Shown in pieces: positions 1 through 64,000 of a stretch of 64,000 nt of DNA. The notes under the pieces were generated by a model. That model was not told the DNA's origin. It saw only the letters and a program-made list of their open reading frames with translations, and made no database searches. Origin of the DNA: Ferrimicrobium acidiphilum DSM 19497. Lineage in GTDB: Bacteria > Actinomycetota > Acidimicrobiia > Acidimicrobiales > Acidimicrobiaceae. The position numbers and the translations under genes were made by a program. How positions within the stretch are numbered: the first letter of the stretch is position 1; each line of letters starts with the position of its first letter. The stretch is from positions 1-64,000 of the forward strand of contig NZ_JXUW01000015.1 of the NCBI RefSeq assembly GCF_000949255.1, in the 5' to 3' direction.

Positions 1-1194
1 ACCTTCGCAAAGGCTGATCGACGAGTCACCGCTTACTACTTCTATCTCATGGATGCCGACTTCGGAGCCGGGTTCATCAAGATCTGCTCGTACTTCCCCT
101 ATCCGGGAAAGGTCTGGGTCAACGGACACGAATGGGCGAAACGTCAAGCGCTCAAAGCAGGTATCGGATTCACGGAGTTAGCCAATGGGTTCGCCTCCTG
201 TGAGGACTCTGTAGCTCTTCAAGCTCTCTGTAACCGTCTTGGTCCAAACCAGATCGAGGAGTTCTTCCACCGTTGGATGCAGGTCATCCCAATCCCACTC
301 GACGATAGAGACCGTTTGGCCGGTTTCTGGTGGGAGTTGTCAATGCGTCAGATCGAGGTCTCTCGCACTATCGTCTTTGATGCACCTCGTCGAGCCCGGG
401 CCTTCTTCGAGTCAACCGTGGCCGACAACATCGACATCGGCCGCCCAGATGAAGTCAAGCTAATCTTTGCTCGCCAGATCCGTAAGAACACCAACGCTGA
501 GTTCGCAACCAGGATCGTAACACGGGGAACCGATGTCACCATCAACGCGTTCTACAAACACTCTCGTATCAAGGAATACCTCAAGGAGGGTCGTGCACTC
601 CGTATTGAGACGGTGGTCAATAGCCCCACCGATCTTGGTGTGCAACGTCGCCTCCGCAACCTCGCCGAGTTGATCGACAAGGCTCGAGCCGCCAATCGTC
701 GACTACTTGACATCCAACGTGCCGGTCAGGGCTGTGCCATCGAGACTGCTCTATGGGAGCGGATCTCACAGCCCTCGCTAGAGGAGGGCAGACGAACCGG
801 AGCGATACGCTTCGGGGATAAACGCGTCATGGCCCTGGCCGATGCGCTCTGCGTGGCGCTAAATACCGTCATCGGCTTCACCAACAAGAGCCTTCGTGCC
901 TCGGTGTCCCAGCTGCTTGGTGGTCCCTATAGCGCCGCGCAGATGACCTATGACCTGCGTAAGCTGCGCCTCAAAGGTCTCATTACAAGGATTCCCCATA
1001 CCAACAGCTATACGCTTACGCCAGAGGGAATCCGCTTTGCCATCACCTATACCAAGCTAGGCCACCGCGTTCTGCCACCCCTTCTCGCAGCCAACCAGCA
1101 ACCTGCTCCTATCGGGTTACAGCGCGCACTCAACACGATAGAGAACTATGTCGGCAACTATCTCGAACATGCAAAACTCAAAGCCGCTGCTTGA
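1..1194 (+). CDS. Unknown protein with C-terminal winged-helix-like segment, 5' end outside window
   Basis: The frame is open from the first base, so the gene is cut by the window edge; the first internal ATG is at 49. About 397 residues are visible. The C-terminal part (roughly residues 285-365 of the visible protein) alternates short helices and ends in a TLTPEGIRFA-like stretch, as in winged-helix DNA-binding proteins. The rest is basic and Arg/Lys-rich, with an aromatic patch near the start (YFPYPGKVWVNGHEW). I do not recognise a characterised family. Its end lies directly against a truncated ABC permease frame that starts inside its stop codon, so it was probably brought in by an insertion or rearrangement. 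A mobile-element passenger is likely, but that is inference. Confidence 0.75.
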   Translation, partial: TFAKADRRVTAYYFYLMDADFGAGFIKICSYFPYPGKVWVNGHEWAKRQALKAGIGFTELANGFASCEDSVALQALCNRLGPNQIEEFFHRWMQVIPIPLDDRDRLAGFWWELSMRQIEVSRTIVFDAPRRARAFFESTVADNIDIGRPDEVKLIFARQIRKNTNAEFATRIVTRGTDVTINAFYKHSRIKEYLKEGRALRIETVVNSPTDLGVQRRLRNLAELIDKARAANRRLLDIQRAGQGCAIETALWERISQPSLEEGRRTGAIRFGDKRVMALADALCVALNTVIGFTNKSLRASVSQLLGGPYSAAQMTYDLRKLRLKGLITRIPHTNSYTLTPEGIRFAITYTKLGHRVLPPLLAANQQPAPIGLQRALNTIENYVGNYLEHAKLKAAA

Positions 1195-1874
1195 AAACTT
1201 GGCTCAAAATTAAAGACTGGGATACCAGAGGAGCCCTAGGGACCGGTCTCGGGATGCTTGCAGCATGGAGGCGAGGAGGCAAACTCGACCAACTCCTGCC
1301 TGCATTGAGCTTCCTTCAGGCGACGCCGTACTTCTTCCTTGCCCTAGTGTTGGTATGGTTGCTTGCTCTGCACTTCAATTGGTTCCCAGCTCAACAAGGT
1401 TTTAGCAACGGGTTGATCGTGGGGTTCAATTGGCCATTTATCTCCAGTGCGGTCGTCCATTCGATTCTTCCTGCCCTCACCATCGTGCTTACCTCCGCTG
1501 CAGGCTGGATGCTCCAGATGCGTAATGTCATGGTGTCGACTATGGGTGAGGACTATGTACTTGCAGCCCAAGCGAAGGGGCTCTCCAAGCGAAGGGTCAT
1601 CTTCACCTACGGGGCAAGGAATGCCATCCTTCCGTCTATCTCTGGGTTCGCATTGGCACTTGGTTTTGTGGTCTCAGGGACGTTACTGATGGAGATTGTC
1701 TTCAATTACCCTGGTATAGGCACTCAACTCTATAACGCGGTAACATCAGACGACTATCCGCTCACTCAAGCGATCTTTCTGATTATTTCGGTGACCGTCT
1801 TGCTCGCGAATATCGGCGCTGATGTAATCTACGTCCTCCTGGATCCACGGGTCCGACGCAGGGGGGTGGCATGA
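1191..1874 (+). pseudogene. DppB/OppB-type permease, N-terminally truncated
   Basis: The 227-residue frame matches the C-terminal two thirds of a peptide/nickel ABC permease (BPD_transp_1). The match starts at about GTGLGMLAAWRRGG (near 1235) and runs through the cytoplasmic EAA loop (YVLAAQAKGLSKRRV) to the usual end, with membrane segments throughout. Family members are about 310-340 residues, so the first membrane helix and the large periplasmic loop, roughly 100 residues, are missing. The only start is a TTG inside the stop codon of the preceding unrelated gene, and the first 15 or so residues do not look like the family. The 3' end overlaps the next gene by 4 nt, as in an intact operon. 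It is most likely a remnant cut by insertion of the upstream sequence. Confidence 0.8.
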
Positions 1875-4138
1875 TGATGTCGACTACGTTGAGCGATAGT
1901 CCACTGTCGGAGACACCAGCACCAGCGCAATCGAAAAGACAGCTACCTTTGTTCCTCAGAAACAAGAAAACACTTGTCGGGGTTGTGATACTCGGTTTCT
2001 TCGTTCTGGTTGCGATCTTCGGTCCGCTGCTGGCTCCGTACAGTCCTTCCGCCGAGAGTACTGCCAAGGGGATGTCGGTAGCGGCCCCCAGCCTAAGTCA
2101 TCTCCTTGGCACCGATCAGCTGGGTAGGGACGTCTTATCTCAGGTACTGATTGGGACGCGCACCACCATGCTGATTGGAGTCGTTACCGGTGTGATCGCC
2201 ACGTTTCTCGCGGTGGTCGTTGGAGTGTCAGCTGGTTATTTGGGCGCTAAGTGGGATGAATTCTTGTCGCTGCTCTCTAATCTGTTCCTGGTCTTTCCGG
2301 CACTTCCGTTCTTGATTGTGGTGCTTGGCGCATTTCCAGGGACTGGACAGGTGCCGATTATTGCGATGTTGTCTTTGCTTGGGTGGCCATGGGGTGCCAG
2401 AGTGATCAGGGCACAGACCCTGTCACTTCGAAATAAGGACTTTGTGGCCGCCGCCCAGGAGACCGGTGAGAGCAGTTGGAAGATAATCTTTTACGATATC
2501 GTGCCGAACCAGATAAGTTTGATCGCGGCAAGTTTTGTTAGTGCAGTGCTGTACGCGATCGGAGCTTCGGTAGGACTCGACTTCCTGGGCATCGGCAATA
2601 CCTCGACCTGGAGTCTTGGTACGATCCTGTATTGGGCTCAGAATGGGAACGCACTTGAATTAGGGGCGTGGTGGTGGTTTGCCATACCAGGAGTGCTTAT
2701 CGCACTCATAGGGACTGGGCTGGTACTGGTCAACTTCGGTCTCGATGAACTCGGAAATCCTCGCCTGCGTGACAGTGGTGCAGTTAGTCGCATAAACGGT
2801 AGGCTGTGGAGTCCGTCTGACCCGACGGCAGTTCAAGCTCTAGTGAAAACCGGTGGACGATCTTGGAGGCGGCGTGGTCATGACACACTTGTACCCAGAA
2901 CGGATGAAATTAGCAATTCATCGCTAAGTGGCGATGGCACTAATTCGGTATCGTTCGAGTCTCTCCAACGGGTAGACGGACATGATCGATCGGGCTCAGC
3001 TCTGGTCAATGCGGTGGATGTCCACCAGTCCGGTGGATTGAATGGCCAGGTTCACGGCGCGTCGACTGACTCTAATATTCTCGAGATCCGCGACTTGAGC
3101 ATCGCTTATCGGTCTGGAACTGGCGATCTGAAAGCAGTTAACAACGTCAACCTTGCCATCCGCCAGGCAGAGATCATAGGCTTGGCGGGAGAGTCGGGAT
3201 CGGGTAAATCTACGCTTGCCTATGGCACCTGTCGCCTCCTCCGGCCACCCGCGGTCATAACATCCGGATCTGCGATCTACAGGGGAAGTCGCCGTGGCGC
3301 TAGTGAGCTTGATCTGATGAAAGTGAGTGCAGGCGATCTCGATCGCCTGCGTTGGCGAGAGATTTCTATCGTCTTCCAGAGCGCTATGAACGCGCTCAAC
3401 CCGGTGCTGCGGATCGAGGATCAGCTGCTCGACCCGATAGAGAGACATCTCGATTTGAGCCGTGACGAAGCAAGGGATCGAATTAACGAGGTAATCGATC
3501 TCGTCAACATACCTCGGAATAGATTGAGAAGCTACCCCCATGAGCTCTCTGGTGGCATGCGGCAACGAGTTATGATTGCGATGGCACTTACTGTGAATCC
3601 ACGGCTGATCATCATGGATGAGCCGACAACGGCTCTGGACGTGGTTGTACAACGGGACATTCTTGCTCAGATCAGCGAATTGAAGGATCGACTCGGCTTC
3701 TCTGTCCTATTTATCACTCATGACCTCTCGCTGCTGGTTGAGTTGGCCGACAGGCTTGCGATTATGTACGCCGGAAGTCTGATGGAGATTGGCGAGACCT
3801 CGGATGTGGTGGCTCGGATCGGCCACCCCTACACCGAAGGTCTGCTCAACTCGTTCCCTCCGCTGCATGGACCGCGGAGGAGCCTCGCAGGGATACCAGG
3901 CACCCCACCCGATTTGCGCGATGCCGTGCAGGGTTGCCCCTTTGTTCCAAGATGTCGTTATAGTGACGATGCCTGCACAAAAATTCATCCGACGTTGTTG
4001 ACGTTAGATTGTGGACATGGGCTGGGTCACATGAGCGCCTGCCCCTTTCCTGAACGAATTCGTGGAACGGCAACGGACGTAGGCGTCGTTGGTGACATGA
4101 CAGCATCGCGGGATCGAGGTAGCTATGACAGCGTTTGA
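1871..4138 (+). CDS. Peptide-type ABC importer, permease-ATPase fusion (DppC-DppD)
   Basis: One 755-residue frame joins two importer subunits. Residues about 25-300 are a DppC-type permease: an N-terminal helix after NKKTLVGVVILG, the GTDQLGRDVLSQ signature, and an EAA loop AAQETGESSWKI. A hydrophilic linker of about 100 Ser/Asn/Asp-rich residues follows. From about residue 400 there is a DppD ATPase with Walker A GESGSGKST, signature LSGGMRQR, Walker B LIIMDEPTTALD, the H-loop ITHDLS, and the oligopeptide C-terminal domain with clustered cysteines (CPFVPRCRYSDDAC). Such permease-ATPase fusions occur in Actinobacteria. The start overlaps the truncated permease by 4 nt and the stop overlaps the ATG of the next ATPase. 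It probably imports a peptide or small solute together with the neighbouring subunits. Confidence 0.92.
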   Translation: MMMSTTLSDSPLSETPAPAQSKRQLPLFLRNKKTLVGVVILGFFVLVAIFGPLLAPYSPSAESTAKGMSVAAPSLSHLLGTDQLGRDVLSQVLIGTRTTMLIGVVTGVIATFLAVVVGVSAGYLGAKWDEFLSLLSNLFLVFPALPFLIVVLGAFPGTGQVPIIAMLSLLGWPWGARVIRAQTLSLRNKDFVAAAQETGESSWKIIFYDIVPNQISLIAASFVSAVLYAIGASVGLDFLGIGNTSTWSLGTILYWAQNGNALELGAWWWFAIPGVLIALIGTGLVLVNFGLDELGNPRLRDSGAVSRINGRLWSPSDPTAVQALVKTGGRSWRRRGHDTLVPRTDEISNSSLSGDGTNSVSFESLQRVDGHDRSGSALVNAVDVHQSGGLNGQVHGASTDSNILEIRDLSIAYRSGTGDLKAVNNVNLAIRQAEIIGLAGESGSGKSTLAYGTCRLLRPPAVITSGSAIYRGSRRGASELDLMKVSAGDLDRLRWREISIVFQSAMNALNPVLRIEDQLLDPIERHLDLSRDEARDRINEVIDLVNIPRNRLRSYPHELSGGMRQRVMIAMALTVNPRLIIMDEPTTALDVVVQRDILAQISELKDRLGFSVLFITHDLSLLVELADRLAIMYAGSLMEIGETSDVVARIGHPYTEGLLNSFPPLHGPRRSLAGIPGTPPDLRDAVQGCPFVPRCRYSDDACTKIHPTLLTLDCGHGLGHMSACPFPERIRGTATDVGVVGDMTASRDRGSYDSV

Positions 4139-5216
4139 ACGGGGAGTCAACAACGGGAAGTCGCAGAGCAGTGATGGCGAGTTTCCAAGCCTTGCAGCCG
4201 TTGGCGTCGGGAAATGATGTCGGCTAACGCGCGGTGTGGGAGGATATCTAGACGCCGTCAAGGATGTCTCTATTGAGCTCCATCAAGGGCGAGTGCTTGC
4301 AGTGGTTGGCGAATCAGGCTCCGGTAAATCTACTCTTGCCAAGTTGCTCGCCGGACGGGAGATCCCTAGTACTGGACATGTTGAGTTGGCAGGATCGGCT
4401 ATCACGGTCAAGAGCAAACGGAGGTTTAAGGAGTACAAACGGGTGGTGCAGATGATCTTTCAAGATCCGTTTGCATCTCTGAACCCGGTTCACACGATAC
4501 GCTACCATCTTGAGCGTCCGATCAAGATCCATCAACATCTGCATGGCCAGGAGCTGCAGGCTCAGCTCGATGATCTGATGGAGCAGGTGCGACTCACACC
4601 ATCGAGCCGTTATTTGAGTAAGTATCCACATGAATTGTCTGGCGGTCAGCGCCAACGAGTATCGATAGCTCGCGCACTAGCCGCCAAGCCGATGGTGTTG
4701 TTGGCTGATGAACCGGTTTCGATGTTAGATGTCTCGATCCGTTTGGAGATCCTAGCTCTACTAGATGATCTACGGAGTCGGTTAGGTTTAGCGGTGCTTT
4801 ATATCACCCATGATATTGCATCGGCGCGCTATTTGGCTGACGAGATTGTGGTGATGTATGCAGGGCAGGTGGTGGAGCGCGGAACCGCCGAGGAGGTTAC
4901 CCAGATACCATCACATCCTTACACGCAGCTATTGATACGTTCATCGCCTGACCCAGATTCGATTGCTGTAAACCGGTCGCAACACCTCAACATTTTGACC
5001 CCCACATCGTCAGGAGCTAGAACTAATATCGGTTGTCCCTTTGCAGTACGCTGCCCATTAGTAACCGACATCTGCATGGAAAGTTATCCACCTACCACAG
5101 AGGTTGGAGGTGCTCATTTTGCTAACTGCTGGAACCTAGAGATAAAAACAACGCAGTCCGACAGAGCGTCAGTGACTCATTTTGGAATTCACGAAGGGGG
5201 GACAGTAGAGATCTGA
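4125..5216 (+). pseudogene. DppF/OppF-type ATPase interrupted by in-frame TGA
   Basis: An ATG at 4125 lies within the end of the preceding gene, in the same frame as a DppF ATPase, but TGA at 4215-4217 interrupts it after 30 codons. Reading through gives ...AAVGVGK-stop-CRLTRGVGGYLDAV, which is where the family carries its first strand and KxY-like residues. After the stop the frame is complete: Walker A GESGSGKST, FQDPFASLNP, signature LSGGQRQR, Walker B VLLADEPVSMLD, and the Cys-bearing C-terminal domain. Translation could restart at GTG 4236, giving 326 residues without the first beta strand, and there is no clear ribosome site there. With the truncated permease upstream, this suggests the operon is decaying. 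A base-calling error is the alternative. Confidence 0.75.
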
Positions 5217-5228
5217 GAGAGGGTTTGA

Positions 5229-5259
5229 GGCACGCGCCCGGCCCCACCGAGCGCGTGCC
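5229..5259 (+). terminator. Intercistronic hairpin
   Basis: A perfect 9-bp inverted repeat (ggcacgcgc at 5229-5237, gcgcgtgcc at 5251-5259) with a 13-nt loop lies between the ATPase gene and the receptor gene. No T tract follows. Such hairpins in importer operons often act as partial terminators or 3' stabilisers that set receptor levels apart from the other subunits; the role here is inferred. Confidence 0.6.
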
Positions 5260-5308
5260 CTCCAGTGATGTGTTATTTCACCTAGATATTGAAAGGCTAG
5301 CAGCTAAA

Positions 5309-6988
5309 ATGAAAATCCTTAACAACCGGCGATTCCGACTCAGCGCGGCCACACTTGTGGCAACGGGCATTACGTTGAGCGCTTGTGGTGCTTCGAGCAG
5401 TATTCAGACGCAGTCCAGTACTTCATCTAAAACTTCAACTGCGCAGGTGTTGACCATGGAGTCGAGTCCAACCAATCCTATAAGCAGGAACTTCAACCCA
5501 TTCCTAGCGACGTCTGCAGGACAGTTGCTTGGTGCGACGTCGATGATCTACGAACCGTTAATTCAGTTCGATTTAGCGAAGCCGACGGTGAAGTATCCGT
5601 GGTTGGCAACATCGTACAAGTGGAATTCAAATGGTACGGCAATCACCTTTACCATTCGTAAAGGCGTGAAGTGGAATAATGGTAGTGCTCTTACCCCGAG
5701 TGATGTTGCATTCACCTATGAATTGGTGAAGAAATATCCGGATATTAATACTGGTGGACTATCTATTAATAATGTGTCTGTGTCTGGTGATACCGTCACA
5801 GTAACATTCCCTAGTCCACAGTATACTAATCTTCAGGGTATAGCGAATGTTCCAATTGTTCCTAAGTCAATTTGGAGTGCTGTTGGTGATCCCGGCAAGT
5901 ATTCGGATCCGAACCCTGTTGGCACTGGGCCGTACAAGTTGGCAAACTTCACTCCCGAGGGATTCACACTTACGAAAAATAGTCTCTATTGGCAACCGGT
6001 ACACGTGAGTACGCTAGATTTCCCGGTTTATTCTTCGAACACCACTGCCTTGGAGGCACTCGATACTGGACAAGCTCAATGGGCGGGTAACTTCATAACT
6101 GGACTGAATAAGTTGTTCATCAATCCCAATCCAGCTCATCATAAAGCATGGTTCGATCCATTGAATACTGTTGCTCTCATTCCTAATCTGAATCAATGGC
6201 CAACGAATCAGTTGGCGGTACGTAGAGCTATCAGCGATGCGATAAATCGTAACGCCATTTCGAGTCAAGGTGAATCTGGCCTTGAACCTCCGGTGACTAA
6301 TGGATCTGGTCTTGTTCTCCCAACATTTTCGGCTTACAGCAGCTCGGCTCTTTCTAAGTATGCCTTGAGTGACAGCGGAAGCGCATCAACTGCTGACGCG
6401 GTATTGAAGAGTGCAGGGTATACGATCGGCTCCAATGGCTATTACCAGCTCCATGGCAAGACGGTGGCGCTGAGTATAGTTGACCCATCTTCGTATAGTG
6501 ACTACGCTGCGGATGACGAGATCGTTGCCCAAGATCTGCAGAAGGCTCACATCGATGCGAAGTTCGTTGGCATGTCGGTGTCGGCTTGGTCAAGCGATGT
6601 TGCGTCCGGAAATTTCCAGTTGACCGAGCACTGGTCGGCTCAGGGTATCAGCCCCTACCAGCAGTATGAGGGCTGGTTGGCCTCCTCGCTCGCGACCACT
6701 TCGGCGACTGGCGATTATGAGCGGTTGAAGAACGCTGCAATCAACGCTGATTTGGCTAATTTAGCGCAGGCATCTACTTTGGCGACGCAGAGAACAGCTC
6801 TTATCCCTATCGCGAAATATGTGGCGACCAACCTGCCGGTTATACCGACGGTATATGGTGCGGCCTTCGACGAGTACAACAGCACCAACTTTGTCGGATG
6901 GCCAACACCATCAAACCCCTACGAGTCTGGACAGCCTGATAACCCGACAAACGAGGTTGTTGTGCTACACCTGCGACCCCGAGGCTGA
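5309..6988 (+). CDS. Peptide/nickel-type ABC substrate-binding lipoprotein
   Basis: The 559-residue protein is an SBP_bac_5 family receptor. It starts with a lipoprotein signal (MKILNNRRFRLSAA...) ending in the lipobox LSAC, with a Ser/Thr-rich tether before the fold. Family landmarks follow: NPFLATSAGQ, a Y-rich region, ITFTIRKGVKWNNGSALTPS and the VGTGPYKL motif. ATG 5309 is chosen over an upstream in-frame start (5225) because it begins exactly at the signal peptide and the extra 28 residues would mask it. It follows the damaged permease and ATPase genes, so it may be an orphan receptor unless other subunits substitute. Ligand not determinable from sequence. Confidence 0.92.
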   Translation: MKILNNRRFRLSAATLVATGITLSACGASSSIQTQSSTSSKTSTAQVLTMESSPTNPISRNFNPFLATSAGQLLGATSMIYEPLIQFDLAKPTVKYPWLATSYKWNSNGTAITFTIRKGVKWNNGSALTPSDVAFTYELVKKYPDINTGGLSINNVSVSGDTVTVTFPSPQYTNLQGIANVPIVPKSIWSAVGDPGKYSDPNPVGTGPYKLANFTPEGFTLTKNSLYWQPVHVSTLDFPVYSSNTTALEALDTGQAQWAGNFITGLNKLFINPNPAHHKAWFDPLNTVALIPNLNQWPTNQLAVRRAISDAINRNAISSQGESGLEPPVTNGSGLVLPTFSAYSSSALSKYALSDSGSASTADAVLKSAGYTIGSNGYYQLHGKTVALSIVDPSSYSDYAADDEIVAQDLQKAHIDAKFVGMSVSAWSSDVASGNFQLTEHWSAQGISPYQQYEGWLASSLATTSATGDYERLKNAAINADLANLAQASTLATQRTALIPIAKYVATNLPVIPTVYGAAFDEYNSTNFVGWPTPSNPYESGQPDNPTNEVVVLHLRPRG

Positions 6989-7000
6989 TCGGTTGTGAAA

Positions 7001-7048
7001 CTCTCCTCGAGGAGTCCCACGTCAGTACGTAGGACCTCTCGGGGAGAG
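7001..7048 (+). terminator. Imperfect 20-bp hairpin after receptor gene
   Basis: Arms 7001-7020 (ctctcctcgaggagtcccac) and 7029-7048 (gtaggacctctcggggagag) pair at 16 Watson-Crick and 2 G-U positions across an 8-nt loop. It starts 12 nt after the receptor stop codon. There is no clear T run, so it could be a factor-assisted terminator or an mRNA-stabilising stem. Confidence 0.65.
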
Positions 7049-7938
7049 CCTTAGCCCAGTTCGCTCGATGTGATAGAGATGATGCATCTCTGCTGAACGT
7101 CTGTATCCAGTGACCTCCCGGCGGTGCTTGGCGATTTCAGAACAGCAAACACCGCCGATGAGAGTGTTAATTGAGCTCTTTGTCTCACCGTTTTGTGAAT
7201 CGACTGCTCACGGCCGGATATTTCTAGTCGTGATAGTTTTGGATCTACCCTCCTTGGTGTTCGCGATCGTTTGGGGAAGATTGGGCGGTGGTGGGGATTT
7301 CAGCCAATGATATTGCGATGCCAGATCTGGTGTCGCGGGTTGACTCTTGAACACCTGTAACTCAGATATGGAAGAGGTGGTTTTGTTCTCCTTGTGGCGC
7401 CGCTTTTGGTTGGGTGCTTGCGCGAGAAATAGGAGATCACCCAGGGTTGTTTGCGCCTCCATACCGATGGAGTCGCATTGGTAAGAGTGACAGAAAAGTG
7501 GCAGTCGCTGACAGAGAGTTGGCCTGGATGACTGACTCTACGGACCGGTGCAGTCGCGTGGCATTGGCGGGTCGTGAAAAGCCTCCTAGACTGGTTTCGT
7601 TCCTAGGGCAGTTGCGGGTGCTGCTGTAGTTTGAAAAAGGTCACCCAGGATTCTGAGTAAGTTGTGTTGCTATGGTGATCAAAACCTTGTAACGGTCACC
7701 GTATTCCATCCGTTACTACTGCCAGTGGATCGTTTGGTGAGTGCATAAAACTTTCCTACCGGAGTTGATTGTGCTTGTCAGGAGGACACTAGTAAGCGGA
7801 AACACCCGATTTGGGTGCTTCTTAAGAAGCTCAACTGGTAGTGGGGCAGTGTGATTGTGAAAACTTTGATCACAAATACGCTGTTTCCGAAATATGGACC
7901 GCGATTGCGGCTACAATTCAGTTAGGAGGCGAAATATT
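7049..7938. other. Gene-free stretch with a second hairpin
   Basis: No convincing coding frame is visible in about 890 bases. A second stem (7119-7130 with 7146-7157, 11 of 12 pairs, 15-nt loop) may act as a back-up terminator for the importer operon. A short inverted repeat gagatg/catctc occurs around 7077-7091. The last 100 bases should hold the promoter of the small membrane protein gene at 7939. Confidence 0.5.
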
Positions 7939-8211
7939 ATGAATCGTCCAATTGGTACAGGAATTATTGTTTTTGGAATCATCCTGGTGGCAGCTGGGGC
8001 AATAATGAGATATGCTGTCACGGCTAGCGCGACAGGATTTTCCATCACTGAGGTGGGTCTTATTTTGCTCGTTATTGGAGTCGTGACCATTCTTTTAGGT
8101 ATCTTGGTGGCGTTGACAGGGAGCCGTCGTCATACTGTGACAACTGAGCAAGTCAACAGTACTCCTGTTGGTACCGTCAGGTCTGTCGATAGTAAGGATA
8201 ATTTGGGCTAA
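7939..8211 (+). CDS. Small two-helix membrane protein (DUF6458-like)
   Basis: The 90-residue protein has two membrane helices (about residues 7-27 and 38-60) separated by a short polar loop, then a hydrophilic tail of about 30 residues. The pattern G-x-G-I-I-x-F-G-I-I-L-x-A-x-G-A-I followed by a GLILLVIGVVTILLG helix resembles the small actinobacterial DUF6458 membrane proteins, whose role is unknown. ATG 7939 is preceded by a strong AGGAGG at 7923-7928, which decides against the upstream in-frame start at 7894. It stands alone between the importer and an insertion-sequence remnant. Function cannot be assigned. Confidence 0.8.
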   Translation: MNRPIGTGIIVFGIILVAAGAIMRYAVTASATGFSITEVGLILLVIGVVTILLGILVALTGSRRHTVTTEQVNSTPVGTVRSVDSKDNLG

Positions 8212-8549
8212 CTGAAACCGGTGTGAAGATTGGCCCCGTGAGAGTTGACACTACTGAGATTCGATTTCCGGAAGGTTGTCGATCCGGGTTGAATTCTCGC
8301 GAGGCCATGACGCGTTCGTGACTTGGTTGTTGCTTGATGGGTGGGCATGCTGCGCCGGTGACGGGTACGGAAACAATAGCCGAGCGAGTCGGCTCGAGAA
8401 CAGTCTAGATCGTTTATTTTCCTGGACGAGTTCGGCTTTCGATAGCCTTTCTTTGGGCTAGCTGTGCTGGCACTAAGAGAGGTCGCTTTGGCGATAGGCT
8501 GCGCACAGTCTGTTTACGGCTATGTCTGTCACGGTGAGAGACTGAAACG
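8212..8549. other. Gene-free stretch next to TnpB remnant
   Basis: No supported gene. The right-hand part borders the end of the TnpB remnant on the minus strand. A short stem agccga/tcggct lies around 8378-8394. The rest shows nothing recognisable. Confidence 0.4.
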
Positions 8550-9147
8550 CTCGTGAACCTCCCCGCCCTTACAGACGTGGCTTCTGGCTCCGCTGTTTGG
8601 TTGAGGTTACCTGGCACCGCTCCCATCAAGCTACCGCGACCGACTGGTCTAGCACCGATGGATCGGTACTGGTAGATGAGTTTGCTAGCTTCGGCTTGCT
8701 AGTCTGAGTTATCTCAGACAGGGCCCGGTTCTGGGCGCTACTCAAGGCTTTGGCCTTGCGGCACTGCACCATATGGTGTGCCTCGCGTTGATCGGGTGAC
8801 CAACGTTGGACAGACCGGAGATACGTGACTCGGATTGTAGTATCCGGTCTTATGGGTACGTATTCCCCGTATATAGCCTTCTGGAGGATATTAATTGCTC
8901 CTAGGGCGTCTCGTTGACAAGTAAACCCACAAACTGGGTTCTTGCATTGGTAGTGTCGACCTGACGATCGGTTGCGTGTTAAGCACGCGGGGCAAGTCTT
9001 GCTGGAACCGGATTCGTTCAGCAAGTCCAGCTCTAATCCAGTTTTGTCTTGGAGATAGCGTTCCTGGCGTCCTCTCGACCACTGTGACAGTTGTTGACGA
9101 TCGCTGTCGTCCAGTCTGCTAGCTTGATAGCTCCCATAGAGTTCATA
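8550..9147 (-). pseudogene. IS200/IS605- or IS607-type TnpB, C-terminal remnant with element end
   Basis: On the minus strand the frame opens after a stop at 9148-9150 and reads ...QQLSQWSRGRQERYL, then NESGSSKTCPACLTRN, a second CxxxxCGF pair and QRDALGAINI. This is the zinc-ribbon and final RuvC Asp (RDALGAINI) of TnpB. Only about 170 of some 400 residues remain, so the gene is dead. The coding frame stops near 8626. The following minus-strand sequence contains gtaagggcggggaggttcac (about 8554-8573), resembling the GGGCGGGGAGGTTCA-type right end where TnpB omega RNAs finish. No transposase partner or left end is seen. It probably reflects an old insertion near the NERD gene. Confidence 0.8.
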
Positions 9148-9319
9148 TTAGCCAGCGGGGTATTGCCCTTAAGAGCAGCTCAGGCGCTGTGGTTGTGCAG
9201 TCGAATACGCAATTGATGCTTGGTGGTGCGATCGATAGTGGGATATGATGAAGTCAGATAATCGGCTTTACCTGCCTCCCGAATCATTGCGTTGCTCGGT
9301 CGTATCGGGCCTAGTGGTG

Positions 9320-10381
9320 CTAGAGCCAGGTGGTTGAGCGCCTTGCTTGCTCGAATATGGTTGCCACCTGATCGGCCCTCAGTATCGGCGCGTGCCGCAG
9401 CAGCCAAGGAACTAGATATTTGCCGCCAAGTACATAGACCATTCCGTCGGCCGGTTGTGCTTTTACGTTGAAGCCCTTGTGGGCACCCACCACGGCTATT
9501 ATGGCCGTCACGGTCAATCCTATTCCGGTTGTCTTTGTCAATGCGTTGGAAGCGCGCCTTGCCTCGAAACGGGCGTTCGGCACGTAACGCTGATTGTGTT
9601 GATTGACCTTGAATACATCGTGATATACCCATATGGATGCATCTGGGTGGTGTTTAGTGTTGATGGTAAAGACTCCACCTGGTCCGATCACAACGTGATC
9701 TATGTCCGAGCCTCGTGACCCTACTGGCACCGAGTGCAGTACTCTCCAGTCATCGGATAGAGTGGTGAGCCGTTGACCAATCTTCATTTCCCCTGCGGCA
9801 CCGACTCGGAATGCGCGTTCGTCGGTGTGTTCGTCAAATAGACGAGCCAGGAAGCTACGGATTGGGGTGGCCTCGCGGAGCTCTCGTGCACGTTCTTGGA
9901 TACCCTCGCCTGCTGTGTTTTTGGCCAAGTCTATCCAAGGAAGTTGTTGAGTGGTCGTTTGCGGGGCGAACGATGAGATGTCCTGCGGACAGGCGATTTC
10001 TGTCATTTGCGTATTTGATGTGATCGGTTGTGTGCGTGGGCGGTCTTCGCAGTCAGTCCCGGGATCTGGCTTGTGCTCCTGCAACGGTTGCACTCCGAAG
10101 GCGATCAGGGCAGCCTCGAATTCGGAGTGAAGTTCATAGCGTTCAAGCATTGCTTTACCGGTGTTTAGATCAAACCAACCTACCTGCTCACCAGAGGGCA
10201 TGTTGACATAGAGCCGGTCCTGACCGTATCTCTTCCAGTGAACAACGTCGAGAGGTTTCATCGCATGAGTATCGACATCCGGTTCTCGAGGCTTAAGACT
10301 GGATACCTCGTTCTTCGGCTTTGATGGCCGTGTTGATGACCCCAGCTGGTGATAATGGAGTTGGTGGATGTCTATCGACAC
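9320..10381 (-). CDS. NERD-domain protein, nuclease-related
   Basis: The 353-residue protein carries a NERD domain at about residues 190-300: GAAGEMKIGQRLTTL, WRVLHSVPVGSRGSDIDHVVIGPGG and VFTINTKHHP, i.e. the E...D-IDHVVIG...T-N-T-K(H) core that aligns with the D-ExK nuclease fold. A hydrophobic segment (GIGLTVTAIIAVVGAH) follows and the end is basic. The N-terminal 40 residues are weakly supported. The start is GTG 10381, but ATG 10261 (MKPLDVVHWKRYG) is a plausible alternative. NERD proteins are often found near mobile DNA; substrate and role are unproven. It stands alone next to a TnpB remnant and is transcribed away from the acyl-CoA ligase gene. Confidence 0.85.
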   Translation of the reverse strand: MSIDIHQLHYHQLGSSTRPSKPKNEVSSLKPREPDVDTHAMKPLDVVHWKRYGQDRLYVNMPSGEQVGWFDLNTGKAMLERYELHSEFEAALIAFGVQPLQEHKPDPGTDCEDRPRTQPITSNTQMTEIACPQDISSFAPQTTTQQLPWIDLAKNTAGEGIQERARELREATPIRSFLARLFDEHTDERAFRVGAAGEMKIGQRLTTLSDDWRVLHSVPVGSRGSDIDHVVIGPGGVFTINTKHHPDASIWVYHDVFKVNQHNQRYVPNARFEARRASNALTKTTGIGLTVTAIIAVVGAHKGFNVKAQPADGMVYVLGGKYLVPWLLRHAPILRADQVATIFEQARRSTTWL

Positions 10382-10680
10382 CTTGTTGTGTTAGACGTAC
10401 GGCCATAGCAAGTCTACAGGGACAGCCAAAGCTGTTTTCGGTAGGGCTGACGAAGTTAACGCGATTGAACGCCTCGGCAATGTCAACTGGAGCGGGTTGC
10501 TAAGAGATCTCCAGCGATGCAGATATGCAAGAGGTGCACCGGGGTACATACCATGTCAAAATGCTGAGCTAGCTGCAGCACTCGAAACAAGTTGCATATA
10601 CCAAGGAATGTGATTACTATGATTTCAGTTGGGTTGCTTGGGCGCGACCAGGCAGCCGCCGAGGACCGGGAGGTATGAGA

Positions 10681-12417
10681 ATGAAAACACCGTCCGAACG
10701 ACGCACCTGGTTAATCGATCAATATTCGCCCTGGCCGCGACGCACCTTGGGCGACCACTTCACCGAACTGGCGTCGCGTTTTGGCGACCGCCCTCTGTTG
10801 GTGACCCCTGATCGCTCTATTACATATGCGGAGCTTGTTGAAGAGTCACGTTCTTTGGCTCGCGCTATGATGGCGCTGGGAGTGCGTCGTCGCGACCATG
10901 TCGCATTGTTGCTAGGCAACGAACCCGAGTTCATTTTCCTGAGCATGGCCGTGTCGATGGTCGGAGGGGTAGTGGTTCCATTGAACACTATGCTCCACGA
11001 GGATGAACTCGACTATCTGCTTGAGCAATCTGATTCCAAGTGGGTGTTTCTGCATCAAACGGTAGCTGGAATCGACCACGAGAAGGCCGTAGCTTCGATA
11101 GTGCGTGAGCATCAACGTGGAGACAAGACATTGGCAATAGAGAATGTTGTGGTTATTAAGACCACCGATGCGCCTGTTCAGGATGGTTTTCAAAACTGGG
11201 AGCACTTTAAGGCTCGGGCGACATCTGTCACTGAGGCTGAACTTGATGCTCGTCGCGAAGCAAGTCGATATCCGGATGAGGTGGTGAACATCATCTACAC
11301 CTCTGGCACCACCGGCCTACCGAAGGGCGTCATGCTCACGAGTGATATGTTGTTACGTTGTGGATACTCGACTGCGCTTTCACGTGCTTTCGAGGAGGGG
11401 CGGCGAATATTTACGCCACTCCCTCTCTATCACGTCTTCGCATTTGTCGAGGGCTTGATGGCGGTGTCATTCGTGGGCGGCACAATCATTACGATGCCGA
11501 ACTTCAAACCGAGTCAGGCGATGACAATGGTACAGGACTTGCGAGCGCACGATATTCTCTGCGTCCCAACGATTTTGCTCGCCATGGTGACCGAGGCCGA
11601 GCGAGCCAGCTATGAGCTATCGGAGCTTTATGCCCTCATGTGTGCGGCGGCACCTGCTCCGGTACCGCTCTGGGAGCGAGCGGTTGCCGCCTTTGGGTTG
11701 ACGGAGATGGTTACTGGCTATGGAGGTACTGAGGCTTCGGCGGCAACAGTGCACACCGAACTTGGCGACAGCCTAGAGGTAATTACCACCAAGGTAGGGC
11801 GCATCAAGCCCGGTGGTCCTAGTGGTCTTGAGGAGTTCGGATGGGCCAACAGCCAGTACAAGGTGATCGACCCCGATAGCGGAGAGGATCTCGCTGACAA
11901 CGAGATCGGCGAGCTAGCAGTCCGAGGTAACTTCGTTACTCGAGGCTACTACCGGAAGCCGGATGAGACGGCTCGGCATATCGACAAAGATGGGTGGTTT
12001 CGCACTGGTGATCTAGGTCGCATAGATGAAAACGGTTACCTCGAATTCCATGGACGCGCCAATGAGCTTTATAAGGTATCTGGCGAGAATGTCTCGCCGA
12101 AGGAGATTGAGGAGGTGATCTCTCGCCACCCGGCCGTCAATCAGGCCTATGTGGTAGGTGTCCCCTCTCCGGTGACCACGGAGACTGGGGTGGCGCTCAT
12201 CGAACTTCGTTATGGGGAGAGAGCGAGTCGTCGAGAGATGATTGAGTGGTGTCGAGAACACCTCGCAAAGTTTAAAGTGCCACGCTACTATTTCTTTGTC
12301 GAGGCATCGGAGTGGCCAATGACGGGAACTGGGAAGGTGCAAAAGTATCTGCTAGCCCAGTTGGCACGCGAACGCATCTCCAACGACGGTACTGTTGAGG
12401 AGGATCTTGACGCCTAG
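10681..12417 (+). CDS. Acyl-CoA ligase / AMP-forming synthetase
   Basis: The 578-residue class I adenylate-forming enzyme converts a carboxylic acid, ATP and CoA (or an acyl carrier) to the acyl thioester via an acyl-adenylate. Motifs appear in order: the P-loop IIYTSGTTGLPKGVMLT, GYGGTEASA, the hinge region GWFRTGDLGRIDENGYLEF, then GRANELYKVSGENVSPKEIE, and the catalytic Lys in TGTGKVQK near the end. Length fits fatty-acyl-CoA ligases. ATG 10681 is preferred over 10675 because GGAGG at 10669-10673 is then 7 nt away. The stop lies 23 nt inside the following ketosynthase frame, so the two are probably co-translated. The substrate is unknown; a medium or long acyl chain is likely from the family. 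Confidence 0.93.
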   Translation: MKTPSERRTWLIDQYSPWPRRTLGDHFTELASRFGDRPLLVTPDRSITYAELVEESRSLARAMMALGVRRRDHVALLLGNEPEFIFLSMAVSMVGGVVVPLNTMLHEDELDYLLEQSDSKWVFLHQTVAGIDHEKAVASIVREHQRGDKTLAIENVVVIKTTDAPVQDGFQNWEHFKARATSVTEAELDARREASRYPDEVVNIIYTSGTTGLPKGVMLTSDMLLRCGYSTALSRAFEEGRRIFTPLPLYHVFAFVEGLMAVSFVGGTIITMPNFKPSQAMTMVQDLRAHDILCVPTILLAMVTEAERASYELSELYALMCAAAPAPVPLWERAVAAFGLTEMVTGYGGTEASAATVHTELGDSLEVITTKVGRIKPGGPSGLEEFGWANSQYKVIDPDSGEDLADNEIGELAVRGNFVTRGYYRKPDETARHIDKDGWFRTGDLGRIDENGYLEFHGRANELYKVSGENVSPKEIEEVISRHPAVNQAYVVGVPSPVTTETGVALIELRYGERASRREMIEWCREHLAKFKVPRYYFFVEASEWPMTGTGKVQKYLLAQLARERISNDGTVEEDLDA

Positions 12418-13657
12418 GCTTCGAGCTCGCGACCAGCGAGTGGCTATTACCGGCTTTAGTATGGTTACGCCGCTTGGCCTCGACGTCGAGACCACCTGGT
12501 CGGCTCTTATGAAGGGTTCGTCCGCACTCGGATGTCGGATTCTCGATGAAGAACATTTGGTGGCGGTAGCACCACTTCCGGAGGGGGACCTAGGGGTGAG
12601 CGCTCGCGTACGTACTGTGTCTGATCGGAGCACAGTCCTGGGTGCGAGCGCGGCTGCTATGGCGCTGGAGTCGGCTGGACTCTCCATCGCTTCCAGTGAT
12701 GTTGGTCCAGAGCGAATGTCGATCATGGTTGGCACCTCCTTTGGCGGCATAGGATCGCTCGTAGACGAGGATCGACGTACACGCGCTGGAAGAGGCAGAG
12801 TGTCTCCTCGGCTGGTCACTCGGGCTATACCGTCTGCGTTGGCGTCATATCTAGCAATCGAATATCAGGTTACTGGCCCAGTAATGACCTATATGGGAGC
12901 CTGCGCAGCCTCAGCGCAGGCGCTTGGTGAGGCGATGTTGGCGATCCTGACAGGGAGATGCGACCGTGTCCTAGCTGGAGGCGCTGACACTTTGTTTGTG
13001 GACCCAATCATGTGGAGTCTGATGGCTGCAGGAGCGCTCGCCACACTCGACGCAGATGAGTCCGCGGCCGAGGCGGTTCGCCCATTTGATCGAGCTCGGC
13101 GAGGCATGGCCCTTGGAGAAGGAGGCGCATTTTTCGTACTCGAGAGTGAGGCATTAGCACGTGCTCGCGGTGCTCAGATATACGCGTACCTGGTGGGCTT
13201 TGGAACCGGCAACGATGCCCATCATGTGAGCGCCCCTGAACCATCAGGGTTGGGTGCCGAACGCGTCATGAGGATGGCGATGGAGTCGGCGGGAGTCACC
13301 TCTCGAGATATTGGCTATGTCAGTGCTCATGCGACTGGCACCAAACTCGGTGATGCTGCTGAGGCTGCCGCTCTGTTGAGGGTATTGGGTGACGGCGTTC
13401 CTGTCTCTTCTGTCAAAGGTGCGCTAGGGCACTCTCTCGGAGCTGCGGGGGCCATCGAGGCCGCTCTGTCGGTACAGGTGTTGCGTACTCATATGATGCC
13501 GGCCAATACCGGCATCGAACAGCCGGACACCGCCGGTGCGCCATCAGGACTACTTTTTGCTCCCTCACAGATTAAGCCCGGTGCGCTTGTGCTGTCTAAC
13601 TCCTTTGGCTTTGGAGGCCACAACGTATCCTTAATCTTTGCACCAGGCGAAGAGTAG
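12395..13657 (+). CDS. Beta-ketoacyl-ACP synthase, FabF-like
   Basis: The 420-residue condensing enzyme of the thiolase fold shows the N-terminal VAITGFSMVTPLG, the active-site cysteine in MGACAASAQAL, the two catalytic histidines in SAHATGT and SVKGALGHSLGAAG, and the C-terminal NSFGFGGHN loop. It would condense an acyl primer with malonyl-ACP. The listed start is TTG 12395, overlapping the ligase gene; an AGGAGG at 12398-12403 lies too close to TTG 12407, and GTG 12440 begins exactly at the conserved VAITGF, so the true start is uncertain. No ACP, ketoreductase or dehydratase gene accompanies it. It may therefore borrow these from fatty-acid synthesis, using a starter activated by the coupled ligase. 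Confidence 0.93.
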   Translation: MRRILTPRLRARDQRVAITGFSMVTPLGLDVETTWSALMKGSSALGCRILDEEHLVAVAPLPEGDLGVSARVRTVSDRSTVLGASAAAMALESAGLSIASSDVGPERMSIMVGTSFGGIGSLVDEDRRTRAGRGRVSPRLVTRAIPSALASYLAIEYQVTGPVMTYMGACAASAQALGEAMLAILTGRCDRVLAGGADTLFVDPIMWSLMAAGALATLDADESAAEAVRPFDRARRGMALGEGGAFFVLESEALARARGAQIYAYLVGFGTGNDAHHVSAPEPSGLGAERVMRMAMESAGVTSRDIGYVSAHATGTKLGDAAEAAALLRVLGDGVPVSSVKGALGHSLGAAGAIEAALSVQVLRTHMMPANTGIEQPDTAGAPSGLLFAPSQIKPGALVLSNSFGFGGHNVSLIFAPGEE

Positions 13658-13679
13658 TCTGCCAGGTTTTAACTGAGAC

Positions 13680-13727
13680 GAGGCTACTGGCGGTGGATCT
13701 GATCAATCCTTCCAGGTTGGTAGCCTC
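13680..13727. terminator. Stem-loop between convergent genes
   Basis: The inverted repeat gaggctac (13680-13687) / gtagcctc (13720-13727) encloses further short pairings (tgg/cca and ggat/atcc). It lies just after the ketosynthase stop and 200 bp before the convergent DUF169 gene ends, a suitable place for a bidirectional terminator. No T tract is evident. Confidence 0.4.
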
Positions 13728-13932
13728 CAAGGACGTGGAGAAAGAGATGCCTAGCTTGTGAGCTGAACCGTGACCGAACCTCGGGTGCCCAGCCGCGTTG
13801 CTTGGTCCAGCTGAAGATGAGGTGCCGACGCAAAGAGGATAATCTCCACTCCACCCATAGGCGCCAGAGGTGTTGGCGAAGAATGGGTGCGATGTTAACC
13901 ACATTGCTGGAGGCCAGGGTGTTGTTGACTGA

Positions 13933-14682
13933 TTATTGGCGCACTTTAAAACGCTTGGCATCGTCTGCTGCATACTTGGCAACAACCGTATCCACCGCCG
14001 CGGTCTGCCGGACAGCTTGGACCACCGAAGCTAGTCGCGAGCCAGGGATGGCAACAGTCATCTCATCTGGGCCCATTCCGGTTCTAGCTCGACTCAGGGC
14101 ACAGCCAACACTTGCGGCCACCTGATTGTACTCTTTGGCCAATGCCACGATATGGCATTGAGGTTTTCCCTCGATGCGTAGCTCCGGCACTGCATCAGAG
14201 AGCACCATGAGCTGGCGGCCGTTTACCCTCAACAAAACAACATCAGGTGCGAAGCGGGCGTCAGTAAGTGGACCATAGCTGATGGCGTTGGCTCGTTTTG
14301 AGATCGCTGGTATCTTTCCGACGTCGGTGCCATCGACCCATCCCGATTCAAGCAGTGCAGCAATGTCGGCGTTGTCGGCGACCTCTGCGAATGAGGCCAG
14401 TCCGTGAGTGTATCGGCCGACAGAACAGTTGCCATGATCCTTGGGCGAGGTGGTGAAGGTTGCAGCGATAGCTTTCACCCAGAATACACAGCTAGCAGGA
14501 ACCCTCCCGGCACGTCCATCGTCAGATGGCGAGGACATAGGTTCATCGAAGGCAGGTACTGAGTCTGGAGACTCGTCTGAGAAGGTGATGCTGACTGGTG
14601 GAACTGAGAGGTGAAGTGAGTGCGACAGTTCATTCGCGAGAGTTTTCCAGCCTGTTAGCAATTCATTGGTCGCGTTTTCCAT
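13933..14682 (-). CDS. DUF169 family protein
   Basis: The 249-residue protein matches the DUF169 pattern: an early P-V-S-I-T-F strand, CVFWVKA (conserved Cys), the cysteine-containing KDHGNCSVGRYTHG, a central ISYGPL segment with VVLLRVNGRQLMVLSDA, and a Cys late in the fold (ASVGCALSR) before RTGMGPDEMTVAIPGSRL. The conserved cysteines suggest metal or cofactor binding, but no member with this context is characterised to my knowledge. ATG 14682 gives a full-length product. It is a single gene convergent with the ketosynthase and followed upstream by an empty 590-bp stretch. Confidence 0.88.
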   Translation of the reverse strand: MENATNELLTGWKTLANELSHSLHLSVPPVSITFSDESPDSVPAFDEPMSSPSDDGRAGRVPASCVFWVKAIAATFTTSPKDHGNCSVGRYTHGLASFAEVADNADIAALLESGWVDGTDVGKIPAISKRANAISYGPLTDARFAPDVVLLRVNGRQLMVLSDAVPELRIEGKPQCHIVALAKEYNQVAASVGCALSRARTGMGPDEMTVAIPGSRLASVVQAVRQTAAVDTVVAKYAADDAKRFKVRQ

Positions 14683-15272
14683 GATGCCAGCTTACAGACC
14701 CTGAGCTTTTAAACCTTTCGCCTATTCGTCGAGATAGGTCGGCGTGGACTAGGATTGGTCGGGACATCACTACTGCTCTAACGATTTCCGGGATGTCGCC
14801 CGAAGTAGAGTGAGTGGTGCTGACGGCCGGTCCATTCTTTCAGAAGATCATGTTATTGACGAAACCTAGTCGACTCAAGTGCAGCGCGGGTTGTTGCATG
14901 GTTGTCTCGGAGTTCGACCATTAGCCTGTGCCCTAATTCTGGCAGACTCTCGCGTTCCACACACAAACCCAGTGCTTGGCGCGATTAACCTTGATAGCGA
15001 AGGTAATAGCTATCTATGGTTAGGAGGCCAGTTGACCACTCAACCGGCCATGGCCCTCTCTGGTTGTAGAAATGACTCGACTACTGGTTTTGCTTTGGAG
15101 TCCAACCAAGGTTGCGGAGTTAGTAGCCTCAACTATGGGCGAAGTTGTCGAATGAAATTTGGATGTTTGCTAGAGATATTTTTTTGGTATTTTCGAAGCT
15201 GGCGTACATGTCCTCCATGGACCCAGTGGAGATGGATTTGGAAGACTTCATGACACTCAAAATGGCTGCTTG
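14683..15272. other. Gene-free stretch before queE
   Basis: No supported coding frame; open frames here have no family signal. The region must contain divergent promoters for the DUF169 gene and queE. I looked for a preQ1 riboswitch-like short hairpin with an A-rich tail before queE and did not see one. The base just upstream of queE is not preceded by a convincing Shine-Dalgarno sequence. Confidence 0.4.
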
Positions 15273-15914
15273 ATGGCCTACATAGTCAAAGAGATTTACT
15301 ATACCCTCCAAGGCGAGGGCATGCAAGTAGGTCGGCCAGCCGTATTCTGCCGTTTCTCGAGATGTAATCTTTGGACCGGCAAGGAGTCGCAGCGTGCTCA
15401 GGCAATCTGCCAGTTCTGCGACACTGACTTCGTCGGTACCGATGGACCAGGTGGAGGACGATTCGCAAGCGCCATCGATCTTGCCAGTGCGATAGCATCC
15501 TCCTGGGAAGGCAGTAGCCATACGAGGAGTAAGCCCTATGTCGTATGTACCGGCGGGGAGCCGTTGCTTCAACTCGATGAAAGAGCTGTCGATGCGTTGC
15601 ATGATCAAGGGTTCGCGGTGGGTGTGGAGACAAATGGAACTCAGCCTGCTCCTCGTGGACTCGATTGGATCTGCGTGAGCCCGAAGGCTGGTGCTCCACT
15701 GGTGTTGGATCGGGGAGACGAACTAAAGTTGGTCTACCCGCAGGCGTTGGCCCCTCCGGAGTTGTTCGAGGAGTTGCAGTTCGATCACCTTCTACTGCAA
15801 CCTATGGACGGACCAAAGAGGGCCGAAAACACAGCGCGTGCCATCGACTATTGCCTTGCTCATCCACAGTGGAGGCTGAGCCTTCAGACTCATAAATATA
15901 CGGGGATTCGATAG
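15273..15914 (+). CDS. queE: 7-carboxy-7-deazaguanine synthase
   Basis: The 213-residue radical-SAM enzyme rearranges 6-carboxytetrahydropterin to 7-carboxy-7-deazaguanine in the queuosine/deazapurine pathway. It begins with the typical KEIYYTLQGEGMQVGRPAVFCRF, then carries the cluster-binding cysteines in the QueE-specific long spacing (CNLWTGKE...AICQFCDTDFVG), the SAM-binding GGEP, and VETNGTQ. ATG 15273 follows an in-frame TTG at 15270 and fits the family N-terminus. Its stop overlaps the GTG of queD by one base, so the two form an operon. queC and queF are not in the window. Confidence 0.95.
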   Translation: MAYIVKEIYYTLQGEGMQVGRPAVFCRFSRCNLWTGKESQRAQAICQFCDTDFVGTDGPGGGRFASAIDLASAIASSWEGSSHTRSKPYVVCTGGEPLLQLDERAVDALHDQGFAVGVETNGTQPAPRGLDWICVSPKAGAPLVLDRGDELKLVYPQALAPPELFEELQFDHLLLQPMDGPKRAENTARAIDYCLAHPQWRLSLQTHKYTGIR

Positions 15915-16267
15915 TGGAGATTTTTAAGGAATTTACGTTCGAGGCGGCGCACCGCCTACCTAACGTCAGTGAAGGACACAAGTGTGCCCAGCTCCACGGA
16001 CACTCCTATCGGGTCGAGGTGCACGTCTCGGGTCAGGTGGATGCAGTTACAGGCTGGGTGATGGACTTTGCAGACATTACGGAGGCTTTTGCACCCATTC
16101 GCTCCCAGTTGGATCATCATTTGCTCAATGAAATCGAAGGGCTCACCAATCCGACCAGCGAGCATCTTGCCATCTGGATTTGGAGCCAGCTTAAGAACCT
16201 GTTGCCGTTGTCGTCAATAGTTGTGCGAGAAACTCCCACTTCGGGATCTATCTATCGAGGCGATTGA
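15914..16267 (+). CDS. queD: 6-carboxy-5,6,7,8-tetrahydropterin synthase
   Basis: The 117-residue T-fold enzyme converts dihydroneopterin triphosphate to 6-carboxytetrahydropterin, the step before QueE. Zinc-ligand histidines are visible in FEAAHRLP and LHGHSY, the catalytic cysteine in GHKCAQLHGH, the MDFADI segment, the LDHHLLNE motif and the glutamate of VVRETPTSG near the end. Length matches QueD. The GTG start overlaps the queE stop (TAGTG). No other pathway gene follows. Confidence 0.95.
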   Translation: MEIFKEFTFEAAHRLPNVSEGHKCAQLHGHSYRVEVHVSGQVDAVTGWVMDFADITEAFAPIRSQLDHHLLNEIEGLTNPTSEHLAIWIWSQLKNLLPLSSIVVRETPTSGSIYRGD

Positions 16268-17085
16268 TCCGAAAGGACAAGGAGGCCTTCCACTTCGGAC
16301 GTGATGATTTGGAGCAGCTCTCGGTTTGGGTCTCATCGGCTGTGGTGAGCACGGAGTCATTCGCGTTGTGGACTATGGCCAGAATTCTGACTGTCCAGCG
16401 AGAGGCGGTTGTATAACTGCTATTCGTGCTTTGCACCGTCTAAGTGAATCCGTAATGATGATGCTTTGCGGTGATAGTAGAGACTGTCGACCAATGTGGA
16501 CCCAGTGTAGATGACGTTTTGAATCCATCCAGGACGAGCCATCGACCTCTGGCTATGAGAATCGAAGCACATTTGCTTGTTTCCTGAGGTGTAAGAGATC
16601 TTGCAAGACCTGAGTGAGCGCTCTGGGTCCCAACGGGGTCTCGCTTTCGTCTCTGCCACAAATTCGGTGACCGAGTAGTTGGTGGTGTGGTACTCAGTTC
16701 TTGTACGCCGGGGTCCTGGCGTAGGACTCGGTTGCGTAGACGCAAAACCAGCCGGGCCTGTGTCAACTCTTCTGAGACAAGAATTTGCCGTTGCGTGGGG
16801 GCGGAGGTTTGGTAGAGTCCAACCGGCACCTTATGTCGTATAGTAGGTGATCAAAGCCATATATGTCTTCGCGATGATATCCGGTCACCATAGATTGGCG
16901 GCGCCATCGAGGGCCGGTTTTGACGGTTGGAGGATCGAGTTGACCGAAGATTGAAAATATTTTGTTATTTTCCCACACCGATCTTGTTAAAACTGTATCC
17001 TGGATACAGTATCCACTGGAAGCGGTTGACTTCTTGTGGTAGGGGATGGCCAGGCGACTGCGCCATTGAGTGATAGGGGGAAGTC
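16268..17085. other. Gene-free stretch with hairpin and palindromic operator candidate
   Basis: No supported gene in about 820 bases. A stem tccgaa/ttcgga (16268-16299) directly after queD, with an inner aagg/cctt, may terminate the que operon. The last 100 bases hold two overlapping palindromes (16993-17015) before the importer receptor gene. Minus-strand frames in the middle have no recognisable domain. Confidence 0.4.
16993..17015. promoter_or_regulatory. Overlapping palindromes, candidate operator of the branched-chain-type importer cluster
   Basis: ctgtatcc-t-ggatacag (16993-17009) and tggatac-a-gtatcca (17001-17015) overlap by 9 bases about 75 nt before the receptor start. FCD-type GntR regulators, one of which is encoded at 24664, bind short palindromes with GTAT/ATAC-like half-sites, so this is a candidate site for it. 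I did not see a second copy elsewhere in the cluster. Confidence 0.45.
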
Positions 17086-18402
17086 TTGCGAGTAAAGATT
17101 GGTAAGTCGGTTGTGCTTGTCGGCGCGATGAGCGTTGCGCTCGCCGCGTGTGGATCAGCGTCGACCTCTGGGAGTTCGACGACTAGCGTAGGCAAGGGTT
17201 CGTCGCTGGTTGTCGCTGGGGTCATCGCGATCACTGGGTCTAGTAATTTCGAGGGATCAAATCAGGCCGGTGGTGTGTTGCCGGCGATATATGCGATCAA
17301 CAAGGCCGGCGGAGTTCTTGGCCACAAACTGGTGTATAAGGGTGTCGATACGCGAGGTGATCCGGCAGACGCGCTCCCAGCAGTCCAGCAAATGCTCGCG
17401 ACTACATCTAATCTCGTTCTGGTCACAGGACCTGGAACAGCATCGGCTCCGACCATCGTTCCAATACTTAATCGGGCCAAGATTCCGATGAACGCGGTAG
17501 CTGGTGAGAGTTCTTTCAACACCACTACGGATAAGTATTTCTGGCGGCTATTCCCGCCCGACTCTGCTAACGGGACGGCCATGGCACTTTGGGCGCATAA
17601 GAAGGGTTATACCAGGGTAGCGACGGTATTTGGAACCGATAGCGGGTCGCAAGGAGACCTTCCTGGCGTGCTCGCTAGTTTGAAGGCGCTGCACATGAAG
17701 CTCGTGACTGAGCTCAACATTACACCGGACCAGCCTTCATATCTATCGTCGGTGCGTCAGTTGATGAATGCCAAGCCTCAGGTCATTATGACCGAATCCG
17801 ATGGCACAACTGCTGGTACTTTCTTTGGAGAGCTGAAGCAACTCGGTGGAATGAAGCCGATCATAGGAACGGAAGCAACCTTTACTACGCCGTGGCTTAC
17901 CGCCGTGAAGGGCGCACTCGGAACGAGTACCTTCACCAAGTACTACACGGGTATGATAACTGAGCCAGGGAAGCCCACCGCCGCTATATCTACCTTTCAG
18001 AGTTCTCTAAAGGCGACCAAGACTAATGTTCCACCACCGTGGCAGTCCTATATGAGTAACCCGTTCTCGCAGACCTATTATGACGGTGTAATTGCTACCG
18101 CCCTGGCTATGAATGCAGCGCACAGCGTGAAGCCTTCGGTGTTTAACAACTACATCGCCAAGGTCACCAACCCTGGAGTTGGCAAGACGGTCGTCTATAC
18201 CTATGCGCAGGGTGTGGCTGCCTTGAAGGCCGGAAAGCAGATCCAATACTATGGAGCGACGGGTGTTATTGATTTCAATAAGTATCACAACTCCGACGGC
18301 AACCAAGAGGCTGTCAAGAGTTCGTCATCGTACGCGCCTATCTCGCAAGGGCTGATCACGTCTGCTGCCATTGGTGCAGTCAAAGTTCAGGGTGTGCAGT
18401 AG
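17086..18402 (+). CDS. Branched-chain-type ABC receptor, lipoprotein (LivJ/K-like)
   Basis: The 438-residue protein is a type I periplasmic-binding receptor (Peripla_BP_6). It has a lipoprotein signal ending LAAC, a Ser/Gly-rich tether and the family features LVVAGVIAITGSSNFEG, NKAGGVLGHKL and LVTGPGTASAPTIVPI. The TTG start is preceded by GGGGGA at 17076-17081. It is the first gene of a five-gene importer operon (receptor, two permeases, two ATPases), with downstream catabolic genes. The ligand may be an amino acid, an aromatic acid or a short organic acid; the linked hydrolase and hydratase favour an organic acid. Confidence 0.92.
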   Translation: MRVKIGKSVVLVGAMSVALAACGSASTSGSSTTSVGKGSSLVVAGVIAITGSSNFEGSNQAGGVLPAIYAINKAGGVLGHKLVYKGVDTRGDPADALPAVQQMLATTSNLVLVTGPGTASAPTIVPILNRAKIPMNAVAGESSFNTTTDKYFWRLFPPDSANGTAMALWAHKKGYTRVATVFGTDSGSQGDLPGVLASLKALHMKLVTELNITPDQPSYLSSVRQLMNAKPQVIMTESDGTTAGTFFGELKQLGGMKPIIGTEATFTTPWLTAVKGALGTSTFTKYYTGMITEPGKPTAAISTFQSSLKATKTNVPPPWQSYMSNPFSQTYYDGVIATALAMNAAHSVKPSVFNNYIAKVTNPGVGKTVVYTYAQGVAALKAGKQIQYYGATGVIDFNKYHNSDGNQEAVKSSSSYAPISQGLITSAAIGAVKVQGVQ

Positions 18403-18407
18403 GTGCA

Positions 18408-19295
18408 ATGTTAGATACCCTTCTTTCTGCGATAGCTTTTGGGATCGTTCTTGCCTCCGTAATAGCCATTGCGTCGATGGGGTTTACGATCCAGTTTGGG
18501 TTGACTAATATGCTCAATCTCAGTTATGGAGGTGTCATGACGGCGGCTGGTTTCGTGGCTTATCTTGCGGTAAGCCACGGAATCAACGCGTGGTATACCC
18601 TCCTAATAGGTGGGATTGTCGGAGCTGTTATTACGCTTGTGCTTGGCATCTATGTCTTTCGACCATATGCGAGACGTGGAGCAAAGCTATTTGAGATGAT
18701 GATGGTTACGCTTGGCTTGGCTTTGGTTGTGGACTATGGCCTTCAGGCGCTATCGCATAACAATATCTATCAGTTCACTGTTCTCCAGAGTGCGCCAATT
18801 CACCTTGGCCCAGTAGTCATAACACCTACCGAGTTGATCCTCGCAGTTGTCGGCCTAGTCGTTTTCCTTGGTTTGGAGGCACTCCTTCGATTCACGAGGA
18901 TTGGTAAGGCGTTGCGTGCTACTGCCGCCGAGGCATCGCTTGCTCGTTCATGTGGTATTCGTACTGGGCGGGTTGTAATTGTGACTTGGCTGCTCAGTGG
19001 GTTTCTTTGTGGGTTGGCCGGGGTGGTTTACATAGTCAATTCGCAGAGTATTGGTTACTCAACAGGGGAACTGTTCTTGCCATTGGTTGTTGCTGCCGCT
19101 CTCCTTGGAGGCGCCGGCTCACCGCGTGGTGCGGTGGTTGCTGCTCTAGTGATGGGAATCGTGACACAGGTAGTTGCTGCGTTTGGTCAGCCCGCCTATA
19201 GCACCGTAGCAGGCTTCGCGGTACTTGTGATCGTGCTCTTGGCAAGGCCAGGAGTTATTGCGCACGGTGCCTCTGAAGGAGAGCTGACTCTTTGA
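18408..19295 (+). CDS. Branched-chain-type ABC permease, LivH-like
   Basis: The 295-residue polytopic protein shows the LivH signature GFTIQFGLTNMLNLSYGGVMTAAGFVAY and the cytoplasmic coupling loop GKALRATAAEASLARSCGI, with about eight predicted membrane helices and a glycine-rich ALLGGAGSPRG end loop. ATG 18408 lies 6 bases after the receptor stop. It should pair with the LivM-like permease to form the transmembrane channel. Confidence 0.92.
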   Translation: MLDTLLSAIAFGIVLASVIAIASMGFTIQFGLTNMLNLSYGGVMTAAGFVAYLAVSHGINAWYTLLIGGIVGAVITLVLGIYVFRPYARRGAKLFEMMMVTLGLALVVDYGLQALSHNNIYQFTVLQSAPIHLGPVVITPTELILAVVGLVVFLGLEALLRFTRIGKALRATAAEASLARSCGIRTGRVVIVTWLLSGFLCGLAGVVYIVNSQSIGYSTGELFLPLVVAAALLGGAGSPRGAVVAALVMGIVTQVVAAFGQPAYSTVAGFAVLVIVLLARPGVIAHGASEGELTL

Positions 19296-19390
19296 TGGTC
19301 TGCTCCAATTTCTTCAGTTCAAATCATCTGCGTTCAACTGCTGAGGGTTGGCGCAACGGTTACCACGTGGTTGTGAAGGGGGCATAGGGT

Positions 19391-20422
19391 ATGTCAGCTT
19401 GGGAATTTTATATCAGTACGCTACTCGTCTATTTCGCGATCGACGTACTGTCAGCATTCTCGCTTAACCTCCAATTTGGTTTCGGAGGTATCATCAACCT
19501 GGCATTCATAGTCTTCCAAGCAGCAGGTGCTTACATCGCCGCATCTCTATCGCTCGGACCTGACACGGGGGCGAATGCCTTTCAGACCTATCTATTCGGG
19601 ATGAGTCTGCCGTTCCCGCTCCCGCTAATTTTCGCGACGTTGGCAGGTGCGATCTTAGCATTGGTCGTGGGTCTTTTTGGATTACGTCGAATGCGTAAGG
19701 ATTACCAGGCAGCAGTGTTCCTGATTGTTTCGCTGATTGCATGGGAAGTTGTGAAGTCTGACGTCAGTCTGTTTAATGGGTCTAACGGTGTAACTGGTGT
19801 CGGAAAGCCACTAGGGACAGCCTTGCCATTATCGTCATTAGGTTACCAATGGGTGTACCTAGTTTGGGTGTTGGTAATTGCCGCTGGTGTCTACCTGTTG
19901 GTTAGATGGTTGTCGATCTCTCCATGGGGTCGTGCTCTGCGAGCAATGCGTGATCATGAGGATGCCACAGTAAGCCTCGGGATCAATACTACGGTTCTGC
20001 GTCTTCAGGTATTCGTTATTGGTGGAGCTATCGCTGGCCTGAGTGGAGGTCTGCTGGTTGAATTTCTTGGTGCCTGGTCACCTGGAGCTTGGGGATATGC
20101 AGAGACGTTTGTGGTATTCACAGCTATGTTTGTTGGCGGCATTCGTAACTACAAGGGAGTCATCCTAGGAACGCTGTTGGTCCCGATCTTGTTTCTCGAA
20201 TTGCCGCGCTTTCTTCCTCCAATTGGATATCCAGGGCTCATCAGCTCGCTGGAGTGGGTTGTTATCGGCTTGCTGTGGATGACGAGCCTGTTGCTTCGAC
20301 CCAAGGGGATTATCCCGGAGAAGCGGAACATTGTCTCCTTTGGAAATTATGTGAAGGTATTGGGGGGTAAGCGCTCACCGCAAGTAAAGGCGGCGGGTCA
20401 TTCATTGGGTGAGATTACCTAG
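19391..20422 (+). CDS. Branched-chain-type ABC permease, LivM-like
   Basis: The 343-residue polytopic protein begins with the LivM-type FAIDVLSAFSLNLQFGFGGIINLAF and has the coupling loop WGRALRAMRDHEDATVSLGIN and the TAMFVGGIRNYKGVILG segment. A 95-bp gap separates it from the LivH-like gene, with aaggggg (19376-19382) upstream of the ATG. A hydrophilic C-terminal tail of about 30 residues follows the last helix. Confidence 0.92.
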   Translation: MSAWEFYISTLLVYFAIDVLSAFSLNLQFGFGGIINLAFIVFQAAGAYIAASLSLGPDTGANAFQTYLFGMSLPFPLPLIFATLAGAILALVVGLFGLRRMRKDYQAAVFLIVSLIAWEVVKSDVSLFNGSNGVTGVGKPLGTALPLSSLGYQWVYLVWVLVIAAGVYLLVRWLSISPWGRALRAMRDHEDATVSLGINTTVLRLQVFVIGGAIAGLSGGLLVEFLGAWSPGAWGYAETFVVFTAMFVGGIRNYKGVILGTLLVPILFLELPRFLPPIGYPGLISSLEWVVIGLLWMTSLLLRPKGIIPEKRNIVSFGNYVKVLGGKRSPQVKAAGHSLGEIT

Positions 20423-20525
20423 TTGATGGAGGCTACCAGTGGTGGGAGTGTCGATTTGATTCCCAGCACCATAGAGCTAGGTGTTTGTGATGTGTTGTTC
20501 GTTGAGACCACAATATCTGTAGTGA

Positions 20526-21332
20526 ATGGTCCGATGTGGTAAGAAGGGGTGGTGGCAATTGCCTGGTATTGATGATGGCGATGTAGTACTCGCTGCCAAG
20601 GATGTAGTGGTCCGTTATGGTGGCGTGATAGCTGTCGATGGCCTTTCTCTTGATGTGCGTGCTGGTGAAGCGGTGGGTTTGATTGGACCCAACGGCGCCG
20701 GGAAGTCAACTGCTCTTGGTGCCCTTGGTGGCCAGGTCAAGACGGTGAGCGGGTCGATTACGTTGGCTGGACGAGAGGTCCATAAATTGTCATCTTATCG
20801 AAGAGCACGCCTTGGGTTGGTCAGAACGTTTCAGTCGACCAGCGAGTTTGGTGACATGACGACATTTGAAAACCTGGTCACAGCCGGAAATGGTTATAGC
20901 GGGGCGCGGTTGACAAGGGTTGTGTTTCATAGAAAGGCGAGTCTTGCTGCTGATAGGGCTATTGCGGATCGTGCTTGGGAGATGTTGGAACGTTTTGATA
21001 TGGCCGAGAAGGCCAATACCTATGCTAGGGAGTTGAGCGGTGGTCAACGACGGCTAGTAGAGATCATGCGTTGTCTCATGTCGACTCCAAAGGTGTTGCT
21101 ACTCGATGAGCCTATGGTAGGTGTTGCACCGCATTTAGTCGAAAAACTGGTCAATGACCTAATTGCTATACGTGATGAAGGCATTGCTATTGTCATCGTA
21201 GAGCATGCGTTGGAGGTTGTTAAGGCTCTTAGTAATCGTGTAGTTGTAATGTCGTTTGGAAGCAAAATAGCAGAGGGTAGCTATGAGGAAATCGTCCGCA
21301 ACGAAGACGTGCAGGCTGCGTATCTTGGATAG
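20526..21332 (+). CDS. Branched-chain-type ABC ATPase, LivG-like
   Basis: This ATPase shows Walker A GPNGAGKST, the Q-loop TFQSTSEF, signature LSGGQRRLVEI, Walker B VLLLDEPMVGVAP and the H-loop VEHALEVV. Length (about 268 residues) fits LivG. The first 20 residues (MVRCGKKGWWQL...) are not typical; TTG 20559, preceded by AAGGGG, may be the true start, giving LPGIDDGDVVLAAKDV. A 100-bp gap precedes it, and 46 bases separate it from the LivF-like gene. Confidence 0.92.
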   Translation: MVRCGKKGWWQLPGIDDGDVVLAAKDVVVRYGGVIAVDGLSLDVRAGEAVGLIGPNGAGKSTALGALGGQVKTVSGSITLAGREVHKLSSYRRARLGLVRTFQSTSEFGDMTTFENLVTAGNGYSGARLTRVVFHRKASLAADRAIADRAWEMLERFDMAEKANTYARELSGGQRRLVEIMRCLMSTPKVLLLDEPMVGVAPHLVEKLVNDLIAIRDEGIAIVIVEHALEVVKALSNRVVVMSFGSKIAEGSYEEIVRNEDVQAAYLG

Positions 21333-21378
21333 AGTATGCGGCTACTTAGTTGGAATGCTGCGATGGAAGTGGGTTTAG

Positions 21379-22137
21379 ATGGTTGCTAGGGTAAAGCCGT
21401 TTCTAGATGTAGCTGGAGTGAGTTCGGGGTACAACAAGACGCCTATTGTCCAGAGGGTGAGCATACAGGTTGGCCTCGGCGAGATAGTGCTCATTATGGG
21501 GCCAAATGGGGCTGGCAAAAGTACTTTAATAAAAGCTATAACGGGCGAGCTCCCCGCACTCGAAGGTTCGATAAAGATCGATGATGTCGATGTCACCCAC
21601 ATGGGCGAGGAGGATCGAGTCGGTCATGGTGTGGGATACGTGCCTCAAGTGCGAGATGTTTTTCCGCCGCTCACTGTTCAGGAGAATATCGAGATGGGTG
21701 GTTATGCCTATAAGGGCGCGGATTTGCGTGAGCGTGAAGAGGAGGTGTACTCCCTCTTTCCCCAGTTGCTTCCGAGCCGTAGACGAGCGGCTAGTACGCT
21801 AAGCGGTGGTGAACGCAAGATGCTCGGAATTGCTCGAGCTCTGATGGCACGGCCCAGATTGTTAATTCTTGATGAGCCTACGGCGAATCTGGCGCCATTG
21901 ATTGCTGAGAAGGTGTTGCAGAGTATTGTGACTGGCGCTGCTGGTTCCGGAAAGGCGGTGTTGCTCATAGAGCAGCGCGTGAGCTTGGGCCTAGAGGTCG
22001 CTTCGTGGGGTTACATACTGACCGACGGACAGCTGCGATTGGAGGGCAGCGCTGAGGAGTTAAAGGCAATTCCTGATCTCGGGCAGCTATTTTTGGGTCG
22101 CGGCTCTTTGGGTCCCGTCTCTAGTGAGGCGCTGTGA
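21379..22137 (+). CDS. Branched-chain-type ABC ATPase, LivF-like
   Basis: The 252-residue ATPase shows Walker A GPNGAGKST, GYVPQVRDVFPPLTV in place of the usual Q-loop segment, signature LSGGERKML, Walker B LLILDEPTANLAP and the switch region LIEQRVSLGLE. LivF proteins are usually 230-260 residues. It closes the transporter part of the operon; catabolic genes start 90 bases downstream on the same strand. Confidence 0.92.
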   Translation: MVARVKPFLDVAGVSSGYNKTPIVQRVSIQVGLGEIVLIMGPNGAGKSTLIKAITGELPALEGSIKIDDVDVTHMGEEDRVGHGVGYVPQVRDVFPPLTVQENIEMGGYAYKGADLREREEEVYSLFPQLLPSRRRAASTLSGGERKMLGIARALMARPRLLILDEPTANLAPLIAEKVLQSIVTGAAGSGKAVLLIEQRVSLGLEVASWGYILTDGQLRLEGSAEELKAIPDLGQLFLGRGSLGPVSSEAL

Positions 22138-22225
22138 GTATGGTGTCGGAGACGGTTAGTTTCGCCCAGGTTGCAACGGCGCTAGGGATCGGGCCAATGT
22201 TTGTGACGCTTGATCTAGGAGTGCG

Positions 22226-23719
22226 ATGATGGAAGAGCGGAGCCTACTGATAGATGGTAAGGATTTGCAAGGGCATGATGAGCCCTTGGAGGTCATCAAT
22301 CCATCTACTGGAGAGGTGATAGCGATAGTGCAATCGGCCAATAGCCACGATGTGGATGTTGCCGTTCAGGCTGGCTACGAAAAATTCGTAGACGGGGAGT
22401 GGAGCAAGGCTCCAGTACACGTGAGGGCCAGAGTGCTGACAAGGTTTGCTGACCTTCTAGAGGGGGCCTTGGACGAGTTGAACGTCCTTGAGACGTTGAA
22501 CAATGGAAGGCCGGTTGCCGAGACTCGGGCTCAGATTGCACGACTGCCGGAGTGGTACCGTTATAACGCCGCGTTGGCGCTCGCCGACCGTACGAGCGTT
22601 GTTCCGATGCCAGGCGACTATCACTCCTATACTGAACGGAGTCCATTAGGGGTGGTCGGGATCTTGGCCTCCTTCAACCATCCACTGATGATTGCGTCTA
22701 AGAGTCTCGCTCCTGCCCTGGCCACTGGCAACTCTGTGGTGCTCAAGCCATCTGAATTGACGCCGCTCACTGCTCTCAGAGTCGGAGAGCTAGCACTGGA
22801 GGCGGGTATTCCGCCGGGTGTACTCAACGTTGTTCCTGGTACCGGCGGAGTTGCAGGCGCAGCGCTCGCAGCCCATCCACTCATCTCGCGGATCACCTTC
22901 ACTGGCGGCACTGAGGCAGGAAGATTGGTAGCACAGGCGTGTGCTACACGGTTTGCTCCGTGTACATTGGAGCTCGGTGGTTCCTCGCCGGTTGTGGTGT
23001 TCAAGGATTCCCCGGTCGAAGAGGCAGTTCGAGGCGCAGCGTTCTCCGCCTTTATTGGCTCTGGACAAACCTGCATCGCCGGCAGGAGATTCATTGTTGA
23101 TGAGTCACTTTATAACGAATTTGTCGAGCGGCTTGTGGGGATAGCAGGCGGCCTTCGAGTTGGTGATGCTCGAGATCCTAAGACTCAGATGGGACCAATG
23201 ATCTCGGCTGTGGCTCGAAATCGTGTGTTGCAGAAGGTGCATCTTGCGGCGGCTGAGGGAGTCGATGTTCGTTCGGGAGGCGACGAGGTCTCCGTGGACG
23301 GACGACCGGGTGGGTTCTTTATGAGTCCGACCGTGTGTACTGCCCCATCGCAGGAGTACAGGTTGGCCAGAGAAGAGATTTTCGGTCCAGTGGCCTTCGT
23401 TGTTCCATTTCGGGATGAGGCAGATGCACTCTCCAAGGCGAATGATTCCGTATATGGACTTGGTGCAGCAGTCTGGACCAGAGATGTTGCTCGAGCGCAT
23501 CGTTTCGCATCAGGATTGCATTGTGGAATAGTTTGGGTGAACGATCACCATCGACTCGATCCTAGTTCTCCATGGGGTGGGAGCGGAGAGAGCGGAATTG
23601 GCCGTGAGGGTGGTTGGGAGTCGTTTCACGAGTTTACGCATGTTAAGGCTGTTACGATTCGGACAGCTGAAGAATCGGTTGATTGGTATGGTGGGGGTCA
23701 GCAAGGACGGTTGAATTAG
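22226..23719 (+). CDS. NAD(P)-dependent aldehyde dehydrogenase
   Basis: The 497-residue ALDH-superfamily enzyme oxidises an aldehyde to an acid. It shows the cofactor-binding FTGGTEAGR, the general-base glutamate in LELGGSSP, the nucleophilic cysteine in GQTCIAGRRF, and EEIFGPV. The N-terminus INPSTGEVIAIVQSA is typical of the betaine/semialdehyde dehydrogenase branch. The start is ATG 22226 (a second ATG follows at 22229). It lies between the importer genes and an enoyl-CoA hydratase gene that starts at the base after its stop. In this context it may act on a semialdehyde derived from the imported compound. Confidence 0.93.
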   Translation: MMEERSLLIDGKDLQGHDEPLEVINPSTGEVIAIVQSANSHDVDVAVQAGYEKFVDGEWSKAPVHVRARVLTRFADLLEGALDELNVLETLNNGRPVAETRAQIARLPEWYRYNAALALADRTSVVPMPGDYHSYTERSPLGVVGILASFNHPLMIASKSLAPALATGNSVVLKPSELTPLTALRVGELALEAGIPPGVLNVVPGTGGVAGAALAAHPLISRITFTGGTEAGRLVAQACATRFAPCTLELGGSSPVVVFKDSPVEEAVRGAAFSAFIGSGQTCIAGRRFIVDESLYNEFVERLVGIAGGLRVGDARDPKTQMGPMISAVARNRVLQKVHLAAAEGVDVRSGGDEVSVDGRPGGFFMSPTVCTAPSQEYRLAREEIFGPVAFVVPFRDEADALSKANDSVYGLGAAVWTRDVARAHRFASGLHCGIVWVNDHHRLDPSSPWGGSGESGIGREGGWESFHEFTHVKAVTIRTAEESVDWYGGGQQGRLN

Positions 23720-24451
23720 ATGATCAATGGTTTGAACGTGAGCCAAGATGGAGCACTTCTTAGGGTTGAGCTCGAGAATGGACCTGGAAATGAGTTCACC
23801 GAAGAGATGTGCCTGGGCTTGACGGACGTTCTCATGAATCCACCCGCGTCGGCATCACTGGTGGTTTTAACGGCTGTGGGTGAGGTGTTTTGCACCGGCA
23901 GGGATCGTTCTGCTCGTCTGCCTGGAGAGATGCGAGCAATGGCGTCAGCGCTGGCAGAGGCTAACGTAGCCCTTCTTGCAACCCGTCTGACGGTGGTGAC
24001 AAGGGTTGATGGCGATGCTGCTGGATTTGGCGTCGGTCTCGTCGCATTGGCTGATGTGGCCATTGTTGCTGAAGGTTCGAGGTTCTGGTTTCCCGAGGTG
24101 CGTGACGGGCTTTCACCAGCTCTCGTGCTTGCATGGCTGCCCTACGTGGTTGGTCGACGGAGGGCGTTTTGGATGGCGGCTAGTGGTGAGGAGATCGATG
24201 CTGTCGAGGCCTGCAGGATCGGGCTGGCAAATGAAGTCGTGCCTTCTCAACTCATGGATGAGCGTACTAATTCAATCGTTAAGACGCTCATGCTCGCACC
24301 TAGCTCGGTGTGTGCACAGATCAAGTCCGATCTACCTAGCCAGGAGAGGTTAGCGATAATCGCCGAGTCTCGGGCGGCCGCGGATCGCCTGGTGCTTCGC
24401 ACTTTAGTTAGGCAGCAGTCTGACTCATGCCCGGATCTCTCTAATAACTAG
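23720..24451 (+). CDS. Enoyl-CoA hydratase/isomerase family protein
   Basis: The 243-residue crotonase-fold protein has the oxyanion-hole segments VFCTGRDRSAR and RVDGDAAGFGVGLVALADVAIVAEGSRFWFPEV, then LPYVVGRRRAFWMAASGEEIDAVEACRIGLANEVV. The usual catalytic Glu pair of hydratases is not obvious: the region reads FGVGLVALADV and PEVRDGLSPAL. It may therefore be a hydratase/isomerase variant with another CoA substrate. The ATG directly follows the aldehyde dehydrogenase stop (TAGATG), so they are co-expressed. Confidence 0.88.
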   Translation: MINGLNVSQDGALLRVELENGPGNEFTEEMCLGLTDVLMNPPASASLVVLTAVGEVFCTGRDRSARLPGEMRAMASALAEANVALLATRLTVVTRVDGDAAGFGVGLVALADVAIVAEGSRFWFPEVRDGLSPALVLAWLPYVVGRRRAFWMAASGEEIDAVEACRIGLANEVVPSQLMDERTNSIVKTLMLAPSSVCAQIKSDLPSQERLAIIAESRAAADRLVLRTLVRQQSDSCPDLSNN

Positions 24452-24663
24452 GTGGCCGGCAGGTGCTGACGTTCGGAATAGGCGTATATGTCCTCTTCAC
24501 TTCAGTTCGATTCACGCTAGTGGACCCATTGGCAGTTGCCAAGTTCGCTAACGGATCTGCAGTCCGATACAGTTGATCACTGGGGTCGGTTTGATGACTG
24601 AGCTTGATTCTGGAGGATTGATACGTTGCTGGCAGGGGGTCCTGTCGTGAGGGTGGTTGGCAC

Positions 24664-25404
24664 ATGACTGATCCGTTGGTTACTCGTGATGATGTAGAGG
24701 GGATTGCGCGCATTGGTGTATCGGATTCTTCGATACCTCAGCTGAGTCGAGTCACCGCCACTGAGGCTGCGACTGATCTGTTGAGGAGTCTCATTCTCTC
24801 GGGTGCGATACAGTCTGGCGCAGTTCTGAGGCAAGATGAGGTTGCCAGGCAGCTGCAGGTAAGCCGGACTCCGTTGCGCGAGGCCTTGCATCGGCTCACC
24901 GCTGAGGGTCTTATACGACTGGATCCACATAAGGGAGCTATGGTGGCCCAGCCATCGATTGGAGAGCTGCGTGACATCTATGAACTGCAGGAGATCCTTG
25001 AGTGTGAGGCTGTCAAGGAGGCTGTTGGACATAGAACCGTAGATAAGCTCGAGCAGCTTCGACTGCACATGGAGGGATTGGTAGAGATCAGAGATTCGGC
25101 CGATTGGATTAGGTATAACCTTGGGTTCCATACCTGCCTATATGAGATGTCTGGCAAACCATTGTTGGTGGAGATGATAACGATGCTACGCAATAGGGCG
25201 AGTTTGTACATCAACATGGTGGCGCAATCCGATCAAAGTAGAGTGCGAGCCGAGCACGAACATCGTGAGATGTTTGCGGCGCTTGAGCGTGGAGATGTTG
25301 GCGAGCTACAAAGGCTGGTACGCGCGCACTTAGGCGCAACGCTGGCTTGGGTGGATGAGGTGATAAGAATGAATGGTCGTAATAAGACTGACAGGAGTGA
25401 GTGA
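24664..25404 (+). CDS. GntR-family transcriptional regulator, FCD subfamily
   Basis: The 246-residue regulator has an N-terminal winged helix at about residues 30-95 (LRSLILSGAIQSGAVLRQDEVARQLQVSRTPLREALHRLTAEGLI) and an all-helical FCD ligand-binding domain (DIYELQEILECEAV..., with D/H metal-binding candidates NLGFHTCLYE and AEHEHREMFAAL). A 212-bp gap separates it from the hydratase gene. Its stop overlaps the hydrolase ATG (TGATG). It is the likely regulator of the importer and catabolic genes, with the palindromes at 16993-17015 as a candidate site. Confidence 0.92.
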   Translation: MTDPLVTRDDVEGIARIGVSDSSIPQLSRVTATEAATDLLRSLILSGAIQSGAVLRQDEVARQLQVSRTPLREALHRLTAEGLIRLDPHKGAMVAQPSIGELRDIYELQEILECEAVKEAVGHRTVDKLEQLRLHMEGLVEIRDSADWIRYNLGFHTCLYEMSGKPLLVEMITMLRNRASLYINMVAQSDQSRVRAEHEHREMFAALERGDVGELQRLVRAHLGATLAWVDEVIRMNGRNKTDRSE

Positions 25405-26255
25405 TGCGGATAGCAACAATGACGGATGGTCGCCAAAATCGGCTTGCTTTGGGACATGATGAACGTTGGTATGACGTTGGTGACGCGAGCACTGAGTCCT
25501 CCATCACGGTCCTGCTTAAAGGTGTAGACGCGGCGCGGGTTTTCGTGACTGCGGAGCGCGCTCTCTCTCAGGATTTCGCACCCGTTATGCCCTTGCTTCC
25601 TTCGCGCAATGTGATGTGCCTGGGAAAGAACTTCGTCGCACATGCAGAGGAGTTTGCATTGTTTAATCGTGATGCGGAGGTAGTACCATCAGCACCGATT
25701 ATCTTCACCAAGGCGGTAGCAGCGCTTTGTGGCCCAACTGATAGTCTCGTGGTCCAAGAGGGTTTAGCTCACCAGCTCGACTACGAGACTGAGTTGGCAG
25801 TTGTGATTGGGAAATCAGGGCGGAATATCGGTGCCGATAGTGCAGGCGAGTACATCGCGGCGTACACGGTGATCAACGATGTGACCGCTCGCGACTTGCA
25901 GGCCCTGCACGCCCAGTGGTTCCTGGGCAAGTCATTGCCGGGCGCATCGCCTATGGGACCAGTTTTGGTGACACCGGATGAACTTGACCCTCTGGGTGAT
26001 CGCCTTCTTTCTACCTGGGTGAATGGAGAGCTGCGTCAACGCGCGGCATTATCGGACATGATTGTGAGTGTCGAACAGGCTATCGCAACGATATCGCGAG
26101 TTGTGCCGCTTCAGGTGGGCGATGTTATCGCAATGGGTACACCCGCAGGGGTAGCAGTGAGTTTTGATCCGCCCCGATTCCTCCAAAATGGAGATCACAT
26201 TGTCTCCGAGATTGAAGGAATAGGGAGACTGGAGAACACCGTCTGTATTGTGTGA
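25404..26255 (+). CDS. Fumarylacetoacetate hydrolase family protein
   Basis: The 283-residue FAH-fold enzyme has the conserved CLGKNFVAHAEEF, YETELAVVIGKSG (metal-binding Glu residues), YTVINDVTARDLQ, QWFLGKSLPGASPMGP and MGTPAGV. Family members cleave or hydrate carbon chains of oxo-acids with Mg2+ (fumarylpyruvate, acylpyruvate, 2-hydroxyhepta-dienedioate). ATG 25404, preceded by AGGAG at 25393-25397, overlaps the regulator stop. With the aldehyde dehydrogenase and hydratase it suggests a ring-cleavage-derived acid pathway, although no ring-opening enzyme is present. Confidence 0.92.
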   Translation: MRIATMTDGRQNRLALGHDERWYDVGDASTESSITVLLKGVDAARVFVTAERALSQDFAPVMPLLPSRNVMCLGKNFVAHAEEFALFNRDAEVVPSAPIIFTKAVAALCGPTDSLVVQEGLAHQLDYETELAVVIGKSGRNIGADSAGEYIAAYTVINDVTARDLQALHAQWFLGKSLPGASPMGPVLVTPDELDPLGDRLLSTWVNGELRQRAALSDMIVSVEQAIATISRVVPLQVGDVIAMGTPAGVAVSFDPPRFLQNGDHIVSEIEGIGRLENTVCIV

Positions 26256-27207
26256 GGATGCTCGTGGCGCATTCCTGCCAGCTGGTTCAGGCCGTAGCTC
26301 TGTCGTCACTGCCTTTTCCACTCTATTTTTGCGACAATAGAACGGAGGTTTGTTTAGGGATTAACTGTAGGTGGAGCTAACATCTAAATTCTCATCTATG
26401 CCTCGATTCCATTGGTCTTACTGCCGTCAACACACCCCTCCTGTGTCCTCGCGATAGTCGCTATCGCTCCTGGCGTAGCGCCGTTATCGTAGCGAGCAGA
26501 TCTCTACGTCGGTTGTGTTGGGTGTCGTCTGCGTCTGTCGCCAGTCGTAGAGAGACGATCTGAAGGTCGCAACCCGCTCGTGTTCTAGAACGAGGGGACT
26601 TGGACAGCTCGGTTAGTATACATCAGAATCGCCCTGTGGATTGGATTCAGCGGATTGAGTCGGATTATCAATCCGAGGGGCATACGATCCATCTGGTAGA
26701 CGAAGCGCTTAGTCTGGCTGCAGTGCACTACAACTGGATCGTTGCGGTCTCTCGGTCTTCTTAAGGATACTTTACGGCGAGGGATCGCACGAGCCTGCCT
26801 TGGGGGCTCAGAGAAGGCAGAGAAGTGTGGGTTCATTGGCGAGCACCTCAGGCGACTGCCGTTTAGTCGCCGGTGATAAGAGTGGTGCAGCGGTCATCTC
26901 AGGTGTTGTCGTCGTGAACGGCGGGTGCGATGATACTTACATCGGCCAAGCAGGCCCGGATCATCAGTTTGGGCAAAGCCGACACCTGAACAATATTAGT
27001 GTCGGCCGAACTCTTCGTTTCGGGGCATCTCTGCTCGACGCCTATTGCGGTCTCGATGGAAATTGCACGCTTTGGCCGCACCGGTAGACCAGCGCACTCA
27101 AGCCGATCAGAGCGATTGTCTTCACATTTCTGTTCAATTGTTAGCTAGGATTGAGCAGCCTCGCCAGTGGGATTGGAGCTTCGCTCACCGGTGTCTCGCG
27201 GAAGGCG
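26256..27207. other. Gene-free stretch with clustered inverted repeats
   Basis: About 950 bases without a family-supported gene. Strong palindromes occur close together: gcgatag-tcg-ctatcgc (26451-26467), a bulged stem cagatc+tctacg with cgtaga+gatctg (26497-26508 with 26546-26562), and ctcgt...acgag around gttctagaac (26577-26595). A 54-codon frame at 26600-26764 (TTG, weak GAGGGG upstream) reads MDSSVSIHQNRPVDWIQRIE and onward; I do not recognise it. The rest, up to the dehydrogenase 3' end, shows nothing. Confidence 0.45.
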
Positions 27208-28251
27208 TCATTGGCGTGTGATCACTACTTTGAGGGCTCCAGTATCAGCTGCATTTTGGAAGGCATCGTAGGCGGCCATGATATCGTTCATCTTGAAGTG
27301 ATGAGTTATAAACGCTCCTGCATCGATTTGCTTGGTGGTCAGCAGTCGTAGCAAGGTGGGAATTGAGAAGGTGTCCACTAGACCCATTGTTATGGTTAAA
27401 TCGCGGATCCACAGCGACTCGAGATGGAGAGTCGCAGGTGCGCCGTGGACACCGATGTTGGCTATGTGCCCTCCTGGGCGGGCAAGTTGGGTGCATAGCT
27501 CAAAGGTTGCTGGTGTACCAACTGCCTCGATAACTACATCCGCGCCGAGCTGATCGGTCAAGTCTTTGACGATTGCTAGCGGGTCCTCTCGCGTGTTATT
27601 GATAGTGATGTCTGCGCCGAAAGCCTTCGCTGCCTCGAGCCGTCTATCCGACATATCTACCGCGATGACGTGTGAAGGTGAGTACATGCGTGAACCGGTT
27701 ATCGCCGATAGGCCGACTGGTCCCGCTCCAACGATCACCACTGTGTCTCCGGGGGTTACCTTCCCACTGAGAACTCCAACTTCGTAGCCGGTCGGGAGGA
27801 TGTCTGAGAGCATTAGGAGCTCTTCGTCTGTGACGCCCTCGGGTACTAGATAGGTCGAGTTGTCAGCAAATGGAATGCGTACATATTCGGCTTGAGTGCC
27901 GTCAATCATGTAGCCGAGTATCCAACCTCCGCCGTTCAGGCACTGGCCGAACCTGGCCTCACGGCAGTATCGACAGTGTCCGCATGCCGACACGCAAGAG
28001 ACCAATACCCGATCGCCAGCGGCTATATTCTTGACCTGAGCGCCCACGCGCTCGACCGTACCGATGGCCTCATGACCAAGGATGCGACCTTTAGCCACCT
28101 CAGGTGTGTCGCCTTTCAGAATGTGCAGATCAGTGCCACATATTGTGGTAGTGTCCACTCGTATAATCGCGTCGGTGTCTTCGTGGATCTCTGGATCTGC
28201 TACGTCTTCCCATGTCTTCATGCCAGGACCATGGTAGATAAGTGCTTTCAT
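27208..28251 (-). CDS. Zinc-dependent alcohol dehydrogenase
   Basis: The 347-residue medium-chain dehydrogenase has catalytic-zinc ligands in TTTICGTDLHILKG and GRILGHEAIG, the four structural-zinc cysteines in CVSACGHCRYCREARFGQC, and the NAD(P)-binding VVIVGAGPVGLSAI followed by the acidic VIAVDMSD, which suggests NAD+ preference. The family acts on primary or secondary alcohols, and many members are annotated as isopropanol or formaldehyde-type dehydrogenases; the substrate is not evident. ATG 28251. It is a single gene on the minus strand with large empty flanks. Confidence 0.93.
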   Translation of the reverse strand: MKALIYHGPGMKTWEDVADPEIHEDTDAIIRVDTTTICGTDLHILKGDTPEVAKGRILGHEAIGTVERVGAQVKNIAAGDRVLVSCVSACGHCRYCREARFGQCLNGGGWILGYMIDGTQAEYVRIPFADNSTYLVPEGVTDEELLMLSDILPTGYEVGVLSGKVTPGDTVVIVGAGPVGLSAITGSRMYSPSHVIAVDMSDRRLEAAKAFGADITINNTREDPLAIVKDLTDQLGADVVIEAVGTPATFELCTQLARPGGHIANIGVHGAPATLHLESLWIRDLTITMGLVDTFSIPTLLRLLTTKQIDAGAFITHHFKMNDIMAAYDAFQNAADTGALKVVITRQ

Positions 28252-29433
28252 TTGTCAGACTGCCTTTCGAACTAGCTAGAGGTGAACCTAGGAACACCCT
28301 TTGTCGATTACCAGGGGAGCTAGTCCCAACCGTAAGGGTCTTTTGGCCGTAAATGCTTTGCGGGCTGAAGCTGCTAGTCAGCCATAAGTCGTCTCAAGGT
28401 AGACGACTGGGCTTGGAGGTGGTGCACGATAGCCGGCGAGTCTGGATTAGTGCTCGGAAGTGAGAATAAGTAGCGGGTAGTGGCAACGAATTGTCGCGGT
28501 GTTCGGGATTACGCAACACCTGTCGCACGACGCAAAGAGGTGGTTGTGGGTTGGTGAATCTTATCTTTCCGGTCATGAGGACGCTGATGGCAATAGTGCT
28601 TCTTGAAACTAGTCCACTGGTTGCTTCCAGGACTCTATCAATTCACGTTACCAAGTTTTACACCCCACCCCAGTCGAAGCCTAAGGGCCCACTGAACTCA
28701 TGATTCGACTTACTCATACCTTTGTAGGCGTTCGACCGAAACCCATAGCTCAGGAACCAACCCCTATGACACACATGAGATCTTTGATGGGGCTCAAGGG
28801 GCCGTCCAGTACCGGTGGCTACGGTTGGAGCACTTGACGGGACAAGGGCCCATGCGCTCGCAAACTACGCGAGGATTGGAACGTAATCTTTGTCCAGGTC
28901 ACACTTGGGCAGGGTGACAGTTTGTGTGGCTCTACCCTTCAGCAGCGACCTGAGGATAGACCTGGACTGGTGATAGCGCTAGCGCGCATCCGGAGGGATC
29001 CATGGAATGAGAGCGCCACTGAAATGCTCGTGAGGAGAAGATTGCTCTATTTGCCGATTAACTCCACTGATCACCAGGTTGGACGCTATCTAGATCTATC
29101 GGGATGGCTGTCTGTTTCTCCTCGGTATGAATTTTGCGACAGTAGCAAGAGGTGAATGTGACATCCTCTCTGTCCTCCAGGGTGGAAGAAATGCTAGTCA
29201 TGTGGTTGTGCAGCAGTCCATATCCGTGAGTACGAGGTGAAGACAATTATGAAAGCGAGGTGTGGGTCGTCTTGATGTTGCCGGCGATGTAGCAGTCGCG
29301 CCCACTATAGCCAATAAGACGATGGCAGGCCGGCGATGAGTTACCTTTGGAGTTGTAGTACGGTCAGTCGCTAAGGAAGAGACTTTGGACAGAAGTGCAG
29401 GAGATGGAGCTCTCACCGGCGAGACTGGACGTC
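28252..29433. other. Gene-free stretch with one perfect hairpin
   Basis: About 1.2 kb without a supported gene. A perfect stem agtcgtct-caaggt-agacgact lies at 28387-28408, about 135 bases upstream of the dehydrogenase start. The right end should hold the ettA promoter. Short frames within show no family signature; this may be decayed coding DNA. Confidence 0.4.
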
Positions 29434-31110
29434 ATGGCTGCTCAATATATCTTCACCATGCGCGATATAACTCGCTTCTACCCACCGGATAGGGAGGTCC
29501 TGAAGGGGATCAACATCTCCTTCTACCCTGGAGCCAAAATTGGTGTTATCGGTCCAAATGGTTCTGGTAAGTCCTCACTTCTTCGTATCATGGCTGGTCT
29601 CGACGATGGTTTTAGTGGTGAGGCTCGCCTCAGCCCCGGATTCACCGTTGGTTATCTTCCGCAGGAGCCTCAACTCGATCCTACCAAGGATGTAGTCGGC
29701 AACGTCGCCGATGGTCTTGGTGAGCAGCGTGACCTGTTGGCGAGGTTCAACGAGGTCTGTGAGGCCTTTGCCTCCCCAGACGCTGACTTTGATGCTCTCC
29801 TCACGGAACAGGCAGAACTTCAGACTCGGATTGACGCGCTGAATGGTTGGGACCTTGAGCGGACGCTTGAGGTTGCGATGGACGCTCTTCGTCTTCCGCC
29901 CTCCGATGCTGACGTCACCACGCTCTCTGGAGGTGAACGGCGTAGGGTTGCTCTGTGCAGGTTATTGCTAGCTAAACCAGACCTTCTTTTGCTTGACGAA
30001 CCCACCAACCATCTCGATGCGGAGTCGGTGGCGTGGTTGGAACGAACCTTGCATGAGTACGCAGGCACGGTAGTTGCAATCACACACGACCGCTATTTTT
30101 TGGATAACGTGGCCTCGTGGATCCTGGAGCTTGACCGAGGTCGTGGTATCCCATGGGAAGGGAACTACTCCTCCTGGTTAGAGCAGAAGCAGGCACGCCT
30201 CGCTGCGGAGGAGAAGGCTGACCGAGCCCGCCAGGCGGCGCTGGCCCGTGAGCTCGAGTGGATCCGCATGTCGCCGAGGGCTCGCCAGAGCAAGGGTAAG
30301 GCTCGGGTGAGTGCCTTCAATGAGCTGGTAGCGGAGTCTGAAGCAGCCGACCAGAGGGGTGAAGCTCTAGAGATAGCGATTCCACCGGGGCCACGTCTTG
30401 GCGATGTCGTGGTAAACGTGAGTGGACTGACAAAAGGCTTCGCTGATAGGCAGCTTATCGAAAATCTTGATTTTCTTCTTCCTCCTGGAGGGATCGTCGG
30501 AGTTATCGGTCCTAATGGAGCTGGCAAGACCACCCTCTTCAAGCTGATGGTTGGCCTGGAGCATCCGGATAGCGGCACCATCGACGTTGGTAGCAGTGTA
30601 CGTTTTACCTATCTCGACCAATCGCGCGACTCTCTGGACCCGAACGCCACCGTCTATGACGAGATCACCGGAGGCGTTGAACGGATCGTTGTTGGCAGCA
30701 GAGAGATCCACGCCCGTGCGTATGTAGCGAGTTTTGGGTTCAAAGGTAGCACACAACAAAAACGGATTGGCGAGATCTCCGGCGGCGAGCGAAACCGAGT
30801 CCAGCTTGCGAAGGTACTCCGCAGCGGAGGCAATGTGCTTCTCCTTGATGAGCCTACGAATGACCTCGATGTAGATACCCTGAGGGCACTCGAGGATGGA
30901 CTTCTCGGGTTCCCTGGATGTGTGGTGGTTATCAGCCATGATCGCTGGTTTCTCGACCGGATCGCTACCCATATCCTCGCCTTCGAAGGCGAGGCGGAGG
31001 TGCGTTGGTTTGAAGGCAACTTCTCCGACTATGAGGTTGATCGCCATCGACGGCTCGGAACCGATGCTGATAAGCCACATAGGATGAAGTACAAGCCACT
31101 TACCCGCTAG
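29434..31110 (+). CDS. ettA: Energy-dependent translational throttle protein EttA (ABC-F ATPase)
   Basis: The 558-residue ABC-F protein has two ATPase domains: Walker A GPNGSGKSS and GPNGAGKTT, signatures LSGGERRRVAL and ISGGERNRVQL, and Walker B LLLLDEPTNHLD and VLLLDEPTNDLD, without membrane segments. Length and the N-terminus AAQYIFTMRDITRFYPPDREVLKGINISF match EttA, which binds the ribosomal E site and gates the first elongation step according to ATP/ADP. ATG 29434 matches the family start; a GTG at 29395 would add 13 residues. It is flanked by empty DNA and is probably monocistronic. Confidence 0.95.
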   Translation: MAAQYIFTMRDITRFYPPDREVLKGINISFYPGAKIGVIGPNGSGKSSLLRIMAGLDDGFSGEARLSPGFTVGYLPQEPQLDPTKDVVGNVADGLGEQRDLLARFNEVCEAFASPDADFDALLTEQAELQTRIDALNGWDLERTLEVAMDALRLPPSDADVTTLSGGERRRVALCRLLLAKPDLLLLDEPTNHLDAESVAWLERTLHEYAGTVVAITHDRYFLDNVASWILELDRGRGIPWEGNYSSWLEQKQARLAAEEKADRARQAALARELEWIRMSPRARQSKGKARVSAFNELVAESEAADQRGEALEIAIPPGPRLGDVVVNVSGLTKGFADRQLIENLDFLLPPGGIVGVIGPNGAGKTTLFKLMVGLEHPDSGTIDVGSSVRFTYLDQSRDSLDPNATVYDEITGGVERIVVGSREIHARAYVASFGFKGSTQQKRIGEISGGERNRVQLAKVLRSGGNVLLLDEPTNDLDVDTLRALEDGLLGFPGCVVVISHDRWFLDRIATHILAFEGEAEVRWFEGNFSDYEVDRHRRLGTDADKPHRMKYKPLTR

Positions 31111-31637
31111 GTCGTATTCAGGATCGTGGTTCTAAGGCCTCTTTGGGCAGGGGTGTTCGCGGTGAGACTTGGGTTGGCGTAACGGGAGTTAAAGTGAATA
31201 ATTGCTGACGCTCGTCTGCTTAATTGATGTTGTCTGGTGGCAATAGCCAACACTTAAAGTGTCGGAGCATTCGCGAGAGGATAGGGCGTCAACTCTAGAG
31301 CGATGCGATCCTTGAGATAAGAAGGAAAAGTCATAACAGATAGATTCGCTTAGGTTTTTGATTCGCTAGAAGCCACATTTCTTTGGTGTCATTGTCCTGT
31401 ATCTAGGGTAGGGGTCACCCGCCTCGTCGGTTTGAGTGTTAGATGGGCCGCTTCGGTTGTCGTGTGCGTGGTTGTGTCCACATGTGCCACCCGCGCTCGC
31501 CGAAAGCGCGCTGCTAAGTGGTAGTTGAACTTGATGTAGGGCAAGTTGCAAAAGGCGACGGCCTTTTGTCAACAGTGGGCGGATCAGCGCAACATACTTG
31601 GTCTAATTGTGCGTTTCACGGCAGTAGCTGCCTTTAG
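31111..31637. other. Gene-free stretch
   Basis: No supported gene between ettA and the convergent membrane-protein gene. A 13-bp palindrome acactt-a-aagtgt lies at 31250-31262. No T-rich terminator stem was found directly after ettA. Confidence 0.4.
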
Positions 31638-32399
31638 TCAGTAGCCCAACCGTAGGAGTAGCAGGCTGGCGGCCAGGACGATGATCGCCCAGGAGAGGGC
31701 GCGCAAAGCCCTCTCCACAGGGACGAGGAGGTATGATCGAGAGAGACGCTCGACTGTTCCGTCTGCGTAGACGATACGACCCTCAACGGAGACCGCGCGA
31801 CGCCGTATCTTCCTAGCTTGGTTGGATAGTGATCGCTGGGCGGCAGACAGGAAAGTCGCCGAGCATGCGAGAAGTATGGTTGATGCAGCGATAGTCTGAT
31901 CTTGAGCGTAGGCTGCTGTTAAAATCGGGAACGCGCCCCACGCCAAGGCGAAGCCAAGATCGGTATGGAGTCGGCCACCGAAAAGTTCGAGGTTATAGCC
32001 GAGCACGAGTATGACACCTAAACCAATGAATACGGCGAACCAGGGGCCAAGCCGTAGCACGCCTAAGATGCCAATAGCTATCGCACCAGACAGACCCAGA
32101 GCTGCGCAAGTAATCAGGAGATTCTTGGGTAATTGTGTTCCCAGCGGACGCCCTCGGAGTTCATCGAGCGCATGCGCCGCTACCCCTACCGCCAGGAAGA
32201 AGGCGACCACCGCAGCCGCGAGTGTACTCCAGTTGACCTTCGATGCTAGCAGCGAACCAATGACGACGTAGGAGAGATGCCAGGCTGTGTACGGAGGGTG
32301 AAGTATGGCTCGCACGTCTCTAAGGCGAGTATGGGCACCCACGGCGTAGTAGGCGGGGCCGTCTCTGGGAGCGCTAGTTTCACCTGGTTCGGGTTCCAT
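31638..32399 (-). CDS. Multi-pass membrane protein, UbiA-prenyltransferase-like
   Basis: The 253-residue protein has about seven hydrophobic segments. It begins with a soluble stretch, then HPPYTAWHLSYVVIGSLLA, and carries AAHALDELRGRPLGT where UbiA-type prenyltransferases have their first Asp-rich motif; the second Asp-rich motif is not clear (LGYNLELFGGRLHTDLG). Its start overlaps the 3' end of the UbiE-like methyltransferase gene by 20 bases, so they are co-expressed. A role in isoprenoid quinone or another prenylated lipid is inferred from that pairing; the fold assignment is tentative. Confidence 0.8.
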   Translation of the reverse strand: MEPEPGETSAPRDGPAYYAVGAHTRLRDVRAILHPPYTAWHLSYVVIGSLLASKVNWSTLAAAVVAFFLAVGVAAHALDELRGRPLGTQLPKNLLITCAALGLSGAIAIGILGVLRLGPWFAVFIGLGVILVLGYNLELFGGRLHTDLGFALAWGAFPILTAAYAQDQTIAASTILLACSATFLSAAQRSLSNQARKIRRRAVSVEGRIVYADGTVERLSRSYLLVPVERALRALSWAIIVLAASLLLLRLGY

Positions 32400-33126
32400 G
32401 GCCCTTGGTCCCCCACATCACCAGACCTCCACCCAGTGACATAAGTTGAGTCTCCACGTCGTCTATGCCGGCGCGTCTCCACGCATCTACGGTCCATGCC
32501 ACTGGGTACCTCCTGTAGTGCTCCGAGATATTAGGTCCCAAAAAGCGACCGACGTTAAACCACTCGACGCCCCCTATTAGCCATCCTGCGGTCGGCAGTA
32601 TGAGACGTGTGTAAAGCCACCATGATGCACGCCACCAAAGAGCGGGCGGAACGTGAAATTCGAGACTAGTCAGAGTTCCACCAGGTCGGAGGACGCGAGC
32701 CAGTTCTGTAAGCGTAGCAGCCGGATCAGCCACATAACGAAGCAGATAGCTGAAACTAACTGCATCGAAGGTTTGATCTGGAAAGGGTAGCTGCTCTGCT
32801 CTAGCTTGTATGAGATGTATGGAGTTTTCACCACGCCTGGATAAATTCTCGCGCGCACGGACAAGCATCGCTTTCGTGATGTCGATGCCAACCACCTGCG
32901 CTCCGGTGGCTGCACGGATTGCGAGCGCAATACCAGCAGGACCGGTGGCGACATCGAGCACCAAGCCGGGTGAATCGGTGTCACCTACGTGTTTTACGAC
33001 TTCACGGCGCCACCGACGATCTTGGCCAAAGGATAGGATATTTGCAAGCATGTCGTAATGCGCTGGTAGACCATCAAAAAGTTCAACAGCAAAGCGATTT
33101 GGGTCTGAAGCAATCTTTCTCGTCAC
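32380..33126 (-). CDS. Class I SAM methyltransferase, UbiE/MenG-like
   Basis: The 248-residue methyltransferase has the UbiE-type N-terminus AHYDMLANILSFGQDRRWRREVV, SAM motif I VLDVATGPAGIAL, the acidic VVGIDITKAML, QARAEQLPFPDQTFDAVSFSYLLRYV and RVLRPGGTLTSLEF. UbiE/MenG methylate the quinone ring in menaquinone or ubiquinone synthesis. Here the C-terminal half departs from canonical UbiE, with a membrane-like WWRASWWLYTRLILP segment, so another lipid substrate is possible. ATG 33126. It lies upstream of the membrane-protein gene on the same strand. Confidence 0.9.
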   Translation of the reverse strand: MTRKIASDPNRFAVELFDGLPAHYDMLANILSFGQDRRWRREVVKHVGDTDSPGLVLDVATGPAGIALAIRAATGAQVVGIDITKAMLVRARENLSRRGENSIHLIQARAEQLPFPDQTFDAVSFSYLLRYVADPAATLTELARVLRPGGTLTSLEFHVPPALWWRASWWLYTRLILPTAGWLIGGVEWFNVGRFLGPNISEHYRRYPVAWTVDAWRRAGIDDVETQLMSLGGGLVMWGTKGHGTRTR

Positions 33127-33218
33127 AGGCGTAAGGTTAGCCCAGTTAGCGCAAACGCTATCGCTACCCTTGAGCCGGTCGTCTCGAGTTGCTGAAAGTT
33201 AAGAGCAGCCCTTAGTTG

Positions 33219-34745
33219 TCACAGCCCATCGATCGGCCACCAAGTGCCTGATGCCCAAGTCTCTTCCGGCCATGCGGCAGTCTCCTGGGCACCTGGATGA
33301 AATTCGATCCGGGGAGGCGAGTCTAGGACCATGGTTGTCTCCGCATTAGGCTCGTATCGGTCCCATGTGGGCAATGGCTGTGCGTTTGGAGTTCCCGTGA
33401 TGATGAATGAGGATACCGCGTCAGCCATCGCAAGACACAGCTGTGCCTGGGGATCGTCGGGTGCTTGGGTCGCGAAGTCGTGGGCGTTCCAGATTGCAAA
33501 CATGTCGAGCCCATGTCCACCGGCTAGCTGGGGTGGTAGACCGGGAGGGCACCCATCGTAGCGGTAGCGCCAGACGGGTGCATTCATGGATTGAGCGATG
33601 GCTAAGCGTCGTGTCGGTATCCCATATCTTTCGTCACCAAGGATAGCTATCCCAATGTCATCATGGTTGAGGTCGGGACGGGCAACGCGATAAGCATCGA
33701 TAATGATATGGGCTCGATCAGATCCGAAGAGGTTGGTTAGCACACCTTCAGCCTGCTCTCCGGCGCTCGAATCGAGCAGACTGTAGGTGACACCTTCGTT
33801 ACCGTTGCTTCCGGCTACTACTTTTACACCTGCCGCCGACCCAGCTGCAATCGCATTTAGAGGTGCGATCGGCAGAGCTGAGCTGCCAAGGGTTGGACGC
33901 CATACCCAAATGGCACGTGCTCCACTCGCGATCTCCTCCTGTGCGGCGATCAGGTCATCGGCCGGGATTGCGCGTAGCTTGTGAGCGTTCGCTTCGGTAA
34001 GCCCAAGTTCGCGCAGGTAGCGCCGACTCAAGCGCGCTGCTTGGGGCCGAGTGGCCACATGGTCCGCCCCGCCACTACCGGAGATCGCTTGTTGTGCAAG
34101 ACCGGAGCTGAGTGGGGAGGCAAGAAGATTGGCGACACTTTTGGCACCAGCCGACACCCCATAGATCGTTATGCGATTAGGGTCGCCGCCAAACCCGATG
34201 ATGTTGTCTCGCACCCACTGCAGCGCGAAAATCTGGTCTAGCAGTCCAACGGCACCTGAGTCGCGCTCGCTATCGCCAAGAAATTCGGAGAGGTCTAGAA
34301 AGCCGAGCGAACCGAGGCGATAGTTGAAACTTACTACGACCATGCCTCGAGAGACGAATGCCTCGCCATCGCCTACCGGAGTTTCTCTGCCTGACCCCTG
34401 GGTGTAGCCACCGCCGTGAATCCACACCATGACCGGGTATCCCTGAGGATCTGGTGAGGGTGTGACCGGAGAACTCACATTGATGAACAGGCAATCTTCG
34501 TCAAAGTCTTCTGAAGCTGGCGCACCGGCGGAAGGGTCTATGCTCCTGCCTTGCCAAGCGATGTGGCCAGGGTGGTCGACGAGGCGCACGCCGGACCAAG
34601 GCTCAGGCGATTGAGGTGGGCGGTATCGCAAGCCACCCGTTGGGGGAGCGGCATAGCGGATGCCGCGCCAAAGGCGATTTGGCCCTTCAGTGGTTCCTTC
34701 TACTAACCCATACTTAGTGGCAACTACGTTCTTGCGCTCTCTCAC
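33219..34745 (-). CDS. Type-B carboxylesterase at the end of the malonate operon
   Basis: The 508-residue alpha/beta hydrolase of the carboxylesterase-B family shows GIRYAAPP, the oxyanion-hole VWIHGGGYTQGSG, FNYRLGSLGFL, LQWVRDNIIGFGGDP and the nucleophile elbow ITIYGVSAGAKSV (Ser in GVSAG where GESAG is usual), with the catalytic His likely in GHGLDMFAIWN near the end. No signal peptide is seen, so it is probably cytoplasmic. Its GTG start overlaps the mdcH stop (GTGA), making it the last gene of the mdc operon. Coupling suggests it releases malonate, or a precursor, from an ester; that is inference. Confidence 0.92.
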   Translation of the reverse strand: MRERKNVVATKYGLVEGTTEGPNRLWRGIRYAAPPTGGLRYRPPQSPEPWSGVRLVDHPGHIAWQGRSIDPSAGAPASEDFDEDCLFINVSSPVTPSPDPQGYPVMVWIHGGGYTQGSGRETPVGDGEAFVSRGMVVVSFNYRLGSLGFLDLSEFLGDSERDSGAVGLLDQIFALQWVRDNIIGFGGDPNRITIYGVSAGAKSVANLLASPLSSGLAQQAISGSGGADHVATRPQAARLSRRYLRELGLTEANAHKLRAIPADDLIAAQEEIASGARAIWVWRPTLGSSALPIAPLNAIAAGSAAGVKVVAGSNGNEGVTYSLLDSSAGEQAEGVLTNLFGSDRAHIIIDAYRVARPDLNHDDIGIAILGDERYGIPTRRLAIAQSMNAPVWRYRYDGCPPGLPPQLAGGHGLDMFAIWNAHDFATQAPDDPQAQLCLAMADAVSSFIITGTPNAQPLPTWDRYEPNAETTMVLDSPPRIEFHPGAQETAAWPEETWASGTWWPIDGL

Positions 34746-35695
34746 CAGTACTCCTCAGTTGGAGGGCGAAGCGATGGGCGGCCATCAGCGGCTAGCTCGA
34801 TCAGCATCTCCAGTTCGAGGGGAGTCACATCTTTAATGGCGACGGCGCGAGTGTGTGGCAGAACTTGACGCACTATCCTGGTTAGAACATCGCCCGGTTG
34901 GGCCTCGACAAAGAGCTCTACTCCTAGCTCGCTGAGCAGGGTCAGCATGTCGAGCCATCGAAGCTCCACAGACGGGCTGAGTGCAAGGTCGTCAAGGACT
35001 GCTCTAGCATCGATTGTTGTGCGCGGTCGACTGTTGAGCACGTACGAACATCGAAGTTCACGAGTAGGGATTGTTGCGAGCTTGGTAGATAGCATGTCGG
35101 TTACTGCCGTCAAATGAGGGCAGTGTGATGGGGTTTTGATGTTTAAACGAGTCACGCTGCCTCCGGCCACTTCGGCTAGTCTGCCGAGCGCGGCTTCGCT
35201 ACCTGCCACCACGACCTGGTTGTCGGCGTTTACGATCGCAACAAAGAGGGGATCATCGGCTCTGTTGACCGCCGCAACCATGTGACGGACTTCGCGTTCG
35301 GTTCGCCTAAGTACTGCGGCCATTCCATACCCGCTCGGGTGGAGCTGTTCCATGACACGGCCGCGAACTTTTACCAGATCGAGACCCTCTTCGAAGCTGA
35401 TTGCACCGCAAGTTACGGCTGCAGCCAAAGCCCCGACCGAATGTCCCGCAACATAGTTGGGCATGAGCGAGCTGGTGAGAGAGGCCACCGATGCAACTCC
35501 AGCTATGAAGAGCGATAGCTGCGTTCCCGATGTTGTGGCAAGCCCACCTGAGGTGTCAAGCCAGTCAAGGTTCTCGCCGCCGATCAGACTTCGGGCGCTG
35601 TCGAGCACCCTGATGCTAGCTGGATTTTGAGCGATGGTTGAGATCATGCCTGGTCTTTGTGATCCCTGGCCGGGAAATAACAACGCCCAGCTCAT
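34742..35695 (-). CDS. mdcH: Malonate decarboxylase epsilon subunit, malonyl-CoA:ACP transacylase type
   Basis: The 317-residue malonyltransferase has the N-terminal LLFPGQGSQRPGM and the catalytic serine in VAGHSVGALAAA. The active-site arginine (VKVRGRVMEQ) and histidine (NIKTPSHCPHL) are in their expected positions, and FVEAQPGDVL is near the end. In the Mdc system MdcH loads the acyl carrier MdcC with malonyl from malonyl-CoA to start the cycle. The ATG overlaps the mdcG stop by 4 nt and the stop overlaps the esterase start. Confidence 0.92.
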   Translation of the reverse strand: MSWALLFPGQGSQRPGMISTIAQNPASIRVLDSARSLIGGENLDWLDTSGGLATTSGTQLSLFIAGVASVASLTSSLMPNYVAGHSVGALAAAVTCGAISFEEGLDLVKVRGRVMEQLHPSGYGMAAVLRRTEREVRHMVAAVNRADDPLFVAIVNADNQVVVAGSEAALGRLAEVAGGSVTRLNIKTPSHCPHLTAVTDMLSTKLATIPTRELRCSYVLNSRPRTTIDARAVLDDLALSPSVELRWLDMLTLLSELGVELFVEAQPGDVLTRIVRQVLPHTRAVAIKDVTPLELEMLIELAADGRPSLRPPTEEYW

Positions 35696-36360
35696 CGTGC
35701 ACCCAGAGGATCCGAGATCAGTTTCGGACCTTCAGCGGTACGCACGAGTACCGGCTCGGATGCTGCTGCTACATACTCATTTAGGCTAATCTCCCCGATT
35801 AGCGCCGAGATGCGCGCGTCTACCCTACAAGGTAGGCTCGCTAGCGAGGTGGAGATATGTTTCCACTCTCGTTCGCCGATGACGGTTTCCGCACTGACTC
35901 GCACCACGAGATCGAGGTCGCTTGCTGAGTGTATCGCGTTGAAACCGGTGGCAAGCGTGAATCCCACGCTTCCTGTCACCCCCCACGTCAGTCCGAAAGT
36001 TTTGAATAGATCCCGAGCGGATTTAGCAGCTTCGGCGACGGCAAAGTTAGGATCAATGCCGTCGATGTGGCCGACCAGGTCCTCGGGTGAAAGTATCTGG
36101 TTAATGGCGCTTAGAGGTACCCAGGCCGCGAAGCGTTGAACTCTATCGTCCCCGCGGACACCGACCGCTACTAGTTCATTGCCGGCAGGGGACCATCGCA
36201 CAACCACCCAGGGAGTCCGAGATAGACAGTGGCTAACCCATTCTTGTGGGGTGGCCGAGTCATCTGAGATGAGCGTGTTGGCGTCGATTCTCAGCAAGTC
36301 GTGAGGTCGGGGTGCTGCCTTGGTAGCCCCTGCCCGTCTGGTCGCAGAGCTAATTACCAC
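35692..36360 (-). CDS. mdcG: Phosphoribosyl-dephospho-CoA transferase (Mdc holo-ACP synthase)
   Basis: The 222-residue protein matches MdcG: HDLLRIDA near the start, WVVVRWSPAGNELVAVGVRG, then the nucleotidyltransferase segment GVTGSVGFTLATGFNAIHSASDLDLVV with its Asp pair. It attaches the 2'-phosphoribosyl-dephospho-CoA group to MdcC. The chosen start is GTG 36360, overlapping the mdcDE stop (GTGGTAA); a longer frame from 36555 would lie 200 bases inside mdcDE and adds no family sequence. Confidence 0.88.
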   Translation of the reverse strand: MVISSATRRAGATKAAPRPHDLLRIDANTLISDDSATPQEWVSHCLSRTPWVVVRWSPAGNELVAVGVRGDDRVQRFAAWVPLSAINQILSPEDLVGHIDGIDPNFAVAEAAKSARDLFKTFGLTWGVTGSVGFTLATGFNAIHSASDLDLVVRVSAETVIGEREWKHISTSLASLPCRVDARISALIGEISLNEYVAAASEPVLVRTAEGPKLISDPLGAR

Positions 36361-38042
36361 TGCGCGGCCATGCGCGCCATCACCTCTTGAGTGGCGCGAC
36401 GGGTAGTCGAGTTGCCAGTAAATATTCTCCGGTTGCTGAGGTCGAGTGGCTCCATGCGAGCGCGATCGACCGCTAGTGTCAGAGCTGATCGAACCATCGT
36501 TAAGTCGCTGGCGGTTGGTGCATCCGGGTCGTTGATCGAAATCAACTGATCGCAAAGGCCAAGCTTTGCCCAGTCGCTAACGCGACGACTCATAGGCAGA
36601 ACCGTCCGCTCCAAGATCTCGAGCGATTCTAGACTTCGCCGGGTGATGCGAGCTGCTGCTGCCTGGTGCATGGCGTGGATCTGAACCCCCGGGTCATCTA
36701 GGGCCAGGATCTGATTGGCCTGGAATCCGTGTGCCAGAAATCCCCCCGAAATTGCCTGGCCGACCACGAGAGCAATGATTGGGTGGCCGGCCATGCGTGC
36801 TGTGGCGTAGGCGTCGACAGCACACGCCAAGACGTGATGCAGGCCCGTTGTCTCTTCGATCCAACCGTAGGCTTGGCTCGGCACGTCAACGATAGCTATG
36901 ATTGGTCGTTTTTCCGTCGGGCGAAGGCTTTGGTCAGTTTTCACTACCTGGATGATCTGCTCGGCCAACACTAGACCTTCGCGGAGTCCCAACTCGCCGT
37001 GCGCTGCGCGATGGTAACGGCTTTCGGGATCTACAGCTATGGACAGAATGACGGCTTCGCGGACATCTAGGCGTAGCTCACCGCGAAGAACTGAGGGACA
37101 CGGTCTCATGAGATCAACTTCGGTGAGTGCCTCGGTCCATATCGTTCCCCGCTCAGGTGTGGATGTCGGAACCTTTCTGTCGGTCTTCAGAGCCTGATGC
37201 GTTGGCGTGTTGGTTTCGATCCATTGTCTAGTTGTGGTCAAGCGCTGCGATCGGTGCGAGTTAGTCGGGTGCACTTTCAGTGCCTCCGCCACTGCCGCTC
37301 GCATGGCACCTACATCGTCTAGAACTAGCCGATCCGCCAGGCCGGCTGCAACTCTAGCCCTGCCTCCGGTTGCTGCCCAGATAGCGCTACGGTCGGTGCT
37401 ATCTATCTCGTAGATTCCAGCTTCGCTCTCGATCACCTCAGGGCCGTTGAGGCTCAATCTGGCTTCAGCGGTCATTATCAAGTGAGTGCATAAGCCAGCT
37501 ACGATGCCCATACCTCCAAAGCAACCGAGTGGGCCAGCGATGACCCCAACGACCGGCTTCAAGCGACGTAGCTCGAGGAGGGCGGCGCAGATCTCGGCGA
37601 TAGCGGCGAGTCCTAGGTTGGCTTCTTGAAGGCGAACACCTCCACTCTCCAGTAGAAGAACTGCCGGTAACGGACCTCCTCTTTCTTGAGCTGCCGCCAT
37701 TGCAAGTGCGGTAGTCATCTTCGCTCCCGAGACCTCGCCGATCGCTCCGCCTGCGAAGGCCTGCTCTATTGAGATAACTACGGATGGCAGACCGAAGATC
37801 TCACCCTTTACCACGATGAGGCCGTCATCGGATTGAGGGACGATACCTTGACTCTCGAGCCAGGGTGATTCAACTCCATCGAAGGGTCCACATAGCTCGC
37901 GATGAGTACCAGCGTCGAGTAACGCCAGTGCTCGTCCCCGGCCGTCTAACTCAATGAAGCTATCCCTCGCAAGCAGTGCTTGCCAAGGTGCTTGGTTGCC
38001 CTGAGCTGGAGTCGAAGTCGATCCGTGGAGACTGCTAGTCAT
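36354..38042 (-). CDS. mdcDE: Malonate decarboxylase beta-gamma fusion
   Basis: The 562-residue protein joins the two carboxyltransferase-like subunits that decarboxylate malonyl-S-MdcC. The beta part (about residues 15-260) has ERGGPLPAVLLLESGGVRLQEAN and GPLGCFGGMGIVAGLC. The gamma part (about 300-560) has AHGELGLREGLVLAEQI, IIAIVDVPSQAYGWIEETTGLHHV and LVVGQAISGGFLAHG. In Pseudomonas and Acinetobacter these are separate polypeptides of about 280 and 240-270 residues. ATG 38042 overlaps the mdcC stop (ATGA). The fusion enforces 1:1 stoichiometry of the two halves. Confidence 0.92.
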   Translation of the reverse strand: MTSSLHGSTSTPAQGNQAPWQALLARDSFIELDGRGRALALLDAGTHRELCGPFDGVESPWLESQGIVPQSDDGLIVVKGEIFGLPSVVISIEQAFAGGAIGEVSGAKMTTALAMAAAQERGGPLPAVLLLESGGVRLQEANLGLAAIAEICAALLELRRLKPVVGVIAGPLGCFGGMGIVAGLCTHLIMTAEARLSLNGPEVIESEAGIYEIDSTDRSAIWAATGGRARVAAGLADRLVLDDVGAMRAAVAEALKVHPTNSHRSQRLTTTRQWIETNTPTHQALKTDRKVPTSTPERGTIWTEALTEVDLMRPCPSVLRGELRLDVREAVILSIAVDPESRYHRAAHGELGLREGLVLAEQIIQVVKTDQSLRPTEKRPIIAIVDVPSQAYGWIEETTGLHHVLACAVDAYATARMAGHPIIALVVGQAISGGFLAHGFQANQILALDDPGVQIHAMHQAAAARITRRSLESLEILERTVLPMSRRVSDWAKLGLCDQLISINDPDAPTASDLTMVRSALTLAVDRARMEPLDLSNRRIFTGNSTTRRATQEVMARMAAQW

Positions 38043-38341
38043 GAGCAACTCGCCTCTATTGCTTGAAGCAATCGGAGAGCAACGACTCCTGGAGTGGCAC
38101 CAAAGTCATTGAGCTCATAGCGCCCAGCGACTGGATGGCGGTCGAAGAATCGATAGAGCGCTGCTTGCCAAAGCTCTGCGAAACCGTCGACGCTGGTGCG
38201 TACGCGTACAAGAGCCTGGGCACTAGCGTTCCCTGTGTCCGGAAAGAGTAGTACCTCTAGGTCGCCGGAGCTGACCACACCGACTCGAGCTCTCCTTAGG
38301 GCAGGGATGTCAGCCGGGAAGTCAAAATGAAGCGTTTCCAT
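38039..38341 (-). CDS. mdcC: Malonate decarboxylase acyl-carrier protein (delta subunit)
   Basis: The 100-residue MdcC carries the modified serine in VVSSGDLEVLLFPD, plus METLHFDFPAD at the start and ELNDFGATPGVVALRLLQ at the end, as in the family of about 99 residues. ATG 38341 fits the family start and has AAAGG 10 nt upstream. ATG 38350, which overlaps the mdcB stop, is an alternative adding three residues. A still longer frame from 38437 runs inside mdcB and is unlikely. It carries the 2'-(5-phosphoribosyl)-3'-dephospho-CoA cofactor made by MdcB and attached by MdcG. Confidence 0.9.
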   Translation of the reverse strand: METLHFDFPADIPALRRARVGVVSSGDLEVLLFPDTGNASAQALVRVRTSVDGFAELWQAALYRFFDRHPVAGRYELNDFGATPGVVALRLLQAIEASCS

Positions 38342-38346
38342 AAGAC

Positions 38347-39315
38347 TCATCCTTTCATGAGCAGTGAATGAAGTGGCGTGGGTTGGCTTGATCGGGGATG
38401 GAGACTTTTTCGATGCATCTTGATGCAGGAGCGCCAAGAGTGACCACCAGAGGACAGTGCCTCTAGGAATAGTCCAGCGGCTAATAGATCTGCGCTCCCA
38501 CCGGGAGAGATTCCCGCGATTGTAAGAGTTTGGTCGAAGGCCCGTAGTTTTTTCATGCCCGAGGTGGTACCTGATCCGCCAGCAAGTAGTACTTCTCGGA
38601 CGCCTTCGCGTACCAAGGCAAGTGCTGAGAGGCCGCCCCGGTGGACTACGCAGGTATCTTGCAGACTTGCCATGACGGCTAACAATGCATCGATGGCTGC
38701 CAGGTGTGGACCGTGCACGGCAAGGCGGGATTGATAGACCGGAAGGGCGATTGCTATCGCATGAGGGAAACCAGCTTTGGCTTCGGCACGAGCTCCGCCG
38801 ATTTGGTAGATGCGTCGCACTCGTTCTCCATTTGAGATGGTGACGTAATCCGAAGACAGATTAGACGTCGAAGGGTCGGGTAGGGCTGCCAGTCTTGCGG
38901 CAATACCGGTTACCATTGCTGCGTCGCCACCACCTAGGGCTGCACTTGTGACGAGCAACCCGAGTGCCCAGAGTGCACCACGGTGAGTATTGACTCCGTT
39001 GGTGATGTCGAGCACGCGAGCCTCACCTTCCCGTCCGATTCTGCCAACTTCGCTACGGAGGTTGGATCCAAGCACTCCATAACGTCCAGCTAGCGCCAAC
39101 TCAACGAATGTTGACCGCAGGGTCTCCGCTGAGGTTAGGAGGAGTTCGATGTCCATGTCACTGTGGGCTCCTGATCCGGCTGAGTCCACTAACCCTGGTT
39201 TGGGCGTTAAGTGTGCTTCGAATACAAGAGCATCGACTGCTAACTCGGCCAGAAAATGAGGGTCGCGCATAGGTGGCGTAAAAGATTTGCCGGAACTGAT
39301 GTGAGTTGTTACCAA
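38347..39315 (-). CDS. mdcB: Triphosphoribosyl-dephospho-CoA synthase
   Basis: The 322-residue CitG/MdcB-family enzyme has LTPKPGLVDSAGSGAHSDMD, TNGVNTHRGALWALGLL and ISPGGSADLLAAGLFLEAL. It makes the prosthetic-group precursor of MdcC from dephospho-CoA and ATP. TTG 39315 overlaps the mdcA stop; ATG 39270 (MRDPHFLAEL) is also possible and begins at the conserved part. The basic C-terminal 30 residues (SWRSCIKMHRKSLHPRS) extend beyond the usual family end. Confidence 0.92.
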   Translation of the reverse strand: MVTTHISSGKSFTPPMRDPHFLAELAVDALVFEAHLTPKPGLVDSAGSGAHSDMDIELLLTSAETLRSTFVELALAGRYGVLGSNLRSEVGRIGREGEARVLDITNGVNTHRGALWALGLLVTSAALGGGDAAMVTGIAARLAALPDPSTSNLSSDYVTISNGERVRRIYQIGGARAEAKAGFPHAIAIALPVYQSRLAVHGPHLAAIDALLAVMASLQDTCVVHRGGLSALALVREGVREVLLAGGSGTTSGMKKLRAFDQTLTIAGISPGGSADLLAAGLFLEALSSGGHSWRSCIKMHRKSLHPRSSQPTPLHSLLMKG

Positions 39316-40985
39316 CTTCGGAACCTTGCAGGTGGATTGTAGAGTCCGCCGGACCAGGCCACCAGGTCCTCTATAGTCTTAGCGGCCAGCAGGCGGCGAT
39401 CTGCGCGACGAACATCTACTCCGAGATCAGATGGGAGTGAAACTAATCCGTCTTGGCGCAGTCTTTCGGTGGTACCCGCATTCCCAGTCGCTCCTACCGG
39501 GCTGACTCCAGCGATCGCGGCAAGGGCATCGCGTCGGTCTGCCAGGCTGTGAGCCCTCCAAAGATGCGCAATACCCTCTTCGGTGACCACATGGGTTACG
39601 TCGTCTCCATAGATCATCACAGGTGGAACCGGGAAGTTTGCCTTCCGACCGACTTCAAGTGCATCTAGAGACTCCACGAAGGTCGGTTCACCACCCCTTT
39701 GGAAGGTCTCGGCGACCTGAACCACCAGTTTCCGACCTCGTAGCCCTACTCCTTCTCCGCTCAGCAAGCTAAGCCATGCCGGGCTGGCGTGGCGACGGCC
39801 GTGCGGATCATGCCCCATATTCGGAGCACCACCAAATCCACTCAAGCGACCGGCTGTGACTGTGGAAGAGTTGGCATCAGCATCGATTTGCAGCGACGAA
39901 CCGATGAATAGGTCAACCCCATATTGCCCGGCGAGTTGAGCCAGGACCCGATTGGATCGCAAGGAGCCGTCGCGTCCGGTGAAGAAGATGTCTGGGCGAT
40001 TCGCTACGTAGTTCTCCATCCCTGGCTCACCCCCAAAACACGCAACCGACTCAACCCACCCGCTCTCTATGGCCGGGATGAGGGTGGGGTGAGGGTTAAG
40101 TACCCAGTTTCGAGCGATAGTGCCGCGCAGTCCGAGTTCTTCGCCATAGGTGGGTAGCAACAGCTCGATAGCGGCGGTATTGAATCCGATACCGTGGTTG
40201 AGGGAGGTCACTTGGTGGCGCTCGTAGATCCCGCGTATGACCATCATCGCTTGAAGGATGTGGATGGGGCCGATGTGGCGAGGATCTCGTGTGAAGAGAG
40301 GCTCGACTCGATAGGGGTCAGGGCTGACGACTACCACATCGACCCAGTCAGCTGGGATGTCGACTCTAGGAACCCTCGCCACCCGTTCATTCACCTGTAC
40401 CACCACAAGCCCACCACTGAAGGCGGTTGCCTCGGCGATGGTCGGTGTATCCTCCGTGTTGGGCCCGGTGAATAGGTTCCCTGCTTCATCGGCCTGCTCG
40501 GCGCAAAGAAGTGCCACCTTCGGTATAAGGTCGACGAACATGCGAGCATACAACTCCACATAGGTGTGCACTGCGCCGACTCGCACCACACCATCCTCTA
40601 TCAATTGTGAAATTCGTAGGCTTTGCGGACCTGAGTAGGCGAAGTCAAGTAACGACGCCAGTTTGCGTTCAAAGAGGTCGAGATGAGTGGGAAGGCTGAC
40701 AGAGGAGATCAGCATGTGCAAGTCATGGATTTTCTTCGGGTCGAGTCCAGCAAGTGTTGTTGCGAGGAAGTCAGCCTGCTTTTGGTTGTCGCCCTCGAGT
40801 GCCACCCTGTCACCCGGCTGGAGTAGGAGTTCGAGCACCTCGGACATTGTGCTGGAGTCGACGTAGACGCCACGCATGAATCCAGCGATTCTCTCGAGAC
40901 GAGCTTGTTTGGATGCACGACGGTTTGACCAGGTAGTAGCAGAACCCGAGACTCTCGCATCTTTGTTATCACTAGAACCTGGCAT
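39309..40985 (-). CDS. mdcA: Malonate decarboxylase alpha subunit (acetyl-ACP:malonate ACP transferase)
   Basis: The 558-residue MdcA of the CoA-transferase fold swaps acetyl for malonyl on MdcC. Landmarks are WSNRRASKQARLERI near the start, GDRVALEGDNQKQADFLA, IHDLHMLISSVSLPTHLDLFE, SLNHGIGFNTAAIELLLPTYGEELGLRG, SGFGGAPNMGHDPHGRRHASPAW and the end PARFRSW. ATG 40985 is chosen over the longer 41093 frame because the latter overlaps the divergent lysR start and lacks family sequence. The gene appears leaderless: TATAGT lies 6 bases before the ATG. Confidence 0.93.
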   Translation of the reverse strand: MPGSSDNKDARVSGSATTWSNRRASKQARLERIAGFMRGVYVDSSTMSEVLELLLQPGDRVALEGDNQKQADFLATTLAGLDPKKIHDLHMLISSVSLPTHLDLFERKLASLLDFAYSGPQSLRISQLIEDGVVRVGAVHTYVELYARMFVDLIPKVALLCAEQADEAGNLFTGPNTEDTPTIAEATAFSGGLVVVQVNERVARVPRVDIPADWVDVVVVSPDPYRVEPLFTRDPRHIGPIHILQAMMVIRGIYERHQVTSLNHGIGFNTAAIELLLPTYGEELGLRGTIARNWVLNPHPTLIPAIESGWVESVACFGGEPGMENYVANRPDIFFTGRDGSLRSNRVLAQLAGQYGVDLFIGSSLQIDADANSSTVTAGRLSGFGGAPNMGHDPHGRRHASPAWLSLLSGEGVGLRGRKLVVQVAETFQRGGEPTFVESLDALEVGRKANFPVPPVMIYGDDVTHVVTEEGIAHLWRAHSLADRRDALAAIAGVSPVGATGNAGTTERLRQDGLVSLPSDLGVDVRRADRRLLAAKTIEDLVAWSGGLYNPPARFRSW

Positions 40986-41080
40986 AAAGCTACTATAGCG
41001 TTGATCAATATTGGCGTGTACTACATTGATTACATGATAACCAATACCGAATTGCATAGATCTTCGGACGAAGGACGGGC
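40986..41080. promoter_or_regulatory. Divergent mdcA/lysR promoter region with LysR-type inverted repeat
   Basis: On the minus strand TATAGT (40992-40997) lies 6 bases before ATG 40985, the spacing of a leaderless -10. Further up, atcaat (41004-41009) and attgat (41025-41030) form an inverted repeat with a 15-base spacer, and ttgatcaa (41001-41008) is itself palindromic. LysR regulators usually bind such T-N11-A-like sites between the divergent genes, so this is the likely site for the protein at 41081. Confidence 0.5.
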
Positions 41081-42016
41081 GTGACGGCACCAAAGAGCGA
41101 GTTGGTTCGGCTAAGGCATATCCTCTGCCCGCAGCTAAGCGAGTTCGTCGAGATAGCGCGGGTGGAGAATCTCACTTCGGCCGCCCGTTCCCTGGGCGTT
41201 CAACAGCCCACTCTCAGCAGGTCACTTGCCCGGCTACAGCGCCAACTTGGGGTGCCTCTGTTCGTGCGACAGGGAAGATCGATTCGTTTGACTAAGCAGG
41301 GTCGTTCTCTTCTGGCGTGTGGAGAGAGAACCTTAGCCACTTTAGAGACCGGAATTATGGAGTTGATAGCGGACGACGATCCTGTCATCGGGCTTGTCCG
41401 GTTCAATTTCTTGCGCAGCTTTCGTGCCCGGGCCGTGCCCGATATCCTCAAGGGGTTTCGACGCGATCACCCTGGAGTTCGCTTCTCGCTAGGACAGGGG
41501 AGCACGGACTCCATCGTTGCAGCTATTACCGAGGATCGAGTGGATATCGGCATAGTCGCGCCTCCTTCAGTTGATCACCGAGTGACGTCGGTGCAGCTGT
41601 GGAGCGAGCCTATGGAGCTGGTAGTTCCCTCTAGTCATCGTCTTGCCGACGCTACAGAGGTTGACCTGACAGATGTCGCTGATGACGAGTTCATCGTTTT
41701 GCAACAAGGGTATGGTACGCGTACACTCGCCGATCTCCTGTGCACGCGGGCCGGGTTCAGTCCACGAGTCGCCTTCGAGACCGAAGACGTTACGCTTGCA
41801 CGAGGTCTCGTGGAGGCTGGGTTTGGAGTGGCGCTTCTCCCGTCCATAGAGGAGGAGACGCACAAGGGTGTCGTCGCCCTTCGACTTGTGGATCCCAAGG
41901 CATCACGGAAGGTATCTTTAACCTGGACCTCTGAGCGCCCCCTCGGCGAAGCGGTAGTAACCTTTCGCAACTTCGTCATTCAGCTCTTCTCGGGAGCATC
42001 AGATCCAAACACATGA
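41081..42016 (+). CDS. LysR-family regulator, divergent from the malonate operon
   Basis: The 311-residue regulator has an N-terminal winged helix (QLSEFVEIARVENLTSAARSLGVQQPTLSRSLARLQRQLGVPLFVR, about residues 18-64) and a two-lobed ligand domain (VRFNFLRSFRARAVPDILKGF..., VDIGIVAPPSVD). GTG 41081 gives the normal length. Malonate operons often carry a divergent LysR activator (MdcR) that responds to malonate, and placement here fits that role; the gene name is withheld because orthology is not tested. Confidence 0.92.
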   Translation: MTAPKSELVRLRHILCPQLSEFVEIARVENLTSAARSLGVQQPTLSRSLARLQRQLGVPLFVRQGRSIRLTKQGRSLLACGERTLATLETGIMELIADDDPVIGLVRFNFLRSFRARAVPDILKGFRRDHPGVRFSLGQGSTDSIVAAITEDRVDIGIVAPPSVDHRVTSVQLWSEPMELVVPSSHRLADATEVDLTDVADDEFIVLQQGYGTRTLADLLCTRAGFSPRVAFETEDVTLARGLVEAGFGVALLPSIEEETHKGVVALRLVDPKASRKVSLTWTSERPLGEAVVTFRNFVIQLFSGASDPNT

Positions 42017-42183
42017 GGAGGTGTACCTGGCTATCGTTAACGGTGTCGACTAGGAGAGATTTACCAAGATGTATGGTCAAGCAGAGTGATCTGCCCTGTT
42101 TGCTGAGGAACTCCAAAGCGCTCCGCTACGAGTGGCATAGGTAAGCGCGGTTCGGTGTCCCATTTGGTGAGCAAGTCCAGCCG

Positions 42184-42402
42184 ATGGGCCAACTGGAACT
42201 CAAGGGACCCTCGGGCGTGTTTATGCACGCTATGATCTATGGGTCAGGTATCGGCCGCATCGGAACACCCTCCGACATCTCTAACGCTGTCTCTTTCCTT
42301 CTAAGCGGCGAGGCATCATTCATCACCGGAACGGATCTTCTAATCGATTGTGGAGTGGTCGGGTCGATTACGACGAATCCTCCGCAGCGTCTGCTCAACT
42401 AG
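42184..42402 (+). pseudogene. SDR-family oxidoreductase, C-terminal fragment
   Basis: The last 45 residues of the 72-residue frame ([34 protein letters not shown]) are the characteristic end of a short-chain dehydrogenase; the family is about 250 residues. The first 25 residues do not fit, and no Rossmann or YxxxK part is present upstream in any frame. It is gene debris between the LysR gene and an insertion-sequence fragment. The 42017-42183 stretch before it shows no gene. Confidence 0.8.
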
Positions 42403-42410
42403 AGAGGTAG

Positions 42411-42479
42411 CGCGCACGGTTCCGAACTCCTTTTTGATGGGTTTCCAACACAAAATTTAGAACTCAGAAACCGTGCGCG
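42411..42479. repeat. 11-bp inverted repeat before TnpB fragment
   Basis: cgcgcacggtt (42411-42421) and aaccgtgcgcg (42469-42479) are perfect inverted copies around a 47-base loop. The repeat separates the SDR fragment from the TnpB fragment and may be a terminator or an insertion-sequence end structure. Confidence 0.6.
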
Positions 42480-42527
42480 TCTCTCGTATAGGCATTTCAG
42501 CCCGAAATACCCCGTTGAATAGGGACT

Positions 42528-43073
42528 ATGGATCAAATCCAGGCCAAATCTATCCACATGAATGTCAATAGAGCCGACCTTAACCTCGCTGCCATGAAAC
42601 GGAGCATGGGAAGACGGGCATTCCGCCGTTCGGTATCTGATGCCGGACTCGGAGCCTTTCGACCAACGCTTACCTACAAGGCAGAACGTGTGGGAGTGAA
42701 GGTAGTCGTTGTAAATCGCTTCTTCCCGTCATCACAGATCCACCACAACTGCGGAGGCAGACTAACGGGTGCAAAGCTCGCTAAAAGGCTGACCTGTGAT
42801 ACCTGCCACGTTGAGGTAGATCGCGATGAGAATGCTTCGCTAAATATCCGTGACTGGTCGGTTATCAGTTGTGGGCTAGTTGAGTCCAGCGCCCTGTTCG
42901 TTCCCAGGCCATTTGGTACAGGCGACAGTTCAGATGATGGGATGACTCATCACCTGGAGAGAGCATGTAAGACCGGTAGCAATACTGGCCGTGCTCGGCG
43001 AGGCAAGAACAACCCTCGAAGGAATGAGCATGAAGTCCGAGACGAGAACCTTGAAAAAGGTGCATCTAAGTGA
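42528..43073 (+). pseudogene. TnpB fragment (IS200/IS605-type), C-terminal part
   Basis: The 181-residue frame carries LNLAAMKRSMGRRAFRRSV, YKAERVGVKVVVVNRFFPSS, then a degenerate zinc ribbon (CGGRL...LTCDTCHVEVDRDENASLNIRDW) with the last RuvC Asp in DRDENASLNI. One zinc-ribbon cysteine position reads SSQIHHNCGG in place of SSKxCxxCG. About half of a 400-residue TnpB is missing upstream and the first RuvC residues are absent. The tail after 42951 belongs to a sequence repeated at 45923. It is not closely similar to the remnant at 8550-9147. Confidence 0.82.
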
Positions 43074-43105
43074 GTGACTCACCATTTATCACTCAGATGC
43101 AACGG
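42951..43105 (+). repeat. IS right-end repeat, copy A
   Basis: About 155 bases, from cacctggagagagcatgtaa to ctcagatgcaacgg, repeated directly at 45923-46078 with scattered changes. It covers the TnpB 3' end and a terminal stem (gcatctaagtga 43062-43073 with tcactcagatgc 43089-43100, 11 of 12 pairs). In TnpB elements this position corresponds to the right end and the omega RNA 3' region; functional status unknown. Confidence 0.8.
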
Positions 43106-43152
43106 CTGACGGTGTAGCTGCGATTGGGCTGAAGTTCAGAGATACCGTACTT

Positions 43153-43542
43153 TCAGACACGATCGAGCATCAGTGGCGTATGACGTGCGAGCACATCAAA
43201 ATTAGCATCGGCCTGGAGAAGCGGTATGTGGGCGCGAATAGCGTGGGCGGCAATGAGGCAGTCGATCAACTTACGAACGGTCTCACCGCCGCGGCGGCAT
43301 CCTCGGTACAGCGCGGCGGCATCCTCGTAGTCGGTTGGCGATGTCTCAAGAGTGGTGGCACGTGCAAGAAGGCCACGCAGGGACCGGAGGTGGGCTTCGT
43401 CGCGCGCCCCTGCAAAGACCTCCATACGAACCGGATCGCAAGTAGCAATCTCTAGACCAAGTAGCTCGGTAACCCTCTCACAGCTCGGACTCCCTGTGTC
43501 GCGCAGGAACTCGATCCAGGCTGAGGTGTCAACCAAGATCAT
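43153..43542 (-). CDS. vapC: PIN-domain ribonuclease toxin
   Basis: The 129-residue PIN-domain protein has the first Asp in ILVDTSAWIEFLRD, the glutamate in VRMEVFAGA, the second Asp in RKLIDCLIAAHAI and the third in LLQADANFDVLARH, so all four acidic residues are present. VapC toxins cleave specific RNAs, often tRNA or rRNA. Its ATG overlaps the antitoxin stop (ATGA). It lies 48 bases after IS-end repeat copy A, inside the island bracketed by the two copies. Confidence 0.93.
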   Translation of the reverse strand: MILVDTSAWIEFLRDTGSPSCERVTELLGLEIATCDPVRMEVFAGARDEAHLRSLRGLLARATTLETSPTDYEDAAALYRGCRRGGETVRKLIDCLIAAHAIRAHIPLLQADANFDVLARHTPLMLDRV

Positions 43543-43742
43543 CCGGCTCGGCTGGAACGCTGCGCGTCAAGGTCGCCCTCCCACCCTGACCCGCGCAATC
43601 GAAGGGCCTCATCGAGGTCAAGTGCTTCCAAGGCGATGGTTCGCAGAGCGAAATTTACCGCCTCCCGCTTGGTGGAAAGGTGGTAGCGGCGCATCACCGC
43701 ATCACAGGCCTTGTCATCGATATCAATGTTGGTGCGTGCCAT
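43539..43742 (-). CDS. vapB: VapB-type antitoxin
   Basis: The 67-residue antitoxin has a ribbon-helix-helix N-terminus (ARTNIDIDDKACDAVMRRYHLSTKREAVNFALR) and a C-terminal tail (ALDLDEALRLRGSGWEGDLDAQR) that would occupy the toxin active site. This is the VapB-2 (DUF2191-like) arrangement. ATG 43742 is chosen over upstream in-frame ATGs because it begins at the fold and directly follows the promoter; TATGCT lies 6 bases upstream, suggesting a leaderless mRNA. Confidence 0.9.
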   Translation of the reverse strand: MARTNIDIDDKACDAVMRRYHLSTKREAVNFALRTIALEALDLDEALRLRGSGWEGDLDAQRSSRAG

Positions 43743-43760
43743 ACACATAGCATACACATA
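43740..43760. promoter_or_regulatory. VapBC promoter with tandem operator repeats
   Basis: catacacata occurs twice in tandem (43740-43749 and 43751-43760; tatgtgtatg on the coding strand), overlapping the predicted leaderless -10 TATGCT and the vapB start. RHH antitoxins bind such short repeats, so this is the likely autoregulatory site. Confidence 0.6.
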
Positions 43761-44042
43761 TGCTGTCTCTGCTCTCATCAGACCCAGCATCAACTTTGGT
43801 CGTGAGTCGTACCCAGGTAAGCAAGCCGTTTACTGCGATGTGGGCACACAAACCCGGCCGCTCCGGTTAAAAATAGCGGTCTTCGTCGCGCATCCACTGA
43901 ATCCAGTAATTACGTGCCTCTTCGCCATCGTGCTCAAGTCCATGCCTTAATCGTTCTCCACGTGGTGTTAATAACAAGTACCCGTAATTCTTGAAACCTA
44001 TAGATGGTATCTTGTTTCCAGTTCAATTGTGGTGCATACTGA

Positions 44043-44807
44043 TGTCGTCAAATTATCAACGTATGTCAAGAGAGAGGAGTCTCCAAGAAGCCCGGGGCGG
44101 TTCAGTTTCAGTACTCCCATGATGGAGTTCGAAGCTGGGCGTACGATACATCCCTACCGTCAACTGCTAGACCAGGATATTCCACGAGCGGTACCGTGGC
44201 AATGCTGGTCGGCCCCACCGGCGGGCTTGATCTATTTTTGGCACCAGCGCCCGGTACTGCCAGCTCTCCAGCGACGCTGTGGCAAAGCAACAGTAGCGGA
44301 GGAAGTTGGGTTGGCCATAGCGTTCCGTGTGGATTCTCTCCCTGCGCGGTGGCGCTTGCCGTGGGGCCAGCAGGAGAACTCGTAGCCGGATGTGGGAGCG
44401 AGCCTGGGACAGGTCAGCAGCCAAAGTCCATCGCTGTTTCGTCGAACAACGGGACAACTTGGAAGACGGTGCTTGCTTGTCAATTTTCCTTAACGATCCC
44501 TACCACGTGTCTCCACTCTCCGCTCGTCAATGGATATCTCGGTGAACTCGTAGTGCCCATTAGCACAAGAATCGTTCTTGTCGGCTCGAGAAGCCCCCTA
44601 CTCGTTTCCTCCAACGGTGGTACAAGCTGGGCACCTTCGCCAAGTGTCGCCGCCGATTGCAGAGGAGGTACGCTTCAAATCCATTTCCTCAACTCCCAAG
44701 TGGGATTCTTACTTGGTGACGACGCGAACCTAGGAGAGGATCCGGTCATCTGGCGCACGAGCGATGGCGGTAGCTCCTGGACGACGGTAAGCTCGCAACG
44801 GAAGTGA
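44043..44807 (+). pseudogene. Asp-box/BNR-repeat protein, 5'-truncated
   Basis: The frame is open from 44043 to 44807 but has no start codon before GTG 44196. It already reads FQYSHDGVRSWAYDT upstream of that GTG, which belongs to the repeat fold. Asp-box blades follow: SNSSGGSWVGH, SSNNGTTWKTV, SSNGGTSWAPS and TSDGGSSWTTV, each SxDGGxxW-like. No signal peptide remains, although such beta-propeller proteins are usually exported. Either translation starts at 44196 (203 residues) or the gene is a relic. It lies within the IS-bracketed island. Confidence 0.7.
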
Positions 44808-44825
44808 CAGAACCCGTCACTTCCG
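44799..44825. terminator. Bidirectional terminator-like hairpin
   Basis: cggaagtgac (44799-44808) and gtcacttccg (44816-44825) form a perfect 10-bp stem with a 7-base loop. It overlaps the stop codon of the Asp-box gene and lies 20 bases from the end of the convergent aquaporin gene. No T tract in either direction. Confidence 0.65.
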
Positions 44826-44845
44826 CCCTCACCTCTCCCCGTTCA

Positions 44846-45751
44846 TTATTTCCTGGGTTTGTCGTTGTCTCGGCGTGGTTCTAGACTACAAGTTTTTGAG
44901 ACCTCAGATTCGTCCGTATGATGCTCACGCTCAAGGTGATGTAACCCTAAAACCCCATACTCATCCCGGGAGAAGTGCTCGATCTTAGCGATGTCCACTT
45001 CTAGACGTCGCAAAGGACTAATACGTAGCACAGTTAGCGCAATGATACAGCCAACGAATGGGCCGACAATGTATACCCAGAATCCATGCCAGTCACCGGA
45101 GACGACCGCCGGGCCAAGGCTACGAGCTGGATTCGTGCTCGTTCCCGACAGCGTTGCCTCCAACCAGACCATGATTCCATAGAGCGGAGGGAAGAGTAGC
45201 GGGGTAAATTTGCGAATGCGCTCTACGCCTAGCACGCTGAAGAGCGCAACTACTAAGACAAAAGTGGTGCCGACTTCACCCAATGCGGCATTGAGCGAGC
45301 CGTATTTTACAGAAGGTAGCGTTGCGCCAAATGCAACGCTCTTCCCCACCGGTCCCCACAGGAGTAAAGGTACCGATCCGAGTACCGCTCCGGAGAGCTG
45401 TGCAAGAATGTATCCTGCAGCAAGCGGGGTAGAGATCGTACCTCGAAGGCGGAACGCTAGGGTCACCACTGGATTGATATGAGCTCCACTGCGCTTGCCG
45501 ATGGACGAAAGAGCAATGGAGCCTCCCACAGAGCCGAAGAGAAATCCGGTCAGAGCGCGACGAACTGAGTTGCTAGGAACCCATCTCAACATCGGGCTCC
45601 CATGGCCGAAGTTGAGGATGACGATCGAAAGACCAGCGCCCAACAACAACGCGGTGCCAATGAACTCCGACAACAGTAGCGGCCAGGGCACCTGAGCGAC
45701 AAGGGATCGCTTCGTTTTGCCCACCTTGTTCTTGACCGTATCTGAGCTCAC
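44846..45751 (-). CDS. MIP-family channel, aquaporin/glycerol-facilitator-like
   Basis: The 301-residue protein has six membrane helices and the two half-helix motifs: SGAHINPVVT (NPV where NPA is usual) and TSTNPARSLGP. Water or small neutral solutes would pass. N- and C-terminal cytoplasmic tails of about 25 and 60 residues are longer than in AqpZ, and the C-terminal tail is His/Glu-rich (LHHLEREHHTDE). ATG 45751. It is a single gene inside the island, convergent with the Asp-box fragment. Confidence 0.9.
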   Translation of the reverse strand: MSSDTVKNKVGKTKRSLVAQVPWPLLLSEFIGTALLLGAGLSIVILNFGHGSPMLRWVPSNSVRRALTGFLFGSVGGSIALSSIGKRSGAHINPVVTLAFRLRGTISTPLAAGYILAQLSGAVLGSVPLLLWGPVGKSVAFGATLPSVKYGSLNAALGEVGTTFVLVVALFSVLGVERIRKFTPLLFPPLYGIMVWLEATLSGTSTNPARSLGPAVVSGDWHGFWVYIVGPFVGCIIALTVLRISPLRRLEVDIAKIEHFSRDEYGVLGLHHLEREHHTDESEVSKTCSLEPRRDNDKPRK

Positions 45752-45922
45752 TGATACTCAAGGTAGTTGGTTGGGAGGAGGCTCTTTCGGTTTCGCCTCA
45801 CAAGTGGACTCTGACAAGGATTTCTTTGGTCGCAAAGATGGAGCGTCGGAGCAAGGAGACGTTGCCTGTTGTGGTTGTACTGTGTTGGTAATGCGATCGT
45901 TGCTCGAGTGAAGAGGTTCTAC

Positions 45923-46078
45923 ACCTGGAGAGAGCATGTAAGAGCGGTAGCAATACTGGCCGTGCTCGGCGAGGCAAGAACAACCCTCGAACGAGTGAGA
46001 GTGAAGTCAGAGACTAGAACCTTGTAAAGATTGCATCATGACGAGTACACTCGCTATTTATCGCTCAGATGCAACGGT
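45923..46078 (+). repeat. IS right-end repeat, copy B
   Basis: Second copy of the 155-base IS end (see 42951-43105), same orientation, with no tnpB coding sequence in front of it. Its terminal stem is more diverged. It sits between the aquaporin gene and the sugar-importer operon, which begins about 200 bases later. The 45752-45922 and 46079-46274 flanks show no genes. Confidence 0.8.
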
Positions 46079-46274
46079 GAAGCGAGTGATCTGGCGATCG
46101 TTCGTTCGTGACTGTGCTACGCTCTACACTGGCGGCGGGGGCAGTGGACGCCAAGTCAGATCCGAGACCATAGCGAAATGGCTTGTCTTGCGCTTCTCCT
46201 GAACGAAAGGGTGAAATCGAGCGTGTATCACCCGAGCGTGATGCACCTGATTCTTCGTGAAAGGTAAGCAAGAG

Positions 46275-47444
46275 ATGGCCTCAATTGTTCTCGAGAATGT
46301 CACCAAGACATACTCGAACGACTACTGCGCAGTGAAGGATTTGAATTTGGCCGTGAACGACGGAGAGTTCATGGTCCTCGTGGGTCCGTCGGGGTGCGGC
46401 AAGACGACGGTGCTCAGAATGGTCGCCGGACTCGAGGATATATCCTCTGGGAGTCTCCTGATGGGAGATCGGCTGGTAAACGATCTCGAGCCAAAGGACC
46501 GCGACATGGCGATGGTGTTTCAAAGCTATGCCCTGTATCCTCACATGACGGTAGCGGAGAACATCGGCTTCGCTCTGCGGATGAAGAAGCTTCCCAAACA
46601 GCAAGTTCGCAAACGAGTGGAGGACGCAGCCGAGATACTCGGCCTCACCGGCCTCTTGGATGCCAAGCCGAAACAGCTCTCGGGAGGACAGCGCCAGCGA
46701 GTCGCTATGGGTCGAGCTATCGTGCGCGAGCCGAGTGCATTCCTGATGGACGAGCCGTTGTCGAACCTCGATGCGAAATTGCGAGTCAAGATGCGTGCTG
46801 AGGTGAAGAGAATTCAGGCTCAGCTGGGGGTGTCGACGATCTACGTCACCCACGATCAGATGGAGGCCATGACGATGGGGGATAGGGTCGCCGTGTTGCG
46901 GGACGGCCTCCTTCAGCAGTGTGATACCCCGCAGAATCTCTACGACAATCCGGTCAGTCAGTTTGTGGCCGCCTTCATTGGATCTCCCGCCATGAATCTC
47001 TACGAGGCTAATCTCTTGGAGGGAGCGCGAGCGCTGCGTCTTGGGTCCCAGGTTCTTGAGCTGCCCGAGTCCGTTCGGATATCGCACCCCTCGCTCGTCC
47101 GCTATGGAGGGGGACGGATTACCGTTGGTATCCGGCCAAACGATCTTCGTGTGGCGACCCAGAACGACGGCTTTACCTTTACGGCGGAGGTGGTGCTGCT
47201 AGAGGCGCTCGGGGCCGAAATTCTAGTGCACTTCACCTTGGATGCGACTGCAGCCAAGGTCGAGGGCGCTGTGGAGGACGACGGTGAGATTCTGATTGGG
47301 GGAGGCGAGGGTGTGGTGCGCGTTGAGCCGGACCTCCCTGTCCACGTTGGCGAGCGGCTTGTGCTGTCGCCGGACTTCGAGCGCCTGCATTTCTTCGATC
47401 CAACGACAGGGCTTGCAGTGGGGAAAGGGCCGCTCACGCCCTAA
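46275..47444 (+). CDS. Sugar ABC importer ATPase (MsmK/UgpC-like)
   Basis: The 389-residue ATPase of the CUT1 family has Walker A GPSGCGKTT, the Q-loop VFQSYALYPHMTV, signature LSGGQRQRVAMGRAIV, Walker B AFLMDEPLSNLD, the H-loop VTHDQMEAM, and a C-terminal OB-type regulatory domain (from about residue 240). Such ATPases often serve several sugar importers. ATG 46275, preceded by AAGAG, fits the conserved ASIVLENVTKTY start; the frame at 46257 adds six residues. It is the first gene of a co-directional operon with the LacI-hydrolase fusion, receptor and permeases. Confidence 0.93.
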   Translation: MASIVLENVTKTYSNDYCAVKDLNLAVNDGEFMVLVGPSGCGKTTVLRMVAGLEDISSGSLLMGDRLVNDLEPKDRDMAMVFQSYALYPHMTVAENIGFALRMKKLPKQQVRKRVEDAAEILGLTGLLDAKPKQLSGGQRQRVAMGRAIVREPSAFLMDEPLSNLDAKLRVKMRAEVKRIQAQLGVSTIYVTHDQMEAMTMGDRVAVLRDGLLQQCDTPQNLYDNPVSQFVAAFIGSPAMNLYEANLLEGARALRLGSQVLELPESVRISHPSLVRYGGGRITVGIRPNDLRVATQNDGFTFTAEVVLLEALGAEILVHFTLDATAAKVEGAVEDDGEILIGGGEGVVRVEPDLPVHVGERLVLSPDFERLHFFDPTTGLAVGKGPLTP

Positions 47445-47532
47445 GTGAGGTGGGCTGCGAAAAATATTTTGCTGAAATGCACACGCGGGCGTAGCAGTTG
47501 TGATAGTGTTTCGTTACTTTGTTGGGGGGCAG

Positions 47533-47550
47533 TGCTTAAGCGATTAAGCA
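47533..47550. promoter_or_regulatory. LacI-type operator upstream of the fusion gene
   Basis: tgcttaagcgattaagca is an 18-bp near-perfect palindrome (8 of 9 pairs) with the central CG typical of LacI-family sites. It lies 37 bases before the TTG start and is the likely autoregulatory operator of the fused repressor. A shorter related palindrome, aagcgctt, occurs at about 47620-47630 within the 5' coding part. Confidence 0.65.
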
Positions 47551-47586
47551 ACCGGGCTCGCGCAGCATCAAGATTAGGGGGCGATT

Positions 47587-50500
47587 TTGAACTCGAAGAG
47601 TGGGAATGGGGACCATCGCTTAAGCGCTTCATCACGTCAGATGCAAGACGGTGATGGGAAGCGGCGAGTGCCACAAATTGAGGACGTAGCTCGTGAAGCT
47701 GGGGTTTCCATCGCTACGGTCTCCTACGTGCTCAACGAACGAGGACGGGTATCCGCGGCCACGCGGGAGCGGGTGCGCAAGGTCATCCAGGATCTCGGCT
47801 ATGTCTCGAGTGCGCGCGGGAGGTCGCTGGCGTTGGGGCAGTCCCAGACCGTCGGTTTGTTTGCCAGTCAGGACATGGTGAATTCCGAGGGGTTTGCACC
47901 GCTCGTGAGCAGTCTGACGCTGGCACTTCTCGACAAGGGATATCATCTACTGCTACTCGGTGGTGAGGTCACCGGCGGCGTCAGCTCACTCCGCGAGGTA
48001 GCGGACTCCGGTCGAGTGGACGGAGTGGTGGTGATGGCCCTCGACGGGGAGGCGCTCGGTTGGGAGTCGTCGATCCATATTCCACTGGTGCTGCTTGGGC
48101 CGGGTGCACCGGGCTTCGCCAGAGTCGACGTCGATCATGGCGCGGCGGCGCAGCTGGCGACAAGGCATCTGTTGGACCTGGGTCATCGACAGCTCGGTCT
48201 GGTCACTTACCCGTCGGCTCTTGCGGAGCTATGGGAGCGCGCCTGTCAGGGCGTGGTCACCGATGTATCGGGTACCCTGGTTACGCTCTCGGGTCCTCGT
48301 GGTTTTCGCGGAGGCTACGAGGCTGCCAAGGCGCTGCTGACCGGCATTGGGAGGCCGACTGGCCTAGTTGTGTTAGACGATGCAATGGCTGAAGGTGCCA
48401 TCGCTGCGGCCGGTGATCTGGGAATCGGAGTGCCTGAGCGACTCTCGGTCATTGGTTATGGCAACACCCATCATGGGGCGCAGGCGTTTCCCCCGATCAC
48501 GACCATCTCGCCTCACTGGGAGGCCCTAGGGAGTGTGGCTGGGACCACCATATTGGATACCCTAGAGGGCCATAGCTCGGCGGGCGGAATCGTGGAGCCT
48601 ACGTTAGTGGTTCGAGAGTCAACGGCACCGGCTGGATCGTTTGCAACGCCTGAGGTCGACATGGAAGAGCCGGTCATCAAGTCTGGGCCTGCCTTCGCAC
48701 TCTGGTCCAAGCAGTTGAGTATGAGCCCAGCCAGCGGGCGCCACGGGTTGTATATAGGCGACACCCGCATGCTCTCGCTGTATCAGGTGAGAGCCGATGG
48801 TAGGCCGCTGACGCCAGCGGCGGTTGAGCACGACGGTAGCCAGATTCGCGCAAGCTACATCACCAAGACGGCCGCTTCCACCTTCCGGATGATGCGAAGG
48901 ATCACCATTGCTCCCGATGAACTGGTTGATGAGTGGAGTTGGAACTGGTGGGGTCCAGTATTTCCCGTGGTCATAGAGCTTTCGGTCGCGTCGGACTTTC
49001 AGGACATCTTCGCGGTGCGTGGCATGACCCCTGGGGGGCATGGAACGGTGGTCTCGCGCTCGGATACATCGGCGATCGACATCGTCTACGAGGGACGAGA
49101 TGAGATCCGAAGGTCGGTCCGCATCGGTGTGGACCGGATGCCGGCACAGATGACGGATTTCGGATGGTCATGGAGCCTTCCGGTCGAGCCATCGAGCGGT
49201 GCCCTTACGATCACCACGAACTGGTCCAATCCTGTCATCTCCTTGATGCCCTCGCGAGAGATACCCTGGCCGCTCGTGGAGATGCGCGATGCCGATTGGA
49301 CCGGTGCCCTGCGTCGCGCACACGAGGATCTTGCGATGCTGACAACGGTTTACGAGGGAGAGCTTGCCCCGATGGCGGGATTGCCCTGGTTCGGTACCCT
49401 CTTCGGCAGAGACGCGATCATCACTGGATTAGAGACACTGACATTTGCGCCCGAGCTCTCCATCGGAGTTGCCAGAGTCTTAGCTCGCCTGCAGGGTACG
49501 CAGGTACGCCTCGAGACCGAGGAGGAGCCCGGGAAAATCATTCATGAGCTCCGCCTGGGGGAGATGGCGCGGGTAAAGGAGATTCCCTTTGGGCGCTATT
49601 ATGGCTCCGTCGATGCGACACCTCTCTTCGTTACCCTGGTGGCACGCACCTGGCGCCGGACTGGAGACCGATCGTTCCTAAATGAGATGTTGCCGGCGGT
49701 TGAACTCGCCATCGAGTGGATTAGAACGCAGCGCAATGAGGAGGGCCTTTTCGAGTTCCACCCGAGGAATGCGGAGGGGCTCCTGGTCCAGTCCTGGAAG
49801 GACTCCTCTGACTCCATGGTCTTCGCGGATGGCTCCCACGGGGCCCCGCCGCTTGCCGTGGCCGAAGTGCAGGGGTACGTCTATCAGGCCTTCAAGTCCT
49901 TGGCGATGACGTATCGGTCGATCGGACGAGTCGAGGAGGCCGAGGATCTAGAGATCGATGCCGAGGCGGTCCAAGTGGCGTTTCATGAGGCGTTCTGGCT
50001 CAAGGATCGTGACTACTACGCGCTGGCGGTCGACGGCATCGGACGACAGCTCGATTCGCTCTCCTCGGATCCCGGCCAGTGTCTTTGGAGCGGGATAGTA
50101 CCCAAGCGGTATCGTGAGCCAACCCAACGGCGGCTGCTGTCGCCGGCGCTCTTTTCGGGATGGGGAATCCGAACGCTGGGCTCCTCTGAGTCGGCATATG
50201 ACCCCTACAGCTACCACCGGGGTAGCGTCTGGCCCCATGACACCGCTCTGATCGCAGCGGGGCTGCGAGCCAGTGGCGATCTGCTCGGAGCGGGACGGGT
50301 GGCACGCGCGCTGCTGGATGCCGCCGCATCGTTTCCCCAGCATCGCTTGCCCGAACTCTTCTCCGGAGAAGAGAGAGGAAACAGGGGCCCGTTCCCGTAT
50401 CCGGGGGCGTGCTCTCCGCAGGCCTGGGCAGCGGGGGCGGTCTGGCAGGTGACTGCGACGCTGCTGGGGATCGAGGTGGATGCCATCGAGCGGATCGTCT

Positions 50501-50652
50501 CGCTTTCGCCGCTGGAGGTCGCGAGAACCCATCCGATTCGGATCCGAGGTTTGCCAGTCGCGGGTTCTCTAGTGGATATCGAGTGGGACGCAGGTCATGT
50601 GTCCTGCTCCGAGCTCCCAGAGGGCTGGTGTATCGAGACCGCTCCGCTTTAA
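47587..50652 (+). CDS. LacI-type repressor fused to amylo-alpha-1,6-glucosidase-type hydrolase
   Basis: One 1021-residue uninterrupted frame. Residues about 29-78 are a LacI helix-turn-helix and hinge (IEDVAREAGVSIATVSYVLN, then RVRKVIQDLGY). Residues about 85-346 are the complete sugar-sensing domain, ending with PTLVVRESTAPAG. Residues about 368-555 resemble the N-terminal beta-sandwich of glycogen-debranching-type enzymes (GLYIGDTRMLSLYQV). Residues about 570-965 form an (alpha/alpha)6 hydrolase with GLPWFGTLFGRDAIIT, QSWKDSSDSMVFADG, SYHRGSVWPHDTALIAAG and LPELFSGEE, whose Asp/Glu residues are the usual catalytic candidates. TTG 47587 has AGGGGG upstream; ATG 47641 is an alternative. It would cleave alpha-linked glucosides while repressing its own operon; the mechanism is inferred. 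A base error joining two genes is unlikely, since no stop or restart is visible at the junction. Confidence 0.93.
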   Translation: MNSKSGNGDHRLSASSRQMQDGDGKRRVPQIEDVAREAGVSIATVSYVLNERGRVSAATRERVRKVIQDLGYVSSARGRSLALGQSQTVGLFASQDMVNSEGFAPLVSSLTLALLDKGYHLLLLGGEVTGGVSSLREVADSGRVDGVVVMALDGEALGWESSIHIPLVLLGPGAPGFARVDVDHGAAAQLATRHLLDLGHRQLGLVTYPSALAELWERACQGVVTDVSGTLVTLSGPRGFRGGYEAAKALLTGIGRPTGLVVLDDAMAEGAIAAAGDLGIGVPERLSVIGYGNTHHGAQAFPPITTISPHWEALGSVAGTTILDTLEGHSSAGGIVEPTLVVRESTAPAGSFATPEVDMEEPVIKSGPAFALWSKQLSMSPASGRHGLYIGDTRMLSLYQVRADGRPLTPAAVEHDGSQIRASYITKTAASTFRMMRRITIAPDELVDEWSWNWWGPVFPVVIELSVASDFQDIFAVRGMTPGGHGTVVSRSDTSAIDIVYEGRDEIRRSVRIGVDRMPAQMTDFGWSWSLPVEPSSGALTITTNWSNPVISLMPSREIPWPLVEMRDADWTGALRRAHEDLAMLTTVYEGELAPMAGLPWFGTLFGRDAIITGLETLTFAPELSIGVARVLARLQGTQVRLETEEEPGKIIHELRLGEMARVKEIPFGRYYGSVDATPLFVTLVARTWRRTGDRSFLNEMLPAVELAIEWIRTQRNEEGLFEFHPRNAEGLLVQSWKDSSDSMVFADGSHGAPPLAVAEVQGYVYQAFKSLAMTYRSIGRVEEAEDLEIDAEAVQVAFHEAFWLKDRDYYALAVDGIGRQLDSLSSDPGQCLWSGIVPKRYREPTQRRLLSPALFSGWGIRTLGSSESAYDPYSYHRGSVWPHDTALIAAGLRASGDLLGAGRVARALLDAAASFPQHRLPELFSGEERGNRGPFPYPGACSPQAWAAGAVWQVTATLLGIEVDAIERIVSLSPLEVARTHPIRIRGLPVAGSLVDIEWDAGHVSCSELPEGWCIETAPL

Positions 50653-50747
50653 CGGGTAGAACGACGACGGTTGACAGAGTTATTGAGCAGTTAGTTGAAC
50701 CTTAGTAGTCATTGAGTATCTCCTAATGGGAGGAAAGGAAGTAGACG

Positions 50748-52034
50748 GTGAACAGAGTTATTCGCAGATTAGTGCAGGGGTCGGTTTCCCTATCGTGCCT
50801 GACATTGTTATTAGCGGCTTGCGGGGGGACTTCGAACGCCTCATCGTCATCGAGTAGTGGGCCAGTGACGATCACCCTCTCAGGGTGGACATCGTCCCCG
50901 GTAGAGGCGCAACTCTTACAGAAGGACCTCAGTGGATTTAGCAAGCTATACCCAAATATTCATGTGAATTACCGACCTATCTCGGGTTCCGGTAGCAACT
51001 ATGAATCGGTACTACGTACGAGATTTGTTGCCGGCAATGCCCCTGACGTCATCTATGTCAATAACGGAGGCGAGTCGAGCACATTCATGGCGGATCATGT
51101 TTTGGTTCCTCTCAACTCCTACATCAAGGCATCACATTTCTCAATCGGTGATTTCTACCCCAGTTCCTTGGCGCTGTTCAAGAAGGGAGGTAATATCTAC
51201 GGAATACCCAAGGACCAGTCGCCGCTAGCACTGTTCTACAACACGGCTATGTTCAAGAAGGCAGGGATCAAGAGCCCTCCGACCACCTGGGCCCAACTCG
51301 CTGCCGATGCCAAGATCCTTACCAATCCGTCCCAACATGTCTATGGTCTGATCAACTCGGTGCAGGAGCCACGGTGGGCCGAGTTCTTGTATCAGAGTGG
51401 TGGTGGCGTGATGAACTCGACGATGTCAAAGTTCACCCTCACGAGTCCGGCTTCGGTCAAGGGTTTTCAGTTCTTTGTAAACCTGTACCGCCATGGTTAC
51501 GCCACTGTGCCCACCAGCGTAGGGGCGAGTTGGGGCGGGCAGGCCTTTGGCATGGGCAAGGCCGCGATGGTGCTGTCGGGTGACTGGTTGGTCCCCTTCT
51601 TGAACCAGACCTATCCAAAGATTCACTTCAACACGGCGGTGCTCCCTTCTGGTCCGGTGAACAACATCTCGCTGACGTTTCCAGTGGCCTATGCCATCAC
51701 CAAGGACTCGAAACATCCGGGAGCATCCTGGAAGCTGATCTCCTATCTGACCAGCCAAAGTGGTATGACACGTTGGATGAATCTGGGATTGGCCCTTCCG
51801 ACACGCAAGTCACTCGTGAGTCTGCCGTACTATAAGAGTCATCCGGTGACCGCCGGACTGCTAGAGCAGCTGCCCCACACCATTGCTTGGACGTTCCCCC
51901 CTGGATTCGTTCAGTATTCTTCGACGACTATGGTTGACCAGGCTACCCTGGCCATCGAGGGTAAGGAATCTGCCGCGCAGGCGTTGGCGAATATGCAAAA
52001 GGCTGGACAGGCGATATTGAGTTCCCAGGGATAG
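50748..52034 (+). CDS. Sugar ABC receptor, lipoprotein (MalE-like)
   Basis: The 428-residue type I receptor (SBP_bac_1) has a lipoprotein signal ending LLAAC and a Ser-rich tether, then VTITLSGWTSSPVEAQLL, a central FVAGNAPDVIYVNNGG, YGIPKDQSPLALFYNTAMFKKAG, PPTTWAQLAADAKIL and KAAMVLSGDWLVPFL. These are typical of CUT1 receptors for maltodextrin-like sugars. GTG 50748 has GGGAGG at 50730-50735. It follows the fusion gene by 95 bases and precedes the two permease genes. Confidence 0.93.
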   Translation: MNRVIRRLVQGSVSLSCLTLLLAACGGTSNASSSSSSGPVTITLSGWTSSPVEAQLLQKDLSGFSKLYPNIHVNYRPISGSGSNYESVLRTRFVAGNAPDVIYVNNGGESSTFMADHVLVPLNSYIKASHFSIGDFYPSSLALFKKGGNIYGIPKDQSPLALFYNTAMFKKAGIKSPPTTWAQLAADAKILTNPSQHVYGLINSVQEPRWAEFLYQSGGGVMNSTMSKFTLTSPASVKGFQFFVNLYRHGYATVPTSVGASWGGQAFGMGKAAMVLSGDWLVPFLNQTYPKIHFNTAVLPSGPVNNISLTFPVAYAITKDSKHPGASWKLISYLTSQSGMTRWMNLGLALPTRKSLVSLPYYKSHPVTAGLLEQLPHTIAWTFPPGFVQYSSTTMVDQATLAIEGKESAAQALANMQKAGQAILSSQG

Positions 52035-52050
52035 CACAGAGTAGGATTTC

Positions 52051-53007
52051 GTGACGGTACTTACTACCTCCAAGACCCCTGCCGCGGCGTCACCGCAACG
52101 CAGCGGTAGGGGCCCCCTGCGATTGTTCAAGCCATCGAGAAGAGCACGAGACGCGCGTATTGGCTTCGCGATGACGCTCCCGGGTGTTGCGATACTCTTC
52201 CTGTTCACGCTTGGACCAGCCCTGTATGCCTTCTACCTGAGCTTGTTCTCCTGGTCGCTGCTCAATCATATGCATTATGTTGGTTTGTCGAACTTTGGAT
52301 TCCTGTTCACGTCGCATCTGTTTTGGACCGCGGTCGTAAACACCGTTACCTTTGCGTTGGTGGTAGTTCCCACACAGACGATCGTGGCGCTGTGCATCGC
52401 GGTGTTGTTGAATCAGAATCTACCGGCCAAGGGGTTCTTTCGGCTCGCATTCTTCTTCCCCGCCGTGAGCTCATCGGCGGTGATATCGATAATATTCATG
52501 TGGATCTATAACAAGTTCGGAATTCTGAATGGCTTTCTCAGTATTATCGGTATCCACGGACCCAACTGGTTGGCGAATCCGTTGTTCGCGCTGAAGGCCA
52601 TCATGATTATGAATATATGGACGACATCCGGATATTTCATGGTGGTATTCCTCTCGGGATTGCAGGCGATACCACAGAATATCTACGATGCCTCGCAGAT
52701 GGATGGTGCGAGTGTGTGGCAGCGATTCATTCATATCACCGTTCCCTTGCTTCGACCGACAACCTTCTTCGTGGTTATCATGGGCATGATCGGCACTCTG
52801 CAGATGTTCGATCAGTCCTTTATCTTGTCCGGTGGGACAGGGGGACCGCTTCACTCGACGACCACGATCGTATTGCTGATCTACCAGTACATATTCAGCT
52901 ATGGGAAGGTCGGTTATGGCGCGGCGGCGACGGTTCTCTTGTTCGTGTTGACGATGGGGATCACCTTAGTGGTGACGAAGTGGCTTGGGAAGCCGATCGA
53001 GTATTAG
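52051..53007 (+). CDS. Sugar ABC permease, MalF-like
   Basis: The 318-residue protein has six membrane helices and the EAA loop near the end (ASQMDGASVWQRFIHITVPLLRP). It begins TLPGVAILFLFTLGPALYAFYLSLFSW. It starts with GTG 52051, preceded by a GA-rich stretch, 16 bases after the receptor stop. It pairs with the MalG-like permease. Confidence 0.93.
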   Translation: MTVLTTSKTPAAASPQRSGRGPLRLFKPSRRARDARIGFAMTLPGVAILFLFTLGPALYAFYLSLFSWSLLNHMHYVGLSNFGFLFTSHLFWTAVVNTVTFALVVVPTQTIVALCIAVLLNQNLPAKGFFRLAFFFPAVSSSAVISIIFMWIYNKFGILNGFLSIIGIHGPNWLANPLFALKAIMIMNIWTTSGYFMVVFLSGLQAIPQNIYDASQMDGASVWQRFIHITVPLLRPTTFFVVIMGMIGTLQMFDQSFILSGGTGGPLHSTTTIVLLIYQYIFSYGKVGYGAAATVLLFVLTMGITLVVTKWLGKPIEY

Positions 53008-53012
53008 GTGTG

Positions 53013-53864
53013 ATGATGCAAAATACAAGGCGAAGATCACGGCGTATCAGGCGTCATATTTCACGGTGGTTCTATCTGGCCATTCTTACCATGGGTGCGC
53101 TGGTGATGTTCATTCCGTTCGCATGGAGCCTTTCGACGTCGCTGAAGCCATTATCGGAGTCGCTGGTCTATCCCCCGGTGTGGATTCCCCATATCTTTGA
53201 CTGGGAGAACTACGTCAAGATCTGGCATCTTGTACCGCTGGCGCGGTGGTTTGGCAACAGTGCCATCGCCGCCATTGGGGTGACGATTGGCAATCTGATC
53301 TGTGACTCCATGGCTGGTTATGCACTTGCACGCGTTCAGTTCCGTGGTCAGCGGTTGATGTTCATTGGCGTGCTGGCGATGTTGATGGTGCCATTCCAGT
53401 CGGTTATGTTGCCGGTATACATTCTGCTACGTGCCTTTGGTCTGCTGGACAACTATTATGGGCTCATCATTCCCCTCGCGGTGCAAGCGGTTGGCATCTT
53501 CTTGATGCGTCAGGCCTTCTTGAACTTGCCGAGCGACCTTGAGGATGCCGCCATTATGGATGGAGCCGGCAGGTTTCGAATGTTTTGGCAGCTCAGCCTT
53601 CCACTCGTGCTCCCGTCATTGTTGACCCTAGCTTTGATCTCATTCATGTTGTCATGGAACAACTTTCTCTTGCCATTGCTGGTTGCGAGTAGACCGCATC
53701 TTTGGACAGTTCCCCTTGGTGTGGTCATGTTTCAACAGGAGTACTTCGTCAACTGGCCATATCTCATGGCAGCTGCGGTGATGACGACGATTCCGGTGGC
53801 GGTTATCTTTCTCGTCTTCCAGAAGTGGTTCGTCCGTGGAATAGCAACAACGGGCATGCGCTAG
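53013..53864 (+). CDS. Sugar ABC permease, MalG-like
   Basis: The 283-residue protein has six membrane helices and the typical MalG sequence VMFIPFAWSLSTSLKP, MVPFQSVMLPVYILLRAFGLLDNYYGLIIP and the EAA loop LEDAAIMDGAGRFRMFWQLSLPLVLP. The frame is open far upstream, but ATG 53013, just after the MalF stop, begins the conserved part. It ends the importer operon. Confidence 0.93.
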   Translation: MMQNTRRRSRRIRRHISRWFYLAILTMGALVMFIPFAWSLSTSLKPLSESLVYPPVWIPHIFDWENYVKIWHLVPLARWFGNSAIAAIGVTIGNLICDSMAGYALARVQFRGQRLMFIGVLAMLMVPFQSVMLPVYILLRAFGLLDNYYGLIIPLAVQAVGIFLMRQAFLNLPSDLEDAAIMDGAGRFRMFWQLSLPLVLPSLLTLALISFMLSWNNFLLPLLVASRPHLWTVPLGVVMFQQEYFVNWPYLMAAAVMTTIPVAVIFLVFQKWFVRGIATTGMR

Positions 53865-54375
53865 TGCGGCGGTCCAGGGCGCGTGCACCTTTGCATTTCG
53901 GACCACGACCATCGGGGCCTACGAATCATTATGGCCCGAGGCGAAACCACCGATGAGTGACGCACGACCGTCGAGTTAGCGTAGACGTAGCTTCGCCCGT
54001 CATCATAGGTAAGTTCGCTGATTGGATCAAGTGCTAGTCGATGACCTGGGATCCCGGTTGGGTGGCCCCAATGTAAATTCTCAAGGTTGAGAGACGTGTT
54101 TTGCCAGTGTGACTTTGAATGTCGAGGACGATGTTGTGGTTTCTCTATGTTCTTTTGTCGAAGTTCGTTTGGACCTAGTGCGTGGTGGACGTGGGTAGCA
54201 CTCGCGTGGGGTCTGTGATACGGTGGTGGCGGGCGTCGTCTGCCATCGGGGTTACTCGTCGAGGCTCACACCCCCGTGCTCTGGCTTCTTGTTCTCCAGT
54301 GATGACCGGATCTCGGGACTTGATTATCCGTCGGCAATCGCGTTTGAAGATCGATGATTGCTCAATCCTGCGCGT
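53865..54375. other. Gene-free stretch after the importer operon
   Basis: About 510 bases without a supported gene. A plus-strand frame from 54182 has no family signal and overlaps the antitoxin remnant on the other strand. No terminator stem was found within 60 bases of the MalG stop. Confidence 0.4.
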
Positions 54376-54582
54376 TCAGGCGTCGATGCTATTGAGAGAG
54401 TTGGCCGAGTTGTCTTCGAGGTGGGCGATGACGTTGGGAGTCGTAGAATTAGGAGCCTTTACTGCAAATGGGATCCGACGTTCTTCTGCAATGCGAAACA
54501 TGAGTAGATGAACGGTATCGGAGCCTGATAAGTCCATCGCTTCTAGGACCTCGGTAGCGCGTTAGAGATTAGCTGCCCGGAC
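54376..54582 (-). pseudogene. RelB/DinJ-type antitoxin remnant
   Basis: On the minus strand the frame reads RATEVLEAMDLSGSDTVHLL, then MFRIAEERRIPFAVKAPNS and ends at TGA 54376-54378, the core of a RelB/DinJ antitoxin. Immediately before it is TAA (54562-54564), preceded by VRAANL, which would align with the DNA-binding N-terminus. Some residues of the join are lost, so the gene is probably broken. No toxin partner follows on that strand. It lies next to the intact YefM-YoeB pair on the opposite strand. Confidence 0.65.
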
Positions 54583-54724
54583 TGCACCTCGCTCAACATG
54601 GGAGCTACTACGCATCGACATTGTTCGTTTCGATCATCGAGCCGACAGATACAGAATGACTCATCGGCAATCGGAACTGTGTGTATCGACGCAGTTCTGC
54701 AGCCGGCAAGCTCCTCGGCAAGTG

Positions 54725-54740
54725 GTACAATGAATTGTAC
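54725..54740. promoter_or_regulatory. Palindromic operator of the YefM-YoeB pair
   Basis: gtacaat-ga-attgtac is a perfect 7-bp inverted repeat 22 bases before the yefM start. Phd/YefM antitoxins bind TGTACA-like palindromes, so this is the expected autoregulatory operator. Confidence 0.7.
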
Positions 54741-54762
54741 TAACGACGAAGAGAGGGTAATC

Positions 54763-55011
54763 GTGACCATCACCGCCAGCGAGGCCCGCAAGAACCTGTT
54801 TCCGCTCATCGAGCAAGTTAACGATGACCGCCAGCCGATCGAGATCACCTCTCGCCGGGGCGATGCTGTGCTCGTGTCGCGAGCCGACTGGGACGCGCTG
54901 AACGAGACGGCCATGCTGCTGCGAGTGCCTGCCAATGCCCAATGGTTGATCGAGAGCCTGGCCCAAGCTCGCGCCGGTCTACGGGAAGAGCACACCCTCG
55001 ATCGGAGCTAG
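54763..55011 (+). CDS. yefM: YefM/Phd-family antitoxin
   Basis: The 82-residue antitoxin has the Phd/YefM N-terminal DNA-binding fold (VTITASEARKNLFPLIEQVNDDRQPIEITSRRG, DAVLVSRADWDALNETAML) and a tail (NAQWLIESLAQARAGLREE) that wraps the toxin. GTG 54763 follows GAGAGGG and is preferred over longer upstream starts, which run into the operator. It is coupled to the toxin gene, whose GTG directly follows its stop codon. Confidence 0.93.
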   Translation: MTITASEARKNLFPLIEQVNDDRQPIEITSRRGDAVLVSRADWDALNETAMLLRVPANAQWLIESLAQARAGLREEHTLDRS

Positions 55012-55272
55012 GTGCGCCTTGTATTCACTCCTCGCGGATGGAAGGACTACGTTTGGTGGCAGGCAAATGACCGTGCAACCCTGAAGCGGATCAATCGCCT
55101 GATCGACGATGCTCTACGCGATCCGACGACGGGTATTGGCAAGCCGGAGCCGTTGCGCCATCTGCTCGCCGGATGCTGGTCACGGCGGATCGATGAGGAG
55201 CATCGGCTGGTGTATCTCGTAGATGGTGAGGACTTGATTGTTTTACAGGCCCGTTACCACTACGAGGCATAG
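55012..55272 (+). CDS. yoeB: YoeB-type ribosome-dependent mRNA interferase
   Basis: The 86-residue toxin has the YoeB pattern: a basic helix (LKRINRLIDDALRDP), GKPEPLRHLLAGCWSRRIDEEHRLVYLVDG and a C-terminal ARYHY. The catalytic residues of E. coli YoeB (Glu46, Arg65, His83) have counterparts in PEPL, EHRLVY and RYHY. It cleaves mRNA at the ribosomal A site. GTG 55012 follows the antitoxin stop with no gap. Confidence 0.93.
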   Translation: MRLVFTPRGWKDYVWWQANDRATLKRINRLIDDALRDPTTGIGKPEPLRHLLAGCWSRRIDEEHRLVYLVDGEDLIVLQARYHYEA

Positions 55273-55717
55273 AATGCTGAGGAGCGATGTGGATCCCAAA
55301 GCACGACCGCCCCGCCGTATGCTCGCTCGCGGATCCTGCAGAAGTGCAAACAGCTCTTCGATACGGAAGTTCTGTACGCGTCCCACAAGCCGTTCAGCTA
55401 CTGGAATGGCGATCCTGCACCGCGACCGTATGCGAGGATGCGTTGGCGATAGGTCAAATAGGGTACCGACCGGTCGAGTGGCCCTCTATCACCTTCTGCG
55501 CAACGCTCACGTTATCTTGATGAGCAAAACCTCCATGGGGATAGAGAAGTTCAAAGTGACCAAGTCGAGCGATTTAGCTCTCGTGGTACCATCAAGTCAA
55601 CCCAGAAGGAGGTGACCTTTGACCGATATATACACTTCAGGCGATCCTTCCTGCACCCTCCTGGGGGCGGCATACTTCAGCGAGAATGGTCGGCAGGTAT
55701 AGCGAGAATACGCACAA
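55273..55717. other. Gene-free stretch where kdpE would be expected
   Basis: No supported gene. A 27-codon frame at 55619-55702 (TTG, with AGGAGGTGA 5-6 bases upstream) reads TDIYTSGDPSCTLLGAAYF and is not recognised; the ribosome site is strong enough to note. KdpD usually overlaps kdpE at this end, but no response-regulator sequence is present. Confidence 0.4.
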
Positions 55718-58279
55718 CTAAGACCTCGGTTCTGCTACTCGCAGGCTTATGATCATCGTCGTGCCACCTCCGGCAGTGTCGTCGAGCGTGAGTTCACCTC
55801 CCATGGCTTCAATGAACCCTTTGGCCACCGCCAACCCAAGACCTACACCATTGTCGCTATCTTGATGACCGAGCCGTTGGAAGGGCATGAAGATGCGGCT
55901 CCTGTCTACAGCTGCTATGCCTGGCCCTCGGTCGACGATCCGCAGTTCCATCCAGTCATCCGGTTGGTGACCGGCGACGACACGCACCGGGGTATGTTGG
56001 CTCGATGCAGAGAGAGCGTTGGCCAATAAATTGGCGACTGCTCGCTCAAGCAATGGCGGGTCTGCTTGTACTTGAGGCAAAGTTTCAGGTACTTCGAGGT
56101 CGAGCTGGTGATCGCTGGGCGGGAGGGAGATTAAAGCGGCTGAGACGATCTCGTTAAGTGCCACTGGCTGGAGACGAACGATGAGCGCTCCAGTCTGTAT
56201 TCTACTCATGTCTAGTAGGTTGAACACCAAGGCGTTGAGGCGATCGACTTCGGCATCTATCGTTTCGAGAAGAGTCCTAGCGGCTGTCAAGTCCCATGTT
56301 GCGTCGTCCGGGAGGAGGCTCGTTACCGCCACCTTAATGGAAGCGAGCGGTGTTCGAAGATCGTGACTGACGGCGACCAGTAGCGCTGTGCGCACATCAT
56401 TGGCCTTGGCCAGAGCCGCTGCCTCGGCTGCTTGTTCTCGAAGCTGCCGGTTGGCTACAGCAACCGCTATCTGGGTCACGAAGATGCTGAGCATCTCTCG
56501 ATCCTCGGCCCGTAACCGCGCAGAGTCAAGCACCAGCAGCAGGTCGGAGCCTATCGGTATGCTAAGAGTTGCTTCCTTGGGCGAAGAGGGTGGATGTGGT
56601 CCAGTTGCGATTTCTGGAGTCCAACCCTCGTCAACGGCACGTAGAACAGCGACCCCGTCTACTAAGAAGGTGCTGTATATCTCCTCCATCAGGTCTGGCA
56701 AGGGATCGGATAGATTTAAAAGTGCGCTCGAGGTTCGAGCCATCGAGGCCGCCTGGGAGCGAATGCGATGTGCATCAAACGAGCGACGGGCGACGAGGCC
56801 GACCTGGACGATAACAACGCCTGCTATCACAAGGAAGATAGAGAGGGCGATGATGTCCCGAGGATCCGTGATGGCAAGGGCATGGGTTGGTGGACTGAAG
56901 TACCAGTTGAGCAGTAAAAATCCGCCGATCGCGCCGATCACACCAGGGCCGACACCACCTATGCCGGCTCCGGCAATGACTGGTAGAAGATAGACGAGTG
57001 ACACTGTACCGAGGGGTAAATGACCCCGTATGGATGTCAGGCCCAGCGTGACCAACGGAATCGCGACGACAACCACCAACAGTCCAACAATCTGCCGACG
57101 CCAGCTGATGACGCCTAGCTCTCGCCTAAGCCATCCAAGGCCCCACCAATTGGGCCGTCGCTCCCTTCTGGGTACACGATCACTCGGCTGCTCGGGTTTC
57201 AAACGGACAGGTGGGGATATGACATGAACGTCGAGTGCCTCGCCGGATTTAGCGATCACCGAGTTGATCACCGAGCCCGCACTTAGGCGTGCCCATCTGG
57301 ATCGGTGGCTTGTCCCCAACACGATCTGGGTACAATTCTCCGCTCGAGCTACTTGTATTAGCGCTTCTGCGATGTCTGAGCCAAGAATTTCACGATAGAT
57401 TCCGCCGAGCTCAATGACCAGGGAGCGCTGTCGTTCAAGGTCGTCGGGCCTTGACTGAAGGATGCCGTCGCCAGAGCGGATATGGACAGCAATCAGATCA
57501 CCCTTGACACGCTGAGCCATGCGGGCGGCTCGACGGATGAGGTGTTCGCCGTTAGCGCTACCGGTCAACGCAACCAGCACCCTTTCCCGGGTTTCCCAAG
57601 GTCCGTCTATGCCGTGACTATGACGATACTCCTGAATTCGTGCGTCTACGTCATCAGCAACCCACAGTAGAGCCAATTCACGCAGAGCTGCTAGGTTGCC
57701 CACACGAAAGTAATTGGCGAGCGCTATATCAATACGTTCGGGGGGATAGATGTGGCCATGAGCCATCCGCCGACGGATTGCTTCGGGGGTCATATCTACT
57801 AGTTCCACTTGTTCGGAGGCTCGCACAAAGGTATCGGGAACCGTCTCTCGCTGTGGCACTCCGGTGATGGTGGTTACCACGTCATTCAAGGACTCAAGGT
57901 GCTGGATGTTTAGTGTGGAGATCACGGTAATGCCAGCATCGAGCAAGTCCTCGATATCCTGCCACCGCTTTCCATGTACACTTCCCGGCACGTTGGTATG
58001 AGCCAGCTCGTCGACAAGAACCACTGAAGGCCGTCTCTGGATGATGGCCTCAAGATCCATTTCCAGTAGTGTTTGATTTCGGTAGACGAGAACCTTAGGC
58101 GGCACCACTTCGAGATCTCGCAGCTGCTCAGCCGTCTCGCTTCGATCATGCGTCTCCACCCAGCCCACCACGACATCGGTGCCACGACGATGACGACGCC
58201 AGCCCTCGTTTAACATAGCGTACGTCTTCCCAACGCCGGGAGCTACCCCTAGATACACCCGTAGTGACCCTCGTGTCAT
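55718..58279 (-). CDS. kdpD: Potassium/turgor sensor histidine kinase KdpD
   Basis: The 853-residue KdpD has the N-terminal KdpD domain with Walker A GVAPGVGKTYAML and VVVGWVETHDR, a UspA-like domain (about 230-355), four closely spaced membrane helices (about 390-480), a GAF-like linker, the phosphorylated histidine in LLVAVSHDLRTPLAS, and an HATPase domain with NLLANAL, DRGPGI and GVGLGLAVAKG. It senses K+ limitation and phosphorylates KdpE. ATG 58279. It is divergent from the kdpA operon. No kdpE follows within the window. Confidence 0.95.
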   Translation of the reverse strand: MTRGSLRVYLGVAPGVGKTYAMLNEGWRRHRRGTDVVVGWVETHDRSETAEQLRDLEVVPPKVLVYRNQTLLEMDLEAIIQRRPSVVLVDELAHTNVPGSVHGKRWQDIEDLLDAGITVISTLNIQHLESLNDVVTTITGVPQRETVPDTFVRASEQVELVDMTPEAIRRRMAHGHIYPPERIDIALANYFRVGNLAALRELALLWVADDVDARIQEYRHSHGIDGPWETRERVLVALTGSANGEHLIRRAARMAQRVKGDLIAVHIRSGDGILQSRPDDLERQRSLVIELGGIYREILGSDIAEALIQVARAENCTQIVLGTSHRSRWARLSAGSVINSVIAKSGEALDVHVISPPVRLKPEQPSDRVPRRERRPNWWGLGWLRRELGVISWRRQIVGLLVVVVAIPLVTLGLTSIRGHLPLGTVSLVYLLPVIAGAGIGGVGPGVIGAIGGFLLLNWYFSPPTHALAITDPRDIIALSIFLVIAGVVIVQVGLVARRSFDAHRIRSQAASMARTSSALLNLSDPLPDLMEEIYSTFLVDGVAVLRAVDEGWTPEIATGPHPPSSPKEATLSIPIGSDLLLVLDSARLRAEDREMLSIFVTQIAVAVANRQLREQAAEAAALAKANDVRTALLVAVSHDLRTPLASIKVAVTSLLPDDATWDLTAARTLLETIDAEVDRLNALVFNLLDMSRIQTGALIVRLQPVALNEIVSAALISLPPSDHQLDLEVPETLPQVQADPPLLERAVANLLANALSASSQHTPVRVVAGHQPDDWMELRIVDRGPGIAAVDRSRIFMPFQRLGHQDSDNGVGLGLAVAKGFIEAMGGELTLDDTAGGGTTMIISLRVAEPRS

Positions 58280-58313
58280 GACGCCATCATATCTTGGTCA
58301 CCCATAAAAATTG

Positions 58314-58347
58314 CGTCAATATCTGGGAGACTGACGTCAATAACTGG
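58314..58347. promoter_or_regulatory. Direct repeats between kdpD and the kdp operon
   Basis: cgtcaatatctgg (58314-58326) and cgtcaataactgg (58335-58347) are 12/13 identical and start 21 bp apart, two helical turns. OmpR-type regulators such as KdpE bind direct repeats on one DNA face, so this is a candidate site controlling one or both divergent transcripts. Confidence 0.5.
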
Positions 58348-58477
58348 TAAAAAATATTGCTCTAGGCCTATCCGATAAGTTAGAGTTCTCGCTTGTAGTT
58401 CTGTGTAACTAGCGGGCTCTTTCTGCTCGGTGAAGGTGATAAAGAAAGAGACGCAGGACCACAAAAAGGAGTTGACT

Positions 58478-59008
58478 ATGCCAAGTGAACATGGTGACAG
58501 CGAGGATCCTGGAGTGTATGGTGTTAGAAAGCCAGAACGTGTATCCAAGACTTCCCAACTAAACCCGGAGTACATTGTCGAGGGCCAACTCGACATGGTT
58601 GACTCGAGTCATGAGAAAGTTGGTGAGGGCATCGAGTCACTGGATCCCGATGACGGAGAGGTTCCTTTATTTGATGGCGCTTCGCAATTACGCAGCTCCT
58701 TTGGATCGGTAGTACCCGTTAACCCCATAGACCTTCGTCGTGCGTGCGTCATCCGAGGTCGTCCGAGGAGCACAATTCCGGTTAAGGATCTCCAAGGTCC
58801 TTCTATAAGGTCTGAGCGTGATAACAATACTAGCTCGATCTTGCTGGTGAATTCTGTGACTGCACTCGATGCAGTTATTCTGGGTGACGGCACTGCAGGG
58901 ATCCTTAGTGATGGTAGTGCAATACTCAACCCGCGTTATCAGTGTCTTCCTACAGTCTTCAATATACGCGGATTTCGAGGATTGCAAAATGTAAGGAGCA
59001 CAATATGA
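58478..59008 (+). CDS. Unknown soluble protein coupled to kdpA
   Basis: The 176-residue product has no signal or membrane segment. It has an acidic N-terminal half (DSEDPGVYGVRKPERVS, EGIESLDPDDGEVPLFDGAS) and a mixed C-terminal half with possible short repeats (VILGDGTAGILSDGSAIL). Its ATG has AAGGAG 7 bases upstream, and its stop overlaps the kdpA start (ATGA), which supports translation. I recognise no family. In other actinobacterial kdp operons this slot is usually kdpF or a small membrane protein. It may be a Kdp-linked regulator or a degenerating gene. Confidence 0.55.
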   Translation: MPSEHGDSEDPGVYGVRKPERVSKTSQLNPEYIVEGQLDMVDSSHEKVGEGIESLDPDDGEVPLFDGASQLRSSFGSVVPVNPIDLRRACVIRGRPRSTIPVKDLQGPSIRSERDNNTSSILLVNSVTALDAVILGDGTAGILSDGSAILNPRYQCLPTVFNIRGFRGLQNVRSTI

Positions 59009-60723
59009 CCTGGCAAGGTATCCTTCAGATCTTTGTTCTCCTCGCGGTCGTGACGATCGTCGGTTTCTATCTGAGCAAGTATATGTACAACACTCTTGAA
59101 GGTGGCCGTACTTTTATGGACCGCGTTCTCGTCCCTTGCGAACGGGGCGTTTACCGCATTTGTGGGATTGATCCCACTATAGAGATGCGCTGGACTCGCT
59201 ATGTCTTCGTGCTCCTTGCAGTCAACGCTGTGGGCTTTGTCGTCCTAATGGTGCTGCTCGCTCTGCAACCGGTGTTGACTATTTTTAATCCGGCTCATAT
59301 GAAGCAAGTGCCATTCTGGGTGAACCTGAACACCTCGATCAGTTTTATGACCAACACAAATTGGCAGAACTACGGAGGGGAGACAACCCTCAGCTATCTT
59401 TCACAAATGTGGCTTACCGTGCAGCAGTTTCTATCTCCGGTGACCGGCATCTGCCTCTTCTTGGCGGTCGTTCGCGGATTCTCACGACACAACGCCAATA
59501 CGATCGGCAACTTCTGGCGGGACTTCGTCCGCACGTTGCTGTGGGTCGCGATTCCGATTTCGGTGATAGGTGCGATTGTATTATTGGCGCTTGGGAGTCC
59601 CCAGAACTTGAATGCCTATACCGTGGTACATACCCTACAGGGCCACACACAGGTGATCGCGCAGGGCCCAGTAGCTTCGATGACTTCGATAATGCAATTT
59701 GGTGATAATGGTGGGGGCTTTTTTAACATGAACTCGGCTCAGCCCTTTGCTGGGCCCAATGCGGCTTCAATTTTCTTCCAACTTATCTTGGGATTCAGCG
59801 TGCCAGTGGCGTGCATCTTCCTCTTCGGAAAGATGGTAAAGAACCTGCGTCAAGCACGTCCGATATTCGCGTCCATGGCGATCCTGTTTGTGATAGGTGC
59901 CCTCGTCATGTATCACTTTGAAGCCGTGGGAAATCCCGCACTGGTCGCACACGGGATTCACCTCGCATCTAGTCACAACCTCGAGGGCAAGGACAGCCGA
60001 TTTGGGACCGCAACAAGTACCCTTTTCAATAATTCGACGACTGCTGTCTCTTGGGGATCGGTAATTGCCTCGAATGATAGCATGACGCCCATTGGTGGCA
60101 TGATACCGCTGTTCAACATCATGACTGGCGAGGTGATCTTCGGCTCGTGGGGAGTGGGAATGATAGGCATGATTGCCTATGCAGTACTTGCACTATTCCT
60201 CGCGGGGCTGATGGTTGGCCGGACACCGGAGTATCTGGGCAAGAAGATCGAGTCATTTGAGGTAAAGATGGCGGTGCTGTCGATGATAGTGCCAAGTCTC
60301 GTGATCCTAGTGCTTGCTGCATTTTCTGTAGTGCTTAAAGCGGGGACGTCGGGTATATTTAACCCGGGCCCACATGGACTCACCGAGGTGCTATATGCCT
60401 TCTCCTCCGGGGTTGGTAACAATGGGTCGGCTTTTGGGGGTCTCAATGCGGCATCCCCCTGGTATTCGGCAACGGTTGGCATTGCTATGCTGCTGGGCCG
60501 CTTTGCGATGTATATTCCCCTTGTTGCCATGGGCGCCTCTCTGGCGAAAAAGCAGCGTATCCCTGAGAGCGCCGGCACTTTTCCGACTCATGGCCCACTG
60601 TTTGCCGGATTGTTAACTGGCACGGTAGTCATCGTGGGTGCTCTGATTTTCTTCCCTTCACTGGCATTAGGTCCATTCGCCGAGCAGTTCGCGGCGCATG
60701 CCGGAAAGCTCTTTGGTGGGTGA
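59005..60723 (+). CDS. kdpA: K+-transporting ATPase subunit A
   Basis: The 572-residue KdpA resembles a K+ channel of the SKT superfamily with four repeats and about ten membrane helices. Selectivity-loop segments appear at TSISFMTNTNWQNYGGE, FGDNGGGFFNMNSAQPF, STTAVSWGSVIASNDSMTPIGG and FSSGVGNNGSAFGGLN. ATG 59005 (MTWQGILQIF) has AAGGAG 7 bases upstream and overlaps the previous gene by 4 nt. It binds and passes K+ to the KdpB pump. Confidence 0.95.
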   Translation: MTWQGILQIFVLLAVVTIVGFYLSKYMYNTLEGGRTFMDRVLVPCERGVYRICGIDPTIEMRWTRYVFVLLAVNAVGFVVLMVLLALQPVLTIFNPAHMKQVPFWVNLNTSISFMTNTNWQNYGGETTLSYLSQMWLTVQQFLSPVTGICLFLAVVRGFSRHNANTIGNFWRDFVRTLLWVAIPISVIGAIVLLALGSPQNLNAYTVVHTLQGHTQVIAQGPVASMTSIMQFGDNGGGFFNMNSAQPFAGPNAASIFFQLILGFSVPVACIFLFGKMVKNLRQARPIFASMAILFVIGALVMYHFEAVGNPALVAHGIHLASSHNLEGKDSRFGTATSTLFNNSTTAVSWGSVIASNDSMTPIGGMIPLFNIMTGEVIFGSWGVGMIGMIAYAVLALFLAGLMVGRTPEYLGKKIESFEVKMAVLSMIVPSLVILVLAAFSVVLKAGTSGIFNPGPHGLTEVLYAFSSGVGNNGSAFGGLNAASPWYSATVGIAMLLGRFAMYIPLVAMGASLAKKQRIPESAGTFPTHGPLFAGLLTGTVVIVGALIFFPSLALGPFAEQFAAHAGKLFGG

Positions 60724-60769
60724 GTGTGATGATACGTATGGATACTGGGATTTTAGGGAGGTATGGTAA

Positions 60770-62920
60770 ATGAGCGAGTTGGATCCGAAGGGCGGTGCTG
60801 GACCAGATAACACCGTGCTCGACACTCACGGCAATGACGATATCGGGAGTGCTAGCGGTGCTGGTGCAGTAAGTCCCCGAGGACGTCGCCGAGCAATGAG
60901 CATGTGGGATCGAGAGCTAGTGAGTCGGAGCCTTCGTGTGTCATTGCGCAAGCTGGACCCAAGGGCATTGGCGCACAACCCGGTGATGTTCGTCGTAGAG
61001 ATCGGCTCAGTTTTCACAACTATTGATGCCATTCGCTACCTAATTTCCGGACGCTTCGGCATGTTTTCCTTTATCGGCCAAATCACCATATGGTTGTGGC
61101 TTACGGTGCTCTTTGCTAACTTCGCCGAAGCCATGGCTGAAGGTCGGGGCCAGGCGCATGCCGATGAGCTGCGTCGGACGCGTAGCGAGACCGAGGCGCG
61201 CAGAGTGACCGCAACTGGGATCGAGGTGGTGCCTGCGACGTCGCTAGTCCCAGGTGATATAGTCGTCGTTTCAGCGGGCGAGGTTATCCCAGGTGACGGA
61301 GAGATCATAGAGGGTATAGCTTCTGTAGATGAATCGGCAATTACCGGCGAGTCGGCTCCGGTAATTAGAGAGTCTGGCGGCGATCGCAGCGCAGTCACTG
61401 GTGGCACCACTGTCCTCTCCGATGAGATTAGGGTGCGGATCACTGCTGGACGCGGTGAGTCGTTTCTCGACCGAATGATCGCCCTTATTGAAGCTGGTGT
61501 TCGTCAGAAAACTCCTAACGAGATCGCACTAGCACTACTTTTAGCTGGTCTTACATTGATCTTTCTAGTTGTGGTTGTCACCTTGGCGCCTTTCTCTGTG
61601 TATTCGCGGGCTGTGGTTTCGGTGACGGTGTTGATCGCCTTGCTGGTAGCACTGATACCCACCACAATTGGGGGATTACTTTCTGCGATTGGAATCTCGG
61701 GTATGAACCGCCTTCTTGAGCACAACGTTCTCGCACTTTCCGGACGGGCAGTAGAGGCTGCTGGTGATGTCAATGTGATCATGCTCGATAAGACGGGAAC
61801 TCTTACTATGGGTAGCCGCCAAGCGACTTCTTTCGTGCCGTCGCCAGGTGTTGATGAGCGTCGGCTGGCCGAAGCTGCTCAGCTTTCATCACTCGCCGAC
61901 GAGACTCCCGAAGGACGCTCTATAGTCGCTCTTGCAAATGAGAAGTTTGGGATTCAAACCCCGAACCTTGATAGCAATGACGTCGTGTTTGTGCCATTCA
62001 CGGCTCAAACGCGCATGAGTGGGGTCGATCTTGACGGTCGACGAATCCGTAAAGGGGCAACCGAATCCGTGGCCCGCTGGGCCGAAGTGGAGCTAGATCC
62101 ACAAACCATCGCTGCTATCGAGCGAATCGCCAGAGAGGGTAGCACCCCGCTCTTGGTGGCGGAGGACCATCAAATTTTGGGTGCCGTGGAGCTAAAGGAC
62201 GTGGTAAAGGAAGGTATCAAAGAGCGCCTGGCTTCGCTTCGTGCGGCCGGGATCAAGACCGTTATGATCACGGGTGACAATCCCGTCACTGCCGAGGCAA
62301 TCGCTCACGAGGTAGGTGTGGACGACTTCCTTGCCGAAGCAACCCCAGAGCGCAAGATGGACTATGTCAAGTCTGTTCGGACCGAGGGTTATATGGTCGG
62401 GATGGTCGGCGACGGCACAAATGACGCTCCCGCACTAGCAGTAGCGGATGTGGCAGTTGCAATGAACACCGGGACCATGGCAGCGCGTGAAGCTGGCAAT
62501 ATGATTGATTTAGACTCAAACCCTACCAAGTTGATTGATATAGTCGAGGTCGGTAAACAGATTCTGATTACTCGCGGTGCGCTCACCACGTTCTCGGTGG
62601 TTAACGATGTCGCTAAGTATTTCGCTATCATTCCGGCGATGTTCGTTGTGGCCTTCCCGGGGCTGAATGCGCTAAATGTTATGCGCCTGACTTCGCCAGA
62701 TACAGCAATTTTGTCGGCCATCATCTTTAATGCCTTGATTATTCCGGCCCTCATTCCCTTGGCTCTCAGAGGGGTGCGGTATACCGCCACTAGTGCGGCA
62801 AGTATCCTACGCAAGAATCTGTTAATTTATGGCCTCGGTGGCCTTATTGTGCCCTTTGCCGGTATCAAGGTAATCGACATGATCGTCACAGCCCTGCATC
62901 TGGTGTCCACGGCACGATGA
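60770..62920 (+). CDS. kdpB: K+-transporting ATPase subunit B (P-type ATPase)
   Basis: The 716-residue P-type ATPase has an N-terminal extension of about 40 Gly/Asp/Arg-rich residues, then [24 protein letters not shown] in the actuator domain ([12 protein letters not shown]), the phosphorylated Asp in [28 protein letters not shown] and [19 protein letters not shown]. It hydrolyses ATP to drive uptake through KdpA. ATG 60770 follows GGGAGG. It lies 46 bases after kdpA. Confidence 0.96.
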
Positions 62921-62992
62921 GCGTCTTCGGCTTATGGGTGAATACCAATCGGTCTACCGTTTTGAAGAACACGAATGAGAGAGGAGTGATTT

Positions 62993-63571
62993 ATGAATGT
63001 TAAAGTAATCTGGAGCGCTTTACGTTTGATATTGTTATCCGTAATAGTTCTTGGTCTTGGTTATAACCTGGCCATAGTAGGTATTGGACAAGTGGTCTTT
63101 CCGAACCAGGCAAATGGGAGCCTGATCAAGCATAATGGTCGGGTCGTCGGATCTCGATTGATCGGTCAACAGTTCAGTTATGCCCGCTTCTTCGAAGGTA
63201 GACCAAGTGCCACGTCCCCACCCTATAATGCAGCAGCATCGGCGGCAAGCAACTTCGGGCCGACCAACCCGGCTCTGCTCAAGGAGATTCGTACCAACCT
63301 GGCGGCTGTGTTGAAGGCTAACCCAGGCGTGAAGGCTAGTCAGGTACCGCCGAGCCTTGTGGAAAGCTCTGCTAGCGGTCTTGACCCAGATATCTCTCCT
63401 GCGGCGGCTTACCTCCAAGTTCCTCGGGTTGCTAGGGCTAACCATCTGTCCGCAAGTGCAGTGCACAATTTGGTCGCGAGCCATATCAAGGGGCGCTTCC
63501 TAGGAATTTATGGCGCTCCATATGTGAATGTTCTTGAGCTGAATCTAGCACTTTTAAAGCTCGCGAAATGA
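62993..63571 (+). CDS. kdpC: K+-transporting ATPase subunit C
   Basis: The 192-residue KdpC has a single N-terminal membrane helix, then the conserved FPNQANGSLI, GSRLIGQQFSYARFFEGRPSA, NFGPTNPALL and SASGLDPDISPAAAYLQVPRVARA. It is thought to support nucleotide affinity or coupling of the complex. ATG 62993 has GAGGAG at 62981-62986. Confidence 0.95.
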   Translation: MNVKVIWSALRLILLSVIVLGLGYNLAIVGIGQVVFPNQANGSLIKHNGRVVGSRLIGQQFSYARFFEGRPSATSPPYNAAASAASNFGPTNPALLKEIRTNLAAVLKANPGVKASQVPPSLVESSASGLDPDISPAAAYLQVPRVARANHLSASAVHNLVASHIKGRFLGIYGAPYVNVLELNLALLKLAK

Positions 63572-63628
63572 TGGCGATAATCCACCTCAATTAAGAAGAT
63601 CGGATTAATATAATTGCAAGGAGATCAA

Positions 63629-63724
63629 GTGGTTTACGTGTTGCAAACTGTCGTGGGAATCGTGGCTGTACTTGTAGTGTTTGTGTTGTTTGGGTTTTAT
63701 ACCCGAGCTTGCGATCGACTATGA
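63629..63724 (+). CDS. Tiny membrane protein of kdp operons
   Basis: A 31-residue product with one membrane helix (LQTVVGIVAVLVVFVLFGF) and a C-terminal YTRACDRL, resembling the short YxRxCDRL-ending proteins that precede kdpF in many actinobacterial kdp operons. GTG 63629 has AAGGAG at 63618-63623. It lies after kdpC and 38 bases before kdpF. Confidence 0.75.
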   Translation: MVYVLQTVVGIVAVLVVFVLFGFYTRACDRL

Positions 63725-63761
63725 ACCTCTATCCGACCATATTGTACAAGGAGATCCAATT

Positions 63762-63851
63762 ATGAATCCTATTGAAATGGCAGCGCTCGTAGTAAGTATT
63801 CCTCTACTCGTATATCTATTCTACGCTATGTTGTATCCAGAAAAGCTCTGA
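63762..63851 (+). CDS. kdpF: KdpF, small K+-ATPase subunit
   Basis: The 29-residue KdpF has one membrane helix (MAALVVSIPLLVYLFYAML) and the family ending YPEKL (family: LLxPExF). ATG 63762 follows AAGGAG at 63748-63753. KdpF stabilises the KdpABC complex. It is normally the first gene (kdpFABC); here it follows kdpC and the small YTRACDRL protein. Confidence 0.8.
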   Translation: MNPIEMAALVVSIPLLVYLFYAMLYPEKL

Positions 63852-64000
63852 CTAGAAGCCTTATTGATTGCCGAAAGCGCATCACCCTGACGGGGAGAAT
63901 AAGGTGGTTAATGTAGCGTCCCTGTATGCATCGTGGAGCAGCATTGTGTGCTGGCTATTGGGCAAGTGACGGACGAATTCGAAGTGGTGGTCTGAGATGA

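Follow-up and report, generated by a model that had tools for sequence, protein, structure and literature searches.

In the textbook case, a LacI repressor and the enzymes of its regulon are separate molecules. The window analyzed here, a stretch of 64,000 nucleotides from Ferrimicrobium acidiphilum DSM 19497 (contig NZ_JXUW01000015.1), raises the question of whether the two can be united in one chain, and what such a chain would sense, repress and cleave. The gene concerned lies at 47587..50652 on the plus strand, where a sequence-only reading had described a LacI regulator running without a stop into a hydrolase of the glycogen-debranching type. A single open frame does span these positions, with a TTG start, a TAA stop and 1021 codons without interruption, encoding a protein of 1021 aa.

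Architecture, integrity and origin of the fusion

The first half of the protein follows the order of LacI/GalR-type regulators, in which a helix-turn-helix domain (residues 31-73, 47677..47805, Pfam PF00356, E 6e-18) and a hinge helix precede a core resembling periplasmic binding proteins (approximately residues 87-346, 47845..48624). The core is defined by a Peripla_BP_3 match (PF13377, residues 193-346, E 7.5e-25) and by comparison with PurR, whose alignment spans residues 31-348; the hinge leucine is conserved, with Leu81 at the position of PurR L54. The linker STAPAGSFATPEVDMEEPV (residues 345-363, 48619..48675) then leads into a GDE_N_bis domain (residues 364-536, 48676..49194, PF14742, E 2.5e-18), followed by a glycoside hydrolase domain of the GDE_C/MGH1-like, (alpha/alpha)6 type (approximately residues 560-980, 49264..50526), all on the plus strand. 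Both hydrolase domains are recognized by sequence, the second from its matches to MGH1-like_GH (PF22422, residues 678-913, E 2e-15), GDE_C (PF06202, residues 671-952, E 4e-8) and 7vma, the closest solved structure to this half. All Pfam matches of the fusion protein exceed their curated gathering cut-offs, bearing out the LacI, Peripla_BP_3, GDE_N_bis and hydrolase assignments for which a domain search had been proposed. An AlphaFold run on three alignment rows only gave a pLDDT of 36.

A search for the same architecture in other genomes, also proposed in the sequence-only reading, returned four further full fusions from one family. These orthologs (L035, which is G308, L036, G313 and G314) carry identical Pfam domains in identical order, at 57-96% identity to the window protein (96%, 57%, 60% and, over the matched part, 63%, respectively). 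Among distant ortholog pairs, the 18-residue junction segment is 67-83% identical, higher than both the flanking GDE_N (47-56%) and LacI core (51-63%) regions, and all five orthologs share the stretch STAPAGSFATP of the linker without change. In both close ortholog pairs, dN/dS lies between 0.00 and 0.15 for the helix-turn-helix, core, linker, GDE_N and hydrolase segments, with 0.07-0.10 for the LacI core; judged from these ratios, both halves of the fusion are under purifying selection.

That the fusion is an artefact, in which a frameshift, an assembly join or internal initiation conceals two proteins, is hardly credible. An ATG at the junction (window position 48661) is found in the window and in L035, preceded in the window by GAGG, as an internal start would have it. 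However, the three distant orthologs read CTT, TTA or CTC at the corresponding codon, and a conserved internal start was rejected on this replacement in three of the five. A frameshift or join near 48620-48690, which had been named as the event that would separate two genes, was likewise rejected, given that five genomes from independent assemblies carry the fusion and that the linker is conserved as protein. With the LacI-hydrolase architecture present in other genomes, an assembly join is excluded, and by these comparisons so is the artefact reading as a whole, save for proteolytic processing at the linker.

The full fusion was found in four of 42 family genomes, from two genera, and additionally in G333, the genome of L036; the carriers therefore belong to a single actinobacterial family and span two or more of its genera. 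A further genome of another genus (G322) holds the C-terminal 193 residues only, located at the edge of a contig, with the importer genes behind them as elsewhere. L007, L027 and L030 contain long open frames that were considered as further fusions and rejected, having no LacI match. Outside the family, no match spanning both halves was found in 296 class, 397 order (among the matches listed, E <= 1e-108) and 396 phylum genomes, and stand-alone relatives of the hydrolase half are numerous in these samples of about 1,000 relatives. None of 72,556 plasmid records covers 80% of the fusion query. As for a precursor in which a stand-alone lacI sits beside gde, no LacI match was seen in the flanks of such genes (mostly 1.5 kb per side).

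A tree built from 71 hydrolase sequences groups the five fusions in a single clade with a support of 100 on a long stem of 1.44 changes per column, which together point to one origin; L024 is placed as its sister, a grouping that joins two long branches and is unreliable. On the evidence of this tree, the fusion arose once, long enough ago for members to be now approximately 57% identical.

Predicted operators and the importer genes

The sequence-only reading had noted an operator-like palindrome belonging to the gene itself. It corresponds to O1 (TGCTTAAGCGATTAAGCA, 47533..47550, plus strand), a near-perfect LacI-type palindrome 37 bp upstream of the TTG, with the central CG that is usual for LacI operators. 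A second putative site unnoticed in that reading, O2 (CGCTTAAGCGCTTCATCA, 47617..47634, plus strand), lies in the coding region, within leader codons 11-16. O1 is conserved upstream of all five fusion genes, and O2 recurs at the equivalent position in all five. When the whole genomes of the five carriers were scanned (3.09 Mb for the window's genome, G000), the O1 motif occurred with zero mismatches at one site each in G000, G308, G313 and G314, at the fusion gene, and with one mismatch in G333, while a reversed control pattern gave no sites in any of the five. In G000, O2 is the only site besides O1 within two mismatches. Further operator-like sites with two mismatches lie away from the fusion gene in G314 (C139:635-652) and G333 (C192:2862-2879), and these could be either chance occurrences or a second regulon member.

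The peptides encoded across O2 in the five orthologs are RLSAS, RLSGS, RLSAS, SLNAS and SLNAS, while the rest of the leader peptide is only 14-43% identical outside the window/L035 pair. In addition, the O2 codons TTA and TCA are rare in the fusion gene (5 of 104 Leu and 5 of 84 Ser codons). With two putative sites around the start codon, the arrangement points to local autoregulation of the fusion through O1 and O2. Their start-to-start spacing is 84, 87, 88, 70 and 72 bp in the five orthologs, or 8.0, 8.3, 8.4, 6.7 and 6.9 turns at 10.5 bp per turn; this phasing is not strict, and cooperative binding or looping across the two predicted sites is possible. No sigma-70 consensus promoter was found upstream of the fusion gene.

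The fusion is followed on the plus strand by genes for an extracellular oligosaccharide-binding lipoprotein of the SBP_bac_1 type (50748..52034), a MalF/UgpA-like sugar ABC permease (52051..53007, syntenic) and a MalG/UgpE-like sugar ABC permease (53019..53864, start codon provisional). The order of fusion, binding protein, first permease and second permease is kept in every locus with enough sequence, and the binding protein is 75-98% identical between fusion loci. A MalK/UgpC-like sugar ABC ATPase (46257..47444, plus strand) lies upstream of O1 in the window, and likewise upstream in L035 and L046, but downstream of the permeases in L036. As the place of the ATPase gene varies, the fusion is the first gene behind O1. 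The fusion had been placed inside a maltose-type importer operon; its adjacency to a sugar importer stands, but it heads the downstream set rather than lying mid-operon. Furthermore, relatives of the binding protein in the PDB bind various oligosaccharides, including maltose and acarbose, which does not fix the substrate. Maltodextrin, trehalose and isomaltose, named earlier as substrates, were a guess, the evidence being only generic: a fold of the alpha-glucosidase/debranching type and an oligosaccharide-binding protein.

Other genes of the window include a short open reading frame at 42528-43073 with a Cas12f1-like/TnpB zinc ribbon (PF07282), a truncated protein of the TnpB/OrfB type approximately 4 kb upstream of the importer genes. 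A small protein encoded at 44196-44804 carries BNR/Ycf48-like repeats and may be an exported beta-propeller fragment, and a MIP-family aquaporin/glycerol channel extended by long additional tails at both its N and its C terminus lies at 44846-45751 on the minus strand. An ordinary KdpD-type potassium sensor kinase is found at 55718-58279, also on the minus strand.

Active site, effector pocket and the place of sensing

The only PF14742 match in the window's genome is the fusion. Its hydrolase half matches 7vma, a putative archaeal-type debranching enzyme, over 392 residues with an E of 8e-88. The predicted catalytic residues Asp609 (GRD, 49411-49413, plus strand) and Glu923 (LPEL, 50353-50355, plus strand), which we take to correspond to the acid and base expected in hydrolases of the GDE/7vma-type clan, are kept in all five fusions. 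The 66 stand-alone enzymes used for comparison agree at 95% or more in 81 alignment columns, and all five fusions leave 68 of these unchanged, including D609, E923, H653, E654, D676, D739, H884, D885, Q945 and W947; fusion-specific changes at near-invariant positions include N828D, W691R and D715Q. With all of the predicted catalytic residues kept, the hydrolase half is probably active. Its specificity may have shifted along the long branch leading to the fusion clade.

The effector contacts of the LacI half are less well preserved. The comparison set the five fusions against PurR and 24 stand-alone LacI proteins from the same bacterial family, using the PurR sequence from the alignments of this half. 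At the position of PurR R196, all 24 stand-alone proteins have Arg, while the fusions have R, R, E, N and R, followed immediately by a deletion of about six residues in which the RxxG motif is lost. Every one of the five fusions has Arg at the F221 position, Pro at the Q292 position and Gly at the D275 position, which is Asp or Asn elsewhere. Several of the replacements in the pocket are fixed across the fusions (R238, D264 and G292). Such contact residues are usual in the LacI/GalR family and not strictly required, but with the canonical ones lost, sugar-regulated derepression is not assured, and the LacI core is a doubtful sugar sensor. These replacements would fit either a pocket re-tuned to an unusual ligand or a relocation of sensing, most interestingly into the hydrolase half. 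The earlier suggestion that the LacI half senses the substrate of the hydrolase is unsupported as stated, given that canonical effector contacts are changed in five of five fusions.

Fusion of neighboring operon genes is common, and it is plausible, though not the leading explanation, that this is an ordinary translational fusion of co-expressed, independent modules without cross-talk, in which LacI senses some ligand in a re-tuned pocket. Both halves are recognizable as full-length domains and the LacI core is conserved, as such an arrangement would predict, but the operon already provides co-expression, and the greater conservation of the linker than of both flanking domains in distant pairs suggests a constrained interface. 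In another reading, the hydrolase half itself would be the sugar sensor, ligand binding in the (alpha/alpha)6 domain being passed through the linker so that the LacI dimer frees its operators, with the old LacI pocket left as a degenerate scaffold. This is a tentative reading and on balance unlikely: the changes at the PurR R196, F221, D275 and Q292 positions in all five fusions, a short invariant linker suited to mechanical coupling and the retention of the fusion across genera speak for it, but purifying selection still acts on the LacI core, and the fixed R238, D264 and G292 also fit a pocket re-tuned to another ligand.

The fusion point also coincides with the place of the C-terminal tetramerization segment of LacI, which brings in a third, quite improbable role for the hydrolase half: a non-enzymatic oligomerization or ligand-binding module replacing the tetramerization helix, through which two dimers would loop O1 to O2. 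Two operators 70-88 bp apart are conserved in all orthologs and N828D, W691R and D715Q alter near-invariant residues in the fusions only, consistent with this role, but the predicted catalytic residues are all kept and the O1-O2 spacings are not strictly helically phased.

The reading preferred here, which we consider fairly probable, is that of a bifunctional, self-regulating protein at the head of the operon, repressor and glycosidase in a single chain; we infer its DNA binding, dimerization, catalysis and substrate alike. As a dimer, the LacI half would bind the O1 and O2 sites that flank its own start codon, and their occupancy would repress the fusion-importer operon. The C-terminal GDE_N_bis/GDE_C glycosidase would cleave the oligosaccharide delivered by the importer. 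As each repressor molecule is also an enzyme, the level of repressor to enzyme would be fixed at one to one; basal enzyme would already be there before induction, and new enzyme would also be new repressor, giving a built-in negative feedback. A loop in which one protein senses, represses and destroys the inducer is possible on this scheme, with a sensing step that is not deducible from LacI homology here, and the repressor switch and the enzyme may be physically coupled. A more speculative version, which we regard as doubtful, is a LacI with a retired pocket whose fused glycosidase both senses and destroys the inducer, such that turnover sets the on-time of the operon.

Relation to known regulators

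The fusion shares with LacI/GalR repressors such as PurR and LacI the order of helix-turn-helix, hinge and core, an even palindrome with a central CG, and an operator beside its own gene. It differs from them in its C-terminal enzyme, its altered effector contacts and a second operator in the leader codons. With hydrolases of the GDE_N_bis/amylo-alpha-1,6-glucosidase type it shares the full domain order, the predicted catalytic residues and 33-47% identity, whereas stand-alone GDE_N_bis relatives are approximately 715 aa in length and have no LacI half, and a long branch leads to the fusion clade.

MocR/PdxR, PutA, BirA and NadR likewise combine DNA binding with an enzyme-type domain in one chain, and to our knowledge none of these unites a complete LacI repressor with a glycoside hydrolase. 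In contrast to these proteins, the fusion brings a classical sensor domain and an enzyme together. In MocR, a regulator with a DNA-binding and an enzyme-type domain in one chain has been described (PMC5320631). Regulator-enzyme fusions are in this sense already known, while the combination of a complete LacI with a glycoside hydrolase is apparently undescribed: no description of LacI-hydrolase fusions was found in the literature searched, which took in few subscription journals, and an annotated LacI-GDE example may exist elsewhere. The genomes searched outside the family likewise gave no match spanning both halves.

The carriers belong to a small family of acid-loving, iron-oxidizing bacteria in which the fusion has long been maintained. 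In this family, a LacI repressor and an enzyme of its regulon were united before at least two genera diverged, and the usual sugar contacts of the repressor were changed. The fusion makes it testable whether the active site of an enzyme can substitute for the ligand pocket of a repressor, and it would offer a compact natural blueprint for a switch clearing its own inducer.
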